From assembly GCF_016613535.2 (NCBI RefSeq), contig NZ_CP071518.1, positions 558,001 to 622,000 on the forward strand: a stretch of DNA of 64,000 nt. The letters are read 5' to 3'. Positions 1 through 64,000 of the stretch are shown piece by piece (within the stretch, counting starts at the first letter, position 1; each line of letters starts with the position of its first letter). Source of the DNA: Lysobacter solisilvae (GTDB lineage: Bacteria > Pseudomonadota > Gammaproteobacteria > Xanthomonadales > Xanthomonadaceae). The position numbers and the translations under genes are program-made. The notes beneath the pieces were generated by a model. That model did no database searches and was not told the origin of the DNA. It saw only the letters and a list, made by a program, of their open reading frames with translations.

Positions 1-1213
1 TCGAGCCGATGAACGCGCCGTCCTCGATGGTGGTGGTGGACTTGTTCACGCCGTCGTAGTTGCAGGTGATCGTGCCAGCGCCGATGTTGACGCCGCTGCC
101 GATGACCGCGTCGCCCAGGTAGGCCAGGTGATTGGCCTTGCTGCTGACGCCCAGCTGCGCGTTCTTGGTTTCCACGAAATTGCCGATGTGCACGCCGTCA
201 GCCAGCACCGTTCCCGGGCGCAGCCGCGCGAACGGGCCGATCAACGCGGCACCCTCTACGACCACGCCATCGAGATCGCAATGCGCGCGCACTTCGGTGC
301 CGGGCCCCAGGGTGACGTTGCGCAGGCGGCAGAAGGGCCCGATGCGCACGCCGTCGGCCAGGTTGACCTCCCCTTCCAGCACGGCGTCGATGTCGATCTC
401 CACGTCCATGCCCACGCTGACGCGGCCGCGCACCTCGACGCGCGCCGGGTCGGCCAGGCGCGCACCGGCCAGGCACAGCGCCCGCGCGGCGCGGTGCTGG
501 AAGGCACGCTCCAGCTGGGTCAGCTGCCAGGGGTCGTTGGCGCCTTCGGTTTCCACGGCTTCGGCGACGTGCACCATCTCGGCGGCGTCGAACTCGCTGG
601 CGGCGGCGGCGAAGATGTCGGTGAGGTAGTACTCGCCCTGCGCATTGTCGTTGCGCAGGTGTTCGAGCCAGCGCCGCAGCGGTTCGGCGTCGGCGACGAT
701 GATGCCGGTGTTGATGGTGCGGATCTCGCGCTGCTCGTCGTCGGCGTCCTTGTGCTCGACGATGCGCGCAACCCGGCCTTCGGCGTCGCGCAGGATGCGG
801 CCGTAGCCGGTGGGATCGGCCAGCACGGCGACCAGCACCGCCAGGCGACCGGGCGCCTCCAGCAGGCGCTGCAGCGTGGCCGGCAGGATCAGGGGCACGT
901 CGCCATACAGCACCAGGACGCGGGCGTCCTGCGGGACGTTCGGCATCGCCTGCTGGAGGGCATGGCCGGTACCCAGCTGGCGGGACTGCTCGGCCCAGAC
1001 CAGGTCCGGCTGGTCGGCGAAGGCGTCCTGCACCGCGTCGCCGCCATGCCCGAACACGACGTGGATCCCGGCGGGCTCGAGCGCGCGCGCGCTGTCGATC
1101 ACGTGAGCCAGCATCGGCCGGCCGGCGATCTTCTGCAGCACCTTGGGCAGGGCCGACTTCATGCGCTTGCCTTCGCCCGCGGCGAGGATGACGACGTGCA
1201 ACGGTGCGCTCAT
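1..1213 (-). CDS. glmU: GlmU, bifunctional UDP-GlcNAc pyrophosphorylase / glucosamine-1-P acetyltransferase (partial)
   Basis: Makes UDP-N-acetylglucosamine in the cytoplasm: acetylates glucosamine-1-phosphate, then uridylylates it, feeding peptidoglycan and LPS. Residues 1-230 form the nucleotidyltransferase, with the signature [11 protein letters not shown] at 10-20 followed by LPKVL; the family usually has T where this protein has K16. From about residue 250 hexapeptide repeats of the left-handed beta-helix are visible, including the NYDG and NIGAGT segments near the end. 404 residues are present; the family is about 455, so the last ~50 lie beyond base 1. Start is the ATG at 1213. Divergent from the membrane glycosyltransferase gene, with a 167-bp shared spacer. 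Confidence 0.96.
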
Positions 1214-1380
1214 GCGTACTCCAACGATCATGCGGCCCGGTGTGCGGACGGACCACGGGGCGGGATGGCGCCAGTGTGGGACGCGGGCCCGCAGCGTCGC
1301 GTGCAGGGCACACCGCGCGGGACCGGCGAAGACCGGCGTCGACGCAGGGATTCTAGCCGCGTGGCTGCTAGGATTCGGCG

Positions 1381-3408
1381 GTGCCGGAAACCTCACTGCC
1401 TCATTCCCCTGCCCACGTCGCCTTCGAACGCGCCCCCGCTGCGGCGCAGGCCCTGGTGTGGGCCGGCCTGCTGGCCTGTGCGGCGGGTGTGGTGATCCAC
1501 GGGCTTTGGCGGGAGCTGCCGCTGGGCCGCTTCGGCGAGAGTTCGCTGCTGGCCGGGCTGGTCGCCTTGCTGGCGTGGCCGCTGCGGCGCTGGCGCGAAT
1601 GGACGTGGGCACAGGCGCTTGGCGCCGTCTGGCTGCTCGCGCTGGCGATGCTGTCGGGTCCCGTGCCGACGCTGGCGGTCATGCTGCTCGTCGGCACGGG
1701 GGCCGCGATCGGATCGCTGCTGGTCCCGGCGGACCGGCCTGCATTGGCGACGCTGGTCGGCCTGGCCGTGATCGCAGGCACCGTGGGGTGGCTGTTGCCG
1801 CTGCCGGTGCATCACCTCGTCGTATATGCCCTGCTGTGCGTGGCGCTGGTCGTGCTGCGTCGCCACGCGCTACGCGGGATGGCGTCGGCATCGACGCTGG
1901 CCTGGCGCGAGGCGGTCGACGCGTCGCCACGCGCCGCCGCGTGGGCCGTGATGGTGGGCGGACTGGCCTCCGCCGGCGCCTGGTTGCCGACGATGCAGCA
2001 CGACGACCTCGCCTACCACGCGGGCCTGCCCTGGCAACTCATGCTGCACGGCCGTTACGCGCTCGACCCCACCCACCAGGTGTGGGCACTGGCGCCGTGG
2101 GCCGGCGACGTGCTGCAGGCCATCGCGCAGGTGATGGCGCGGGCCGAGGCACGCGGGCCGCTCAACGCAATCTGGTTGCTTGCCGGCCTGACCGGGGCCT
2201 GGCGCGTTGGCCGGCTGCTCGGCGGCACGCCGGTCGCGTGCTGGAGCGCGGTGGCGCTGCTGGCCAGCCTGCCGCTCACTGCCGGGCTTCTCGGCGGAAT
2301 GCAGACCGAACTTCCGGCGGTTGCCGGGATGCTGGCGCTGGCTTCCCTCGCGCTCGATGAGGGGCTCGCCGCACGGCGCCGCGCCATCGGCGGTGCGTGC
2401 CTGTTCGCCCTGTTGTGTGGGCTCAAGCCGCTGCATGCGCTCACCGCGCTGCCGCTGCTGCTGTGGCTGGGCTGGCGACTGCGCAGCGCGCTCCGGGCAC
2501 GGGACCTGCTGCTGCCTGCGATGCTGCTGCCGCTGCTGGGTGCTTCGAGTTACGCCTGGGCCTGGTACATCGCCGGCAACCCGGTGCTGCCGCTGTTCAA
2601 CGAAATATTCGCCTCGCCGTACTTTCCCGCGGCGGCCTTCGGCGATCCGCGCTGGCATGCGGGGCTGGGCGTGGACGTGCTGTGGCGCCTGAGTTTCGAT
2701 ACCTCGGCTTACCACGAGGGCTGGGACGGCGCCGCCGGCCTGCTCTACGTGGCGTTGGGCGGGGCCTGGCTGCTGGCGCTGGTCCATGTCCGCACGCGCG
2801 CGCTGGCCGCGTGCGCCACGCTAGCCATCGTGCTGCCGCTGTTGCCGATGCAGTACGCGCGCTACCTGCATCCTGGACTGGCGCTGCTGGTGCCCTGCCT
2901 CTCCGTCGTGCTGGATCGCGCGCTCCCGGCGCGCGCGGCCATCGCCGTGGCGGCCGGGCTTTGCGTGTCGCAGCTGGCATTCCAGGCCAATGCCCACTGG
3001 TTCCTGCACACGGGCGGCGTGAAACGCTCGCTGGCGGCGCTGGGCCGCGACGAGCCGCTGTTCGCCCGCTACGTGCCCGAGCGCGTGCTGGCCGGCCCGA
3101 TCCGCACCGCGTCGCCGGACAGCGCCGTGCTGGTGCTCGATGCGCAGGCGCCCTACTACGCCGAGTTCGCCGGCCGCGGCCGCACGACCGACTGGTACGA
3201 CCCGGCCCTGCACGCACGCGCTGCGAGCGCGGCTTCGGGCCAGGCATGGGCCGCGCTGATCCGCGACACCGGCGCGAGCGCGGTGCTCGTCCGGCCCGAG
3301 GCACTCACGCCGGCGCAGGCGCAGGCCCTGCAACTGGTTGGCGCACAGCGTGCCGGCGAGGCAGGCCAGGCGCAGTGGTGGCGGGTTCCGCGAGCAGCGC
3401 CGCGATGA
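1381..3408 (+). CDS. Multipass membrane protein, GT-C glycosyltransferase-like
   Basis: 675 residues with about a dozen hydrophobic segments, starting at GTG 1381 with an AGGA ribosome site at 1370-1373. After the first helices lies HDDLAYH (207-213), an acidic luminal/periplasmic loop motif of the kind used by GT-C enzymes (PMT/ArnT families) that take sugars from polyprenyl phosphate donors. The C-terminal 200 residues are less hydrophobic and probably periplasmic. It overlaps the following GtrA-family gene by ATGA, so the two are co-translated, and GtrA proteins commonly flip or present lipid-linked sugars. The acceptor is unknown; lipid A, O-antigen or a protein are all possible. Assignment to GT-C is by topology and motif only. 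Confidence 0.7.
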
Positions 3409-3788
3409 ACATCTCGCGCCAGGGCCGCCACTACGTACTGATCGGCCTGCTGCAGTACATCGTCGACTGGGGTGTCATGGTCGGCCTGAGCCACCTGGGC
3501 CTGAGCGTGGAACTGGCCAACGTGGCCGGGCGCGTCAGCGGCGCCGCGCTCGGGTTCTGGCTGAACGGCCGGATCACGTTCGCCGGCGAGGACACCACCG
3601 TGGGCCGGCGGCAGTTCCTGCGCTTCGTCCTGCTATGGCTGTGCACCACCGCCGTCAGCACATGGGCGATCGGCACGATCGAACACATGACCAGCCTGCA
3701 GTGGGCCTGGCTGGCCAAGCCCGCCATCGAACTGGTGCTGGCGGGAATGAGCTTCCTCGTGTCGCGCCACTGGGTCTATCGGCGCTGA
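3405..3788 (+). CDS. GtrA family membrane protein
   Basis: 127 residues with four predicted transmembrane helices (about residues 8-28, 36-56, 72-92 and 98-118) and the family features YxxIGxxxxxxD near the N-terminus and a terminal SRxWVYRR. GtrA-like proteins are thought to move polyprenyl-phosphate-linked sugars across the inner membrane for cell-surface polysaccharide modification. Its ATG overlaps the stop of the upstream GT-C-like gene (ATGA), indicating translational coupling and a shared pathway. Converges on atpC. Confidence 0.88.
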   Translation: MNISRQGRHYVLIGLLQYIVDWGVMVGLSHLGLSVELANVAGRVSGAALGFWLNGRITFAGEDTTVGRRQFLRFVLLWLCTTAVSTWAIGTIEHMTSLQWAWLAKPAIELVLAGMSFLVSRHWVYRR

Positions 3789-3789
3789 G

Positions 3790-3808
3790 TCCGGCAGGTC
3801 CTGCCGGA
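3790..3808 (+). terminator. Hairpin after gtrA-like gene
   Basis: Perfect 8-bp inverted repeat (3790-3797 with 3801-3808, loop GTC) starting two bases after the GtrA stop. There is no U-tract, so it may be only a transcript-end stabiliser or part of a Rho-dependent end. Confidence 0.4.
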
Positions 3809-3910
3809 GTGCGCGGACGCGGCCGCAGCAAGGTCGCGGTGTCACGCGGTACGCGCGACCGCCTTGCGCATGCCACCGTAGCGCACTCGGCAATCGGGCT
3901 TCCCCAAATG

Positions 3911-3940
3911 CGAAACGCCGGCTTGCGCCGGCGTTCGCGA
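3911..3940 (-). terminator. Terminator of the atp operon
   Basis: Nine-bp GC-rich stem (3914-3922 with 3927-3935, loop TTGC) 24 bases beyond the atpC stop. Read on the minus strand it is followed by TTCGCATTT, a weak U-rich tail. An outer GCG/CGC pairing extends the stem around a one-base bulge. Confidence 0.65.
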
Positions 3941-3963
3941 TGAAACATCCGACCGCGTCGCGA

Positions 3964-4389
3964 TCAGTGCTTCATGTTCTGCCGCAGGCGCTCCAGGGCC
4001 GACAGCTGCGCCAGGCTCATCGCAAGTTGCGACTGGGCCTCCTCGACGCTCATCTTCGGATCCTTGTTCGACAGCACGCGCTGGGCTTCTTCCATCGCCG
4101 CGCGGACGGCCGCTTCGTCGATGTCCTGCGCGCGCACGGCGGTGTCCGCCAGCACGGTGACGACCTGCGGCTGCACTTCCAGGATGCCGCCAGACACGGC
4201 GAAATCCAGCTTTTCGCCGCCCGGCAGGGTGACGACAACCTTGCCCGGCTTCAGGCGCGTGATCAGCGGGGCGTGCTTGGGCGCGATGCCCAGCTCACCC
4301 TGCTCGCCGGTGGCGACGACCAGCTCGGCCTCGCCGTGGAAGATCTCGGCCTCGGCGCTGACGATGTCGCAACGAATGGTGGATGCCAT
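3964..4389 (-). CDS. atpC: ATP synthase F1 epsilon subunit
   Basis: 141 residues. Forms the central stalk with gamma and acts as the intrinsic brake on ATP hydrolysis. The N-terminal beta-sandwich (1-85, beginning [17 protein letters not shown]) is followed by a two-helix C-terminal hairpin (about 90-138). The start chosen is the ATG at 4389, preceded by GGGAA, rather than an in-frame start 30 bases upstream, because the protein then matches the family's N-terminus. It is the last gene of the operon. An 88-bp spacer with two GC-rich hairpins separates it from atpD. Confidence 0.97.
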
Positions 4390-4408
4390 GTGTTCCCTTC
4401 CCGCGTGG

Positions 4409-4426
4409 GGCGGGCTCAAGCCCGCC
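4409..4426. repeat. REP-like hairpin in atpD-atpC spacer, copy 1
   Basis: GGCGGGC, loop TCAA, GCCCGCC: a perfect 7-bp stem. The identical 18-bp palindrome recurs at 6828-6845. It is preceded by GTGG rather than the GTAG head seen there. Confidence 0.7.
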
Positions 4427-4449
4427 GCATCTGCTGCTGTTTCCGCAAA

Positions 4450-4467
4450 GGCGGGCCGAGGCCCGCC
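4450..4467. repeat. REP-like hairpin in atpD-atpC spacer, copy 2
   Basis: Same GGCGGGC/GCCCGCC stem as the neighbouring copy but with loop CGAG. The pair, 23 bp apart, fills most of the spacer and could fold as two hairpins protecting or slowing decay of the upstream atpD message. Confidence 0.65.
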
Positions 4468-4477
4468 CAGGGGCCGA

Positions 4478-6812
<2,335 letters not shown>

Positions 6813-6823
6813 CTTTCTTCTCG

Positions 6824-6845
6824 GTAGGGCGGGCTCAAGCCCGCC
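6824..6845. repeat. GTAG-headed REP hairpin in atpA-atpG spacer
   Basis: GTAG (6824-6827) is followed directly by GGCGGGC-TCAA-GCCCGCC. The head-plus-stem layout is that of the GTAG REPs (SMAG elements) described in Stenotrophomonas. The 18-bp palindrome is identical to the one at 4409-4426. Confidence 0.7.
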
Positions 6846-6871
6846 ATTCGAAATCCAACTTCACCGCGACG

Positions 6872-6888
6872 GTGGGCCTGGGGCCCAC
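6872..6888. repeat. Second hairpin in atpA-atpG spacer
   Basis: GTGGGCC, loop TGG, GGCCCAC: perfect 7-bp stem ending ten bases from the atpA stop codon. Its sequence differs from the GGCGGGC family, but spacing and pairing with the REP copy mirror the atpD-atpC spacer. Confidence 0.5.
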
Positions 6889-6897
6889 TGATCGCAG

Positions 6898-8448
<1,551 letters not shown>

Positions 8449-8496
8449 CGGTGGTTCCTCAGACCGGCGTCGCCGCCGGTGGATAAATGAAAAGCG

Positions 8497-9024
8497 TTAG
8501 TTGGCCAGAGCGGCCTGCAGGCGACCGAGCTTGCCCTTGAGCGAGCCGTCGATCACCACGTCGCCGGCGTCGATCACGGCGCCGCCGATCAGCGAGGCGT
8601 CAACCGCGGACTCGATCTCGACGTCGCGGCCGAAGCGCTTGACCAGCGCGGCCCGGATGCCCTCGAGTTCACCGTTGCCCAGCACGCTGGCCGAGGTGAC
8701 GCGCGCCTTGACCACGCGCTCGGCTTCGGCGCGCAGCTCCTCGAACAGACCGGCGATTTCGGTCAGCAGCGAGAGGCGGCGGTTGTCGGCGAGCAGGGCC
8801 ACGAAGTCGCGCATGGTCTGGGTGGCGCCATCGATGGCGAGCAGGTCGACCGCGTCGGCGTGGGTCAGGCGCGGGCTGCCGAGCAGACCGGCGACCTGCG
8901 GATCGGCCGCCACGCGCGCGGCGAATGCCAGCGCGTTCGACCAGTGTGCGTAGGCACCGGCGTCACGCGCCAGCGCGAAGGCCGCGCGGGCGTAGGGACG
9001 TGCGAGGGTGAGGGCCTGGCTCAT
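8497..9024 (-). CDS. atpH: ATP synthase F1 delta subunit
   Basis: 175 residues, typical length. Links the peripheral stalk (b2) to the top of F1. The N-terminal six-helix bundle begins with the conserved LARPYARAAFALA, and the C-terminal part ends with the family motif around GSLKGKLGRLQAAL. Only five bases separate it from atpF, indicating co-translation. Confidence 0.98.
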   Translation of the reverse strand: MSQALTLARPYARAAFALARDAGAYAHWSNALAFAARVAADPQVAGLLGSPRLTHADAVDLLAIDGATQTMRDFVALLADNRRLSLLTEIAGLFEELRAEAERVVKARVTSASVLGNGELEGIRAALVKRFGRDVEIESAVDASLIGGAVIDAGDVVIDGSLKGKLGRLQAALAN

Positions 9025-9029
9025 CGGCT

Positions 9030-9500
9030 TCAGATCTCGGCAGCGAGTTCGTCGAGCAGCGCCTTGTGGGCGTTGGCGTCGATCTCACGGCGCAGCAGCT
9101 TCTCCGCGCCGGTGACGGCCAGGGCGGACACGTGCTTGCGCAGGTCTTCCTTGGCGCGGTTGGCCGCGGCAACGATCTCGGCTTCGGCCACTGCCTTCTG
9201 GCGGTTGGCTTCGGCGATCGCGTCGTTCTTGGCCTGATCGATGATCTGGTTGGCGCGCTGGTGGGCCTGTTCGATGATCTCGTTCGCCTTGGTGCGGGCG
9301 ACCTTGAGTTCGTCGTTGACCTGTTCCTGCGCCTGGGCCAGCGCCTTCTGGCTGTTGTCGGCCGCGGCGAGGCCTTCAGCGATCTTGCGCTGACGTTCCT
9401 CGATGGCCGACATGATGTGCGGCCAGCCGAATTTCATCACCAGCCAGGCGACCGCGAAGAAGGCGATGCCCTGAATGACGAGAGTGAGGTTGGGTAGCAT
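9030..9500 (-). CDS. atpF: ATP synthase Fo subunit b
   Basis: 156 residues, identical in length to the E. coli protein. One transmembrane helix (about 5-25) anchors a long charged alpha-helix that dimerises as the peripheral stalk. I chose the ATG at 9500 ([10 protein letters not shown]), which has AGGA upstream; an in-frame start 18 bases earlier would add six residues not expected in the family. An 82-bp spacer precedes it. Confidence 0.97.
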
Positions 9501-9582
9501 GGTTCCTGCTCCTGACACCGACGGCGGCTGCCGTCGGCGATTGCCTTGACCGCGTTGCTTCGCGAGTGTTGCCGGACGCGAA

Positions 9583-11185
<1,603 letters not shown>

Positions 11186-11241
11186 GCGCGGGACTCGTCG
11201 TAAGCGGGGGTCGGGCGAAAATGGCCCAGTGGAGCCGCAAA

Positions 11242-11271
11242 AGTATAGCAGGCCGGGATTTTCCCGGGCAA
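11242..11271 (-). promoter_or_regulatory. Predicted sigma-70 promoter of the atp operon
   Basis: On the minus strand TTGCCC (11271-11266) and TATACT (11247-11242), 18 bp apart, with TGC just before the -10 (extended -10). It lies 57 bp from the atpI start. The spacer contains a perfect 6-bp inverted repeat (CCGGGA-TTT-TCCCGG, 11253-11267). Confidence 0.65.
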
Positions 11272-11364
11272 CCGCGAAAAGGCGGGGGTCACGGGCGGGC
11301 GGGGAGGCCAGCGAGCCTTGTCCCGAGGCGCTTCCGCCAGGACGATCTGCCCTGCCCCGTTCAC

Positions 11365-11392
11365 GGAACCTTTCCGGAATCACCGGGTCAGA
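11365..11392 (+). promoter_or_regulatory. Candidate ECF (RpoE-type) promoter
   Basis: GGAACC (11365-11370), 16 bp, then GTCAGA (11387-11392). This fits the GGAACT-N15-17-GTCNNA pattern known for RpoE-type sigma factors in xanthomonads, with one mismatch in the -35. A start site would fall near 11398, just ahead of two hairpins and a U-tract. Confidence 0.4.
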
Positions 11393-11397
11393 CCCGG

Positions 11398-11470
11398 CAA
11401 GGCCTGCTTCTTCCTCGTCGATCGTGCAGGCCTGCGAAGCCCTGGTTCCGAGGCCGGGGCTTCGTCTTTT
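11398..11470 (+). ncRNA. Candidate small regulatory RNA (about 72 nt)
   Basis: There is no open reading frame of interest on this strand, yet the stretch has the form of a bacterial small RNA. First comes hairpin 11401-11407/11426-11432 (7 bp, GGCCTGC/GCAGGCC) with an 18-nt pyrimidine-rich loop. The second is the terminator stem 11435-11442/11457-11464 followed by TCTTTT. An RpoE-like promoter sits directly upstream. Size and layout resemble RpoE-dependent small RNAs such as MicA and RybB, but no sequence homology to them is seen. It is antisense to nothing and lies between the atpI promoter and the end of the racemase gene. Confidence 0.45.
11435..11470 (+). terminator. Orphan plus-strand intrinsic terminator
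   Basis: Stem CGAAGCCC/GGGCTTCG (8 bp) with a 14-nt loop, then TCTTTT. The U-tract is on the plus strand, whereas both flanking genes are on the minus strand, so it must end a separate plus-strand transcript. Confidence 0.7.
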
Positions 11471-11506
11471 CCGGCTTCCCGGATTTCCGCCCGCCCTAGC
11501 GCGCCG

Positions 11507-12208
11507 CTACGCCGCCGCAGGCTCCATGGCCCAGTCCGCCGCCGTCTCGGCGTGGATGCGCGCGGTATCGAACAGCGGGACCGGCGCATCGTCCGGGCCC
11601 ACCAGCAGTCCGATCTCAGTGCAGCCCAGGATGATGCCCTGCGCCCCCTGCACCACGAGGGCGGCGATGGCCCCGCGGAAATACTCGCGCGACCCGGCCT
11701 CGATCACGCCGCGGCAGAGCTCGTCGTAGATCACGGCATGGATGCGCTCACGGGCTGCGGCGTCGGGCAGCAGCACCTCCAGGCCCGCCGCTTCCAGCCG
11801 CTCGCGGTAGAACGCCTGCTCCATGGTGAATCGCGTCCCCAACAGGCCGACCCGGGCCAGTCCGGCCGCGGTGATGCGCCCGGCGGTCGCGTCGGCGATG
11901 TGCAGCAGGGGTACCGCGGTTGCGGCCTCCACCTGCGATGCGACCGCGTGCATGGTGTTGGTGCAGATGACGATCGCGTCCGCGCCGGCGTGCTCTAGTC
12001 GACTGGCGGCCGCGGCCAGCAGCTCCCCTGCCTCGTGCCATTGGCCGCGGTGCTGCATCTGTTCGATCTCCGCGAAGTCCACGCTGTAGAGCAGGATCCT
12101 GGCCGAGTGCAGCCCGCCCAGCCGGTCGCGCACGCGTTCGTTGAGAATCCGGTAATAGGGAACCGTCGATTCCCAGCTCATCCCGCCCAGCAGACCCAAC
12201 GTGCGCAT
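11507..12208 (-). CDS. Aspartate/glutamate racemase family protein
   Basis: 233 residues, close to YgeA-type broad-specificity amino-acid racemases. The fold has two alpha/beta lobes, each contributing a catalytic cysteine: C82 in ICTNTMH and C196 in LGCTEIG. Such enzymes interconvert L and D amino acids without a cofactor; substrates range from Asp and Glu to homoserine, so specificity cannot be given. The N-terminus MRTLGLLGGMSWEST is typical of the subgroup. Stands alone on the minus strand between lpdA and the atp operon. Confidence 0.9.
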   Translation of the reverse strand: MRTLGLLGGMSWESTVPYYRILNERVRDRLGGLHSARILLYSVDFAEIEQMQHRGQWHEAGELLAAAASRLEHAGADAIVICTNTMHAVASQVEAATAVPLLHIADATAGRITAAGLARVGLLGTRFTMEQAFYRERLEAAGLEVLLPDAAARERIHAVIYDELCRGVIEAGSREYFRGAIAALVVQGAQGIILGCTEIGLLVGPDDAPVPLFDTARIHAETAADWAMEPAAA

Positions 12209-12304
12209 GTTCGCCCTCCACCCGAAGACAAAGCTTAAGCAGAGGCGAAAGCGTGCGCCGGGCGCGCCGGCACGACGCAGCTTTGCCGCCGCGGCGTCGC
12301 CGGC

Positions 12305-14161
12305 TTACTTCTTCCTCGGGATGTACAGATCGGTGATCGTGCCGTCGTACACCTCGCTCGCCATGCCCACCGATTCGCTCAGCGTGGGATGCGGATGGAT
12401 GGTGTGGCCGATGTCATGGACCTCGCAGCCCATCTCGATGGCCAACCCGACTTCGCTGATCAGGTCGCCCGCGTGCACGCCGACGATGCCGCCGCCGACG
12501 ATGCGGTGCGTGGCTTCGTCGAAGATGAGCTTGGTGAAACCTTCCGTGCGGCCGATGCCGATCGCCCGTCCCGAGGCTGCCCACGGGAACTTGCCGACGC
12601 CGACCTTCAGCCCCTTGTCCTTGGCCTCGGTCTCGGTGACGCCGACCCAGGCGATCTCGGGATCGGTGTAGGCCACCGACGGGATCACCCGCGCCACCCA
12701 TTCCTTCTTTTCGCCGAACGCGACCTCGGCGGCGAGCTTGCCCTCATGCGTCGCCTTGTGGGCCAGCATCGGGTTTCCGACGATGTCGCCGATGGCGAAG
12801 ATGTGCGGCACGTTGGTGCGCATCTGGCGGTCGGCGGGCACGAAGCCGCGGTCGGTGACCTGCACGCCGGCCTTGGCCGCGTCGATCCTGCCGCCATTGG
12901 GGGCGCGGCCCACCGCGACCAGCACGCGGTCGAATACCTGCGTGTCGATCGACGACTTCGTGCCAACCTTGGCGCTCTCGAAGCTCACCTCGATGCCAGC
13001 CTTCTTCGCCGTAGTGCCCGCGGCCTTCGTGCCCAGGTGCACGGCGACGCCCTGCTTCTTCAGGCGGTCGGCCAGCGGCTTGACCAGGTCCGGATCGGCA
13101 CCCGGCATCAGCTGGTCCATGAATTCCACGACCGTGACCTGCGAACCCAGTGCGCGGTAGACGGTGGCCATTTCCAGGCCGATGATGCCGCCGCCGACGA
13201 CCAGCAGGGTCTTCGGGATATCGGCCAGCTCGAGTGCGTCGGTGGAGTCCATCACGCGCGGGTCGTCCCAGGGGAAGCCCGGCAGCTTCACTGCCTGCGA
13301 CCCCGCGGCGATGATGCACTGCTCGAAGCGGACCAGTTGTGTGCCACCCTGCCCTTCGACTTCGATCTCGTTGGCCGACACGAAGCGGCCGACGCCGGTG
13401 AGCACGCGCACCTTGCGTTGCTTGGCCATGCCGGACAGACCCTTGGTCAGCTGGCCGACCACCTTGCCCTTGTACTCGCGCAGGGTGTCGAGGGCGATCT
13501 TCGGCGCGCCGAAGTCGATGCCGTAGTCCTTCGCGTGCGCCGCCTCGTCGACGACGGCGGCCGCGTGCAGCAGCGCCTTGGACGGAATGCAGCCCACGTT
13601 GAGGCAGACGCCGCCGAGCGAGGCATAGCGCTCGACCAGGACCGTGTCCATGCCCAGGTCGGCCGAGCGGAACGCGGCGGTATAGCCGCCGGGACCGGCG
13701 CCCAGCACCAGCATTCTGCATTCGACGTCGGCCTTGCGGCCGGTCGCGGGTGCGGCTTGCGGGCCGGTGACCTGGGAGGGCGTCGCTACGGGCGGCGGCG
13801 CGGCCTCCTTGCGGTCCTGCCCGGGCTTGGCGGGCGGCGGGGCGTCGGGGGCCTTCGCGGGAGCGGCCGTCTTCGCGGCGTCCGTTGTTGCCGCCTTTGC
13901 GACGGGCGCATCGTCCTCGCCCTGCGACTCCAGGATGGCAACCACACTGCCTTCGGACAGCTTGTCGCCGACCTTCACCTTCAGCTCGACGATCCGCCCG
14001 GCCGCGGAAGACGGGACTTCCATCGTCGCCTTGTCCGACTCCAGCGTGACCAGGCCCTGATCGCGTTTCACCGTGTCGCCCACGGCGACCAGCAGTTCGA
14101 TCACCGGGACATCGTCGTAACCGCCGATATCGGGAACCTTGACTTCAATGGTGTTGGCCAT
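12305..14161 (-). CDS. lpdA: Dihydrolipoamide dehydrogenase (E3) with N-terminal lipoyl domain
   Basis: 618 residues. Reoxidises dihydrolipoyl groups of the pyruvate dehydrogenase complex, passing electrons through FAD to NAD+. Residues 1-80 are a lipoyl domain with modification lysine K44 in ESDKATME; an Ala/Pro linker (82-145) follows. The FAD site GAGPGG begins near 154 and the redox disulfide is C186/C191 in GVCLNVGCIPSK. The C-terminal HTIHPHPTLSE carries the active-site His of the partner subunit. ATG 14161 is chosen over an in-frame start 36 bp upstream since it begins the lipoyl domain as in aceF. A hairpin occupies the spacer to the preceding gene. Confidence 0.97.
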   Translation of the reverse strand: MANTIEVKVPDIGGYDDVPVIELLVAVGDTVKRDQGLVTLESDKATMEVPSSAAGRIVELKVKVGDKLSEGSVVAILESQGEDDAPVAKAATTDAAKTAAPAKAPDAPPPAKPGQDRKEAAPPPVATPSQVTGPQAAPATGRKADVECRMLVLGAGPGGYTAAFRSADLGMDTVLVERYASLGGVCLNVGCIPSKALLHAAAVVDEAAHAKDYGIDFGAPKIALDTLREYKGKVVGQLTKGLSGMAKQRKVRVLTGVGRFVSANEIEVEGQGGTQLVRFEQCIIAAGSQAVKLPGFPWDDPRVMDSTDALELADIPKTLLVVGGGIIGLEMATVYRALGSQVTVVEFMDQLMPGADPDLVKPLADRLKKQGVAVHLGTKAAGTTAKKAGIEVSFESAKVGTKSSIDTQVFDRVLVAVGRAPNGGRIDAAKAGVQVTDRGFVPADRQMRTNVPHIFAIGDIVGNPMLAHKATHEGKLAAEVAFGEKKEWVARVIPSVAYTDPEIAWVGVTETEAKDKGLKVGVGKFPWAASGRAIGIGRTEGFTKLIFDEATHRIVGGGIVGVHAGDLISEVGLAIEMGCEVHDIGHTIHPHPTLSESVGMASEVYDGTITDLYIPRKK

Positions 14162-14186
14162 GGACGGCATCCATACGTTGTGCAGG

Positions 14187-14208
14187 GTCGCCGGCAAAGG
14201 CCGGCGAC
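14187..14208. repeat. Perfect 9-bp hairpin within the PDH gene cluster
   Basis: GTCGCCGGC, loop AAAG, GCCGGCGAC, between the exported-protein gene and lpdA. No U-tract follows on the minus strand, so it is more likely a REP-like or message-processing element than a terminator. Confidence 0.55.
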
Positions 14209-14215
14209 ACGAGGA

Positions 14216-14884
14216 TCAGGGCGCGTTGGCGACCGAACCGGTATATGCCTCGCGCATGCGGCGCAGGCGGTTGAGCGACGCATCCAGTGCGCGCCAGCGG
14301 CGCTGGCGCTTCTCCGGTCCTTCGTCGGTGGCCTCGATCAGCAGGTCCATCTCGTCGCGCAGCAACTCTCCGACGTCGCAACCGGGCTCCAGGCCACTCA
14401 CGCGCAGGTCGCCGGCAACGAACACCCAGGCATCGTCCTCGCTGAAGGGCGCGGAACTTTCCTGCGGCGCCGCGCCGGCCAGCAGTGCGCGCCATTCCTC
14501 GACCAGCCGCTTGGCGACCGTCGCCGGAATCGGCACGTCGCGCACCTCGGGCGCCTGCGTGGTGCGCAGCATCAGCTGCCCGTCCACCCACGCGCGCACG
14601 CGCTCGTCGGCCTCGGCGAAGCGCAGAGTCCAGTCGCCGCCGGCCGGGTCGGGCATCAGCCGCACCGCGCGTTCGGCGCCCACCTTGGGCAGCACGGTCA
14701 CGCTGAGCGCCGCCGGCGTGGACCCTGCAAACAGTGTCTCCACCGCGGTGCCGTAGTTCTCGGTGGCCGGCGGCCAGCCGCGGCCCAGCGCAAGTCGGCA
14801 AGTGTCGTCATCGGCATGGGCCGCCGGCGCCAGCATCAGCAAGGCGCACAACGCAGCGGCCAGGCTGGCCTTCTGGCGCGCCAT
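14216..14884 (-). CDS. Exported protein of unknown function between aceF and lpdA
   Basis: 222 residues with a signal peptide (MARQKASLAAALCALLMLAPAAHA) cleaved before DDDTC. The mature part has scattered acidic residues, two cysteines (one right after the signal, one near GCDVGELL) and a C-terminal charged helical stretch; no domain is recognised. The start ATG at 14884 overlaps the aceF stop (TGATG), which argues for translational coupling to aceF despite the unrelated location of the product (periplasm). Confidence 0.8.
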   Translation of the reverse strand: MARQKASLAAALCALLMLAPAAHADDDTCRLALGRGWPPATENYGTAVETLFAGSTPAALSVTVLPKVGAERAVRLMPDPAGGDWTLRFAEADERVRAWVDGQLMLRTTQAPEVRDVPIPATVAKRLVEEWRALLAGAAPQESSAPFSEDDAWVFVAGDLRVSGLEPGCDVGELLRDEMDLLIEATDEGPEKRQRRWRALDASLNRLRRMREAYTGSVANAP

Positions 14885-16311
14885 CACAGCAGCACCCGGC
14901 GCATGTCGCCCAGCAGTTGCGCGAGGTACGCGGTGAAGCGGGCGGCCGCCGCGCCGTCGATGACGCGGTGGTCGTAGCTCAGCGAGAGCGGCAGCACCAG
15001 CCTGGGGCTGAACGCTTCGCCGTTCCACACCGGCTTCATCGCCGACTTGGACACGCCCAGGATGGCGACCTCCGGGGCGTTGACGATCGGCGTGAAACTA
15101 GTCCCGCCGATTCCACCCAGCGAGCTGATCGAGAAACAGCCACCCTGCATGTCGGCCGGGCCCAGCTTGCCGTCACGGGCCTTCTTCGCGAGCTCGGAGG
15201 TTTCCTGTGCGATCTGCAGCACGCCCTTCTTGTCCACGTCGCGCACCACCGGCACCACCAGCCCATTGGGCGTGTCGGCGGCGAAGCCCACGTGGAAGTA
15301 TTTCTTGAGGGTCAGGTTCTCGCCGCTGGCGTCGAGCGAGGCATTGAAGGTCGGATACTTGCGCAGTGCCGCAACGCAGGCCTTCATCAGGAACGCGAGC
15401 ATGGTCAGCTTGATGCCGGCCTTTTCGTTCTCGCGGTTGAGCTCGACGCGCAACGCTTCCAGGTCGGTGATGTCGGCGTCGTCATGCTGGGTGACGTGCG
15501 GGATCATCGCCCAGTTGCGGGCGAGGTTGGCGCCGGAAATCTTCTGGATGCGGGTCAGCTCGCGCGTCTCCACTTCGCCAAACTTGGCAAAGTCGATCTT
15601 CGGCCAGGGCAGCAGATTGAGGCCGCCGCCGGCGGACGGCGCGGCGCCGGTCGCGGCAGCGCCACCTTCCATGACCGACTTCACGAAGCGCGAGACATCG
15701 TCCTTGCTGATGCGGCCGTTGCGTTCGCTGCCGGTCACGCGGGCCAGGTCCACACCCAGTTCGCGTGCGAACAGGCGCACCGCCGGACTGGCGTAGGGAA
15801 CCTTGTCCGGCATCAGCTCGTCGGCCGTGAAGGCCACCGGCGGCGTGCGCGGTGGCGAGGCCTCGGGGTCGAGGCCGGGACGGCCGTCGATGGCGGCCGG
15901 TGCCGCGGCTTCGATGGAGCGCTGCGCAATCTTGTCGGCCTGCGGCGCCACGGCCACCGGCTCGACACGGGCGCCGGTTTCAGCCGTTGCCGCGGGTGCC
16001 TGCGCAGCGGCCGGGGGCGGCGACGGCGGCGCTGCAGCGGCCTTGTCAGCCGCAGCGGGCGCCGCGGCGTCGGCGGCCTCGATCAGCGCCACCACGCTGC
16101 CTTCGGCGAGGCTGTCGCCGATCTTGACCTTGATCTCGCGCACCACGCCGGCAAACGGCGCGGGGACTTCCATCGTGGCCTTGTCCGATTCCAGCGTGAC
16201 GAGCCCCTGGTCCTGCTTGACCTGGTCGCCCACGGCCACCAGCACCTCGATCACGGGCACGCCATCGTAATTGCCGATGTCGGGGACGCGTGCTTCCTTC
16301 AGCTCAGCCAT
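14884..16311 (-). CDS. aceF: Dihydrolipoyllysine acetyltransferase, pyruvate dehydrogenase E2
   Basis: 475 residues. Core of the pyruvate dehydrogenase complex: transfers acetyl from lipoyl-lysine to CoA. One lipoyl domain (1-78, K44 in ESDKATME), an Ala/Pro-rich linker (79-165), the peripheral subunit-binding domain (about 170-210, YASPAVRLFARELGVDL) and the catalytic domain with DHRVIDG at 447-453 (H448, D452 catalytic). Its lipoyl domain is almost identical to that of the E3 encoded downstream. The E1 gene aceE is not in the window. Confidence 0.97.
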   Translation of the reverse strand: MAELKEARVPDIGNYDGVPVIEVLVAVGDQVKQDQGLVTLESDKATMEVPAPFAGVVREIKVKIGDSLAEGSVVALIEAADAAAPAAADKAAAAPPSPPPAAAQAPAATAETGARVEPVAVAPQADKIAQRSIEAAAPAAIDGRPGLDPEASPPRTPPVAFTADELMPDKVPYASPAVRLFARELGVDLARVTGSERNGRISKDDVSRFVKSVMEGGAAATGAAPSAGGGLNLLPWPKIDFAKFGEVETRELTRIQKISGANLARNWAMIPHVTQHDDADITDLEALRVELNRENEKAGIKLTMLAFLMKACVAALRKYPTFNASLDASGENLTLKKYFHVGFAADTPNGLVVPVVRDVDKKGVLQIAQETSELAKKARDGKLGPADMQGGCFSISSLGGIGGTSFTPIVNAPEVAILGVSKSAMKPVWNGEAFSPRLVLPLSLSYDHRVIDGAAAARFTAYLAQLLGDMRRVLL

Positions 16312-16380
16312 GTGAGGCTCCGCAATGCGCGAAAGACCCTATTGTGGCGGCTGGGAGCAGGCGCGCCAACCGGCGCGACG

Positions 16381-17157
16381 CTACCGCGGTCGCGGTTCGG
16401 GCGAATCGGTGCCGGCGCGCGGGGTGTCTTCGCGGTGTGGTGTCGCGGGCCGCTCGACCACGCGCGCCTCCAGGAGGTCGAGCTTCCGGCCCTGGTGGCG
16501 ATATTCCAGATCGTCATCAATGCGGTCCAGCGCCCGCATCCGCCGGCACAGATCCTGCGCACGCACCTTCAGCGCCCGTGCTCGTGGCTGGATCGCGTCC
16601 TCGATGCGGGCGTCGAGGTTCTCCAGGCGGCGCAGCCGCTGCGTGTCGCCACCGAAGGCCGCAGCCAGCGCGCCACCGACGATGTCGCCCAACAGGGTGG
16701 GCAGTACATCCCTGACCGCCTCGCCGATGCCCCGCCCCAGGGCCTCGTCGTCGAAACGGTTGGCGCTCACCGAGCGCGACAGGCGCGCGTCCAGCTCGCG
16801 CCGCGCCTGGTCCAGCGTGGCCCGGGTCGACCGGGGATCGCTGCTGAAGCCGGTCGCCACCTCGCCCAGAGCCGCGAACGCGATGTCCACCGCTTCGGCG
16901 CCGATCGCCTGGGCCAGCGGCATGGTTGCGCGCATGTCGCGTTCGAAACGGCTGATCCGCTCGCGGTCGGCGGCGCCCAGTTGCACCCATTCGTCATCGA
17001 CGAACAGCCTTCCCTGTCGCATCACCAGCGCGCGGGGCGTGCCGGACGCGCGCGTGAGGATGAGGCTGCGCTGGTTGAGCGTGAGGTCGTAGTCGCTGTC
17101 GATGTCGCAATGAAGGTCGACCTCTGCAGCGCCGGCGAGCGCTGCGGGCGCGAGCAC
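16381..17157 (-). CDS. DUF2884-like exported protein; start region appears frameshifted
   Basis: 258 residues from the GTG at 17157, which leaves only an 11-residue hydrophobic remnant (VLAPAALAGAA) of a signal peptide. The mature protein is AEVDLHCDIDSDYDLTLNQ..., resembling the YggN/DUF2884 group of periplasmic proteins of unknown role, with a charged coiled C-terminus. An ATG at 17187 in another frame would give MALRR followed by the hydrophobic core if two bases (GC) were added in the CGCGC run near 17172. A contraction or an assembly error is therefore likely. Lies 69 bp upstream of aceF on the same strand. Confidence 0.65.
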   Translation of the reverse strand: MLAPAALAGAAEVDLHCDIDSDYDLTLNQRSLILTRASGTPRALVMRQGRLFVDDEWVQLGAADRERISRFERDMRATMPLAQAIGAEAVDIAFAALGEVATGFSSDPRSTRATLDQARRELDARLSRSVSANRFDDEALGRGIGEAVRDVLPTLLGDIVGGALAAAFGGDTQRLRRLENLDARIEDAIQPRARALKVRAQDLCRRMRALDRIDDDLEYRHQGRKLDLLEARVVERPATPHREDTPRAGTDSPEPRPR

Positions 17158-17454
17158 CAGCAGGCCGAGCAGCGCGACGCAAGGCCATCGAGACCAAGAT
17201 AGCGGAAGCTTGAAAGACGTTTTCCCGGGTGTTCGCGCAGACCATTGTGCGCCGCACCTGGACGGCCGTCAGCGGCCCGCGACGAGGCGGATGCGCACTC
17301 TTCCGCGTTCGGGCGCCGGAGGCCGTCCGGGGGTGGAGGTGGCGGTCGTCACCCCCTGGATTCAGGCTCCGGGAGGCTGGCGTGAACGGGATCTTCACGG
17401 AATCTTTCCCTTTGCCCGCTAGCCTGCGGCGTCCAGGACACTGTGGAGGCGCCG

Positions 17455-17661
17455 ATGACCACCAAGCTCGACAAGCCGATCCGACGCGAGATCGAGATCA
17501 ACGAAAAAGCCTACACGCTCACCATCGACGGCGACGGCCTGAAGCTGGTCGAGAAGGGCCGGCGCAATGGCCAGGAGCTCCGCTGGCGGGACTTCGTCGG
17601 CGGTGACGCCGCCCTGAGCGCGGCCCTCAACGCCAGCACGAGCGCCAGCGCCAGCGGCTGA
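17455..17661 (+). CDS. Small conserved-type protein of unknown function
   Basis: 68 residues from ATG 17455, chosen because GGAGG sits at 17445-17449. Reads like a compact beta-rich domain (IEINEKAYTLTIDGDGLKLVEKGRRNGQELRWRDFV) with an Ala/Ser tail. No family recognised. Its upstream region shares a 17-mer (15/17) with the candidate RpoE-type promoter near 11.36 kb. It is 20 bp ahead of the glycosylase gene and probably co-transcribed with it. Confidence 0.7.
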   Translation: MTTKLDKPIRREIEINEKAYTLTIDGDGLKLVEKGRRNGQELRWRDFVGGDAALSAALNASTSASASG

Positions 17662-17681
17662 TCGGCGCGGGATCGGGACGG

Positions 17682-18416
17682 ATGCCCGAAGGGCCCTCGA
17701 TCGTCCTCCTGCGCGAAGCCGCCGCCCGCTTCGCCCGGCGCAAAGTCCGCGAGGTCTCGGGCAACAGCCGCCTGGACCTCGCGCGCATGCGCGGTCGCAC
17801 GCTGCGGGAAGTGCGCAGTTGGGGCAAGCATTTCCTGTTGTGCTTCGACGGCTTCACCCTGCGCGTCCACTTCATGCTGTTCGGCAGCTGGCGCATCGAT
17901 GAGCGGCGCGAGGCGGCGCCGCGGCTGAGCCTGGCCTTCGCCAACGGCGAGCTGAATTTCTACGCCTGTTCGCTGCGCTATGTCGAAGGCGATCTGGACG
18001 CCGTCTACGACTGGAGCGCCGACGTCATGTCGCCGCAGTGGGATGCGGCGGCGGCACGGCGAAAGCTGCTGACGCGGCGCGACGCGCTGGCCTGCGACAT
18101 CCTGCTCGACCAGGAGGTGTTCGCCGGCTGCGGCAACATCATCAAGAACGAAGTCCTCCATCGCATCCGGGTGCATCCACTGAGCACGGTGGGCGCGCTG
18201 TCGTCGCGCAAGCGGGGCGAGCTGGTGACCCAGGCGCGCGATTACAGTTTCGACTTCTACCGCTGGAAGAAGGATTTCGTGCTGAAGAAGCACTACCAGG
18301 TGCACACGAAGACCCACTGCCCCCGCGACGGCAGCCGGCTGGCCTTCAGGGCGAAACTGGGACGCGCCCAGCGGCGGGCGTTCTGGTGCGATCTGTGCCA
18401 GAAGCGCTACGAGTGA
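17682..18416 (+). CDS. Fpg/Nei family DNA glycosylase
   Basis: 244 residues. Base-excision-repair bifunctional glycosylase/AP lyase. The start MPEGP provides the catalytic N-terminal proline (P2) and E3; K49 in SWGKHFLL is the conserved phosphate-contacting lysine, and N152 in the GCGNIIKNEV helix-two-turn-helix is also conserved. The C-terminal zinc finger is unusual: the last pair C236/C239 (WCDLCQ) is intact but the first pair reads HCPRDG, with C213 and D216 where CxxC is expected. It resembles Nei-like enzymes more than canonical MutM. The substrate range cannot be read from sequence. Confidence 0.88.
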   Translation: MPEGPSIVLLREAAARFARRKVREVSGNSRLDLARMRGRTLREVRSWGKHFLLCFDGFTLRVHFMLFGSWRIDERREAAPRLSLAFANGELNFYACSLRYVEGDLDAVYDWSADVMSPQWDAAAARRKLLTRRDALACDILLDQEVFAGCGNIIKNEVLHRIRVHPLSTVGALSSRKRGELVTQARDYSFDFYRWKKDFVLKKHYQVHTKTHCPRDGSRLAFRAKLGRAQRRAFWCDLCQKRYE

Positions 18417-18424
18417 ACGCCCTG

Positions 18425-19354
18425 TCAGGGATGCTCGGCCTCGGTGTGCACGCGCTCGCGGCGCAGCAGGTACAGGCCGCTGGCCACGATGATCGCAGCG
18501 CCCAGCCAGGTGACCGAATCGGGCAGCACGCCCCACAGCGTGGCATCGAGCATCACGCCCCAGACAAGCGCGGTGTACTCCAGCGGCGCGATGAGCGAGG
18601 CCTCCCCGAGCCGGAAGGCTTCCGTGATGGTGTACTGGCCCAGCGCGCCGGCCACGCCGATGCCGGCGATCAGCCAGGCGTCCTGCGCGCGCAGTGCGAC
18701 CCAGTCGGGCGCGGCCAACGCGCCTGCGCCGGCCGCCATGAACACCAGCAGCCACACCATCAGCGCCTGCGTGCTGTCGGTGCGCAGGATGATGCGCACG
18801 GTGATGGCCGACACCGAATAGCCGAACGCGGCCACCACCACGGCCAGCCCGGCCAGGCTCATCATGCCTTCGCCGGTGGGCCGCAGCACGACGATCACGC
18901 CAACCAGCCCGATCGCGATGGCGGTCCATCGTCTCGGGCCCACGTGCTCGCCCAGGAACGGCACCGACAGCGCGGTGATCATCAGCGGCGCCACGAAGAA
19001 GATCGCGTAAGCCGTCGACAGTGGCAGCGTGCGCAGCGCGTAGACGAAGCCGGCCATCATCGCGATGCCCAGCACGCCGCGCATGATGTGCAGGGACCAG
19101 CGCACGCGCAGCAGCGGCCGCAGGCCTCCCGTCCACAGCGCCCAGGCCAGCACGAGCGGCAGCGAGGACGCGCCGCGCAGCGTGGCCACCTGGAACGGTG
19201 GGTAGTGCGCGCTGAGCAGCTTCAGGCCGGCGTCCATCAGGCAGAACAGCAGCACTGCGGCCAGCATGAACATCGCCCCGCGCAGCGGCTGTTGTCCGAT
19301 CGGCCTGGGAGGGACGGACCTGTCGTTCATTGCTTCGCTTCCTGGTGGCTGCAT
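18425..19354 (-). CDS. EamA/DMT family transporter
   Basis: 309 residues with ten predicted transmembrane helices arranged as two EamA repeats (about 20-150 and 160-295); drug/metabolite transporter superfamily. The opening GAMFMLAAVLLFCLMDAGLKLL and the later GxGVAGALGQYTITEAF segments resemble RhaT/SAM-type permeases, but the substrate is unknown. ATG 19354 is preferred (AGGAG, 6-bp gap); a second in-frame ATG at 19330 also has AGGA upstream. Converges with the glycosylase gene across 8 bp. Confidence 0.88.
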   Translation of the reverse strand: MQPPGSEAMNDRSVPPRPIGQQPLRGAMFMLAAVLLFCLMDAGLKLLSAHYPPFQVATLRGASSLPLVLAWALWTGGLRPLLRVRWSLHIMRGVLGIAMMAGFVYALRTLPLSTAYAIFFVAPLMITALSVPFLGEHVGPRRWTAIAIGLVGVIVVLRPTGEGMMSLAGLAVVVAAFGYSVSAITVRIILRTDSTQALMVWLLVFMAAGAGALAAPDWVALRAQDAWLIAGIGVAGALGQYTITEAFRLGEASLIAPLEYTALVWGVMLDATLWGVLPDSVTWLGAAIIVASGLYLLRRERVHTEAEHP

Positions 19355-19432
19355 CGCTCGCTCCTGCCCGAAGCAGCACACCCTGCCCGGGAGCCCACGT
19401 GCTGGCAAGCCCACGCGGCCCTCTGGCAGGAC

Positions 19433-19957
19433 CTAGCGACCGAACAGGCGCCGGCGCATGCCCCAGTTGTAGGCGAGGTAATAGCCCAGCAACGCGCCGC
19501 CGACGGCGAGCAGGCTGCCTTGCTGGCTGAGCCAGCTCGCATGGGCCTCCACGCGCCAGGCCTGCCAGGCCCGGAACAGCCCCACCCCGATGCGCACGGC
19601 GATCACCACGGTCACGCCCAGCACCAGCCAGCGGTTGGGCGTGTAGTAATCCACGGGCGGCCCACGCTCGACGCGGGTCAACGCGACACCGGCCAGGCCC
19701 ACCAGAAGCCCCGCCACCCAGCCGCACGCGGCCCACGGCACTGCCATCGCCACCCAGTGGCCGGCCAGCCAGGCGCTGAAGAAAAAGACCGCCGTGGAGA
19801 CGAGCAGCAGCGCGCCATTGAGCCCCATCGCCCAGCGCACTGCGCGCCGTCGTGCGCGTCCGGTGCGGTAGCGCTGCACCAGCGCGACCGGCAGCAGCAG
19901 GGCCCATAGCGCCGCGAGCAGCAGGACGAGCAGCGGCAGCAGGAGCAGCACGGGCAT
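19433..19957 (-). CDS. Multipass membrane protein of unknown function
   Basis: 174 residues with about five hydrophobic helices, beginning MPVLLLLPLLVLLLAALWALLLP. A conserved-looking soluble loop VERGPPVDYYTPNRW precedes the fourth helix, and the C-terminus is LAYNWGMRRRLFGR. ATG 19957 is taken because the upstream in-frame sequence is polar and lacks family character. Probably co-oriented with, and upstream of, the EamA gene (78 bp apart). Confidence 0.7.
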   Translation of the reverse strand: MPVLLLLPLLVLLLAALWALLLPVALVQRYRTGRARRRAVRWAMGLNGALLLVSTAVFFFSAWLAGHWVAMAVPWAACGWVAGLLVGLAGVALTRVERGPPVDYYTPNRWLVLGVTVVIAVRIGVGLFRAWQAWRVEAHASWLSQQGSLLAVGGALLGYYLAYNWGMRRRLFGR

Positions 19958-20201
19958 GGGGTCGGATCCGCGAGTGGATGGCCCGGCACCACGGCGCGAT
20001 CGAAGCGCAGGCACCGACAGCGCGGTGGTGCCCGGCTGCAACGCAGTCTAGCTGCCGGATGGCTTCGGCAGCCTCACGTGATCAGCGTGGCGAAGCCATC
20101 GCGGCATCGGGATGCCATTTTCGGGATCGCATGGCGGCAATTCCGCGGGATGCCTCCCTGGACGTCACCGCGTACATGTGGGCTTTCGCCCGGACGACAC
20201 A
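19958..20201. other. Spacer without a convincing gene
   Basis: 244 bp between the start of the membrane-protein gene and the end of the outer-membrane protein gene. No strong hairpin, promoter or ORF with a ribosome site was seen. Confidence 0.5.
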
Positions 20202-21014
20202 TCACAGCCGGGTCGTCAGGTTCACTCCGACGCCCCATTGCGGGCTGCCGTCGCTGAGACCGGCGGTGCCGTACAGCTGCACCTTGCTCGCATCGCCTGC
20301 CGGCATGGTGAAGAAGCCGGTGATCTCGCTGCGGTCATCGGAGTCGTCGGAAGCGGCCTGGCGCCAGTCGTACATCACGCCGTAGCTGCTGTTGCCCGCC
20401 GGGCGGCTCACGCCGAGGTTGGTGGCGAACACGCTGTCGACGTCGATGAAGTCCGAATCGCCCAGCACGTTGTAGCTGACGCCGCCAAACAGCGTGCTGC
20501 CACCCACCGTGCCGAAGACGTCCACGGCCGCACCGTAATCGTTCGCGCCCGTGCCCAGCCCCTTGTCTTCGTCGGCAGTGGCCAGCTTGACGTTGCCGGT
20601 CAGGTCCACGCCCCAGTTGCCCTGGGTCGGGATGGCATAGGTGGCCGACAGCCGCAGGTCACCGATGCCGGAGGTGACACCGGTCGTGGGCGCCGTCGGA
20701 TCGGGGTTCGGATTCGGGTTGTTGCCATTGCCGTTGCCGCGGCCGCGGCCGTTCGGGTTGCTGTTGTTGACGGTGCCCAGGCCAGGCACGACGTTCGCAT
20801 CGCCGTCCACCCGCATCCAGGGCAGGCTGCCCTTGAACGTCCAGTCACCCGACTCGTACTTGGCGGAGACGGGGATGGAGAGGATCCGGGTCGTGGTGTC
20901 GCTGCCGTAGTCGCCGGAACTGTAGTCCGCGCCGACGCCGAGGCTGAAACCATCTTCGGCCTGCGCGGCGCCCGCGACGGCAAGTGCGCACAGGCATGCT
21001 GCAAAACGCTTCAT
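20202..21014 (-). CDS. Predicted outer-membrane beta-barrel protein
   Basis: 270 residues with a clear signal peptide (MKRFAACLCALAVAGAAQA). The mature protein alternates aromatic and small residues in amphipathic strands (SLGVGADYSSGDYG, SKYESGDWTFKG and so on) like small transporter-type barrels. A long Gly/Asn/Pro-rich insert (NSNPNGRGRGNGNGN with NPNPNPDP, about 95-118) is probably an extracellular loop. The last residue is Leu, not the usual Phe. ATG 21014 has AGGA upstream. 74 bp downstream of an exported NPDGT-repeat protein gene, likely one operon. Confidence 0.75.
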   Translation of the reverse strand: MKRFAACLCALAVAGAAQAEDGFSLGVGADYSSGDYGSDTTTRILSIPVSAKYESGDWTFKGSLPWMRVDGDANVVPGLGTVNNSNPNGRGRGNGNGNNPNPNPDPTAPTTGVTSGIGDLRLSATYAIPTQGNWGVDLTGNVKLATADEDKGLGTGANDYGAAVDVFGTVGGSTLFGGVSYNVLGDSDFIDVDSVFATNLGVSRPAGNSSYGVMYDWRQAASDDSDDRSEITGFFTMPAGDASKVQLYGTAGLSDGSPQWGVGVNLTTRL

Positions 21015-21088
21015 CGAATATTCCTGCTGGAGGGAACGCAAAGCGGGCACCGGTCAAGGTGCCCGCGTGCACAACGCTGGCTGGGCGA

Positions 21089-21925
21089 TCAGGGACGGCC
21101 GTGGCGTTCGGGCTTGGCCGGGCGTTCCGGACGCTCCGGACGGCTGGGCCGCTCGACCTTCTGCGGACGATCGACCTTGGCCACGCGGTCAGGCTTGGAC
21201 GCGCGGTCGGCCTTGCCCGTCGGACGCTCGACCTTGTGCCCCTTCGCGTCGGCCTTCGCGACGACACCATGGCCACCCCGCCCGCTCTTCGTCGCCACCT
21301 GGGTTCCGCCCTGCGCGGAGGCGCCGGCACTGCCCTTGCCCTTGATTTCGCCCAGGCTCTTGAAGCCCAGCTCCTTGGCGATCTGGCCCCAGCCCATGCC
21401 GTCGGCGCGCATGTCGAGCAGGCCGCCGCCGTAGGTCGTGGTGGTGGTGGTCGTGCCATCGGGATTGGTGACGGTCGTGGTGACCGCCTCGCCCAGCAGG
21501 GCCTCTTCCATCGACAGCGCGCTGCCGTTTTCGACCATCGCCTCGGCCAGGCCCAGCGAATGATCCACCTCGCCCCAGCCCATCGGACCATTGGGATTGG
21601 GGACGAGGGATTCGATGGCCACCGTCTCCATCACCGGCGTGCCGTCGGGGTTGGTCGCCGGCGTGCCATCGGGATTGGTGACCTGGCGCGTCACCGTGGT
21701 GGTCACGGTGAAGTCGCCGCCGGTGCGCAGGGCAGTCACCGCCTCGCCGGCGGCAATTTCGTCGCCCTCGAACAGCGTGTCGGCGTACTCGTCGACCAGG
21801 CGGTCGCGCGGCACGCCTCCGTCTTCCACGGTATCGGGCGGCGCGTCCTGCGCCAGCGCCGGAGCACCGATGAGGAGCAGGGCGGCGCTCAGCGCCATGA
21901 ACAGGTGGGTCTTGTTTGCGGCCAT
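21089..21925 (-). CDS. Exported low-complexity protein with NPDGT repeats and basic tail
   Basis: 278 residues. Signal peptide MAANKTHLFMALSAALLLIGAPALA, then a mature part containing three NPDGT units (TNPDGTPATNPDGTPV and TNPDGT followed by a run of seven Thr). A GWGQIAKELGFKSLGEIKGK segment is the only globular-looking stretch. The last 75 residues are highly basic, with recurrent K-x-x-R-P and RPERP units. Family not recognised. GGAGAGAG precedes ATG 21925. Sits upstream of the beta-barrel gene, which carries its own Asn/Pro repeat. Confidence 0.72.
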   Translation of the reverse strand: MAANKTHLFMALSAALLLIGAPALAQDAPPDTVEDGGVPRDRLVDEYADTLFEGDEIAAGEAVTALRTGGDFTVTTTVTRQVTNPDGTPATNPDGTPVMETVAIESLVPNPNGPMGWGEVDHSLGLAEAMVENGSALSMEEALLGEAVTTTVTNPDGTTTTTTTYGGGLLDMRADGMGWGQIAKELGFKSLGEIKGKGSAGASAQGGTQVATKSGRGGHGVVAKADAKGHKVERPTGKADRASKPDRVAKVDRPQKVERPSRPERPERPAKPERHGRP

Positions 21926-22210
21926 GAATCTCTCTCCCTCGACGTTCGCCGCCAATGCGGCTGCCCCTGGATCCTAGGAGGGTGACGCAATGCGGCAGGT
22001 GCTATTCAGGTTCGGCATTCAGGCGCGATTTCGGGAAGTCGCTGGAGCCCGTGACCTGCGCCTCAATTCGGCGACACAGGCATCCAGATCCCCCGCGGGG
22101 CCGGCGGTCCGGTATTGGGCGAGAACTGTGATGCCGCCCACGGGCTTGCGCCGTGGCCCACCTCCCGCGACTTGCGCTACCCTCGCGGCCCCGCCCGCAG
22201 GCCCATGCCC

Positions 22211-22693
22211 ATGCCCTCCTTCGACATCGTTTCGGAAGTCAACCTCCACGAACTCACCAACGCGATCGACCAGGCCAACCGTGAACTGGCCACGCGTTTC
22301 GACTTCAAGGGCGTGGAGGCCGAATTCGTACTGGACGACAAGGTGGTCACCCAGTCGGCGCCCAGCGACTTCCAGCTCAAGCAGATGACCGACATCCTGC
22401 GCGCGCGGCTGATCGCACGCAGCATCGACGCACGCTGCCTGGAATTCGGCGACGTGGAGACCAACCTGGCCGGCGCGCGCCAGAAGGTAACGGTCAAGCA
22501 GGGCATCGAGCGCGAACTGGCGAAGAAGATCCAGGGCACGCTCAAGGACGCCAAACTGAAGGTCGACAGCCAGATCAACGGCGACAAGCTGCGCGTCAAC
22601 GGCAAGAAGCGCGACGACCTGCAGGCCGCGATGGCGCTGCTGCGCGGCGTGGAGTTCGAACAGCCGCTGCAGTTCGACAATTTCCGTGACTGA
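22211..22693 (+). CDS. yajQ: YajQ family cyclic-di-GMP/nucleotide-binding protein
   Basis: 160 residues, full length, starting MPSFDIVSEVNLHELTNAIDQ as in the family. Two ferredoxin-like domains; the RFDFKG and QINGDKLRVNGKKRDDLQ segments are the hallmarks. In Xanthomonas the homologue binds cyclic-di-GMP and works with a LysR-type regulator to control virulence genes (established for that genus, inferred here). Start ATG 22211; the in-frame Met at 22205 two codons earlier is also possible. Confidence 0.95.
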   Translation: MPSFDIVSEVNLHELTNAIDQANRELATRFDFKGVEAEFVLDDKVVTQSAPSDFQLKQMTDILRARLIARSIDARCLEFGDVETNLAGARQKVTVKQGIERELAKKIQGTLKDAKLKVDSQINGDKLRVNGKKRDDLQAAMALLRGVEFEQPLQFDNFRD

Positions 22694-22708
22694 CGCCGCG
22701 TCGCCCGC

Positions 22709-23296
22709 GTGAGCGGTCCGCGCCAGCAGGCATCCGGGCCGGGGCCCGGATGCGATCCGATCGCCGACACCCGCCGCTGGCTCGAGCGCGCGGTCATTGG
22801 CCTGAACCTGTGCCCGTTCGCCAAGGCGGTGTACGTGCGCGACCAGGTGCGTTTCGTGCTCAGCACGGCGCGGACCGCCGGAGCGCTACGCGAGGACCTG
22901 GTGCATGAGCTGGAGGCACTGGCGAGCGCCGACCCCGCCCTCACCGACACCACGCTGATCGTGCATCCGCATGTGCTGCAGTCGTTCGACGACTACAACG
23001 ATTTTCTCGACGTGGCCGACGCCGCCATCGCGCAATGCGGGCTGGAGGGCGAGTTGCAGGTGGCCAGCTTCCATCCGGACTACCGCTTCGCTGGCACAGC
23101 GCCCGACGACATCGACAACTGCACCAACCGTTCGCCCTGGCCCATGTTGCACCTGCTGAGGGAGCGCAGCGTCGCACGGGCGGTGGAGGCGTTTCCCGAT
23201 CCCGACGCGATCGTCTCGCGCAACCTGGCCACGCTGCGCCGGCTTGGCCACGCCGGCTGGCGGGCGCTGCTGGACGACGAGCGCGCGCCGGACTGA
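22709..23296 (+). CDS. DUF1415 family protein
   Basis: 195 residues from GTG 22709, 15 bp after yajQ and probably co-transcribed. Contains the DUF1415 hallmarks WLERAVIGLNLCPFAK (with C35) and FHPDYRFAGTAPDDIDNCTNRSPWPMLHLLRE; the conserved Cys, His and Asp residues suggest a metal- or nucleotide-binding enzyme, but no activity is known. Confidence 0.9.
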   Translation: MSGPRQQASGPGPGCDPIADTRRWLERAVIGLNLCPFAKAVYVRDQVRFVLSTARTAGALREDLVHELEALASADPALTDTTLIVHPHVLQSFDDYNDFLDVADAAIAQCGLEGELQVASFHPDYRFAGTAPDDIDNCTNRSPWPMLHLLRERSVARAVEAFPDPDAIVSRNLATLRRLGHAGWRALLDDERAPD

Positions 23297-23303
23297 TTGC
23301 CGC

Positions 23304-24008
23304 TCAGCCGCCTGCGAACAACCGGGTGCGGTCGGCGTCGTCCAGCATTCGCCATTGCCCGGCCGGCAGGTCCGCAAGGTCGAGTCCGCCGATGCGCGGG
23401 CGATGCAGCGCCTCCACGTGGTTGCCCACCGCGGCGAACATGCGCCGCACCTGGTGGTAACGCCCCTCGGTGAGCGTCAACCGCGCGTGGCGCGGGCCCA
23501 GCACCTGCATCTGCGCCGGCGCCAGTGGCGTGGTCTCCGCTTCCAGCAGCAGGGTGCCGCTGGCGAACACACCGGCTTCGTCACCGCGCAGGTCCTGTGC
23601 CAGCGTGGCCTCGTAGACCTTGGCCAGCTGCGCCTTCGGCGAGACGATCCGGTGCAGCAGCAGGCCGTCGTCGGTCATCAGCAGCATGCCGCTGGTATCG
23701 CGATCCAGCCGACCAACGGTCGACAGCAGCGGTGAACGCAGTCGGTAGCGGGGCGGCAGCAGGTCATACACCACCCGTCCGGGATCCTTGGTGGAACACG
23801 TGTAGCCGACCGGCTTGTGGAGCATCAGCAACAGGCCCGCCGGCGGATCCAGCGGTTCGCCATCGATGCGGATGCGCGTGGAATCGATCTGGTCGTCGGC
23901 GTAGAGCACCTCGCCGTCGGCGTCGGTGATGCGGCCTTCGCGGAACATCCACTGGACGTCCTTGCGGCTGCCGTAGCCAAGGTTGGCGATGAGCTTGACG
24001 AGTTTCAT
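23304..24008 (-). CDS. rsuA: RsuA-type 16S rRNA pseudouridine synthase
   Basis: 234 residues. Converts a uridine in 16S rRNA (U516 in E. coli for RsuA) to pseudouridine. The N-terminal S4 RNA-binding domain (1-55, starting MKLVKLIANLGYGSRKDVQWM) is followed by the synthase domain with catalytic D102 in GRLDRDTSG. ATG 24008 begins the S4 domain; longer in-frame extensions upstream are Pro/Arg-rich and unlikely. Converges with DUF1415 (7 bp between stops). RsuA versus RluE/RluB-like assignment is by overall length and motif spacing. Confidence 0.88.
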   Translation of the reverse strand: MKLVKLIANLGYGSRKDVQWMFREGRITDADGEVLYADDQIDSTRIRIDGEPLDPPAGLLLMLHKPVGYTCSTKDPGRVVYDLLPPRYRLRSPLLSTVGRLDRDTSGMLLMTDDGLLLHRIVSPKAQLAKVYEATLAQDLRGDEAGVFASGTLLLEAETTPLAPAQMQVLGPRHARLTLTEGRYHQVRRMFAAVGNHVEALHRPRIGGLDLADLPAGQWRMLDDADRTRLFAGG

Positions 24009-24091
24009 GGGGTCTGGGTCCGCGACGGTTCCGGGTGGCGGGCGGTTGTGGCCAGCGACGTGGGTCGCTCGGGGGGCGGGACGGGCGGGGA

Positions 24092-25144
24092 TCAGGGGCG
24101 GCGCGCGTGGACCACCTTGAATCCACCCTGTTGCACCACCGTGCGCACCTGCGGAAAGTGCTCCTGCAGCGCGGTCTCGTACGGCAGATGGCGATTGGCC
24201 ACGATCCACAGCTCGCCGCCCGGACGCAATGCCTGCGCGGCGACGGCGATGAAGCGCCGTCCGATATCCGGCCGGTCCGCGCGGCCCTGTGCGTGGAATG
24301 GCGGATTGCTGACGATGACGTCGAACGCGCGCCCCAGGCCAACGGTGACGTCATGCCAGTGGAAGCCCATCGGTTTCGACGACAGGGCGGCCAGGTTCTG
24401 CCGCGCCAGGTCGAGGGCGCGACGCTCGGCTTCGTACAGGTCCAGCGAAGTGATCCCCGCGCAGCGCGCGAGCAGCTCCGCCGACAGGAAGCCGAAGCCC
24501 GCACCCAGGTCGGCCGCCTCGCCGCGCAGCGTGGTCGGCAGATGTTGGGCCAGCAAGGCCGAGGCGGGGTCGATGCGGTCCCATGCGAACAGGCCCGGGC
24601 GGCTGTGGAAGCGGCCGTCGGCAATCGGCCGCGGCGCATCGGCCTGGCGCCATTGCGCCAGCAGCTCCGCGTCGACGCCCTCCTGCGCGAGCGGCGCAGT
24701 CCAGAACGCGCGGCACTTGTGCTTGGACAGCTGGCCCAACGGCCCGGCCAGGCGGGCGAGGTCGGCCTGCGCCGACTTCGCGCCTTCATCGTTGGCTACG
24801 CAGGCCAGCACGCGCCCACCCGGACGCGCACGATCCACGGCCCGCGCGAACAGGGCCCGCGCCTCGTCCCGCTGGCGCGGCGGCAACACCAGCACCAGGC
24901 TCTGCAGTGACAGGTCTCCGTCCGCATCGGCCAGCGCCAGGCCCGATCGCGCCAGGCGGTCAGCCTCCGGCCGGAAGGTCTGTTCGCACAACAGGCCGGG
25001 GAACGCACGCTGGTGCAGCGGCCAGCCGTCGCGTGCGCGCAGGAACAGCGCGCCGTCCGCCGGCCAGTCCAGCGGACCGTCGACAATCGGCAGCATGAGG
25101 GTTTCCAGCGCGGGATCGGTACCGTCGGGCAGCACGCAGGGCAT
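24092..25144 (-). CDS. rsmC: 16S rRNA (guanine-N2) methyltransferase, RsmC-like
   Basis: 350 residues. Methylates a guanine (G1207 in E. coli) of 16S rRNA using SAM. Like RsmC it has an N-terminal degenerate methyltransferase-like domain (1-170) and a C-terminal catalytic domain with the SAM-binding DLGAGFG (212-218) and target-base motif NPPFH (280-284). Lies 83 bp upstream of rsuA on the same strand, pairing two rRNA-modification genes. Confidence 0.93.
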   Translation of the reverse strand: MPCVLPDGTDPALETLMLPIVDGPLDWPADGALFLRARDGWPLHQRAFPGLLCEQTFRPEADRLARSGLALADADGDLSLQSLVLVLPPRQRDEARALFARAVDRARPGGRVLACVANDEGAKSAQADLARLAGPLGQLSKHKCRAFWTAPLAQEGVDAELLAQWRQADAPRPIADGRFHSRPGLFAWDRIDPASALLAQHLPTTLRGEAADLGAGFGFLSAELLARCAGITSLDLYEAERRALDLARQNLAALSSKPMGFHWHDVTVGLGRAFDVIVSNPPFHAQGRADRPDIGRRFIAVAAQALRPGGELWIVANRHLPYETALQEHFPQVRTVVQQGGFKVVHARRP

Positions 25145-25277
25145 CCGTTGAACGTGTACGGATTCTATGCGGCCGCGCGCGATTCCGCCCGATTTCCTGA
25201 GGAAATCCCGATATTTAACGTGGGACCAACACCGCCGCGGGCATCATCGGCGCTGTCCATAGCACGAGGATCTGTCC

Positions 25278-25541
25278 ATGCGAGCCCTTTTCGTCGGTGG
25301 TACGGTCGACAACAGCGAACTCGATCTGAGCGTGGATCGCCCGCCGCTGCATTACCCCGAGAACACCGGCGGCGGCCACTCGCGTTATCGCCTCCACCAT
25401 GTGGGCCTGCGGGACGAAGGTGAGATCGCCTACGCGGTCTATGCCTCCCCGGAACTCGCGGACGAGATGGTCAGCAATGTCAGCGACGAACGCCGGTACC
25501 CCAGCCGCTTCCAGGCCACCCCTGCGCTGATGGCACGCTGA
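25278..25541 (+). CDS. Small protein of unknown function
   Basis: 87 residues, ATG 25278 with AGGA 8 bp upstream. Hydrophilic, with a central HYPENTGGGHSRYRLHHVGL segment and no signal peptide. No domain recognised. Convergent with the NRDE gene. Codon usage looks coding (GC-rich third positions). Confidence 0.7.
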   Translation: MRALFVGGTVDNSELDLSVDRPPLHYPENTGGGHSRYRLHHVGLRDEGEIAYAVYASPELADEMVSNVSDERRYPSRFQATPALMAR

Positions 25542-25579
25542 GCCCGCCCGGCCAGCATTGGCCGCCCCACGGGCCCGCC

Positions 25580-26365
25580 TCAACGACCGACCGGCAGAAG
25601 CTCGAAGCTGTCGCCCAGCGGCCGGCCATCCGGACCGAAGCGACGCTCGGCGAAGGCGATGCTTCCCTCACCCACCAGCACGACGGTGCTGCAGCGCGTG
25701 CCATAGCGCTCGCCGCGCACGAAGGGCGGCGACAACCAGCGCTCCATCTCCAGGCCGACACCGGTGTCGGGAAGCGCGGCGTCGGGCGCGGGCGTGGTGT
25801 CGGAGAGCGCCGCGAACAGCGGCTCCAGCCGGGACACGTCCACGGCCTGCATGGACGACGGGGAATCCAGCCACGCACGCAGCGCGCGCGTGGCGTGCCC
25901 ACTCTTCGGCCAGGCGGCATCGAAGGCGCCGTTGGACATGGCGTGGATGCCTGGCGCCACGGCATGCGTGTGTGCCTGCGGATGGTTGCTGGCGAAGTGG
26001 AGTTCGCTGCCATCCCAGGCCAGCAGGTTGTAGCGGCCAAACTCGGGCGCGATCGGCGTGAGGCTGGCGGTGAATGCGGCGGCCGGCTCCGTCCCGGCCG
26101 CGAAGTCATTCACGAGGGCGCCGCGCGACCGCGGTGCCGGCGGTGCATCGCGGCCTGCGCGCACGTTCGTCACCGCCGCCAGGCGACCGGTGGTGGAGGC
26201 CAGCAGCCAGGCGCCGCCGGCTTGCAGGTCGCGGCCGCCATGGATCCGCGCGTCCGGCCATGGGCCCGCAGGTGCCGCGGCGCGCGCATGGAACTCGTCG
26301 CGGTTGGCGATCAGGGCCAGCGCGAAACGGGGGTGGGCTTGCCAGGCGACTGCGATCAGGCACAT
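25580..26365 (-). CDS. NRDE (TANGO2-like) family protein
   Basis: 261 residues from ATG 26365. The N-terminal MCLIAVAW places a Cys at position 2, as in N-terminal-nucleophile-like members, and ANRDEF gives the family its NRDE name; GTRCSTVVLV near residue 225 is also conserved. Bacterial members are of unknown function; eukaryotic TANGO2 is linked to Golgi and haem/lipid handling. An upstream in-frame start at 26392 was rejected because it would bury C2. Confidence 0.9.
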   Translation of the reverse strand: MCLIAVAWQAHPRFALALIANRDEFHARAAAPAGPWPDARIHGGRDLQAGGAWLLASTTGRLAAVTNVRAGRDAPPAPRSRGALVNDFAAGTEPAAAFTASLTPIAPEFGRYNLLAWDGSELHFASNHPQAHTHAVAPGIHAMSNGAFDAAWPKSGHATRALRAWLDSPSSMQAVDVSRLEPLFAALSDTTPAPDAALPDTGVGLEMERWLSPPFVRGERYGTRCSTVVLVGEGSIAFAERRFGPDGRPLGDSFELLPVGR

Positions 26366-26427
26366 CCCGACATCATAGGCGGCGCCCGTCATCGCCGACC
26401 GGCGCGGGGATGGGACACACTGGTGGC

Positions 26428-26712
26428 ATGACCGTCTATGTCGACGATGCCGTCCATCTCTGGCGCGAGCGCCGCTGGGCCCACCTGATGGCCGACACCC
26501 TCGGGGAGCTGCATGCGATGGCCGGGCAACTGGGACTGCCGCGACGCGCCTTCCAGAACAAGACCAGTGGCGCGCACTACGACGTGGACGCGGTCCTGCG
26601 CGAGCAGGCGCTTGCCCTGGGCGCGGTCGCCATCTCGCGGCACCGCGACCGGGCGCTGGTGAAGGCGGTCATCGCGCGCGCCCGCGAGCAGGGCCGCGGC
26701 CTGGCGCCCTGA
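26428..26712 (+). CDS. DUF4031 domain protein
   Basis: 94 residues. Begins MTVYVDDAVHLWRERRWAHLMAD and contains AFQNKTSGAHYDVD, the conserved core of DUF4031, which is related to small nucleotide- or nucleic-acid-binding folds but without known function. Divergent from the NRDE gene with 62 bp between starts. Converges on the Lrp-type regulator with one base between stops. Confidence 0.88.
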   Translation: MTVYVDDAVHLWRERRWAHLMADTLGELHAMAGQLGLPRRAFQNKTSGAHYDVDAVLREQALALGAVAISRHRDRALVKAVIARAREQGRGLAP

Positions 26713-26713
26713 T

Positions 26714-27145
26714 TCAGCGCACCAGCAGCGTGCGCAGCACCGGCAGCGTGGTGACATCGTCGATGCCCTTCAGTGCCACGACCGCCTCGCGCAGGTCAGC
26801 CAGTTGCGCAGGCGTGCCGGCCTGCACGAGCACCAGCAGGTCGATGTCCCCGGCCACGCTGTGGCAGGCCTGGACCTGCGGCATCCGTGCCAGCGCGGGC
26901 ATCACGTCGTCGCAGGTGAAACCATCGGCATAGCGCAGCAGCAGCCAGGCGCGCAGGGGATCGCCCTGACTGCCGAGCCGGACCGTGTACTGGGCAATGA
27001 CCCCAGCCTCTTCCAGCCGCTGGACGCGTTCCTGGACCGCGCTGCGCGACAGGCCCACCGATTTGGCCAGGTGCACCGTGGACAGGCGCGCGTTGTCCTG
27101 CAACAGGGCAATAAGCCTGCGATCGATGTCGTCGAGCGTCTTCAT
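26714..27145 (-). CDS. Lrp/AsnC family transcriptional regulator
   Basis: 143 residues. N-terminal helix-turn-helix (about 5-52: DRRLIALLQDNARLSTVHLAKSVGLSRSAVQERVQRLE) and C-terminal RAM ligand-binding/oligomerisation domain. Such regulators sense amino acids and usually control themselves and neighbours. Divergently transcribed from the isochorismatase-family gene, its most likely target, across 119 bp. Confidence 0.93.
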   Translation of the reverse strand: MKTLDDIDRRLIALLQDNARLSTVHLAKSVGLSRSAVQERVQRLEEAGVIAQYTVRLGSQGDPLRAWLLLRYADGFTCDDVMPALARMPQVQACHSVAGDIDLLVLVQAGTPAQLADLREAVVALKGIDDVTTLPVLRTLLVR

Positions 27146-27264
27146 GCAGCGATTATCGCCGCTCCGACCGGCGGAAGGCCGGCCCGCGCCGGCAATCTGC
27201 CGGGTTGAGACCGGCGGACGACTGCATCGATAGTGCGCGTCCTCTCTTACTCCCGGTAAATGCG
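27146..27264. promoter_or_regulatory. Divergent regulator/hydrolase intergenic region
   Basis: 119 bp between the two divergent starts. The near-palindrome CGATTATCG (27150-27158) lies five bases from the lrp-type start codon, and a related ATCGAT element is near 27226. These are plausible Lrp-type operator halves but no consensus can be tested here. Confidence 0.3.
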
Positions 27265-27825
27265 ATGACGCTCGATGAACACACCGCCCTGATCCCGATC
27301 GACGTGCAGCAGGCCTTCGACCATGCGCCGTGGCCGCCGCGCAACAACCCGGGGATGGAGGCCAACGGCCTGCGCCTGCTCGAGGCCTGGCGCGCCAGCG
27401 GCCGGCCGCTGATCCACGTCAAGCACGACTCGGTAGTACCAGGCTCCACCCTGGCCGCCGGCCATCCCGGCAACGCGCAGCGGCCGGGCTTCGAGCCACA
27501 GGGCGCCGAGCCGCTGGTCCGCAAATCGGTCAACGCCGCCTTCATCGGCACCGACCTGGACCTGCGGCTGCGCCGACTGGGCGTCACCAGCGTCGTGCTG
27601 TTCGGCATCAGCACCGACATGTGCGTCTCGACGACGGCGCGCGTGGCCGCCAACCTGGGCTACCGCACCATCGTCGTCGGCGATGCGAGCTTCTGCTTCG
27701 ACCAGGCCGATGCCGACGGCGCCGTGATCCCGGCCGAACTGGTCCATCGCGTGCACCTGGCGACGCTGCGGGCGGAGTTCGCGGAGGTGGTGGACACGGA
27801 CGGGCTGCTGCGGTCGCTGGGCTGA
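27265..27825 (+). CDS. Isochorismatase-family cysteine hydrolase
   Basis: 186 residues. The Asp-Lys-Cys triad of the family is present: D13 (IDVQQAF), K87 (RKSVNAAF) and C120 (GISTDMCVSTTAR). Members hydrolyse isochorismate, nicotinamide, N-carbamoyl amides or similar; the exact substrate cannot be told. The start is ATG 27265 after a weak ribosome site; an upstream in-frame GTG is less likely. The divergent Lrp-type gene suggests amino-acid- or amide-linked control. Confidence 0.9.
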   Translation: MTLDEHTALIPIDVQQAFDHAPWPPRNNPGMEANGLRLLEAWRASGRPLIHVKHDSVVPGSTLAAGHPGNAQRPGFEPQGAEPLVRKSVNAAFIGTDLDLRLRRLGVTSVVLFGISTDMCVSTTARVAANLGYRTIVVGDASFCFDQADADGAVIPAELVHRVHLATLRAEFAEVVDTDGLLRSLG

Positions 27826-27906
27826 GCCGGCGACAGCGCGGCGGGCAGGGCGCGATTACGGGGGCGCGGCTACAATGCGCCCCAGCCTTTTCCACCGAGC
27901 ACGACC

Positions 27907-28167
27907 ATGGCCAGCACCCCGCCCGACCGCCTCTGCAACGATCCGCGCAGCAAGTTCTACGATGAGTCCATGCTCGAGCGCGGCATCGGCATCCGCTTCA
28001 ATGGCGCCGAGCGCCACAACGTCGAGGAGTACTGCATCAGCGAGGGCTGGGTGCGCCTGCCGGTGGGCAAGGCACTGGATCGCCACGGCCAGCCGATGAC
28101 GATGAAGGTCAAAGGCCAGGTCGAGGCGTGGTTTCTGACCCCGGACGCCGAAGCGCCGCAGGAGTAG
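27907..28167 (+). CDS. DUF3297 family protein
   Basis: 86 residues, matching the small DUF3297 family throughout: PPDRLCNDPRSKFYDE, RGIGIRFNGAERHNVEEYC and a C-terminal KVKGQVEAWF. Cytosolic, function unknown. Convergent with the ABC-2 permease gene; the 70-bp spacer has an 8-bp GC-rich inverted repeat but no U-tract. Confidence 0.9.
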   Translation: MASTPPDRLCNDPRSKFYDESMLERGIGIRFNGAERHNVEEYCISEGWVRLPVGKALDRHGQPMTMKVKGQVEAWFLTPDAEAPQE

Positions 28168-28238
28168 ACCGGCCGCGGTTTCGCGCGACGCCCCGACGGC
28201 CGGCCCGGCGCCTGCCGTCGGCCTTGCCGCCTGCCCGC

Positions 28239-28996
28239 TCAGGCCTTGAGCCGGTATCCGGTGCGGAAGATCCACGCGACCAGCGTCGCGCAGATGGCCA
28301 GGAACAGCACGATCGCCGCCACGCTGACCCCGACGTTGACGTCGGACACCCCGTAGAAGCTCCAGCGCATGCCGCTCACCAGGTACACCACCGGGTTGAA
28401 CAGCGCGATCTTCTGCCACACGCCGGGCAGCATGGAGATCGAGTAGAACGCGCCGCCCAGGAAGGTCAGCGGCGTCAGCACCAGCAGCGGCACCACCTGC
28501 AGCTTCTGGAAGCTGTCGGCCCAGATGCCCAGGATGAAGCCGAACAGGCTGAAGCTCAGTGCGGTGAGCACGAGGAAGCAGGCCATCCACAGCGGATGCT
28601 GGATCTCATAGGGCACGAAGAAGCGCGCGGTGGCCAGGATCAGGACGCCCAGGATCAGTGACTTGGTCGCCGCCGCGCCGACGTAGCCCAGCAGGATCTC
28701 CAGCGTCGACACCGGTGCCGACAGCAGTTCGTAGATCGTCCCCGACCACTTGGGCAGGTAGATGCCGAAGGAAGCGTTGGACACGCTCTCGGTGAGCAGC
28801 GAGAGCATGATCAGGCCGGGAATGATGAAGGCGCCGTAGCTGACGCCGTCCACTTCGCCCATGCGCGAGCCGATCGCGGCACCGAACACGACGAAGTACA
28901 GCGAAGTCGACAGCACCGGCGAAAGAATCGATTCGAGCAGCGTGCGGAAGGTGCGCGCCATCTCGAAGTGATAGATCGCGCGCACGGCATGCAGGT

Positions 28997-29000
<4 letters not shown>
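28239..29000 (-). CDS. ABC-2 type transporter permease
   Basis: 253 residues with six predicted transmembrane helices; the ABC-2 signature region [34 protein letters not shown] is near the C-terminus. Resembles YadH-type exporter permeases. ATG 29000 overlaps the stop of the ATPase gene (ATGA), so the two subunits are co-translated. Substrate unknown; related systems export lipids, polysaccharide or drugs. Confidence 0.95.
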
Positions 29001-30034
<1,034 letters not shown>

Positions 30035-30035
30035 G

Positions 30036-30293
30036 TCAGCCCATGTCGCCCAGTTCACGGGCTGCAGGCGGCTGCGAGGTCAGCCGCGACAGCAGCGTGC
30101 GCACCGCCGGAACGGTGACCCAGGCCACCGGAAGGGCGATGACGAACGCCAGCGCCCAGTTGGCCAGCCAGGCCTGGAGCAGGCCCGGGCCCGGGCCGGC
30201 ATGCAGGACCGTCATGGCCAGGCTGATGACACCTGACATCACAGTGACCATCAGTGGGACGAAGGCGAACTGCGCCTGGCGGGGAGTCAGCAT
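30036..30293 (-). CDS. DUF2798 family membrane protein
   Basis: 85 residues with two transmembrane helices ([20 protein letters not shown] and [20 protein letters not shown]), matching the small DUF2798 family of unknown function. ATG 30293 begins the conserved [15 protein letters not shown]. It abuts the ABC ATPase start, so it is likely the first gene of that operon. Confidence 0.85.
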
Positions 30294-30570
30294 CGACGGG
30301 AGCTCTGAAGGGGGAGCGACAAGGCTAGGCCGCCCGGCGGGTTTCGATAAGCCCGTCACGGCTGCACGGAATATCCCGGATGCGGGGCAATGGCCTCTCG
30401 CGTCGCCTGGCTGAATGCGGGACAACCCTGTCGCGCCGGAAGGGCGACTGCCGTCAAGGTTCGACAAGGCCGAAGGCAGTCCGCGGTTCCAACGGCCGCT
30501 GGCCCACCTACCATCGCAACGCATCCGGTATCGCGCCGGGACCACCACGCACCACACCAAGGGGAAGACA

Positions 30571-30915
30571 ATGAAGCGTCTGTTGCTGGCTGCCTCCATC
30601 GCCTGCCTGTGCCTGGCCTCGACCTCCGCGTTTGCGGGCGGCAAGGGGCGCGGCCACGGCGGTCACCACGGCGACCACCATGGTTATGACGACCATCCGC
30701 CCGGCAAGCACAAGGGCTGGCACAAGGACAACTGGCGCCGGGGCGACCGCATCGAGATCGTCCACGTCGAGCGCCGCTACTACATCGACGACTACGCGCA
30801 CTACCACCTGCGCCAGCCGCCGCGCGGCCACCGCTGGATCCGCACGCCGGACGGCAAGTTCATCCTGGTCGCCGTGGCCACCGGCATCATCGCCGACATC
30901 CTGCTGCACCACTGA
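30571..30915 (+). CDS. RcnB family periplasmic protein
   Basis: 114 residues. Signal peptide MKRLLLAASIACLCLASTSAFA, a His/Gly/Asp-rich stretch (GHGGHHGDHHGYDDH, about 27-42) likely to bind metal, then the RcnB core GDRIEIVHVERRYYIDDY and RGHRWIRTPDGKFILVAVATG with a final hydrophobic segment. E. coli RcnB takes part in nickel/cobalt homeostasis; a metal role here is inference supported by the His cluster. AAGGGGAAGA precedes the ATG, and a strong terminator follows. Confidence 0.88.
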   Translation: MKRLLLAASIACLCLASTSAFAGGKGRGHGGHHGDHHGYDDHPPGKHKGWHKDNWRRGDRIEIVHVERRYYIDDYAHYHLRQPPRGHRWIRTPDGKFILVAVATGIIADILLHH

Positions 30916-30949
30916 CCGCTGCACCGCGCCCGGCGCGCGGTTGCCGCCC

Positions 30950-30982
30950 ACGAAAAGCCCCGCCTCAAGCGGGGCTTTTCGT
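30950..30982 (+). terminator. Intrinsic terminator after the RcnB-like gene
   Basis: Perfect 14-bp stem (30950-30963 with 30969-30982, loop CTCAA) including CCCCGC/GCGGGG and flanking A4/T4 runs. Symmetric, so it may also end minus-strand transcripts. Confidence 0.85.
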
Positions 30983-31038
30983 TGTGGCGGTCAGCGCGGG
31001 GATCTGCGCAGTAACGCGCCGCAATGGCGTGCTCGCTG

Positions 31039-31485
31039 TCAGTCCTTTTCCTTGCCGATCACCTTGCCGTTGACCGGATCAATCTTCAGTTCGACGTCCT
31101 TGCCCTGCGGGTCATCGGCTTCGGCATTCCAGATGCCGTCCTCGTAATCGACGTCGTGCACGTTGGTGTAGCCGGCGGCGGCCAGTTTCGCGCGGACGTC
31201 GGCCTCGCCGAGGTTGGCGACCTGCTCGTCCGGATAGACCTGACCGGTCCGGGGGTCGATGCGCACGTCGACGCGGTTGCCATTCGCGCTGCGCGCGTCG
31301 GCTTTCCACACGCCGTCCTCGAACTTGACGTCGTTGACCCGGGTATAGCCCTGCGCCTCGAGCCGTGCCTGGATCTGCGGCTGCGTGAGCGCCTCCTGCC
31401 CCTGGGCACCGCCGGCGACCACTGCCAGCGCGAACACGGCGGTCGACATCATCTTCGCAACCGGCTTGGGTGCAATCAGCTTCAT
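31039..31485 (-). CDS. Exported tandem PepSY-domain protein
   Basis: 148 residues. After a signal peptide ending AGGAQG lie two PepSY-like repeats: about 32-90 (LTQPQIQARLEAQGYTRV...) and 92-148 (LGEADVRAKLAAAGYTNV...), each with the DVxxEDGxWxA strand and a DPxxGxV end. PepSY domains are thought to inhibit or modulate proteases or sense envelope conditions. Start ATG 31485. Confidence 0.85.
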   Translation of the reverse strand: MKLIAPKPVAKMMSTAVFALAVVAGGAQGQEALTQPQIQARLEAQGYTRVNDVKFEDGVWKADARSANGNRVDVRIDPRTGQVYPDEQVANLGEADVRAKLAAAGYTNVHDVDYEDGIWNAEADDPQGKDVELKIDPVNGKVIGKEKD

Positions 31486-31624
31486 CCACGACTCCTGGTT
31501 TTTGAAGGAGCCGGCAGTGTCCGAATCGTCAGGACAACCGCGGATGAAACCCCGGGTGCGCGGGTCAGGACCCGTTGGCGGAGGTCGACGCGACGTGATT
31601 CGCCGCGGCGCCCGCCGCGGTCCG

Positions 31625-32011
31625 CTAGGCCGCCGGCCTGTGCGGCGATGCGCGCAATGCGCGCGCGATCATGCCGATGCCGCCGGCCAGCAACGCCAGC
31701 ATCATCAGGGTGTTGAACAGGCTGGTGGGCGCGAACCAGATCCGCAGGTTGACCAGGATGCCGGCGAGGATGATCACCAGCGATGCGATGAGCAACAGCC
31801 AGCCCACCACGGCGCGACCGTTGAAGAACAGCATCCCGACGCCGGCGATGAAGGGCACCAGCGACAGCCCGAAGCTGTTGTAGCCCCACAGGTGCCAGGC
31901 GCCGCCGCTGACGGTGACCTGGTTCATCAGCAGCCAGCCGCCAGCCACCGCACAGGCGAATCCCACCAGGAACAGCCCCAGCCCGCCTTCCGTCCCGCCC
32001 GCTCCGCGCAT
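31625..32011 (-). CDS. Four-helix membrane protein of unknown function
   Basis: 128 residues with four hydrophobic helices (about 13-33, 48-68, 70-92 and 96-116) and a short basic C-terminus. Not assigned to a family. ATG 32011 has GGGAGA upstream, favouring it over a start 54 bp earlier. The csp terminator lies between it and the cold-shock gene. Confidence 0.7.
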   Translation of the reverse strand: MRGAGGTEGGLGLFLVGFACAVAGGWLLMNQVTVSGGAWHLWGYNSFGLSLVPFIAGVGMLFFNGRAVVGWLLLIASLVIILAGILVNLRIWFAPTSLFNTLMMLALLAGGIGMIARALRASPHRPAA

Positions 32012-32094
32012 TGCCGTCTCCCGTTGGATGGCCCGGATCATCGGGCCTATGCAGGCGGGCCGCAATCGGCATCTGCCTGGGCAGCACTCCGGCC

Positions 32095-32126
32095 AAAAAA
32101 AAAGCCCGGCCGAAGCCGGGCTTTTT
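32095..32126 (-). terminator. Terminator of the cold-shock gene
   Basis: GCCCGGC (32104-32110), loop CGAA, GCCGGGC (32115-32121). On the minus strand it is followed by nine U. Thus it ends the csp message about 20 bp after its stop. The T5 on the plus strand makes it partly bidirectional. Confidence 0.88.
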
Positions 32127-32144
32127 CGTCTTGCTGGTGCGGAC

Positions 32145-32354
32145 TTACGCCGGCTGGACGGCGTCTGCCTGCAGGCCCTTCTGGCCCTTGGTCACGGTGA
32201 AGGTGACCTTCTGGCCTTCCTGCAGGCTCTTGAAGCCCTGGGACTGGATGGAACGGAAATGGACGAAAACGTCCTCGCCATTCTCACGGCTGATGAAGCC
32301 GAAGCCCTTGGCATCGTTGAACCACTTGACGGTACCGGTTTCACGGTCGGACAT
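32145..32354 (-). CDS. cspA: CspA-family cold-shock protein
   Basis: 69 residues, a single OB-fold cold-shock domain with both RNA-binding motifs: KGFGFIS (RNP1) and DVFVHF (RNP2). Single-stranded nucleic-acid chaperone. ATG 32354 is preceded by AAGGAG; a 12-residue in-frame extension upstream is non-conserved. The leader contains a GAAA-capped hairpin (32384-32399) and probably extends further, as in other cold-shock messages. Confidence 0.95.
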
Positions 32355-32383
32355 GACTTGCTCCTTGGAACAGTTTTGAAAGC

Positions 32384-32399
32384 GCCGCATTTCTGCGGC
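32384..32399 (-). promoter_or_regulatory. GNRA-capped hairpin in the csp leader
   Basis: Minus-strand GCCGCA-GAAA-TGCGGC: 6-bp stem closed by a GAAA tetraloop, 30 bases upstream of the csp start. Likely part of a structured 5' leader. Confidence 0.5.
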
Positions 32400-32860
32400 A
32401 AGGAAGCTGGTTGCAAGGAGGAAGCGGGGTACAACGATGTAGCGGATCTTCGATCTACAGCATCAGGCCACGATTCAAGTGACCCTTGGAACTCAGCGGG
32501 CGCACGGTAACCGCTCGTGGCGGCGAGCGTCAATCATCCCGGCATGGGTCGTTCAGTTTCGGCTCCCGGGAACCCTGTGGCCGCCGTCCAGCGGGGTCAC
32601 CCGGGCTCCGCGCGGCCTTGCGGCGGCCGTCCGGCCCCGGGATCGCGCATGGCGCCGCTGAGCGCGTCCGGGCCACACCCGGTCCTGGCAGGCACGGCCT
32701 GATGGCGGGAGGATTGCTCCGGCGTGCGCGCTGGACGGGCTCGCGCGCATGAACTGGGGGCGAGCATGAACCGCTCCGCCCGGCCATGACGGTCGCTGTA
32801 CGCACTTTTTACCCGACCGGGCGGAGCCTTGCGGGCGTTCCACCCACAGGAGTACCCCGC
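32400..32860. other. Long spacer between csp and EF-hand gene
   Basis: About 460 bp without a supportable ORF. It must hold the csp promoter (minus strand) and that of the EF-hand gene (plus strand). A weak minus-strand TTGAAT with TAGATC 15 bp downstream near 32455-32480 is the only csp promoter candidate I see. Confidence 0.5.
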
Positions 32861-33427
32861 ATGACCCGCAGCTCCCTCACCCTGCTGTCGATCACCGTGG
32901 CCATGGCGCTGGCCGCCTGCGCCCGCGACGAGGACCGCACCGCGGACGTCGCGCCGGCCGACACGGCGACCGAGGTCGCCACCACCACGCCTGCCCCGGC
33001 CACCGAGGCCGCTCCACCCGCGACACCCGCAACACCGGCAGCCGAGCCTGTCACGACGGCCGATGCGGCCTCCCCGGTCGACAACCACTTCGCCCTGCTC
33101 GACACCGACCACGATGGCACCGTGCTCGCGGCCGAACACGCCAGCAGCGCCCACGCCATGTTCAACACCATGGACACCAATGCGGACGGGCGCGTGACCG
33201 CCGAGGAGATGGACGCGGCCAAGGGCACGCTATCGGCTGATACGCGCATGAGTTCGGCCGACAAGATCCGCACCATCGACACCAATCACGACGGTGTGCT
33301 GACCGTAGCCGAACACGAGGCCGGATCGCGCACGATGTTCGAGAAGATGGATTCAGACAAGAACGGTCAGTTGACCCTGGCCGAGGTCCAGGCCGGCCAC
33401 GACGCGACGATGGGCGAGCGCCAGTAG
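32861..33427 (+). CDS. EF-hand calcium-binding lipoprotein
   Basis: 188 residues. N-terminal signal with lipobox-like LAACA (Cys 20), an Ala/Pro/Thr-rich linker (25-75), then four EF-hand loops: DTDHDGTVLAAEH, DTNADGRVTAEEM, DTNHDGVLTVAEH and DSDKNGQLTLAEV, each with Asp at 1, 3, 5 and Glu at 12. An envelope-anchored calcium binder; partner unknown. AGGAG precedes the ATG and an intrinsic terminator follows. Two further EF-hand genes occur at 46.9 and 55.5 kb. Confidence 0.88.
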   Translation: MTRSSLTLLSITVAMALAACARDEDRTADVAPADTATEVATTTPAPATEAAPPATPATPAAEPVTTADAASPVDNHFALLDTDHDGTVLAAEHASSAHAMFNTMDTNADGRVTAEEMDAAKGTLSADTRMSSADKIRTIDTNHDGVLTVAEHEAGSRTMFEKMDSDKNGQLTLAEVQAGHDATMGERQ

Positions 33428-33475
33428 ACCGCGCTGGCGCGCATCAAGGGCGCCAGGACGCGCAGACCGCATTCA

Positions 33476-33508
33476 GGGCGCGGCTCCGCAGGATCCGCGC
33501 CCTTTTTT
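33476..33508 (+). terminator. Intrinsic terminator after EF-hand gene
   Basis: GGGCGCGG (33476-33483) pairs with CCGCGCCC (33495-33502), 11-nt loop, followed by T6. Confidence 0.88.
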
Positions 33509-33603
33509 GTTGCGTGCGTTGCGCGGGGGCCGCGCGCCATTGCACGTCCGGTCCACATGCCGCGACGTATGTTGGCAGGACTTTCCTGAGGGAGACTGCA
33601 CGC

Positions 33604-33813
33604 ATGGGTACCAACGACCACGCCCGCGAACGCGTCAAGACCGACCACACCACGCCTCCACCGAAAGGCAATCGCACCCAGGATGCCGACCACGCACTGC
33701 GCGCCGGCCAGGATGGCGCCACGCAACGCAAGTCCTCTTCCGGACGCGAACCGTCCACGCGCGACGAAGGCCGCGACGACCGCCGCAGCGGGAGCGACAG
33801 CGGCCGTCAGTAG
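33604..33813 (+). CDS. Small hydrophilic protein of unknown function
   Basis: 69 residues, almost entirely polar (His, Arg, Asp, Gln, Ser, Gly), no hydrophobic core and so probably disordered, in the manner of stress-inducible hydrophilins. ATG 33604 has GAGGGAGA eight bases upstream. No family recognised. Preceded by a terminator, so it has its own promoter. Confidence 0.65.
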   Translation: MGTNDHARERVKTDHTTPPPKGNRTQDADHALRAGQDGATQRKSSSGREPSTRDEGRDDRRSGSDSGRQ

Positions 33814-33972
33814 CGCCAGACGCCGGCTGGACACTGCCACGGCAGGAAAAATGCGGCACCCAGCGCCCTCGGGGCGGATCGATCATGCGCCGCCCAGCGC
33901 CCGGCGGGGCACGGTGGCGTTGTCCTTCCCGGACGCGCAGAATCAAACCGCATTTCCGCTGTGGAGAGCGCC

Positions 33973-34521
33973 ATGGTTCGCCCCACGACCCCGGCCCGCC
34001 TGACCCTGCTGGTGCTCCACGCCTGCCTGGCCTCTGCCTGCGCCCATGCCCCCGCCGTGGCCACCGACGCGCCCTACAGCCTGCCGGCCAATGGCCCGGT
34101 CGACGTGCGCTGGCGGGAACCCTCGCAGTTCGAGGAAATGCGCTACGGCCAGGCCTCGTTTGAAGACCGGCGCGGCGAATGGGTCGAGGAGCTGGCCCAG
34201 CATCTGCGCGAGCGTGCCGCCTCCCGGCTGGCGCCCGGCGACCACCTGCTCGTGGAGTTCATCGACATCGACCGGGCGGGCGATTTCGAACGCTGGCGCG
34301 CCGTCGGCGTCCAGGACACGCGCGTGGTGCGTGACATCTACCCGCCGCGCATGCGGCTGAATTTCGTCCACACCGATGCCAACGGCACTGTCCTCGCCCA
34401 GGGCGAGCGGCGGCTGACCGATGCGGGCTTTCTCAGCGGCGCGCGGGGCATCGACAGCGATCGCCTGCGCTTCGAGAAGCGCCTGCTGGACCAGTGGCTG
34501 GTGCGCGAATTCCCGCGGTGA
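33973..34521 (+). CDS. DUF3016 family exported protein
   Basis: 182 residues with a hydrophobic leader ending SACAHA, possibly a lipoprotein (Cys within the leader). The DUF3016 core is visible: VDVRWREPSQFEE, a central LVEFIDIDRAGDFE and DIYPPRMRLNFVHTDANG. Function unknown; members are common in xanthomonads. ATG 33973 has GGAGAG five bases upstream; an in-frame GTG at 33961 would overlap that site. Confidence 0.87.
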   Translation: MVRPTTPARLTLLVLHACLASACAHAPAVATDAPYSLPANGPVDVRWREPSQFEEMRYGQASFEDRRGEWVEELAQHLRERAASRLAPGDHLLVEFIDIDRAGDFERWRAVGVQDTRVVRDIYPPRMRLNFVHTDANGTVLAQGERRLTDAGFLSGARGIDSDRLRFEKRLLDQWLVREFPR

Positions 34522-34579
34522 AATTGCCGCAGTGAAATTCCCGCGCTGAATCGAGTCGTCCCGCGGCCGGGCGCGCCAA

Positions 34580-34897
34580 TCAGTGCACCGCGCCGACGTC
34601 ACGCAGCAGCTGCTGGATGCTGTGGTCCTGCAGCGGGTCGAACTCCACCCCCAGATGGTCGCTGCAGACGCGCGTGACCTTGGCCTGCAGCGCGACGATG
34701 TCGGCGGCGTGGATCTGGAACAGCACGCGCAGTGGCATGCCCGCCGGCGGCGTCCAGCCGTCTGACAGCCCCACGCGGGCACCGCCCTCCGACAGGTCCA
34801 TCACATCGGCCAGGTGCTGGTCGCCGTTGGGGGTGAGCATCACTGCCACGACGACGTCGTGGCGCGCGTGGTGCCTGCGTTCCTGCTGCGCGTCCAT
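34580..34897 (-). CDS. PilZ domain protein, predicted cyclic-di-GMP receptor
   Basis: 105 residues, a stand-alone PilZ domain. The ligand-binding signatures are both present: the arginine cluster in ERRHHARH (R7, R8, R12) and DLSEGG (34-39) matching D/NxSxxG. It should therefore bind cyclic-di-GMP, unlike the degenerate PilZ protein of the pilus system. ATG 34897 is chosen (GAGGA upstream); a longer in-frame start would add an unrelated Arg-rich lead. Confidence 0.9.
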   Translation of the reverse strand: MDAQQERRHHARHDVVVAVMLTPNGDQHLADVMDLSEGGARVGLSDGWTPPAGMPLRVLFQIHAADIVALQAKVTRVCSDHLGVEFDPLQDHSIQQLLRDVGAVH

Positions 34898-35099
34898 GGA
34901 GGTGTCCTCGGCCAGCGCATCGCGACGGCCGCGACACTCCCCAGGAACAACGCGGATTGGCTCCGCCACAGGCCCGCCGAACGCTTCGATAACAATGTAG
35001 TCACCTCGACCTCACCTGCGACCCGCTTCAGGTAGCCGGGCATACGCGCCGCTCACCTCGCCCTGCCTACCGTCGGCCGCAGTCAGCCAGGAGTCCGCC

Positions 35100-35870
35100 A
35101 TGCGCCTGCTCGTCGTCCTGAGCTCCCTCGCCATGCCGGCCGTGGCGTGGCTCTCCCAACGCGGTGTGTTCGGCCCCGACAACGGCACGGTGTCCGACCG
35201 TTACCCGACGCTGCTGGTCGCGGCCGGATACGCATTTGCGATCTGGGGTCTGATTTTCCTGCTCGACGTGGCGTACGGCATCTGGCAGGCCACCGGTGCG
35301 CGTCGCCGGGACCCGGCGCTCGACCGGGTGGCGCCGTGGGCGGCGGGCGGTTTCGCGTTGACCGCAGGCTGGATGCCCCTGTTCTCGCTGGGCGCCGCCA
35401 CGCCGGGGCTGTTCTGGGTGTGCCTGCTCGTGATCATCGGCGCATTGGCCTGCATGGCGTGTGCGGCGGCGCGTGCCGTCGACGGTGTCGTGCCGGCGTG
35501 GGCGCGCAATGCGCTGGCCTTGCACGCGGGCTGGCTGTCGCTGGCCGTGTTCCTCAACCTGGCCCAGGTGATCGTGGCCTTCAGACTGTTGTCGCCGACG
35601 CACATGCTCGGCTGGAGCCTGGGGCTGTTCGCGGCCGCCGCGTGCGTGCTGGCGCTGGTGAACCTGAGGTTGCGTGGCCAATGGGGCTATGTGGTCGCCG
35701 GGATCTGGGGCCTGGCCGGCGTGTACGTGCACCAGTCGGAGTCGAGCCTGCCAGGTGCAGGGGCCGCCGCCCTGGTGGCCTTCGGGATCGGCGTGCTGAT
35801 CCTCGCCCAGACGCTCTGGCTGCAGCTGCGGGAACCGGCGTTGGGGGCCCGTACGGTTCCGGCCGAGTAG
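35100..35870 (+). CDS. TspO/MBR-like multipass membrane protein
   Basis: 256 residues with about eight hydrophobic segments. The segment YAFAIWGLIFLLDVAYGIWQ resembles the TspO-related tryptophan-rich sensory protein group, but the protein is longer than TspO (about 160). Function uncertain: tetrapyrrole or carotenoid-linked roles are known for TspO, none can be shown here. AGGAG precedes ATG 35100. The GT2 gene follows 75 bp later. Confidence 0.6.
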   Translation: MRLLVVLSSLAMPAVAWLSQRGVFGPDNGTVSDRYPTLLVAAGYAFAIWGLIFLLDVAYGIWQATGARRRDPALDRVAPWAAGGFALTAGWMPLFSLGAATPGLFWVCLLVIIGALACMACAAARAVDGVVPAWARNALALHAGWLSLAVFLNLAQVIVAFRLLSPTHMLGWSLGLFAAAACVLALVNLRLRGQWGYVVAGIWGLAGVYVHQSESSLPGAGAAALVAFGIGVLILAQTLWLQLREPALGARTVPAE

Positions 35871-35945
35871 GCCGTCCCGAGGCGGCATGCGAGATGCGTG
35901 CGTCTGGCCCCGGCATGCGCGGACGGCGCGTGCGACGATCGGCAG

Positions 35946-36653
35946 GTGATCTCCTTCATCCTGCCCGCACATGACGAAGCCGTCCTGATCGGCGCCACGC
36001 TGCGCGCCGTGCATGTCGCCGCGCGGGCGCTGGATTGCGAGTACGAGATCGTCGTCGTCGACGATGCTTCCACGGACCGCACCGCGGAGATCGCACACGA
36101 ACTGGGCGCGCGCGTGCTGCGCGTCGAGCATCGCCACATCGCCGCCACGCGCAATGCCGGGGCGCGTTTCGCCCTCGGCGACCGGCTGGTGTTCGTCGAC
36201 AGCGACACCCTCATCGATACGGCCGTGCTGGCCGCGGCACTGGGCGCCCTCGCCGGTGGCGCGGTCGGCGGAGGCGCCACGGTGCGGATGACCGGGACGC
36301 TGGCCTGGTATGAACGACTGGCGGTGGGCGTCGCCGTGCCCGTGCTGCGGTGGGCCCGGATCGCCCCGGGATGTTTCATCTTCTGCACGCGCGCCGCCTT
36401 CGAGGCGGCCGGGGGGTTCGACGAGCGGCTCTACGCCGCCGAGGATGTCGCGCTCAGCCATGCGCTGGCGCGGCGCGGCCGGTTCGTCCTTCTGCGCGAG
36501 ACCGTCGCCACGTCGGAACGCAAACTGCGCACGTTCGGCGCCGGCGAACACCTGCGGCTGCTGTGGCGGCTGGCGCGCCACGGTCGCGGCGCGCTGCGTT
36601 CTCGCGACCACCTGCGGTTGTGGTACGACAAGCGGCGCCACGGCCCGCCCTGA
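35946..36653 (+). CDS. Family 2 glycosyltransferase
   Basis: 235 residues. GT-A fold starting ISFILPAHDEAVLIGATL, with VVVDDASTDRTAEI and the metal-binding DSD (VFVDSDTL). No transmembrane anchor; a hydrophobic central patch suggests peripheral membrane association. C-terminal GGFDERLYAAEDVALSHAL matches the acceptor-side ED motif. GTG 35946 begins the conserved strand; an upstream in-frame GTG at 35898 is possible. Donor and acceptor unknown. Confidence 0.87.
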   Translation: MISFILPAHDEAVLIGATLRAVHVAARALDCEYEIVVVDDASTDRTAEIAHELGARVLRVEHRHIAATRNAGARFALGDRLVFVDSDTLIDTAVLAAALGALAGGAVGGGATVRMTGTLAWYERLAVGVAVPVLRWARIAPGCFIFCTRAAFEAAGGFDERLYAAEDVALSHALARRGRFVLLRETVATSERKLRTFGAGEHLRLLWRLARHGRGALRSRDHLRLWYDKRRHGPP

Positions 36654-36794
36654 AGCGGATTGCCGGTCCACTTCCGGCACCAGGCCCGCGCGGGCCATCC
36701 CTTGCCTGAAGCGGACGCAACGCGGCCCACGTTTCTTCACGCGACGGCCAAGCCGGCTGCAACAGCATCGGTCCATCTTCCAGGAACCGCTGCC

Positions 36795-37988
36795 ATGACC
36801 CTTCGCACCTGCTGCCTGTTGCTCCTCCTGCCCGTCGCCGCCGTCGCCCAGACCACGACGCCCCCCGCGAGCCCGCCACCCCCGGCGGGTGACGCGAAGA
36901 TCGCCGAGTACAAGGCGGCCCAGGGCGGCGGGGAAAAAACCGACCCCGCTGCGCCCCCGCGAGCCGAAGCGCAATCGCAGGCGCCTGCGCCGGCGCCGGC
37001 GAAGGACGACCCCGCAATGTCGCCACCCGCGGGCGACGCCGCCATCGAGGCCTACAAGTCGGGTACCGCCGGCACGCCGACGCCGCCTGCATCCACCACT
37101 CCGCCGTCGCCGGCCTCGCCGCCTGCCAATGACGGATCTGCGCGGCCGATCGAGCACGACATGCTGCACGCGCAGATCCTGCTGGAGCGTGCGCACTTCT
37201 CGCCCGGCGAGATCGACGGCCAGGGCGGCAGCAACACCCGGCGCGCCATCGCGGCCTTTCAACGCTTCCAGGGGCTGACGGCTTCCGGGGAACTGGACGA
37301 GGCGACCTGGGCCGCGCTGGAAACCCAGGGCGCCGCGCTGGTGGACTACACGCTCACCGCGCAGGACGTCGCCGGGCCGTTCGCGGCCGTACCCAAGGAC
37401 ATGATGGACAAGGCCAAGCTCACCACGCTGGGCTACGCGAGCGCGGCCGAAGCCCTGGGCGAACGCTTCCGCGCCAGCCCCGCGCTGCTGCAGCGGCTCA
37501 ATCCCGGCAAGCCGCTGGACGTGGCCGGCACCACGCTCACCGTGCCCAATGTCGCGGACCTGGCGCCGCCGGCGAAGGCGGCCAAGGTGCTGGTGGACAA
37601 TTCCGACGCCTCGGTCGCGCTGGTCGATGCCCAGGGCCGGGTCTATGCGCGCTACCCCGCCAGCACCGGCAGCAGTCACGACCCGCTGCCGGTCGGCGAA
37701 TGGAAGATCAACGGCGTCACCGTCGACCCGACCTTCCAATACAACCCCGAACTCTTCTGGGATGCCGACCCGGCCCATGCCAAGGCGAAGATCCCGGCCG
37801 GCCCGAACAACCCGGTAGGCGTCGCCTGGGTCGACCTGTCCAAGCCGCACTACGGCATCCACGGAACACCCGAGCCGGCCACCATCGGCAAGACGCAGTC
37901 CCACGGCTGCATCCGGCTGACCAACTGGAGCGCTCGCGAACTGGCCAAGGCGGTCTCGGCCGGTCTGCCCGCGCTGCTGCAGGAGTAA
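36795..37988 (+). CDS. L,D-transpeptidase (YkuD) with peptidoglycan-binding domain
   Basis: 397 residues. Signal peptide (MTLRTCCLLLLLPVAAVAQ), a Pro/Ala-rich region with two near-identical PPAGDAxIxxYK motifs (29-40 and 77-88), a PG_binding_1 domain (about 118-165) and a C-terminal YkuD domain with HGT...SHGCIR (H370, C372). Forms 3-3 cross-links or attaches proteins to peptidoglycan in the periplasm. The downstream M23-type peptidase gene starts three bases after its stop, suggesting paired wall synthesis and editing. Confidence 0.93.
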   Translation: MTLRTCCLLLLLPVAAVAQTTTPPASPPPPAGDAKIAEYKAAQGGGEKTDPAAPPRAEAQSQAPAPAPAKDDPAMSPPAGDAAIEAYKSGTAGTPTPPASTTPPSPASPPANDGSARPIEHDMLHAQILLERAHFSPGEIDGQGGSNTRRAIAAFQRFQGLTASGELDEATWAALETQGAALVDYTLTAQDVAGPFAAVPKDMMDKAKLTTLGYASAAEALGERFRASPALLQRLNPGKPLDVAGTTLTVPNVADLAPPAKAAKVLVDNSDASVALVDAQGRVYARYPASTGSSHDPLPVGEWKINGVTVDPTFQYNPELFWDADPAHAKAKIPAGPNNPVGVAWVDLSKPHYGIHGTPEPATIGKTQSHGCIRLTNWSARELAKAVSAGLPALLQE

Positions 37989-37991
37989 TCC

Positions 37992-38666
37992 GTGCGGACG
38001 CTGCTGGTGTTCATCGTCGGCCTGCTGCTCGGGGCCAACGCGGTGTATTTCGCGATGACGCGTTACGCGCGTCCGGACTGCCCGCGCGAGTGCCCTGCTC
38101 CGTCGGAATCCGCGCGACCGATCCCCGCCTCGCCGACGACCCGGTCGCCGGTGGCGGCCGCGCCGGCGCCGGCCGACAGCCCGGTCGCTACGCTGCCGGC
38201 ACCAGCACCCTCACCGGCCATTGCGAGCGCGCATGGGGGACTGGGACTGCCCGTGCGGGGCCTCACGGTGGACCAGTTGCAGGACACCTTCTCGGATGCG
38301 CGCGGCAGTGAACGCCGCCATGAGGCGATGGACATCGCCGCACCCGCCGGGACGGAGGTGCTGGCGGTGGCCGACGGGCGCATCGAGAAGCTCTTCACCA
38401 GCGCCCAGGGCGGCCTGACCATCTACCAGTTCGAGCCCACCGGACAGTACGCGTACTACTACGCGCACCTCCAGGGCTATGCGCCCGGCCTGCGCGAAGA
38501 CCAGGCCGTGGTGCGCGGGCAGCTGCTGGGTTACGTGGGCAGCACGGGCAACGCCAACCCGTCGGCGCCCCATCTGCACTTCGCGGTCTTCGAACTGGGA
38601 CCGGAAAAACAGTGGTGGAAGGGAACGGCGATCAATCCGTATCCGCTGCTGGGCGGACGGCACTGA
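37992..38666 (+). CDS. M23 family metallopeptidase (LytM-type)
   Basis: 224 residues from GTG 37992. N-terminal signal anchor (3-22), a Pro/Ala-rich linker (40-80) and a LytM domain with the zinc ligands H110 and D114 (RRHEAMD) and H196 (HLHF), plus H159 and H194, so it should be an active endopeptidase rather than an EnvC/NlpD-type activator. Co-transcribed with the L,D-transpeptidase. Its 3' end overlaps the reading frame of the convergent hybrid kinase. Confidence 0.92.
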   Translation: MRTLLVFIVGLLLGANAVYFAMTRYARPDCPRECPAPSESARPIPASPTTRSPVAAAPAPADSPVATLPAPAPSPAIASAHGGLGLPVRGLTVDQLQDTFSDARGSERRHEAMDIAAPAGTEVLAVADGRIEKLFTSAQGGLTIYQFEPTGQYAYYYAHLQGYAPGLREDQAVVRGQLLGYVGSTGNANPSAPHLHFAVFELGPEKQWWKGTAINPYPLLGGRH

Positions 38667-40639
38667 CCGCCGGCACCGGCGCCGGGCACAGGGTCGCCAT
38701 CACCGCATCCAGTTCGTGCGGCGACAACGGTTTGGTCAGATGGGCGTGGAAGCCGGCGGCGAGCGAAGCCGCACGGTCGGAAGGCTGGCCGTAGCCGGTG
38801 AGCGCGACCATCGAAGGCGGATCCCGGTACTGCATCCGCAGGACGCGCGCGACTTCCAGCCCATCGATGTCCGGCAGCCCGATGTCCAGGGAACACCAGG
38901 TCCGGGCGCCGTCGCGTGACTGCGGCGAGTGCGTCGGCGCCGTTGTAGACGGCGCGCACCCGGTGCCCGCGCGTGCGCAGCAGGGTACTCAGCGTGTCGG
39001 CGGCGTCGCGGTTGTCGTCCACGATGAGGATGTCGTGCGCGAGTACCGATTCAGTGGCCGCGGCGCCGGCCTGCACGCCCTCCGGCGGCTCGATCCTCGG
39101 CAGACGCACGACGAACTCCGTGCCTTCGCCGGGCTTGCCGGTGCTGAACACGCTGATCTGGCCGTCATGCATCGCGACCAGCTGCTGGACCAGGCTCAGG
39201 CCCAGGCCCAGGCCGCTCTGCGGCGAAGCCGGGTCACGCTCCCCCTGCACGAAGGGCAGGAAGATCTCGGCGGTGCGGTGGGCGGGGATGCCCGGCCCGT
39301 TGTCGGCCACGGCCAGTTCCACGAATTGCGGGGTGCTGCGCAGCGACGCCACGATGCGTCCGCCGTGCGGCGTGAACTTGGATGCGTTGCCCAGCAGGTT
39401 GCTCATCACCTGCAGCATCCGCGCGCGATCACCATGGATCCAGTACTCGCCCGGCGGACGCAGGATCGACAGCGCCTGCCCGCGTTCGACCGCCGCTGCT
39501 TCCACTGCCTCCACCGCCTCGGCCAGCACCGAGCCGGTCTCAACCGGATGGAAGTCGATCCGGATCTTGCCGTGCGTGATACGGCCCACGTCCAGCAGGT
39601 CGTCCACCAGCCGGGTCATCTGTCCCAGCTGCCGCGCGATCACGTCACGGCACATGCGCAGGCTCTGCGACGCGATCGGCTCCATCTGCATGATCGCCAC
39701 GGCATTGGCGATCGGTGCCAGCGGGTTGCGCAGCTCATGGCCCAGCATGGCCAGGAACGTGGTCATGCGCCGGCCCTCGTCCTCCAGCGCCACGACGCGA
39801 CGCTTCTCGGTGAGGTCACGGGTGACCTTGGCGAAGCCGATATGGCGTCCGGAATCGTCGCGCAGCGAAGTGATGACCACGCTGGCCCAGAAACGGCTGC
39901 CGTCCTTGCGCACGCGCCAGCCCTCGTCCTCCAGCCGGCCATCGCGCAGGGCCAGTTCCAGCTCGCGCGCGGGCCAGCCGGCGGTCACGACTTCGTCGGG
40001 ATAGAACACCGAGAAGTGCTGACCGATGATTTCGTCGGCGCGGTAACCCTTGGCCCGCTCGGCGCCCGCGTTCCAGCTGACGACCGTGCCCTCCGGGTCC
40101 AGCATGAAGATTGCGTAGTCGCTCACGCCGTCCACGATCAGGCGGAAGCGTTCCTCGCTTCGACGCAGGAGTTCTTCGTGCTCGCGCCTGGCGGTGAGGT
40201 CGCGGGTGATCTTGGAGAAGCCGCGCAGCACGCCGCGCTCGTCCTCCAGGCGGGTAATGAGCACGTTCGCCCAGAACCGCGTCCCGTCCTTGCGCAGGCG
40301 CCCGTCCTCGAAGCGACCGGTCGCGCGGGCCATGTCCAGCTCGTGCTGCGGCCAGCCCTCCGCGATCCGTTCCTCGGGGTAGAACACGCTGAAATGGCGG
40401 CCGATGATTTCATCGGCCCGATAGCCCTTGATGTTCTGCGCGCCCAGGTTCCAAGTGCGGATGATCCCCTCGGGATCCAGCTGGAAGATCGCATAGTCCG
40501 GCACCGAGGCGACGAGAAGCCGGTAGATGTCCTCGTCAACCTCTTCAGGGATGGACTGCTGCGATACCTTCACGGGAAATGCGTGGCTCCGGACCAGCGG
40601 AAATGGGCTGCGCCGCGCGAAAGCCCCTTGACTCCTCAT
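38531..40639 (-). CDS. PAS-PAS hybrid histidine kinase, receiver domain frameshifted
   Basis: 702 residues as it reads. Two very similar PAS domains (about 40-150 and 165-280), HisKA with phospho-acceptor H301 (LGHELRNPLAPI), HATPase_c (NASKFT, DNGPGI, GLGLGLSL) and the start of a receiver (ILIVDDNRDAAD, 537-548). After F583 the frame is lost: three G at 38889-38891 where two would keep LVFLDIGLPDIDGLEVA in frame. The final 119 residues are therefore nonsense. Removing one base gives a 668-residue protein ending at 38632. No transmembrane segment, so it is a soluble sensor. The start is uncertain: GTG at 40573 is an alternative. Confidence 0.8.
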   Translation of the reverse strand: MRSQGAFARRSPFPLVRSHAFPVKVSQQSIPEEVDEDIYRLLVASVPDYAIFQLDPEGIIRTWNLGAQNIKGYRADEIIGRHFSVFYPEERIAEGWPQHELDMARATGRFEDGRLRKDGTRFWANVLITRLEDERGVLRGFSKITRDLTARREHEELLRRSEERFRLIVDGVSDYAIFMLDPEGTVVSWNAGAERAKGYRADEIIGQHFSVFYPDEVVTAGWPARELELALRDGRLEDEGWRVRKDGSRFWASVVITSLRDDSGRHIGFAKVTRDLTEKRRVVALEDEGRRMTTFLAMLGHELRNPLAPIANAVAIMQMEPIASQSLRMCRDVIARQLGQMTRLVDDLLDVGRITHGKIRIDFHPVETGSVLAEAVEAVEAAAVERGQALSILRPPGEYWIHGDRARMLQVMSNLLGNASKFTPHGGRIVASLRSTPQFVELAVADNGPGIPAHRTAEIFLPFVQGERDPASPQSGLGLGLSLVQQLVAMHDGQISVFSTGKPGEGTEFVVRLPRIEPPEGVQAGAAATESVLAHDILIVDDNRDAADTLSTLLRTRGHRVRAVYNGADALAAVTRRRPDLVFPGHRAAGHRWAGSRARPADAVPGSAFDGRAHRLRPAFRPCGFARRRLPRPSDQTVVAARTGCGDGDPVPGAGAGGQCRPPSSGYGLIAVPFHHCFSGPSSKTAKCRWGADGLALPVLPT
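38632..38891 (-). pseudogene. Out-of-frame second half of the kinase receiver domain
   Basis: In the +1 frame this segment encodes LDIGLPDIDGLEVARVLR, then VALTGYG and LTKPLSPHELDAVM: the phospho-acceptor Asp, the conserved Thr and the conserved Lys of a receiver. It is disconnected from the kinase by one extra base in the G run at 38889-38891. Confidence 0.8.
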
Positions 40640-40646
40640 TGGAGCA

Positions 40647-40678
40647 GCGCCCGCGTGAAGCCGCTTTCACGCGGGCGC
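40647..40678. other. Perfect 13-bp hairpin between M28 peptidase and kinase genes
   Basis: 40647-40659 pairs with 40666-40678 (loop GCCGCT). On the minus strand it follows the M28 gene by 39 bases and ends eight bases before the kinase ATG. No U-tract. It may stabilise the peptidase message end or occlude the kinase ribosome site. Confidence 0.6.
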
Positions 40679-40717
40679 CTCAACCGGCGCGCTTAGCAAC
40701 GCAGGCCGGCCCCCCCC

Positions 40718-42415
<1,698 letters not shown>

Positions 42416-42881
42416 CTTTGACCTGTACGCGAGGTGGCAGGGGCCGCGGGCAGGCCGCGGGGAGCGCCCGATCCTAGCAGCGGCGGCGTCGGACCAACGC
42501 GCACGGCTCCCCAGGCCCGGGCTGCGGCCAAACTCCGCAAGGCGGATTTCCGGGGGTTCCCGTGCGATCCGTGCGCCCGGCCTTCACGCCCCACCATGCC
42601 CGGGCCGGCCCACACTGCACCGACGGTCCCGCGCCGCGGCGTGGGGGCCGCATCACCCGTGCAGGGAGGCGCGCCATGTCCGCCATTGCGCAGGACCCAA
42701 CGACCCGCGACGGAATTCTGGCGCCCCTTGCGGCACGCGCCTTGCAGCAGACCGCCTGTCATTCCCCAGCGGCATTTCGTCGCGTGGTCCGAACCCACTT
42801 CGCAGTCCGCGCACGCCGCGCACGCCAGTGCCCGCGCGTGGCTGGCACGATGCCCGCCCCCTGAACGAGCCCCGCTCCAAC
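42416..42881. other. Long divergent spacer without a convincing gene
   Basis: 466 bp between the M28 and pilus-ATPase starts. Several GC-biased open frames exist, but none has a ribosome site or recognisable product. Presumably carries both promoters; no clear -10/-35 pair was found. Confidence 0.5.
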
Positions 42882-44150
42882 ATGTCGACGCTAACTCCCG
42901 AACAGGCCCGTGACTACGTCCACAAACTGCTGGCCGCGATGGTGAAAGCCGGCGGTTCGGACCTGTTCATCGCCCACGACTACCCGCCCAGCATGAAGGC
43001 CCACGGCCAGATGACGCCGATGGTCGAGCAGAAGCTGACCGGCGCGGTCACCGCCAGGCTCGCGGACGCACTGATGAACGACAAGCAGCGCGACGAGTTC
43101 GCCCGCGAGATGGAATGCAACTTCGCCATCGTGGTGCCGGGCGTGTCGCGCTTCCGCGTCAACGTTTTCGTGCAGCAGGGCCAAGTCGGCATGGTGCTGC
43201 GCACGATCGCGGCGGAGATCCCCAACTTCGAGAAGCTGCGCCTGCCCGAGGTGCTCAAGGGCGTGGTGATGGAAAAGCGCGGCCTGGTCCTGGTCGTGGG
43301 CGGCACCGGCTCGGGCAAGTCGACCTCGCTGGCGGCCATGATCGACCATCGCAACCGCACGTCGGCCGGGCACATCATCACGGTCGAGGACCCGGTCGAA
43401 TACGCGCATGTCTCGCAGAAGTCGCTGGTGACCCACCGCGAGGTCGGCGTCGACACGCACAGCTGGCACCACGCGCTCAAGAACACCCTGCGCCAGGCCC
43501 CGGACGTCATCCTCGTCGGCGAGATCCGCGACGCGGAGACCATGGAGCACGCGATCTCCTTCGCCGAGACCGGCCACCTGTGCCTGAGCACGCTGCATGC
43601 CAACAGCGCCAGCCAGACGATGGAACGCATCATCAACTTCTTCCCGGAAGAGCGCCGCACGCAGCTGCTGATGGACCTGTCGGCGAACCTGCGCGCGATC
43701 GTTTCCCAGCGCCTGGTCCGCACGCAGGACGGCAAGGGCCGGGTCGCCGCGATCGAGATCCTGCTCAACACGCCGACCATCGCCGAGAAGATCTTCAAGG
43801 GCGAGTTCAACGAGCTCAAGGGGATCATGAACAAGTCGCGCGAACTGGGCATGCGCACGTTCGACTGGGCCCTGTTCGAGCTTTACAACGACGATCTGAT
43901 TTCCTACGAGGAGGCAATCCGCAATGCCGACTCGGCCAACGAGCTGCGCCTGAACATCAAGCTCAAGAGCCGCCGCGGGGAACCGGCCACGGCGAGCGTG
44001 ACGTCGCTGTCCCTGCACCAGGAACCGACCGAAGAAGAGGTCGAGGCGATCCGCCGCGAGGAGCTGCGCCGCCAGCAGGAAAAACGCGAACAGCTGGAAC
44101 TGGAACGCATGCAGGCGGCCAAGCTGCAACACACCGGCACGGGCGGCTGA
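42882..44150 (+). CDS. PilT/PilU-type twitching motility ATPase
   Basis: 422 residues. Hexameric retraction ATPase of type IV pili, cytoplasmic face. An N-terminal PAS-like domain (1-100), Walker A GGTGSGKST at 140-148, the Asp box around VEDPVEY, Walker B VILVGEIRDAETM and the His box GHLCLSTLHANSA. The C-terminus runs on in a charged EEVEAIRREELRRQQEKREQ coiled tail, about 60 residues longer than PilT, which is more like PilU. No pilT neighbour is present in the window, so PilT versus PilU is left open. Confidence 0.9.
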   Translation: MSTLTPEQARDYVHKLLAAMVKAGGSDLFIAHDYPPSMKAHGQMTPMVEQKLTGAVTARLADALMNDKQRDEFAREMECNFAIVVPGVSRFRVNVFVQQGQVGMVLRTIAAEIPNFEKLRLPEVLKGVVMEKRGLVLVVGGTGSGKSTSLAAMIDHRNRTSAGHIITVEDPVEYAHVSQKSLVTHREVGVDTHSWHHALKNTLRQAPDVILVGEIRDAETMEHAISFAETGHLCLSTLHANSASQTMERIINFFPEERRTQLLMDLSANLRAIVSQRLVRTQDGKGRVAAIEILLNTPTIAEKIFKGEFNELKGIMNKSRELGMRTFDWALFELYNDDLISYEEAIRNADSANELRLNIKLKSRRGEPATASVTSLSLHQEPTEEEVEAIRREELRRQQEKREQLELERMQAAKLQHTGTGG

Positions 44151-44370
44151 CGCGGCGGCCGTTGGACGGACGCCCACATGCCCCCCGCACTCACGCGCCG
44201 GAGCCGCCCGGCTTCACCCATCCGCGACCTGCCTGAGTGCCGGCCAACGGATCACCCGCGCATGCACATGATCGAGACAGCAGATTCACGCCGGACAAAG
44301 GCCGCGCTTCCTACGCTTCCATCGTCGCCCGCCCGCCCCCGCGCGCGATGCCTTCGCAAGGAGAAGGACG

Positions 44371-44727
44371 ATGCGCAAGCCGATGCTCATAGCTCTCCTG
44401 CTGCTGGTGTCACCGGCGATCGCCGGTGCGCAGGAACCGGCGCAGGCGCCCGGCTCCGCCTCCGCGCCGACCCTGCTCCCGGCATCCACTCCGGCGGGCT
44501 CCCCGGCTCCGGCGGATACGACCGCGCGGTCGCCGGCGGCGAAACCCGCGCAGTCGGCAAGGTCAGCGGCCAGGTCGCGCAGCGTGCTCGGCCAGGCATT
44601 CGCCGATCTCACCCAGGCGGCGGAAAGCCGGCGGGCGGCCGCCACGCCGCATGCCAAGCCACAGGCTCTGGAAGGCTCGGCGCGGCCGGCACCGACGCAG
44701 GTCGCCGTCCAGGACCCTGCCCACTGA
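44371..44727 (+). CDS. Small exported Ala/Pro-rich protein
   Basis: 118 residues. Signal peptide MRKPMLIALLLLVSPAIAGA, then an Ala/Pro/Ser-rich sequence with one possible helix (SVLGQAFADLTQAAESRRAAA). No family recognised. AAGGAG eight bases before the ATG supports expression. The 220 bp upstream and 230 bp downstream contain no other gene. Confidence 0.65.
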   Translation: MRKPMLIALLLLVSPAIAGAQEPAQAPGSASAPTLLPASTPAGSPAPADTTARSPAAKPAQSARSAARSRSVLGQAFADLTQAAESRRAAATPHAKPQALEGSARPAPTQVAVQDPAH

Positions 44728-44959
44728 GACGGTTGCGCCCATTGAGGTCGCACCCCTCGAGCTCGCGACCCTTGAATCCAGGCCACTTGAGGTCGGGTCC
44801 ATCGGGGCCGCGTCCACTGGACTGCGTTGGTGGTCCGACCTCCTGCCCACCAGATTTCCTGAAGCAGTCATCGCGCGTGGGTCGCAGCCGTCAAAGGGCT
44901 TCGCGATCCGCCGATAACCGGGCCGTGGGTCCTGCTCGGGCGCTGGCCCGGCAAATCAC

Positions 44960-46837
44960 ATGGCCGCCAGGCAACACCAAGCGGCGCGGTTGAGGGGCTC
45001 TTTCCTGGACATCGTGTATCCATCGCTGCGCAGACCCTGGCTGGACGCGCCGTTGCTCGCGGTCCTGGGCGGCGTGGCCGCGTGGGTGACGCTGCGTCTG
45101 GCGACCGGCAACGATGCGTTGTCCGCGGTGTGGATCGGCAACGGGCTGCTCACCGGCTGGCTGCTGTCGCGCCCGACGCAGCTGTGGGCGCGCTATCTGG
45201 GTGTGGGATTCGGCGCGGAGCTGCTTGCCCGCGTGGTGTCCGGCGACGCGGGTCTGCACGCCGTCGCGCTCGGGGCCTGCGACCTGGTCGAGGTGGTGAT
45301 CGTCGCCGGCACGATCCGCCGCCTCGTGCCCGACATCGGCGCGCGCGAGCGCTGGATGCCGCTGGCCGGCATCGCCACGGCCAGCACGCTGGTGGCGTGC
45401 GCGGTCTCCGGTGTGCTGGCTGCGGCGTTCGCCTGGTGGGTCCACGGCAGCGACGTCGTGGGCTACCTGCTGGCCTGGTACTCCTCGCACGTGGTCGGCA
45501 TGGTGATCTTCGCCACCTCCACCGTGGTGGTGCAGCACAGCGGCATCCGCTTCCTGGTCGCACGCCGGCACCGGCGGGCATTCGCGCTCAACATGCTGCT
45601 GGTCGCGCTGCTGACCGCCGTGGTGTTCGCCCTGCCCTACCCGCTGTTGTTCCTGACCTTCCCACCCCTGCTGCTGGGTGCGTTCCGCCATCGCCTCGCC
45701 GGCGTCACCGTCGGCATCTGCCTGGTGACGGTGATCGCCAGCGCGGCCACCGCGATGGGCTACGGTCCGCTCGGGCTGGTCGACGGCCTGGGCAGCACCG
45801 GCCGCATCGCCCTGCTGCAGCTCTACATCGCCGCGGCCTGCCTGATCACGATGCCGCTGGCGCTGATCATGGCCGAACGACGGCGGCTGGCCGAGCACGT
45901 GCGCGTCAGCGAACAGCGCTACCGCATGCTGGCGGACTATTCGCACGACGTGGTCATGCGCCTGCGCGCCGATGGCGAGCGCCTGTACGTGTCCCCTTCT
46001 GCGCACGACGTGCTCGGCTGGGATCCCGGACAACTGCTGGGGGCGCGCTGGGATCTGCTTCATCCCGACGACCGGGGCGCCGCGCTGGACGCGATCGGCG
46101 AGGTCATTTCCCTCAACACGCCGCAGACCGCCGTGTACCGGATCCGCCATCGCGACGGCCACTATGTCTGGGTGGAAGCGGTGATGCGGCCAATCCCCAG
46201 CGACGATGGACGCGGCATGGAAGTGATCTCGGCCGGCCGCGACATCAGCCGCCGGGTCGCCGCCGAGCAGGCACTTGCCGACAGCCGCGACGAACTGGAA
46301 CGGTTGGCGCGCGTGGACGTGCTGACGGGCCTGGCCAATCGCCGGCAACTCGACGAACGCTTCGACCTGGCGCTCAAGCGGCTGCAGCGCCATGGGCCGC
46401 CGATCGCGCTGATGTTCCTGGACGTGGACCGCTTCAAGCACATCAATGACACCTGGGGCCACGCCGTGGGTGACACCGTGCTGCGGACCTTCGCCCAACG
46501 CCTGCGTGAATGCACCCGGGCCAGCGATCTGATCGCGCGGCTGGGCGGCGACGAGTTCGTGGTGCTGATCGAGGACGCGATGCTCCCCGGGTCGGCCGAA
46601 GCCATCGCCGGCAAGCTGATCGCGACCATGGGCGCGCCCGTGCTGATCGAGGGCGCCTCGCTGCATGTCACCACCAGCATCGGCATCGCCTATGCCAGCC
46701 GGCCGGCGGAAGCGACCACCCTGATGACGGCCGCCGACGCGGCCCTGTACGACGCCAAGAAAGCGGGTCGCAATACCTGGCGGATGCGCGGCGTGGACCC
46801 GCCGGCGCCGGGACTGAGCGTGGTGCACGGGCAGTAG
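44960..46837 (+). CDS. MASE1-PAS-GGDEF diguanylate cyclase
   Basis: 625 residues. An N-terminal MASE1-like membrane sensor with eight or more helices (about 28-310), a PAS domain (about 325-435) and a GGDEF domain whose active site GGDEF is intact at 529-533. RASD at 520-523, five residues upstream, is the inhibitory I-site. It should make cyclic-di-GMP and be product-inhibited. The start at ATG 44960 is not certain; an in-frame GTG/ATG further in is possible since the first 20 residues are polar. Confidence 0.92.
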   Translation: MAARQHQAARLRGSFLDIVYPSLRRPWLDAPLLAVLGGVAAWVTLRLATGNDALSAVWIGNGLLTGWLLSRPTQLWARYLGVGFGAELLARVVSGDAGLHAVALGACDLVEVVIVAGTIRRLVPDIGARERWMPLAGIATASTLVACAVSGVLAAAFAWWVHGSDVVGYLLAWYSSHVVGMVIFATSTVVVQHSGIRFLVARRHRRAFALNMLLVALLTAVVFALPYPLLFLTFPPLLLGAFRHRLAGVTVGICLVTVIASAATAMGYGPLGLVDGLGSTGRIALLQLYIAAACLITMPLALIMAERRRLAEHVRVSEQRYRMLADYSHDVVMRLRADGERLYVSPSAHDVLGWDPGQLLGARWDLLHPDDRGAALDAIGEVISLNTPQTAVYRIRHRDGHYVWVEAVMRPIPSDDGRGMEVISAGRDISRRVAAEQALADSRDELERLARVDVLTGLANRRQLDERFDLALKRLQRHGPPIALMFLDVDRFKHINDTWGHAVGDTVLRTFAQRLRECTRASDLIARLGGDEFVVLIEDAMLPGSAEAIAGKLIATMGAPVLIEGASLHVTTSIGIAYASRPAEATTLMTAADAALYDAKKAGRNTWRMRGVDPPAPGLSVVHGQ

Positions 46838-46919
46838 GCCGCTCTGGACACCGCTACCTGCGCCAGCAGGCCCGGCCGCAACTCCTGCCGGAGCCAGTGT
46901 GCCGGTGAGGCAGCGCGGA

Positions 46920-47483
46920 CTACGGGATCGTGGGCGTCGGCACCGACCAGGGGGACTTCAGTTCGTCCCGGCCGATTATGTCGTCGTCGTTGGTGTCGAT
47001 ATCGCCGAAGCTCTTCTCCACCGCGTTCTCGTGTTCCTCGAGCGAAAGGACGCCATCCTCGTTGGTATCGCGCAGGGCGATCTTCTGCGCGGTGGACATC
47101 TCGCCGTCCGCCTGCGGATCGACCTCTTCCATCTCTTCGGCGGTGACGTTGCCGTTGCTGTCGTCATCCATCGCGTCGAATTCGGCACGTGCCTCGGCCC
47201 GGTATTCGTCCAGGCTCAGCTGGTCATTGCGGTCACGGTCCCAGGAGGAAAAGCGCTCACTGACGCTCGCCGACGATTGGGCGCTGGCCGGACCGACGGC
47301 TACCGCAGCCGTGACGGCCAGTGCGAGCGTGCTGGCCCAGACCGCGTGCGCCAGCAGGGTGAAGCGGGCCTGGCGATCGGCTTCGCGCTGCGCTTCCCGC
47401 CGGGCCAAGGCGCGGGCCTGCGCCTGGGCGTGCGCGTGGACGATACGGGGGTGTGCATACACGGGCGCGGCGACGCGGTTCAT
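46920..47483 (-). CDS. EF-hand protein with N-terminal membrane segment
   Basis: 187 residues from ATG 47483 (GGAG eight bases upstream). Residues 1-45 are Ala/Arg/His-rich, followed by one hydrophobic segment (LLAHAVWASTLALAVTAAVAVG, about 47-68) that acts as signal or anchor. Then EF-hand loops DRDRNDQLSLDEY, DDDSNGNVTAEEM, DTNEDGVLSLEEH and DTNDDDIIGRDEL. Long N-region before the hydrophobic core is unusual for Sec export, so a signal anchor is likely. Confidence 0.82.
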   Translation of the reverse strand: MNRVAAPVYAHPRIVHAHAQAQARALARREAQREADRQARFTLLAHAVWASTLALAVTAAVAVGPASAQSSASVSERFSSWDRDRNDQLSLDEYRAEARAEFDAMDDDSNGNVTAEEMEEVDPQADGEMSTAQKIALRDTNEDGVLSLEEHENAVEKSFGDIDTNDDDIIGRDELKSPWSVPTPTIP

Positions 47484-47804
47484 GGCGGTACTCCAGTGCG
47501 CATCTGTCGGGGCTGCGAGGCGAGCGTGCCGCGCACGCGGTGATGCGCCCATCAACGCGGGCAGGCCGTGTTGCCGGTCGGTTCAGCTGGCGCCGGCGCT
47601 ACGGGCGGCGATCGTGCGGCGCGGCCACTGCAGCGCACGCCGGGCGGGGTAGTGTCCGGGACGCCAGGGCATGCGCGCTGGCCGATTCACAGCCGTCGCA
47701 AGATCTCTCGCGCAATGGCGGCGCCGCTTGCCCGACGAACGCGCGGAACCGGTGTTCACCGCGCCGCGACGCAATACCTCGCGCGCTACGCATAGACTCC
47801 CCGC
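47484..47804. other. Divergent spacer, no gene seen
   Basis: 321 bp between the EF-hand and alkyladenine-glycosylase starts. No ORF with a ribosome site, hairpin or clear promoter is evident. Confidence 0.45.
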
Positions 47805-48410
47805 ATGCCTGGACGCGCCCGCCCCCTGCCGCGAGCCTTCTATCGCCGCGAGACCACACACGTTGCGCGCGAACTGCTCAACAAGGTCCTGCGCATGCCC
47901 GATGGCCGCGCGGGGCGGATCGTCGAGGTCGAGGCGTATTGCGCCGGCGTGGACCCTGCCGCGCACACGTACCGGGGCCAGACGGCGCGCAACGCCACCA
48001 TGTTCGGCGAGCCCGGGCACATGTATGTGTATTTCACTTACGGCATGCACTGGTGCGCCAACGCCGTGGCCTGGCACGGCGTGCCCGGTGCCGGCGTCCT
48101 CATCCGCGCGCTCGAACCGCTGCGGGGCCTGCCGGCGATGTACGAAGCCCGCGGCGGCGTTTCCGAACGGCTGCTGTGCAGCGGGCCGGCGCGCTTGACC
48201 CAGGCGCTGGGCATCACCGGTGCGCAGGATGGCGCGGACCTGGTGCGCGGCGACGGGCCGCGCATCCTCGACGATGGCACGCCGCCCCCCCTGCACCCGG
48301 TGTCCACGCCCCGCGTCGGCATCCGCGTGGGCACTGATCGGCTGTGGCGCTGGTACGTCCCCGCCAATCCGCATGTCTCCGCGGCGCGCGTGCAATCGGT
48401 GCAGGAGTAA
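47805..48410 (+). CDS. 3-methyladenine (alkyladenine) DNA glycosylase, MPG/AAG family
   Basis: 201 residues. Removes alkylated purines in base-excision repair. Family segments are present: LLNKVLRMPDGRAGRIVEVEAYCAGVDPAAHTYRGQTARNATMFG, where the EAY Glu is the catalytic base, VYFTYGMHWCANAV lining the base pocket, and GPARLTQALGI. Length is normal for bacterial members. Stands alone. Confidence 0.95.
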   Translation: MPGRARPLPRAFYRRETTHVARELLNKVLRMPDGRAGRIVEVEAYCAGVDPAAHTYRGQTARNATMFGEPGHMYVYFTYGMHWCANAVAWHGVPGAGVLIRALEPLRGLPAMYEARGGVSERLLCSGPARLTQALGITGAQDGADLVRGDGPRILDDGTPPPLHPVSTPRVGIRVGTDRLWRWYVPANPHVSAARVQSVQE

Positions 48411-48497
48411 CGTCTCCCCTACGCCCGGCAGGGCCTCATGCCACCCTCGCGAGCGGATGAATCCCCCCTCACGTCGCCGTCGATAGTCTGATTGGAT

Positions 48498-50024
48498 ATG
48501 CCTGCAGATCGCCGCGCCTGGCTGCGTTACCTGGCTCCACCTCTGGCGATGGCGGTGGCGCTACTGGTGCGCCTGGTCTTCCTGCCGTCCCTGTTCGTCG
48601 ACGCCACCTTCCTGCCCCTGTTCATGGCGGTGCTGTTCTGCGCATGGCTGGGCGGCCTCGGGCCCGGACTGGCGGCGCTCGGGCTGGGCGTGGTCGGCGC
48701 GGCCATGTGGCTTTTCGAGCCGGTGGGCGCGATGTCAGTCCACAGTCCACGCCACCTGTGGCAGATGGTCCTGTTCGTGGTGTTTGCTCTGGCCATCGTG
48801 CTGGCCTGCGAATCGCTGCACCGCGAACGCCGGCGTGCCCAGGCGCTGCGCGGCAGCATCCAGGACCTGGAAACCGTGCAGTCGCAGCTGCGCACCCTGG
48901 CCGCGCACCTGTCGGAGACGCACCGGCGCAAGGACGAGTTCCTGGCCACGCTCGCGCACGAACTGCGCAACCCGCTGGCGCCCATCCGCAACAGCCTGGA
49001 ACTGCTGCGCATGGACGACGATCCCGCGCACCGGGAGCAGGCGCGCCAGACCATGGAGCGGCAACTCATCCACCTGGTGCGGCTGGTCGACGACCTGCTT
49101 GATGTCAGCCGGATCACCCGCGACAAGCTGCCGCTGCGGCGCGAAGTGGTGTCGCTCGACGGCGTGGTGCGCAACGTGGTGGAGTCCGCGCGGCCGCAGT
49201 TCCAGGCCATGGGACACACACTGGAAGTCGTGCTTCCCGACGCGCCGGTCCACCTGCACGCCGACCCCGTCCGTCTCGCCCAGGTGCTGGGCAACCTGCT
49301 CCACAACGCCGGCAAGTTCACCCCGGCGGGCGGGCACATCCGGTTGGAAGCCACGGCGTTGCGCGAGACGGTGACCCTGACCGTGACCGACAACGGCATC
49401 GGCGTTTCCGCCGGGCTGAAGGATCGTGTGTTCGAGATGTTCCGCCAGGGCGACGCATCGCTCGAACGCGCGCACGGCGGCCTGGGCATCGGGCTTAGCC
49501 TGGCGCAGCGGCTGGTGGAACTGCACGGCGGGGAGATCGCGCTGGACAGTGACGGCCCCGGGCGGGGCACCCGCGTCAGTGTGCGGCTGCCCACCGTGCC
49601 CGCGTCGTCTGCCGCGTCCGCCCCGCCGGCCGAACCGGTGCCGTCGCCCGAACCGCGCCAGCGCCGGCGCGTGCTGGTGGCCGACGACAACGCCGACGCA
49701 GCCGATTCGGTGGCGATGATGCTGCAGCTGCTCGGCCACGAAACCCTGGTGGCGCGCGATGGCCTGGCCGCGGTGGCGCTGGCCGAGCGCGAACGCGTCG
49801 ACCTCGTCCTGCTGGACATCGGCATGCCCGGCCTCAATGGATTCGAGGTCTGTCGCCGGCTGCGTGCGCTGTCATGGGGGCCTTCGCTGCGCATCGTCGC
49901 GGTGACGGGCTGGGGACATGCCAGCGATCGCGAACTCTCGCGCGAGGCGGGCTTCGACGAACATCTGGTCAAGCCGATGAATCCGGCCCAGTTGCGGCGC
50001 CTGCTGGAGCACTGGCCGGATTAG
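48498..50024 (+). CDS. Membrane hybrid histidine kinase with receiver
   Basis: 508 residues. A short N-terminal membrane region with three or four helices (about 12-105, DUF4118-like), HisKA with H154 (TLAHELRNPLAPIRN), HATPase_c (HNAGKFT, DNGIGV, GGLGIGLSLAQ) and a C-terminal receiver with phospho-acceptor D440 (LVLLDIGMPGLNG) and the conserved Lys in LVKPMNP. It is an intact counterpart of the frameshifted kinase at 38.6-40.6 kb. ATG 48498 is preferred over TTG 48492. Confidence 0.92.
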   Translation: MPADRRAWLRYLAPPLAMAVALLVRLVFLPSLFVDATFLPLFMAVLFCAWLGGLGPGLAALGLGVVGAAMWLFEPVGAMSVHSPRHLWQMVLFVVFALAIVLACESLHRERRRAQALRGSIQDLETVQSQLRTLAAHLSETHRRKDEFLATLAHELRNPLAPIRNSLELLRMDDDPAHREQARQTMERQLIHLVRLVDDLLDVSRITRDKLPLRREVVSLDGVVRNVVESARPQFQAMGHTLEVVLPDAPVHLHADPVRLAQVLGNLLHNAGKFTPAGGHIRLEATALRETVTLTVTDNGIGVSAGLKDRVFEMFRQGDASLERAHGGLGIGLSLAQRLVELHGGEIALDSDGPGRGTRVSVRLPTVPASSAASAPPAEPVPSPEPRQRRRVLVADDNADAADSVAMMLQLLGHETLVARDGLAAVALAERERVDLVLLDIGMPGLNGFEVCRRLRALSWGPSLRIVAVTGWGHASDRELSREAGFDEHLVKPMNPAQLRRLLEHWPD

Positions 50025-50089
50025 ATCCGGTCAGTGCCGGCCGCACGTAACCACGCCCGTCGCCCGGCGGGCATGGCCCGGGAGGGAAG

Positions 50090-50911
50090 CTAGCGTTTCG
50101 CTGCCGTCCTGCTGCGTGCGGTTTTCTTGGATGCGGCCTTCCTCGTGACCGATTTCCTGGCGGCCGCCTGCTCCGTCGCTGCCTTCCTCGTGGCCGCCTT
50201 CTTCGTAGCCGTCTTCTTCGTAGCCGTCTTCTTCGTCGCCGTCTTCTTCGTCGCCGCCTTCCTCGTGGCCGCCTTCTTAGTCGCCGTCTTCTTCGCAGCC
50301 GCCTTCCCGGTGACCGCGGTGCCCGCGCGGCGTGTCAGCGTCTTCCTGGCGGCAGCCTTCGCGCCCGGACCGGCGTCCTTGTGCGATGGCGGCAGCCGCG
50401 AGCGTCGCCCGCCTGCCTTCAGGTCGAGCAGGCGGTTCTCGCCCATGACCTCCTCGTCGCGGGTCACCCGGGCGATGACGAAGCTCACCAGCTTGCCCAG
50501 CGCCGAGGACGGCCCGTCCCAGTACTCCACCGTGCTCACGCGCACTTCCAGCAGCGCCAGGTTGGGATCCGTGCGGCCGCGGGGAAAGTACGCCTTGAGC
50601 GCGTCGCTCCACATCGAATCGATCCTGGCCTGATCGCGGAATACCCGCGCACGGCCGGCCACCGACAGGTAGGTGTTCTTCTGCGTCGAGGCGTAGGCGA
50701 CGTTCACCTTGGCGTGGCGGGCGATCTCCTCCACCTTCGGACTGTCGGCCTGGATGAAGAACCAGATGCGCTCGCCGTCGAACTCCGCGGTCTGGGTCGA
50801 CAGGGGCCGACTGACCAGGTAGCCGTCGGGCCCCACGGTGGTGAACATCGCGATGTCGATGCCCTTCATCAGGGCGACGATCTGCTGCGTCTGCTTGCTG
50901 GCGCTGGCCAT
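50090..50911 (-). CDS. Flavin-oxidase-fold (PPOX) general stress protein fused to a histone-H1-like tail
   Basis: 273 residues. Residues 1-165 form a pyridoxamine-5-phosphate-oxidase-like split barrel of the general stress protein 26 type (MFTTVGPDGYLVSRPL, ERIWFFIQADSPKVEEIARHAKVNVAYA, YWDGPSSALGKLV). From about 180 the protein becomes almost purely Ala/Lys/Thr/Arg, with a five-residue period (ATKKT, ATKKA, ATRKA) as in histone H1 or AlgP-type tails. The tail would bind DNA or RNA. It is encoded by 15-bp tandem units at 50181-50315. Start ATG 50911. Confidence 0.88.
   Translation of the reverse strand: MASASKQTQQIVALMKGIDIAMFTTVGPDGYLVSRPLSTQTAEFDGERIWFFIQADSPKVEEIARHAKVNVAYASTQKNTYLSVAGRARVFRDQARIDSMWSDALKAYFPRGRTDPNLALLEVRVSTVEYWDGPSSALGKLVSFVIARVTRDEEVMGENRLLDLKAGGRRSRLPPSHKDAGPGAKAAARKTLTRRAGTAVTGKAAAKKTATKKAATRKAATKKTATKKTATKKTATKKAATRKAATEQAAARKSVTRKAASKKTARSRTAAKR
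50181..50315 (-). repeat. 15-bp tandem repeat encoding the Lys/Ala tail
   Basis: Nine contiguous 15-bp units of the form G(C/T)CTTCTTCGT(A/C/G)GCC on the plus strand, each adding five residues (ATKKT type). Units at 50211 and 50226 differ at one or two bases and 50226 and 50241 are identical, so copy number could vary without breaking the frame. Confidence 0.85.
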
Positions 50912-50997
50912 GCATGAGCCTCCGTCGTGCGGGAGGCGCCAGTGTCAGGACGCGCGCGGCGATGCGACGTGAAGGCGCGCCGCGCGCAGCGGCTGCG

Positions 50998-52026
50998 TCA
51001 GCCCTTCGCGAAACGCGTGAACGCGGCCACCGTCCGCGCGACGGCATGGTCGTCCACGTCCAGGTGCGTCACCAGGCGCAGGCGGGTGCCGTAGCCGGCG
51101 GCGATGCGGATGCCCTCCGCCTCCAGGCGATCCTTGAGCACGGCGACGCGGCCATCGGCCAGGTCCAGGAACACCATGTTGGTGTGCTGGGCCACGACCT
51201 CGATGCCGGGAAGGCCGCGCAGCCCCTGCGCCAGCTCGGCGGCGCGTCGATGGTCGTCGGCCAGCCTCGCGACATGGTGATCCAGCGCGTACAGACCGGC
51301 AGCGGCCAGCATGCCCGCCTGCCGCATGCCACCGCCGGCGACCTTGCGCCAACGTCGCGCCTCTTCGATCAGGCCGCGCGGGCCCAGCAGCACCGAACCC
51401 ACCGGCGCTCCCAGGCCCTTGGACAGGCAGACGCTCACGCTGTCGAACAGGCCGGCAATGTTCCGCACCGGCACAGCCTGCGCCACCGCCGCGTTGTACA
51501 CGCGCGCGCCGTCCAAGTGCAGGGACAGGCCACGGCGATCGCATAGCGAACGCGCCGCTTCCAGGTAGTCGTGCGGCAGCGGGCGGCCATGCCAGGTGTT
51601 CTCCAGGCACAGCAGCCGTGTGCGGGCGAAATGCGGGTCGTGGGGCTTGATCGCCTGCTCGACCGTTTCCAGCGACAGCGTGCCGTCGGCGGCGTGCGGC
51701 AGCGGCTGCGGCTGGATCGATCCGAACACGGCCGCGCCGCCGCCCTCGTACTTGTAGGTATGTGCATCCATGCCCACGAGGTATTCGTCACCGCGCTGGC
51801 AATGCGAGAGCAGCGCCAGCAGGTTGGCCTGGGTGCCACTGGGCGCGAACAGCCCTGCCTGGAAACCCAGTTCATCCGCCAGACGCTGCTGCAGCGCATT
51901 GACCGTGGGGTCCTCGCCATACACGTCGTCGCCCACATCCGCTCGCAGCATCGCCTCGCGCATCGCGGGCGTGGGACGCGTGACGGTATCGCTGCGCAGG
52001 TCGATCGGTTGCATGTGCGGATCCAT
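50998..52026 (-). CDS. ltaE: Low-specificity L-threonine aldolase
   Basis: 342 residues. PLP enzyme splitting threonine and allo-threonine to glycine and acetaldehyde. Fold-type I motifs: IDLRSDTVTRPTPAMREAM near the N-terminus, APSGTQANLLALL, H89 stacking on PLP, HLDGAR with the Asp that pairs with the pyridine nitrogen, and the Schiff-base lysine K203 in SVCLSKGLGAPVGS. ATG 52026 or 52014 could be the start. Confidence 0.95.
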   Translation of the reverse strand: MDPHMQPIDLRSDTVTRPTPAMREAMLRADVGDDVYGEDPTVNALQQRLADELGFQAGLFAPSGTQANLLALLSHCQRGDEYLVGMDAHTYKYEGGGAAVFGSIQPQPLPHAADGTLSLETVEQAIKPHDPHFARTRLLCLENTWHGRPLPHDYLEAARSLCDRRGLSLHLDGARVYNAAVAQAVPVRNIAGLFDSVSVCLSKGLGAPVGSVLLGPRGLIEEARRWRKVAGGGMRQAGMLAAAGLYALDHHVARLADDHRRAAELAQGLRGLPGIEVVAQHTNMVFLDLADGRVAVLKDRLEAEGIRIAAGYGTRLRLVTHLDVDDHAVARTVAAFTRFAKG

Positions 52027-52331
52027 GGGGATGTGGCCTCAGGATAGCGTCCCGCACGGGGCGGGCACTGCGCGTGCGGGAAGCGGGCCTTCCGGTGAGC
52101 TGGCAGGGCCGATCACTGCATCGGTGGGGCGCAGGCTGCGTATCAGCACGGGGCAGTGGCTTCGAACACGCACTGGGCCAAGTCGGCGCGGACACGGGAC
52201 ATGGGGAAAGTCCGGAAGCTGAACAGAACCGTCACTCTGGCCACCTCTTGCGGCCAAGCTCCCCGTCGGTGGGACCGGTAAACTGCGCGCCGCGCGGCCG
52301 CGGGCCGCGGGGGATTCTCCAAGGGGATGCA
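52027..52331. other. Divergent spacer between ltaE and S9 peptidase
   Basis: 305 bp with no supportable ORF. Presumably holds both promoters; nothing stronger than scattered GC-rich repeats was seen. Confidence 0.45.
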
Positions 52332-54317
52332 ATGAACAAGTGGTGGGGCTGGGCACTGGCTGCCCTGGTCGCGGTGGCGCTGCCGGCACGCGCGGACGTG
52401 GACCTGGAGCAGTACCTGCGGCGCGAAGGATTCATCCGCGTCAAGATTTCGCCCGATGGCCTGCACTACGCCGCTACGGTGCATTGGCAGGACCGCATCG
52501 GCCTGGTGGTGATGCGCCGCTCGGACCAGAAGATCGTTTCCAGTGCCGTGGGCGACAAGGGCTCGGAGATCGAATCGTTCTGGTGGGCCAACAGCGAGCG
52601 GGTGGTGCTGTCCACCGCCGAGAGCCTGGGCAGCCGTGACCAGCCCTACAGCACCGGCCAGTTGTTCGCGCTGGGGCTGGACAGCGATCGGCTCAAGCCG
52701 CTGACCAGCCCGGTTTCGAAGCTGCAGCTGGCCAAGAACGACAGCAAGTCCGGCTGGCAGGTGGCGACGATGATCGACACGCTGCCCGCCGATCCGCGCC
52801 ACGTGCTGGTCGCGATGTGGGATGCCACCGACACCAATCCCAAGACCCACGTCGACAGCGTCGACGTCTACAGCGGAAGCCACAAGCGCGTGGCGACGGC
52901 GCCCACCCGCGCCGCAACCTTCGCCACCGATACCCAGGGCGAGGTGCGCTTCGCCGTCGGCCACGACAAGGACAACTTCAGCGAGCTGTACTACCGCCAG
53001 GACCCCCAGAGCGAGTGGCGGCTGATCAACTCGCAGGCCGAATCGGGCCGGATCGAGACGCCGCTGGGCTTTGCGCGCGACGGCGTCACCGCCTACCTGC
53101 AGGTCACCCAGCCCAGTGGGCCGGACGCCATCGTGGCCTTCAACACCGCCTCCGGCGAGCGCAAGGAGGTGCTGCGCCACGCCAGCGCCGATCCGCTGGA
53201 TGTGGTTTACGACAGCGACGAGCGGACCGTGATCGGCGCGCACTACATGGCCGACACCGTCACCACGAAACTGATCGACGAGACCTCGACCACGGCGCGC
53301 CTCCAGCGCGCGCTCGAGCGGGCCTTCCCGGGGTCGGCCGTGCAGATCACGTCGTTCACCCAGGACGGTGGGCTGGCGCTGGTGCAGGTATGGAACGACC
53401 GCACCCACGACACCTACCTGTTCGACACCAAGACCATGGCGGCCGCGCCGGTGCTGGCGCAGCGGCCCTGGATGGATCGCGCCCGGCTGGCGCCCTCGCG
53501 CCAGGTCGAACTGACCGCGCGCGACGGCATGAAGCTCTACGGCTATCTCACCCTGCCCCGCGGCGCCACGGCGTCCCAGCCGTTACCCATGGTGGTGATG
53601 CCCCACGGCGGCCCCTACGGCATCTTCGACCGCTGGAGCTACGACGACGACACCCAGCTGCTGGCCGACGCGGGCTATGCCGTGCTGCGGCTGAACTTCC
53701 GCGGTTCGGGCAACCACGGCCGCAGCTACCAGGTCGCCGGCGCGCGCGAATGGGGCGGCAAGATGCAGGACGACGTCACCGACGCCACGCGATGGGCGAT
53801 CGACCAGAAGATCGCCGACCCGTCGAAGATCTGCATCTATGGCGCCAGCTACGGCGGCTACGCCGCGCTGATGGGCGTGGCGCGCGAGCCGGCGCTGTAT
53901 CGCTGCGCCGCGGGCTATGTCGGCGTGTACGACCTGGAAGCCATGCACCGCCAGGACTCGCGTGATTCCCGCTACCTGCGGCTTTTCATGGAGGACTGGG
54001 TGGGCGAACGCTCGAGCCTGGATGCACGCTCACCGGTGCTGCTGGCCGACCGCATCAAGGTGCCGGTACTGCTGGCCGCCGGCGGCGAGGACCGCGTCGC
54101 GCCCATCGCGCACAGCCAGAAGATGGAGCTGGCGCTGCACAAGGCCGGCGTGCCCGTGGAGACGCTGTACTTCGACACCGAGGGCCATGGCTTCTACGCG
54201 CAGGAGCACCAGCGCGAGTTCTACGTGCGCCTGCTCGACTTCCTGGGCAGGCACCTTGGCGGCGCACGCGCGGCCGCGGCCGGCACTTCAGGCGCCAAGG
54301 GCAAGCCCGGGCGCTGA
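52332..54317 (+). CDS. S9 family prolyl-oligopeptidase-type peptidase, exported
   Basis: 661 residues. Signal peptide MNKWWGWALAALVAVALPARA, an N-terminal beta-propeller-like region (25-400) and an alpha/beta-hydrolase domain with the nucleophile S506 in YGASYGGYAA. The catalytic Asp is in AAGGEDRVAP and the His in DTEGHGF. Acylaminoacyl/dipeptidyl-type exopeptidases of this kind are frequent in xanthomonads. The extra Ala/Gly/Lys tail after about 640 is dispensable-looking. Confidence 0.94.
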   Translation: MNKWWGWALAALVAVALPARADVDLEQYLRREGFIRVKISPDGLHYAATVHWQDRIGLVVMRRSDQKIVSSAVGDKGSEIESFWWANSERVVLSTAESLGSRDQPYSTGQLFALGLDSDRLKPLTSPVSKLQLAKNDSKSGWQVATMIDTLPADPRHVLVAMWDATDTNPKTHVDSVDVYSGSHKRVATAPTRAATFATDTQGEVRFAVGHDKDNFSELYYRQDPQSEWRLINSQAESGRIETPLGFARDGVTAYLQVTQPSGPDAIVAFNTASGERKEVLRHASADPLDVVYDSDERTVIGAHYMADTVTTKLIDETSTTARLQRALERAFPGSAVQITSFTQDGGLALVQVWNDRTHDTYLFDTKTMAAAPVLAQRPWMDRARLAPSRQVELTARDGMKLYGYLTLPRGATASQPLPMVVMPHGGPYGIFDRWSYDDDTQLLADAGYAVLRLNFRGSGNHGRSYQVAGAREWGGKMQDDVTDATRWAIDQKIADPSKICIYGASYGGYAALMGVAREPALYRCAAGYVGVYDLEAMHRQDSRDSRYLRLFMEDWVGERSSLDARSPVLLADRIKVPVLLAAGGEDRVAPIAHSQKMELALHKAGVPVETLYFDTEGHGFYAQEHQREFYVRLLDFLGRHLGGARAAAAGTSGAKGKPGR

Positions 54318-54512
54318 TCGTCCCGTCCAGCGGCCGTGCGCCACGCCGCTGGCGGGCCGTCGCAGGAGGGGCGATTGCAGGCGCATGCGGCCGGTCGCCA
54401 ACGGGCCGCTCGCGCGACCGTCCACAAGGCCGGCGGAGCCCGGCCTTGATTTCGCGTACACCGGCGGCATCGACACTGGAGTGGGTCCTTCCGCCCCGCC
54501 ATCCCCCGCCTC

Positions 54513-55418
54513 ATGACCGCTGCTCCGGAATTCGAACGCCAGCGCGCGCTGGATACCTATCGCATCGTCGACACGCTGCCCGAGGCGGCGTACGAGGACA
54601 TCGTCCGCCTCGCCGCCGCCATCTGCGGCGTGCCCATCGCCCTGGTGTCGCTGATCGATCGTGACCGTCAGTGGTTCAAGGCCCGCGTCGGCGTGGACCT
54701 GGCCGAGACGCCACGCGACGAGGCCGTCTGCAACCACGCCATCGGCACGCCGGAAGCCTTGCTGGAAGTCGCCGACCTGGCGCGGGATCCGCGCTTCGCG
54801 CACTTCCCGGTGGTCACCGGGCCGATTGGCGCGCGCTTCTACGCCGGCATGCCGCTGGTAACACCGGGGGGCGCCGCGATCGGTACGGTCTGCGTGATCG
54901 ACCGCGAGCCGCGCGTGCTCTCCGACGACCAGCGCGGCGCGCTGGAGTCACTCGCCCGCCTGACCGTCAACCTGCTGGAAGGCCGCCAGCGCGAGCACGT
55001 GCTGGAACGCGCCACCTTCATGAGCCGGGGCGCCTTGCATGCACCCGCTGCGGCGCCGCCGGGATTCACCGTGGCGCTGTTCGAGCTGCAGGGCTACGCG
55101 GAATTGGCCACGCAGCGTGGCGAGCGCGGCGCCGAGCAACTGCTGGCGCAACTGGATCGCGCGCTGGAATCACGCCTGCAGGCCAGCCTCGGCGACACCC
55201 TCAACCGCTGCACCGGCAGCGCCGAGTTCGTCGCCGTGCTCCACGGGGACGCGGCGTCGACCCTGCGCCAGCTGCGCGAGGCCGCCGACCACGAACAGGG
55301 CCGCCACGGCGTGCGCATCTGCAGCGCCGCGGCCGAGGCGGTGGACGCCGCGGAACCGCTGGAGCAGGTGTTCCTGCGTGCCGATCGCGCGCTGAGCCAG
55401 GCCAGGCAGGCCGGCTGA
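54513..55418 (+). CDS. GAF domain protein with degenerate GGDEF domain
   Basis: 301 residues. A GAF domain (about 25-165) with FxxxGVDLAETPRDEAVCNHAI, typical of the GAF group attached to cyclases and kinases. The C-terminal 125 residues fold-match a GGDEF domain, but the active site reads GSAEF (235-239) and the Mg-binding Asp strand reads VALFELQGY. Diguanylate cyclase activity is therefore improbable; it may bind GTP or cyclic-di-GMP or act as a scaffold. Start ATG 54513. Confidence 0.82.
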   Translation: MTAAPEFERQRALDTYRIVDTLPEAAYEDIVRLAAAICGVPIALVSLIDRDRQWFKARVGVDLAETPRDEAVCNHAIGTPEALLEVADLARDPRFAHFPVVTGPIGARFYAGMPLVTPGGAAIGTVCVIDREPRVLSDDQRGALESLARLTVNLLEGRQREHVLERATFMSRGALHAPAAAPPGFTVALFELQGYAELATQRGERGAEQLLAQLDRALESRLQASLGDTLNRCTGSAEFVAVLHGDAASTLRQLREAADHEQGRHGVRICSAAAEAVDAAEPLEQVFLRADRALSQARQAG

Positions 55419-55467
55419 GTCCGCGAAGGCAGGCCGGCCCCCGACGCGCGCCGGGGCAGGCGTGCCG

Positions 55468-55983
55468 TCAGCTGTCCCGGGCCGCTTCCAGCTTGGCCAA
55501 CACGGCCATGAATTCCTCGCGCACCAGCCGCGTGTCGGCATCGGTGTCGTACTGGTCGAACACCAGGCGGGTTGCCGCGTCATGTTCCCGGGTATCCAGC
55601 ACGCCGTCGTGGTTGCCATCCACCTGCGCGAGCCGGGCCGCGGTGTCGGTCGGCGGCGTGTCGAGCAGCGTTTCGCGCTCGCTCTCCATTTCCTGCACGG
55701 TCACGGCGCCGTCGCCGTCGCGATCCATGCGCGAGAACATCACGGCGGCCGCGATCGCGTGTTCGCTGCGGGCGATCACGCCGTCGCCGTCGCGATCCAG
55801 CCGATGCAGCAGCGCCTCCCAGGCTGTCTGCTGCGCCGCTGTCAGCGCCGGCGCGGCGGCCCCGGTCGGGGCAGGCACGGGTTCGGCCGCCGGCACGGTC
55901 ACCGCCGCGGGCGCGGGTTCCCGCGAACAGCCGCCCAGGATGAGCATGAAGGACAGTGCGCAGATGGCGACGCGACCAGGCAT
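55468..55983 (-). CDS. EF-hand lipoprotein
   Basis: 171 residues. Lipobox ILGGC (Cys 19) after a short signal, an Ala/Pro linker (20-48), then EF-hand loops DRDGDGVIARSEH, DRDGDGAVTVQEM and DGNHDGVLDTREH, plus a weaker DTDADTRLVREEF. Similar architecture to the lipoprotein at 32.9 kb. GGAGGTCGTC precedes the ATG. Convergent with the GAF gene. Confidence 0.88.
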   Translation of the reverse strand: MPGRVAICALSFMLILGGCSREPAPAAVTVPAAEPVPAPTGAAAPALTAAQQTAWEALLHRLDRDGDGVIARSEHAIAAAVMFSRMDRDGDGAVTVQEMESERETLLDTPPTDTAARLAQVDGNHDGVLDTREHDAATRLVFDQYDTDADTRLVREEFMAVLAKLEAARDS

Positions 55984-56176
55984 GACGACCTCCGGAATCC
56001 AGGACGCCGAGCGTGGGCAGCGTGTGGCCCCCTGTCAATCGGCTGGCGACGCTCGCCGGATCCGTCCATCGGCCAGCCGGCGGCCACGACGGCCGCTGCG
56101 CGTGTCCGGCCACACACGGGATGACACCCGGCCCCGCGCGGCGCACGCTAGGGCCTGACCATCGATTGGCGCCGCC

Positions 56177-56710
56177 ATGTCCCTGCCCGACGAATACGAT
56201 CCCGACGACAACTTCGCCCATGCCTTCGGCGCGGACGCCGACATCGACGAGGAAGCCGCGCTCGAGGCGCTGGTCTGGCAACTGCTGCTGCTGATCAATC
56301 CCGGCGACGAGGACGCGGCGCTGCAGCAGTTCGCCGCCTTCCGCGAGGCCCTGGCCGAACGCGGCGATGCCGATGCGCAGGACCTGCTGCGCGAGGCCAT
56401 CGACTGGAAGTCCGGCTTCTTCGTCCACGAGGACGACCCGCGTGCGCTGGTGGAAAGCCTGGACGAGCTGTCGTCGCGCTGGAACCTGCGCATCGTCTGG
56501 GACGAAGACGAGGAGACCCTGGACAGGGCGGAGGTACCCGCGCTGCTGCACACCGCCTACGACCGGCTGCGCGAATACCACTACACGCTGTGGACCTGGG
56601 AGACCGGCACCGATCATCACGCCGGCTGGATCACCCGCCAGCAGGACGATGAAGCGCTCCGGCTGGTTGCCGGCGCGCTGGGTTTCCATGTCCGCACCGG
56701 CGCCGGTTGA
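56177..56710 (+). CDS. DUF6630-like cytosolic acidic protein
   Basis: 177 residues, strongly acidic N-terminus (DEYDPDDNFAHAFGADADIDEE), then a helical domain and WKSGFFVHEDDPRALVESLDELSSRWNLRIVWD and a final YHYTLWTWETGTDHHAGWI. No signal peptide. Matches the DUF6630 pattern as I know it; function unknown. Confidence 0.78.
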   Translation: MSLPDEYDPDDNFAHAFGADADIDEEAALEALVWQLLLLINPGDEDAALQQFAAFREALAERGDADAQDLLREAIDWKSGFFVHEDDPRALVESLDELSSRWNLRIVWDEDEETLDRAEVPALLHTAYDRLREYHYTLWTWETGTDHHAGWITRQQDDEALRLVAGALGFHVRTGAG

Positions 56711-56791
56711 AACCGCGCGGGTCGAACCGCACTGACATGAGCCGCGCTGACGTTGAGCCGCGCGGCTCCTGAGGCGCGCGAAGGCGCCGGC

Positions 56792-57244
56792 TCAGCGCGT
56801 CTTGACGTCGGCGACCGAGACGACCTTCAGCGAAGGACCATTCGCGTCCGCGGCCGCCAGGACGCCGGTGACCCGCGCCTCGATGCCGCCGTTGCCGCCG
56901 GCTGCGGTACGCGCATCCACGGCGCGCAGCAGCGCGGCGATATCCGGCTGTTCCGCGGCGGCCGGATCGATGGCCAGCCGCAGGCTGACCGGCGGTTCGA
57001 CGGCCTGCGTGAGCACCAGCTGCGAACGCGTGGCGCCGTTCACATGCCCGCAGACCGTGACCGATTGGCCCGCCAGCGTCGCGGCCTGTCCCATCAGCTC
57101 CGTGACGCTGTGGCAGGGCGCACCGGGCGTGGACTGCATGCAGCCGGCGCCAGTCACCGCCAGCAACAGCAGCAGAAGGCGCGCGGCGCCTGTTCGATAA
57201 ACACCATTCACGTCGACACCTGCGGCCACCAGTCCATGGGACAC
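56792..57244 (-). CDS. Lipoprotein with OB-like domain, unknown function
   Basis: 150 residues. Hydrophobic segment ending with lipobox VTGAGC (Cys 35), then a small beta-rich domain (GQSVTVCGHVNG..., GIEARVTGVL...) reminiscent of exported OB folds. The N-region before the hydrophobic core is long (22 residues), so the true start may be GTG 57211. No partner evident. Confidence 0.68.
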   Translation of the reverse strand: MSHGLVAAGVDVNGVYRTGAARLLLLLLAVTGAGCMQSTPGAPCHSVTELMGQAATLAGQSVTVCGHVNGATRSQLVLTQAVEPPVSLRLAIDPAAAEQPDIAALLRAVDARTAAGGNGGIEARVTGVLAAADANGPSLKVVSVADVKTR

Positions 57245-57385
57245 ACAGCTTAGGCCCCCCGCGTCCTGGGCACCATCGCCACGGCGCGCGACGGGCTCGC
57301 GCCGTCTTAACCCGCCAGGGCAACAATGCCCTGGCCCGTCGCGTCGGCGCCCGCCCGCGCGAGGCGTTCCCCGGAGACCGCGTCG

Positions 57386-57898
57386 ATGAAGAATCTCACT
57401 CCGCTGGCGCTATACCTCACCGCCCTGCTCCCCGTCGCACTGATCGCCGCACCGCCCGAGCATGCCGGGCACGCCATGGCGCCGTCTGCCCAGCATGTGA
57501 TGGTGAAAGCGGCGGAGGTGAAGTGGGGCGCCGCCCCGCCCGCACTGGAGCCTGCCGCGCAGGCCGCGGTGCTCGCCGGCGACCCGGGCCAGGCCGATGG
57601 CCTGTTCGTCCTGCGCCTGAAGGCGCCGGCCGGCTTCGTCATCGCCCGCCACTGGCATCCCACCGACGAACACGTGACGGTGATGGAGGGCGACCTCACC
57701 CTGGAAATGGGCGACGGCGCCAACCGCCACTCCGCCACGTTCGGTCCCGGCGACTACGTGCTGCTGCCGGCGCACATGCACCACCGGGCGTCCACGCGCG
57801 GCGGGATGGTCGTGCAGGTCCACGGCAAGGGTCCGTTCGAGATCAACTACGTCGACCCGAAGGACGACCCGCGCAAGCGCGCGCCCGCCGCACCCTGA
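57386..57898 (+). CDS. Exported cupin protein
   Basis: 170 residues from ATG 57386 (GGAGA upstream). Signal peptide ending ALIAA, then a single cupin barrel with the metal ligands in ARHWHPTDEHVTVMEG (His, His, Glu) and HMHH in the second motif. Periplasmic; enzyme or binding role unknown. Confidence 0.88.
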   Translation: MKNLTPLALYLTALLPVALIAAPPEHAGHAMAPSAQHVMVKAAEVKWGAAPPALEPAAQAAVLAGDPGQADGLFVLRLKAPAGFVIARHWHPTDEHVTVMEGDLTLEMGDGANRHSATFGPGDYVLLPAHMHHRASTRGGMVVQVHGKGPFEINYVDPKDDPRKRAPAAP

Positions 57899-58008
57899 AG
57901 CCGCCGCGACATCCGCCATGGTGCAGCCGCTTGCCTGCCTGCGGCAGGGCAGGCGTATGCTGCGCGCAGGTGGGCTTGGCCAACGGGAACGATCGCAAGG
58001 GGACTGCG

Positions 58009-58536
58009 ATGAACTACCAGCAACGGCTCGATTACCTGGTAAACGCGATCCAGAAGCTGTCGATGGTGCGCGACTTCGAAACCCTCGCCGCGCTGGTGCG
58101 GCATGCCGCGCGCGAACTCACCGGTGCCGATGGCGCAACCTTCGTCCTGCGCGATGGCGACCAGTGCCACTACCGCGACGAGGACGCGATCGGTCCGCTC
58201 TGGAAGGGCCAGCGTTTCCCCATGAGCGCGTGCATCAGCGGCTGGGTGATGCTGCACCGTGAGCCGGTGGCCATCGAGGACATCTACGCCGACGCCCGCA
58301 TCCCGCAGGACGCCTACCGCTCCACCTTCGTGCGAAGCCTGGTGATGGTGCCCATCCGCACGCTCGATCCGATTGGCGCGATCGGCAACTACTGGGCCGG
58401 CCGCCACCGCTCCTCGCCCGAGGAGATCTACCTGTTGCGCGCGCTGGCCGATTCCACGTCGGTCGCCATCGAGAACGTGCGCATGTTCGAGGACCTGGAA
58501 CCTCGCGTGCTGGGCGACGGGACGCGCGTGGCCTGA
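58009..58536 (+). CDS. Stand-alone GAF domain protein
   Basis: 175 residues consisting of one GAF domain: N-terminal helix YQQRLDYLVNAIQKLSMVRDFETLAALVRHAARELTGADGATFVLRDG, MSACISGWVM with a Cys, and FVRSLVMVPIRT. Without an output domain it may be a sensor partner of another protein, or a light/redox sensor remnant. AAGGGGA precedes the ATG. Confidence 0.85.
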   Translation: MNYQQRLDYLVNAIQKLSMVRDFETLAALVRHAARELTGADGATFVLRDGDQCHYRDEDAIGPLWKGQRFPMSACISGWVMLHREPVAIEDIYADARIPQDAYRSTFVRSLVMVPIRTLDPIGAIGNYWAGRHRSSPEEIYLLRALADSTSVAIENVRMFEDLEPRVLGDGTRVA

Positions 58537-58561
58537 GCGACTGCCGGGACCGGTGCCCGCC

Positions 58562-59404
58562 TCAGCGGCGGGGCGTGCCGCGATACACATCCCGATAGGC
58601 GGACTGCACCAGGGCGTGGCCGTAGCTGCGCTCCAGGCGCATGACGATGAAATGCCCGCGCGCCATGTCCTGGTAGTGGCTGGTGAACAGCGTGTTCAAG
58701 GTCGCGCCCGCGGCGGCGCCCAGCACCGGCACCATCTGCGCGGCGGTCTTTTCGGTGATCACCACGCCGAAGCGCGCGGCCACCGACTCGATCAGCCGCG
58801 CCATGACATGGCCGGCATCACGCGCCGACAGCTTGCGGGTGAACGCCTCGACCGACTTGTCGCCGACCTGGCGCGCCAGTTCGGCGGCGGTGTGGCGGCC
58901 CACTTCGGCCACCATGCCGCGCATCGCGTAGTAGCCCGATTCGGCGGCGTCGTCGTCCTCGCTGCGCCCACCAAGCGCGAACACCTCGATGCAGGCGGCC
59001 TGGACCGCCGGCTCCTGCAGCGAGAAACCTTCGCTGCGTGCGATGTCCGCCACGGCCCGCATCATGATCGTCGTCGACACCGGCAGTTCGGCGACCAGGC
59101 CCGCCCAGCCAAAGAAGCCGCCGACCGCGCCGCTGCCGGCCGCGGCCAGCTTGTGCAGCCGGGTGGAGGCCTGCGCGCGCGGCGCGTCCTTCAGCGTGAA
59201 CAGCGCCGCATCGCACGCGCGGTACAGCGCGGCGCGGACCGCCGACTGGATCCGCCGCGTCACGAAACCGGGCAGCTTGGAGACGGCCCAGTCCACGGGA
59301 GAGCCGATCAGGTTGGCGATCTGGATCGACAGGCTGGGCCGCTCCAGCAGCGCGACGGCGCGGCGGAGCTCGTGCATGTCCTGGGCAGTGATCGGGGTCG
59401 GCAT
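58562..59404 (-). CDS. EcsC family protein
   Basis: 280 residues. Matches the EcsC family through RLHKLAAAGSGAVGGFFGWAGLVAELPVSTTIMMRAVADIARSEGF and the later VPVLGAAAGATLNTLFTSHYQDMARGHF. Glycine-rich hydrophobic patches suggest membrane association. EcsC accompanies the EcsAB transporter in Bacillus; here it is alone and its role is unknown. ATG 59404 is chosen over GTG 59410. Confidence 0.9.
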   Translation of the reverse strand: MPTPITAQDMHELRRAVALLERPSLSIQIANLIGSPVDWAVSKLPGFVTRRIQSAVRAALYRACDAALFTLKDAPRAQASTRLHKLAAAGSGAVGGFFGWAGLVAELPVSTTIMMRAVADIARSEGFSLQEPAVQAACIEVFALGGRSEDDDAAESGYYAMRGMVAEVGRHTAAELARQVGDKSVEAFTRKLSARDAGHVMARLIESVAARFGVVITEKTAAQMVPVLGAAAGATLNTLFTSHYQDMARGHFIVMRLERSYGHALVQSAYRDVYRGTPRR

Positions 59405-59487
59405 GGGCACCTGGTCGCCGGCGGAAGCCTCCCAAGCTGGGGACGCGCGCGCGATTTGGCAAGCGCTCGGCCGTTCGGCCTGCCGCC

Positions 59488-60240
59488 TCAGGCCTCCACG
59501 CTGTAGGTCACCTTCGTCCCCGACACCTTGACCTTGCCGCTGCCCTGCAGGCTCTGCAGCACGGCGTCGAGGGTCGCGTCATCCAGGGCGGGCACGAACA
59601 TCGCCCGGATCGAGGAGCGCAGCGTGCCCAGGCGCGCGGGGCGGGTGCGCATCTTCTTCAGGCGCGCGACCACCGTCGCGGCGCCGGCGCGGGCGGTCAC
59701 GACCTTGGCCGGGCCGGGCGGACATTTCGGATCTGCCGGCGCCACCTTCGCCACGGCCTTTGGCGCGGCTTTCGCCACGGCCTTGGCTGCAGGCTTGGGC
59801 GCGGCCTTGACCACGCGGGCGGCCTTGCCCGACCGGGCCGGTTTCGCCCCGCCCGCCGCCGGGGCGGCCGCGGCACCCGGCGCCAGGCCGCTGTCGGGGA
59901 TTTCCGGCAGCCGCTGGCACGCGATGCCCAGCGTGCCCAGGTGCCGCACCAGCGGATCGAAACCGCGATCCTTCGAGATGATGTTGAACGTGGCCTGCGG
60001 ATGCGCGGCGGCCAGGCGACCGATGTAGAACGCGATGTGGAAATCCACGGCGTCCGGGCCGCTGCCCTGGATCTGGATGTATTCGGCGTCGCTGCCGAAA
60101 GGCTGCAGGGCGCGCACGAGTTCCAGCATCAGGCGACCCTGGTGCTGGCCGAGGAACACCTTGATGCGATGCTCGCCGGGACGCAGCCGGTCGAGCGCCT
60201 TGGGCTGCACGTTCTCGAAATCGATCAGGAAGAACGGCAT
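59488..60240 (-). CDS. PIN-like domain protein with Lys/Ala-rich linker
   Basis: 250 residues. N-terminal nuclease-like domain (1-115) with FLIDFENVQP, GPDAVDFHIAFYIGRL and KDRGFDPLVRHL, giving the acidic residues of a PIN/NYN-type metal site. Residues 125-175 are a low-complexity Lys/Ala/Pro linker (KAAPKPAAKAVAKAAPKAVA), then a C-terminal helical domain. A cytosolic RNA-processing enzyme is plausible. ATG 60240 or GTG 60246 start. Confidence 0.8.
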   Translation of the reverse strand: MPFFLIDFENVQPKALDRLRPGEHRIKVFLGQHQGRLMLELVRALQPFGSDAEYIQIQGSGPDAVDFHIAFYIGRLAAAHPQATFNIISKDRGFDPLVRHLGTLGIACQRLPEIPDSGLAPGAAAAPAAGGAKPARSGKAARVVKAAPKPAAKAVAKAAPKAVAKVAPADPKCPPGPAKVVTARAGAATVVARLKKMRTRPARLGTLRSSIRAMFVPALDDATLDAVLQSLQGSGKVKVSGTKVTYSVEA

Positions 60241-60314
60241 GGTCACGGCGGCGATCCTGCATCAGGGGCCTTTGAGTCTACGCTGCCGCGGCGCGAGCCC
60301 AGGACGGCAGGCGC

Positions 60315-60776
60315 CTAGCGCGGGTCGCCTTGCCCGTGCGGCCACAGCGCCAGCAGCAGGCCCACCACCGCCAGGCCGGCGACCACCAGCTGCATCGCGC
60401 CCACGCCCGAGGCGCCCGCCAGTGCGAGCGGCTTCATCCCGGCCACCAGCCGGTGGGCCACGAACTGCAGCACGACCACGCAGTACATCAGGGGAATGAG
60501 TGCGCGGTAGCGCAGCAGCACTACCAGGAACAACGCGCCCATCAGCAGCTGCTCCAGCCCCATCCGCGCCATCAGCGCAATCACGTTCTGCGCCGCCCCG
60601 TCCGGATAGGTGTCCAGCGGCATGCGCGAGATGCTCTGCGCGCCGCCGTCGGCGCGCAGGATGTGCGTCATGCCCAGCGCGAGCTTCATGAACACCTGCG
60701 GGACGAACAGCCACACGGCCAGCGCGGGTCCGGGCAGACGGTTGTCGACGACGGCGGGAAGGATCGGCTTGAGCAT
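60315..60776 (-). CDS. Membrane protein of unknown function
   Basis: 153 residues with four to five hydrophobic helices (PALAVWLFVPQVFMKLALGM, LEQLLMGALFLVVLL, LIPLMYCVVVLQFVAHRL, VGAMQLVVAGLAVVGLLLALW). GGGGAC precedes ATG 60776. Family not recognised. Lies 74 bp downstream of nothing on its strand, so it is probably monocistronic. Confidence 0.7.
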   Translation of the reverse strand: MLKPILPAVVDNRLPGPALAVWLFVPQVFMKLALGMTHILRADGGAQSISRMPLDTYPDGAAQNVIALMARMGLEQLLMGALFLVVLLRYRALIPLMYCVVVLQFVAHRLVAGMKPLALAGASGVGAMQLVVAGLAVVGLLLALWPHGQGDPR

Positions 60777-60975
60777 TTGAAGTCCCCGGTTCGCGTGCGC
60801 GCCCACGCTACCGCGTTTGCCGCGCGCAGCCCCCCTGCCATCGGTCGGCCAACCTTCGTCGTGGTCGACGCACGGGCGTCGTGCGCCCACCCCGTGCATG
60901 TTGGCGGGATGAGTTCCGGCCCTGCCCACCGCGTCCGGGCGCGGCGACACTGCGCGCCCCACCCAGGAGAACCGC

Positions 60976-61830
60976 ATGATCCGTCCGTCCCACGTGGCCG
61001 CCACCATCGCGCTGGCCGCGCTTGCCTGCACCGCTCTGCCCACCCGTGCCGCCGACAGCTACGACAGTTGCGAGGGCCGCTTCATCCAATCCCTGCCGGT
61101 CACGATCACCAGCCAGGGAGTGTGGTGCCTGCGCCACGACCTGAGCACCGCGATCGGCGCCGGCGCGGCGGTGACCATCGCCACCAACAACGTCACCCTG
61201 AACTGCAACGGCTACAAGCTGGGTGGACTGGCCGCAGGCGACACCTCGCAGGCCACCGGCGTGTACGCCAGCAACCGGCAGAACGTGACGGTGCGCGGCT
61301 GCAACCTGCGCGGCTTCAACCATGGCATCTGGATCGACGGTGGCGGCGGACACGTGGTGGCCGACAACCGCCTGGACAACGCGTTGCTGGTGGGCATCCG
61401 CGTGAGCGGCGAGCACAACCGCGTCATCGACAACGCCGTGTTCGACACCGGCGGCGCGACCGAGCGCACCGAGGCCTACGGCATCATCGCCAGCGCCGAC
61501 GTCATCGGGAACACCGTGGCTGGCGTGTTCGCCACGGCCGCCAACACCTACCTGCACGGCATGCTGGTGAACGGGGACGGCCACCAGGTCCGCGGCAACG
61601 TCATCCGTGGCCTGGCGCCGGCGGGCTTCGGCGCGGCGCACGGGATCGTCGCCACCGGCAGCGGGATGACGATCGAGGGCAACCGCGTCTCGTCGGCGAC
61701 GCTGATCGGCGGCAACGGGATCGCCGGGCATGGCGCGGCCGACACCTTCTGCCTGGACAATACGGTGGCCCGGTTCGCCGGCGGGATCACGCAGTGCCGG
61801 CCCTCGAGCACCAACGACAGCTTCCTGTAA
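60976..61830 (+). CDS. Exported right-handed beta-helix protein
   Basis: 284 residues. Signal peptide ending PTRAA, then repeated short strands with Asn ladders (NNVTLNCNGYKL, NVTVRGCNLRGFNHGIWID, NRLDNALLVGIRVSGEHNRVIDN, GNTVAGVF, GNVIRGL, GNRVSSATL) typical of pectate-lyase-like helices. Three cysteine pairs could be disulfides. No catalytic motif identified, so carbohydrate binding or an adhesion role is as likely as lyase activity. Confidence 0.82.
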   Translation: MIRPSHVAATIALAALACTALPTRAADSYDSCEGRFIQSLPVTITSQGVWCLRHDLSTAIGAGAAVTIATNNVTLNCNGYKLGGLAAGDTSQATGVYASNRQNVTVRGCNLRGFNHGIWIDGGGGHVVADNRLDNALLVGIRVSGEHNRVIDNAVFDTGGATERTEAYGIIASADVIGNTVAGVFATAANTYLHGMLVNGDGHQVRGNVIRGLAPAGFGAAHGIVATGSGMTIEGNRVSSATLIGGNGIAGHGAADTFCLDNTVARFAGGITQCRPSSTNDSFL

Positions 61831-61935
61831 GCCGGCCGGACCGGCGCGCCGATGCCGGGCGGACCGGCATCGGCCCGGCGTGACCGTGACCGCACCCGCG
61901 GCGCGTATGCTGGTCCGCCCGCCTGCCTGCTGCCC

Positions 61936-62595
61936 ATGGAAGACACCCCCGCCCTCCCCGTCCTCAGCGTGGCCGAACTGCGCACGCTGGGTTGCCTGAT
62001 CGAGAAGGAGGCGACCACGCCCGACGCCTATCCGCTCACCGTCAACGCCGCCCAGGTCGCCGCCAACCAGAAGACCGCGCGCGAGCCGGTGCTGAACCTG
62101 GATCCGGGCGATGTCCACCACGCGCTGCGCCAGCTCGAGAGCCGGCGACTCGCACGCCAGGTCTTCTCCTCGCGCGCCGAGCGCTACGAACACACCGCCG
62201 CCACCCATTTCAGCCTCCCCAAGTCGCAGGTCGCGCTGCTGGGGCTGCTGTTGCTGCGCGGCGCGCAGACGCTGCACGAGCTGTTCTCGCGCAGCGAGCG
62301 CCTGGCGAAATTCGCCGACGCCGATGACGTGCGCCACCACCTGGATCGCCTGATCCAGCGGACGCCCGCCCTGGTCGTGCAGATCCCGCGCGGCCCCGGC
62401 CAGCGCGAGGACCGCTACATGCACCTGCTCGGCGGTCCGGTGGACGTGGCGGCGATCGCGGCGCGCGACAGCGGCAATGCCGTCGCCGGCGGCGCCAGCG
62501 GCCTCGAAGCCCGGGTCGCCACGCTCGAAGCCGAAGTGGCGGCGCTGCGCGAGGAACTCGCGACGCTGCGTGAGGCGATCGCGCCCGGCGCATAG
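61936..62595 (+). CDS. YceH family (DUF480) protein
   Basis: 219 residues. Two winged-helix-like domains: [43 protein letters not shown] in the first and [28 protein letters not shown] in the second, followed by RYMHLLGG and a C-terminal coiled coil ([26 protein letters not shown]). Function unknown in the family. Confidence 0.93.
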
Positions 62596-62668
62596 AGGAC
62601 GGCCCCCAATGCACGGGCCCGACGCCCGCAATGCGAAGCTGTCCCGCCATCCCACCGGAGTTGCCCGA

Positions 62669-63082
62669 ATGTCCCTCGTCCACCTGCCCGCCCGCATGCG
62701 CACCACGCTGCCGCGGGTTTCCGCGGTCCTCGCCTGCACGATCACCGTGGCCGCGTTGACCGCCTGCGCCAGCACCCCTGCGGCACACTCGTCCCCGTGG
62801 ATCGAAGGTGACCAGGCCACCGTCGACGGCACGGTCACCACGGTCGACACCAGCCCCTGGGCCTACGACGGCAATGCGCGCCTGGTCATGGCGACGCAGG
62901 GGCGCGGCGCGGTGACGGTATCGCTGCCGGCGCGCTGGAACCTGTGCAAGGCCCAGGGCATCGACCAAGCCGGCACGTTCAAGGTCGGTGACCGCGTGCG
63001 CGCCACCGGCACGGTGGGCGCACAGGGCGCACTGCTGGTCTGCGAGCAGCCCACGCACCGGATCGAACGCCTGGCGAACTGA
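62669..63082 (+). CDS. Small lipoprotein with OB-like domain
   Basis: 137 residues. Signal region with lipobox-like LTACAS (Cys 34), then a compact beta-rich domain (ATVDGTVTTVDTSPWAYDGNARLVMATQGRGAVTVSLPARWNLC and KVGDRVRATGTVGAQGALLVCEQ) resembling exported OB folds, with two cysteines. GGAG eight bases ahead of ATG 62669; a later ATG at 62696 would give a more normal signal length. Confidence 0.75.
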   Translation: MSLVHLPARMRTTLPRVSAVLACTITVAALTACASTPAAHSSPWIEGDQATVDGTVTTVDTSPWAYDGNARLVMATQGRGAVTVSLPARWNLCKAQGIDQAGTFKVGDRVRATGTVGAQGALLVCEQPTHRIERLAN

Positions 63083-63181
63083 GTCGTATCGCGCGCACGG
63101 ATCCGCTCACGTGGCGCACACGCGCCGATGGCCACCATCGCGCGCCTCGCGCCGACTGGCGCCCCGCGACCGGACGCTCCC

Positions 63182-63556
63182 ATGACCGAATTTCCCCAGC
63201 TGCGCGGCCTGCGCGTCCTCCTCGTCGAGGACCACTTCCCGCTGGCGGTGAACCTCGCCGACGTGGCCGTGCAATCCGGTGCCGACGTGATCGGCCCGGT
63301 GGCCACCGTGGCCGACGCACTGCACCTGATCGAGCGCATGCCCGAAATCGATGCCGCGGTGCTGGACATCCACCTGCAGCACGAGACCAGTTTCCCGGTG
63401 GCCGACGCACTGCGCGCGCGCAACGTCCCGTTCTTCTTCGCCACCGCGCACGATCACACGGCCCTGCCGGAGCGCTTCGGCGACGTGCCGGTGTGCACCA
63501 AGCCCTTCGGCCTGCAGCGCTTCCGGGCCGCGCTGGGCGAGCTGGCCGCCGCCTGA
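63182..63556 (+). CDS. Stand-alone response regulator receiver
   Basis: 124 residues, a single receiver domain without output. Acidic pair E/D in LLVEDHFPL, phospho-acceptor Asp in AVLDIHLQ, Thr/Ala switch in FFFATAHD and the conserved Lys in CTKPF. Such single-domain regulators serve in phosphorelays or protein-protein signalling; the nearest hybrid kinases are 13-25 kb away. ATG 63182 starts the conserved fold. Confidence 0.9.
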   Translation: MTEFPQLRGLRVLLVEDHFPLAVNLADVAVQSGADVIGPVATVADALHLIERMPEIDAAVLDIHLQHETSFPVADALRARNVPFFFATAHDHTALPERFGDVPVCTKPFGLQRFRAALGELAAA

Positions 63557-63567
63557 TGCCACTGATC

Positions 63568-63597
63568 CCGTCCTCCCCAGCGAGCGGGGGAGGACGG
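63568..63597. terminator. GC-rich hairpin between convergent genes
   Basis: 11-bp perfect stem (63568-63578 with 63587-63597, loop AGCGAGCG), twelve bases after the receiver stop and 44 bases from the stop of the PAP2-like gene. No U-tract on either strand, so termination is uncertain. Confidence 0.4.
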
Positions 63598-63640
63598 CAG
63601 CCGGCAGGTCACGGCGACCGGCTGGCGCTTGTAGCCGCTT

Positions 63641-64000
63641 TCACAGCGGACGCAGATACCGCGCATACACCCAATCGGCGACCTGGTTGCCCGCGCGCAG
63701 ACCCGCGTAGCAACCCTCGGCGAAATGCAGGCCGGCATACACACGCGACCGGGCCTGTTCGTTCTCGGCGATCGACAGCGAGCCGTAGTGGCGGGTGATC
63801 ACCTTGGGCGGCAGTTCGGTCATCGGCGCCGGCAGCGGCACCGCGCCGGCGTTGATCGTGCGGGTGAAGTGGATCGCGTTGGTGCCGAAGAAGCGCCGCA
63901 GCGTGCCCGCGGCGGCGCCGGTCACGGACGTGGAAGCGCAGGGGTAGTCCGGATAGGGCGGCGTCTGCAGGAACGGACGCCACGCCGGGTCGCTCGCGGT
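63641..64000 (-). CDS. PAP2/vanadium haloperoxidase-like protein, C-terminal part
   Basis: 119 residues present; the 5' end lies beyond the window. The order of motifs fits vanadium-dependent haloperoxidase/PAP2 enzymes: PFLQTPPYPDYP, then a glycine/alanine-rich helix GAAAGTLRRFFG, and ENEQARSRVYAGLHF (SRx5H), which supplies the Arg and vanadate/phosphate-binding His. The segment that is normally SGHS reads CAST here, so the acid-base His is missing. Could be a non-catalytic or altered member. Confidence 0.78.
   Translation of the reverse strand, partial: TASDPAWRPFLQTPPYPDYPCASTSVTGAAAGTLRRFFGTNAIHFTRTINAGAVPLPAPMTELPPKVITRHYGSLSIAENEQARSRVYAGLHFAEGCYAGLRAGNQVADWVYARYLRPL

Follow-up and report, generated by a model that had tools for sequence, protein, structure and literature searches.

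Described small RNAs closest to the locus

The described small RNA (sRNA) closest to the one considered here is sX12 of Xanthomonas (Rfam RF02231), whose original description is reportedly that of Schmidtke et al. 2012. In X. campestris pv. vesicatoria, sX12 is reported to be an expressed sRNA, needed for full virulence and controlled by HrpG/HrpX (PMC3771888), whereas in X. campestris pv. raphani it is described as not hrpG-dependent (PMC4652430). A review adds that HrpX could be regulated by sX12 (PMC10346379). In the accessible parts of these sources, HrpG/HrpX is the only named link of sX12 so far. The titles and abstract openings that were searched, most subscription papers being outside reach, connect sX12 neither with sigma-E nor with a lipoprotein.

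Three other types of sRNA are useful for comparison with the RNA predicted in the window, i.e., the whole stretch of 64,000 nucleotides of Lysobacter solisilvae that was analysed. The sRNA sX13 from Xanthomonas is, like the window sRNA, a structured RNA whose pyrimidine-rich hairpin loops face purine-rich sites near start codons, but it is described with three C-rich loops carrying 4C motifs (PMC3771888), whereas the window sRNA has one loop with a fixed CCUCGUC. MicA and RybB from E. coli, 70-80 nt long, belong to the sigma-E sRNAs and reduce the synthesis of outer-membrane proteins, as the window sRNA would do; their reported targets are porins and their action depends on Hfq (PMC6737893), whereas the predicted targets of the window sRNA are lipoproteins. 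MicL (SlrA), also from E. coli, represses lpp as part of the sigma-E response (PMC6737893). If the reading proposed below holds, MicL and the window sRNA have in common a sigma-E promoter, a short RNA and a small lipoprotein message that is blocked. However, MicL is released by cleavage of a transcript of 308 nt and is located inside cutC (PMC6737893), whereas the window sRNA is predicted to be a primary RNA of 72 nt, located beside atpI and transcribed from its own promoter. Furthermore, MicL targets Braun's lipoprotein Lpp, while the predicted target of the window sRNA matches no Lpp family. The window sRNA is thus not a MicL; it would be at most an analogue, and no kinship is claimed.

Organization of the sRNA gene

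The sRNA gene lies on the plus strand between two minus-strand genes. On one side is an atpI-like gene (10802-11185, GTG start at 11185 picked by eye), the first gene of the divergent atp operon, named from its position and its similarity to relatives and without NCBIfam match. It is followed by atpB, which encodes the ATP synthase subunit A (9937-10830, minus strand) and served as synteny anchor. The probable -10 of the atp operon, TATACT, was located by eye at 11242-11247 (minus strand). The far side of the sRNA gene is occupied by an amino acid racemase gene (11507-12208, TIGR00035).

The original prediction of a promoter GGAACC-N16-GTCAGA is borne out: a -35 element of ECF/sigma-E type, GGAACC (11365-11370), which is kept in relatives, is separated by 16 bases from GTCAGA (11387-11392), whose GTC is the conserved core of the -10 element. 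The palindrome CCGGGTC-A-GACCCGG that surrounds the -10 looks coincidental, as had been suspected, because it is not conserved even in the congeners G001 and G002.

The predicted RNA (11399-11470) has 72 nt, the size first proposed. Its first hairpin (11400-11433) does have the announced 18-nt pyrimidine-rich loop (11408-11425), inside which the MFE fold draws two weak pairs, but its stem has 8 bp (11400-11407 with 11426-11433) instead of 7. The loop carries the seed UUCCUCGUCG (11411-11420) with the core CCUCGUC (11413-11419). In the same way, the rho-independent terminator (11434-11470) and its T run, which extends to 11470, were correctly foreseen, whereas its stem was underestimated at 8 bp and has 14 bp, G-U pairs included (11434-11447 with 11452-11465). 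The segment 11399-11470 folds better than 200 of 200 dinucleotide shuffles (z -5.8); for the longer segment 11395-11475, 2 of 200 shuffles fold equally well (z -3.3).

Kinship with sX12

The RNA had initially been said to resemble no known sequence. This is not the case: an Rfam search with 351 bases matched RF02231 over its full length (1-78 of 78; 36.6 bits, E 4.8e-5, or E 1.3e-4 at whole-genome scale). The other Rfam matches near the RNA were a sar RNA match weaker than that of sX12 (E 0.0014) and five weaker ones, and a search of a plasmid collection gave no match. The window RNA misses the Rfam gathering score for RF02231 (106 bits), which is reached in 2 of 198 family genomes. The eight strongest sX12 matches of the family (66-111 bits) all belong to genus g18, which is taken to be Xanthomonas, going by the Rfam family name. 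All eight are divergent from atpI-atpB, as in the window, and preceded by a GGGAACTTTGCC..GGTC promoter, L017 (opposite strand) included.

The window RNA and sX12 are alike in full-length sequence and structure, with the loop core UCCUCGUCGA, the first stem and the terminator in common, as well as in their location on the atpI side and in the kind of promoter. They differ by a longer terminator loop and a shorter first loop in the window RNA. The latter lies outside RF02231 as Rfam delimits this family, yet, judging from the full-length match, from the covariance model described below and from the common genomic place, it is an orthologue of sX12. Elsewhere in the window, the Rfam family of the cspA thermoregulator leader (RF01766) is matched above its cut-off (32096-32487, minus strand; 88.3 bits).

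Distribution and conservation in the family

A search of the family with the Rfam model of sX12 gave matches in 118 of 198 genomes at E up to 1, which were excluded from all counts because many of them are weak or located elsewhere in the genome. The gene was looked for instead upstream of atpB, an anchor that avoids selection by the RNA itself. The anchor gene atpB was located in 119 of 119 family genomes with a completeness of 90% or more, and upstream regions were taken from 100 of them. Two regions clipped at contig ends, those of G126 (1137 bases) and G084 (772), were scored as lacking the RNA. The covariance model was built on the RNA alone, leaving out the promoter, from 38 training sequences that come partly from the same genomes; since all the training loops are CTCGTC, it is biased towards such loops. 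Full-length matches on the divergent strand were found in 72 of the 100 regions. Exclusion of G065, whose match lies inside a gene (E 3.2), leaves 71 regions from 32 genera. One of these, G031, reaches only E 0.089, yet promoter, loop and stem are present.

The promoter is found in 56 of the 71 RNA regions with a strict pattern and in 70 with a loose one, as compared with 222 of 46258 control windows (0.5%; loose pattern, 0.9%), among which true promoters still remain. The distance from GGAACY to GTC is 16 bases in 59 of 64 readable relatives and 17 in the other 5. A check for compensatory changes in the stems, suggested along with the original prediction, was positive: among 54 structure-aligned relatives, there are 54 double-change cells versus 10.3 in shuffles, and 97.8% of the cells are paired versus 90.3% after shuffling and 31-56% in slid controls, the alignment being fitted to the structure and thus favouring pairing. 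Because promoter, stem, loop and terminator recur beside atpI in relatives and the stems undergo compensatory changes, the structure is more than a product of chance. It is near certain that 11365-11470 is a real sRNA gene.

Of the 71 RNAs, 67 retain the loop core CCUCGUC unchanged, and all four exceptions belong to genus g14 (L379, L382, L383, L385-L388), the only genus seen in which the core is altered in several ways; the neighbouring genes are unchanged. This genus is a candidate place for altered sRNA targets.

A scan of named genomes returned mostly unrelated taxa among the matches listed (80 of at least 117 stretches). In five of the seven family-named records among these listed matches, the gene has its promoter and lies next to atpB: Stenotrophomonas rhizophila, Stenotrophomonas sp. 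ISL-67, Pseudoxanthomonas sp. Root630, a P. suwonensis MAG and a Lysobacteraceae MAG. The matches in an S. maltophilia MAG and in Lysobacter ruishenii look like chance. The pattern CCTCGTCG..GCAGGYC..GAAGCCCC was found in 22 of 395 genomes and missed the window's own genome.

A lipoprotein mRNA as predicted target

In the window's genome, the seed UUCCUCGUCG is the exact complement of CGACGAGGAA, located ahead of a lipoprotein gene. Complements of the loop beside an ATG were searched in six genomes from six genera; in the matches listed, the part from G063 is incomplete, and 20 chosen and 30 returned places were read. A gene encoding an alanine-rich lipoprotein has GACGAGGA at the Shine-Dalgarno position in five of these genomes, and also in the sixth, G063, where it was found via a separate region. 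All 35 genomes that carry the sRNA and were searched have a homologue of this lipoprotein (E up to 1e-8). The lipoprotein start is preceded by GACGAGG at 29 of the 30 loci that were read, and five more genomes show the same, not counting a second paralogue in G028 (without the site) and another in G007 (start not given).

With genus g14 included, in which 6 of 11 genomes have the lipoprotein gene, loop and leader can be compared in 39 genomes. In 33 of them (33/33 outside g14 and 0/6 in g14), the leader exactly complements the genome's own loop over 8-13 nt, while 0.67% of base-shuffled leaders reach 8 nt. Duplexes are significant (p<0.05) in 33 of the 39, i.e., in 32/33 outside g14 and in 1/6 in g14, where one loop was wrongly extracted. 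In the window's genome, the lipoprotein leader is complementary to the loop over 10 nt; among 1763 candidate starts from 464 kb of this genome (crude gene calls), 10 nt is reached by none, 9 nt by two and 8 nt by 13.

The lipoprotein has a signal peptide with a lipobox, is alanine-rich and mostly 103-129 residues long (one frame has 66), and ends with Lys-Lys in 19 of 30 cases. Its build resembles that of Lpp or OprI. Pfam and NCBIfam gave no family match above chance, and a protein search yielded 23 matches, only one of which is named (hypothetical protein, Lysobacter). Taken together, these comparisons strongly suggest that a lipoprotein mRNA is the target of the sX12-group sRNA. The initial guess of a regulator of outer-membrane messages thus came near the mark, as the best predicted targets are mRNAs of outer-membrane lipoproteins. 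That the loop is an exact complement of the Shine-Dalgarno region of this lipoprotein is a new observation, and the link to sigma-E and a lipoprotein is new to us.

Other candidate targets

The loop complement GACGAGGA also stands at the Shine-Dalgarno of pal (TIGR02802) in 12 of 27 family genomes; the eight Xanthomonas-like genomes that were read lack it at this gene. Four of six genomes, each from a different genus (L322-L325: G000, G070, G131 and G017), have GACGAGGAGCCATnnCATG at the start of a histone H1-like gene that is rich in Lys and Ala and whose family match is weak; this gene is a possible further target of the sRNA. In the window's genome (L273, minus strand), GACGAGGAC immediately precedes the ATG of a gene whose product looks FtsZ-like by eye. 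A stretch of 15 nt at G000:C1:1256745 that is complementary to the loop was rejected as a candidate: it reads as the end of a coding frame (3' side) with an ORF of 14 residues behind it. The pattern CATCGACGAGG near an ATG gave mostly apparent coding matches in 27 genomes.

Proposed mechanism and alternative explanations

Envelope stress would free the ECF sigma factor RpoE (sigma-E), which, to judge by the promoter at 11365-11392, would transcribe the 72-nt RNA. The first hairpin of this RNA would expose CCUCGUC in its loop, and this loop would pair with GACGAGG over the Shine-Dalgarno of the alanine-rich lipoprotein mRNA and, in part of the genera, also with pal and the histone H1-like gene. 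Access of the ribosome would thereby be barred and less lipoprotein would be made. The simplest view is that a seed carried by the loop masks the Shine-Dalgarno, and a sigma-E-induced orthologue of sX12 that blocks translation of an Lpp-like lipoprotein in this way is, in our judgement, the probable explanation.

A less probable explanation, to be taken seriously nonetheless, is that the sX12-group sRNA is real but that GACGAGG is only a conserved ribosome-binding site, the true targets being elsewhere. GACGAGG does contain the Shine-Dalgarno. Furthermore, duplex energies are unselective in the GC-rich genome of the window, where 144 of the 1763 sampled starts equal the lipoprotein and 484 equal pal. 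In g14, where both the sRNA loop and the lipoprotein site drift, no clean covariation was found. G212 does have an 8-bp match with one extra base in both loop and site, and in G113 a pair is exchanged within a match of 6 nt, but when loops were swapped, own pairs were not favoured overall (of 33 canonical loops, the own loop beats 28 in G212, 28 in G113, 23 in G179 and 16 in G160, whereas in G015 and G086 it beats none).

Genomes without the sRNA also bear on this explanation. The set comprises 29 genomes and refers to the atp locus only (28 without model match and G065). Of these 29, 12 have the lipoprotein gene, versus 35 of 35 genomes with the sRNA (Fisher 4e-8, kinship uncorrected, query and threshold having differed). 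The site is kept in 6 of these 12, and four of the six belong to genus g61; all four g61 genomes read (L399, L401, L402 and L404) keep AGACGAGGA before the lipoprotein gene, the atp region of G126 being clipped. However, a mere ribosome-binding site fits poorly with conservation of the site in 33 of 33 sRNA-bearing genomes outside g14, versus 6 of 12 without the sRNA (Fisher 1e-4, kinship uncorrected). It also fits poorly with the GAC that extends beyond GAGG, kept in the same 33 of 33 and found at only 1 of 84 sampled starts with GAGG.

It is doubtful that the sRNA acts mainly on its divergent neighbour through the leader of the atp mRNA. In many genera, the sequence GCGGCTyyGCrGGGC behind the -10 looks, by eye, conserved at the start of this mRNA (about 11200-11250, minus strand). 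The leader of the Xanthomonas-like clade starts with GCGGCTCGACGAGGC, which is complementary to the sRNA loop and makes the atp mRNA a possible additional target in this clade. However, although the loop is fixed, only 14 genomes out of 67 show a duplex with p<0.05 (mean z -0.52), and the other 53, including that of the window (p 0.106), have no significant pairing. The atp leader was rejected as main target, its pairing being weak.

The promoter itself leaves slightly less room still for another ECF sigma factor, or an activator, that would respond to a different signal. A -35 element with GAAC is used by other ECF factors too. Sigma-E promoters of E. coli have the layout GGAACTT, 16 bases, GTC, and the GGAACY-16-GTC arrangement of 59 of the 64 readable relatives corresponds to this consensus. 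The sigma-E consensus given for X. campestris is GAACTT for the -35 and TCTCA for the -10, and the putative sigma-E site of smeIJK in S. maltophilia has GAACCT as -35 (PMC4229105). The window -35, GAACCT, is identical to the latter and a good fit, whereas the -10, TCAGA, fits only partially (3/5 versus TCTCA). The reported control of sX12 by HrpG/HrpX in one pathovar (PMC3771888), unconfirmed in another (PMC4652430), would speak for a different regulator. Loose GGAACY..GTC sites number 25 in 464 kb of the window's genome and lie, by eye, mostly in coding frames. The sRNA promoter is of sigma-E type, and we infer its dependence on RpoE from this promoter.

Finally, the idea that there is no sRNA, and only a stray terminator or a chance structure between genes, is hardly tenable: the second hairpin alone would be a plain terminator, but its T run is on the strand opposite both neighbours, the promoter is found again together with the first stem and the loop in 71 regions, and expression of sX12 as an sRNA has been reported (PMC3771888).

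Significance for the family

An RNA filed under Xanthomonas thus turns out to be widespread in the family, below the database cut-off. With the sigma-E-induced lipoprotein repressor as preferred reading, sX12 gains sigma-E as its likely regulator, together with a fixed seed and a single target that is strongly predicted. On balance, we lean towards the view that, in most of the family, an sX12-group sigma-E sRNA lowers a family-specific Lpp-like lipoprotein (and Pal in some genera), as an independently evolved counterpart of the sigma-E-MicL-Lpp circuit of E. coli, and that the effect of sX12 on virulence would reflect envelope remodelling. If this is true, repression of a small lipoprotein by sigma-E arose more than once in Gram-negative bacteria.
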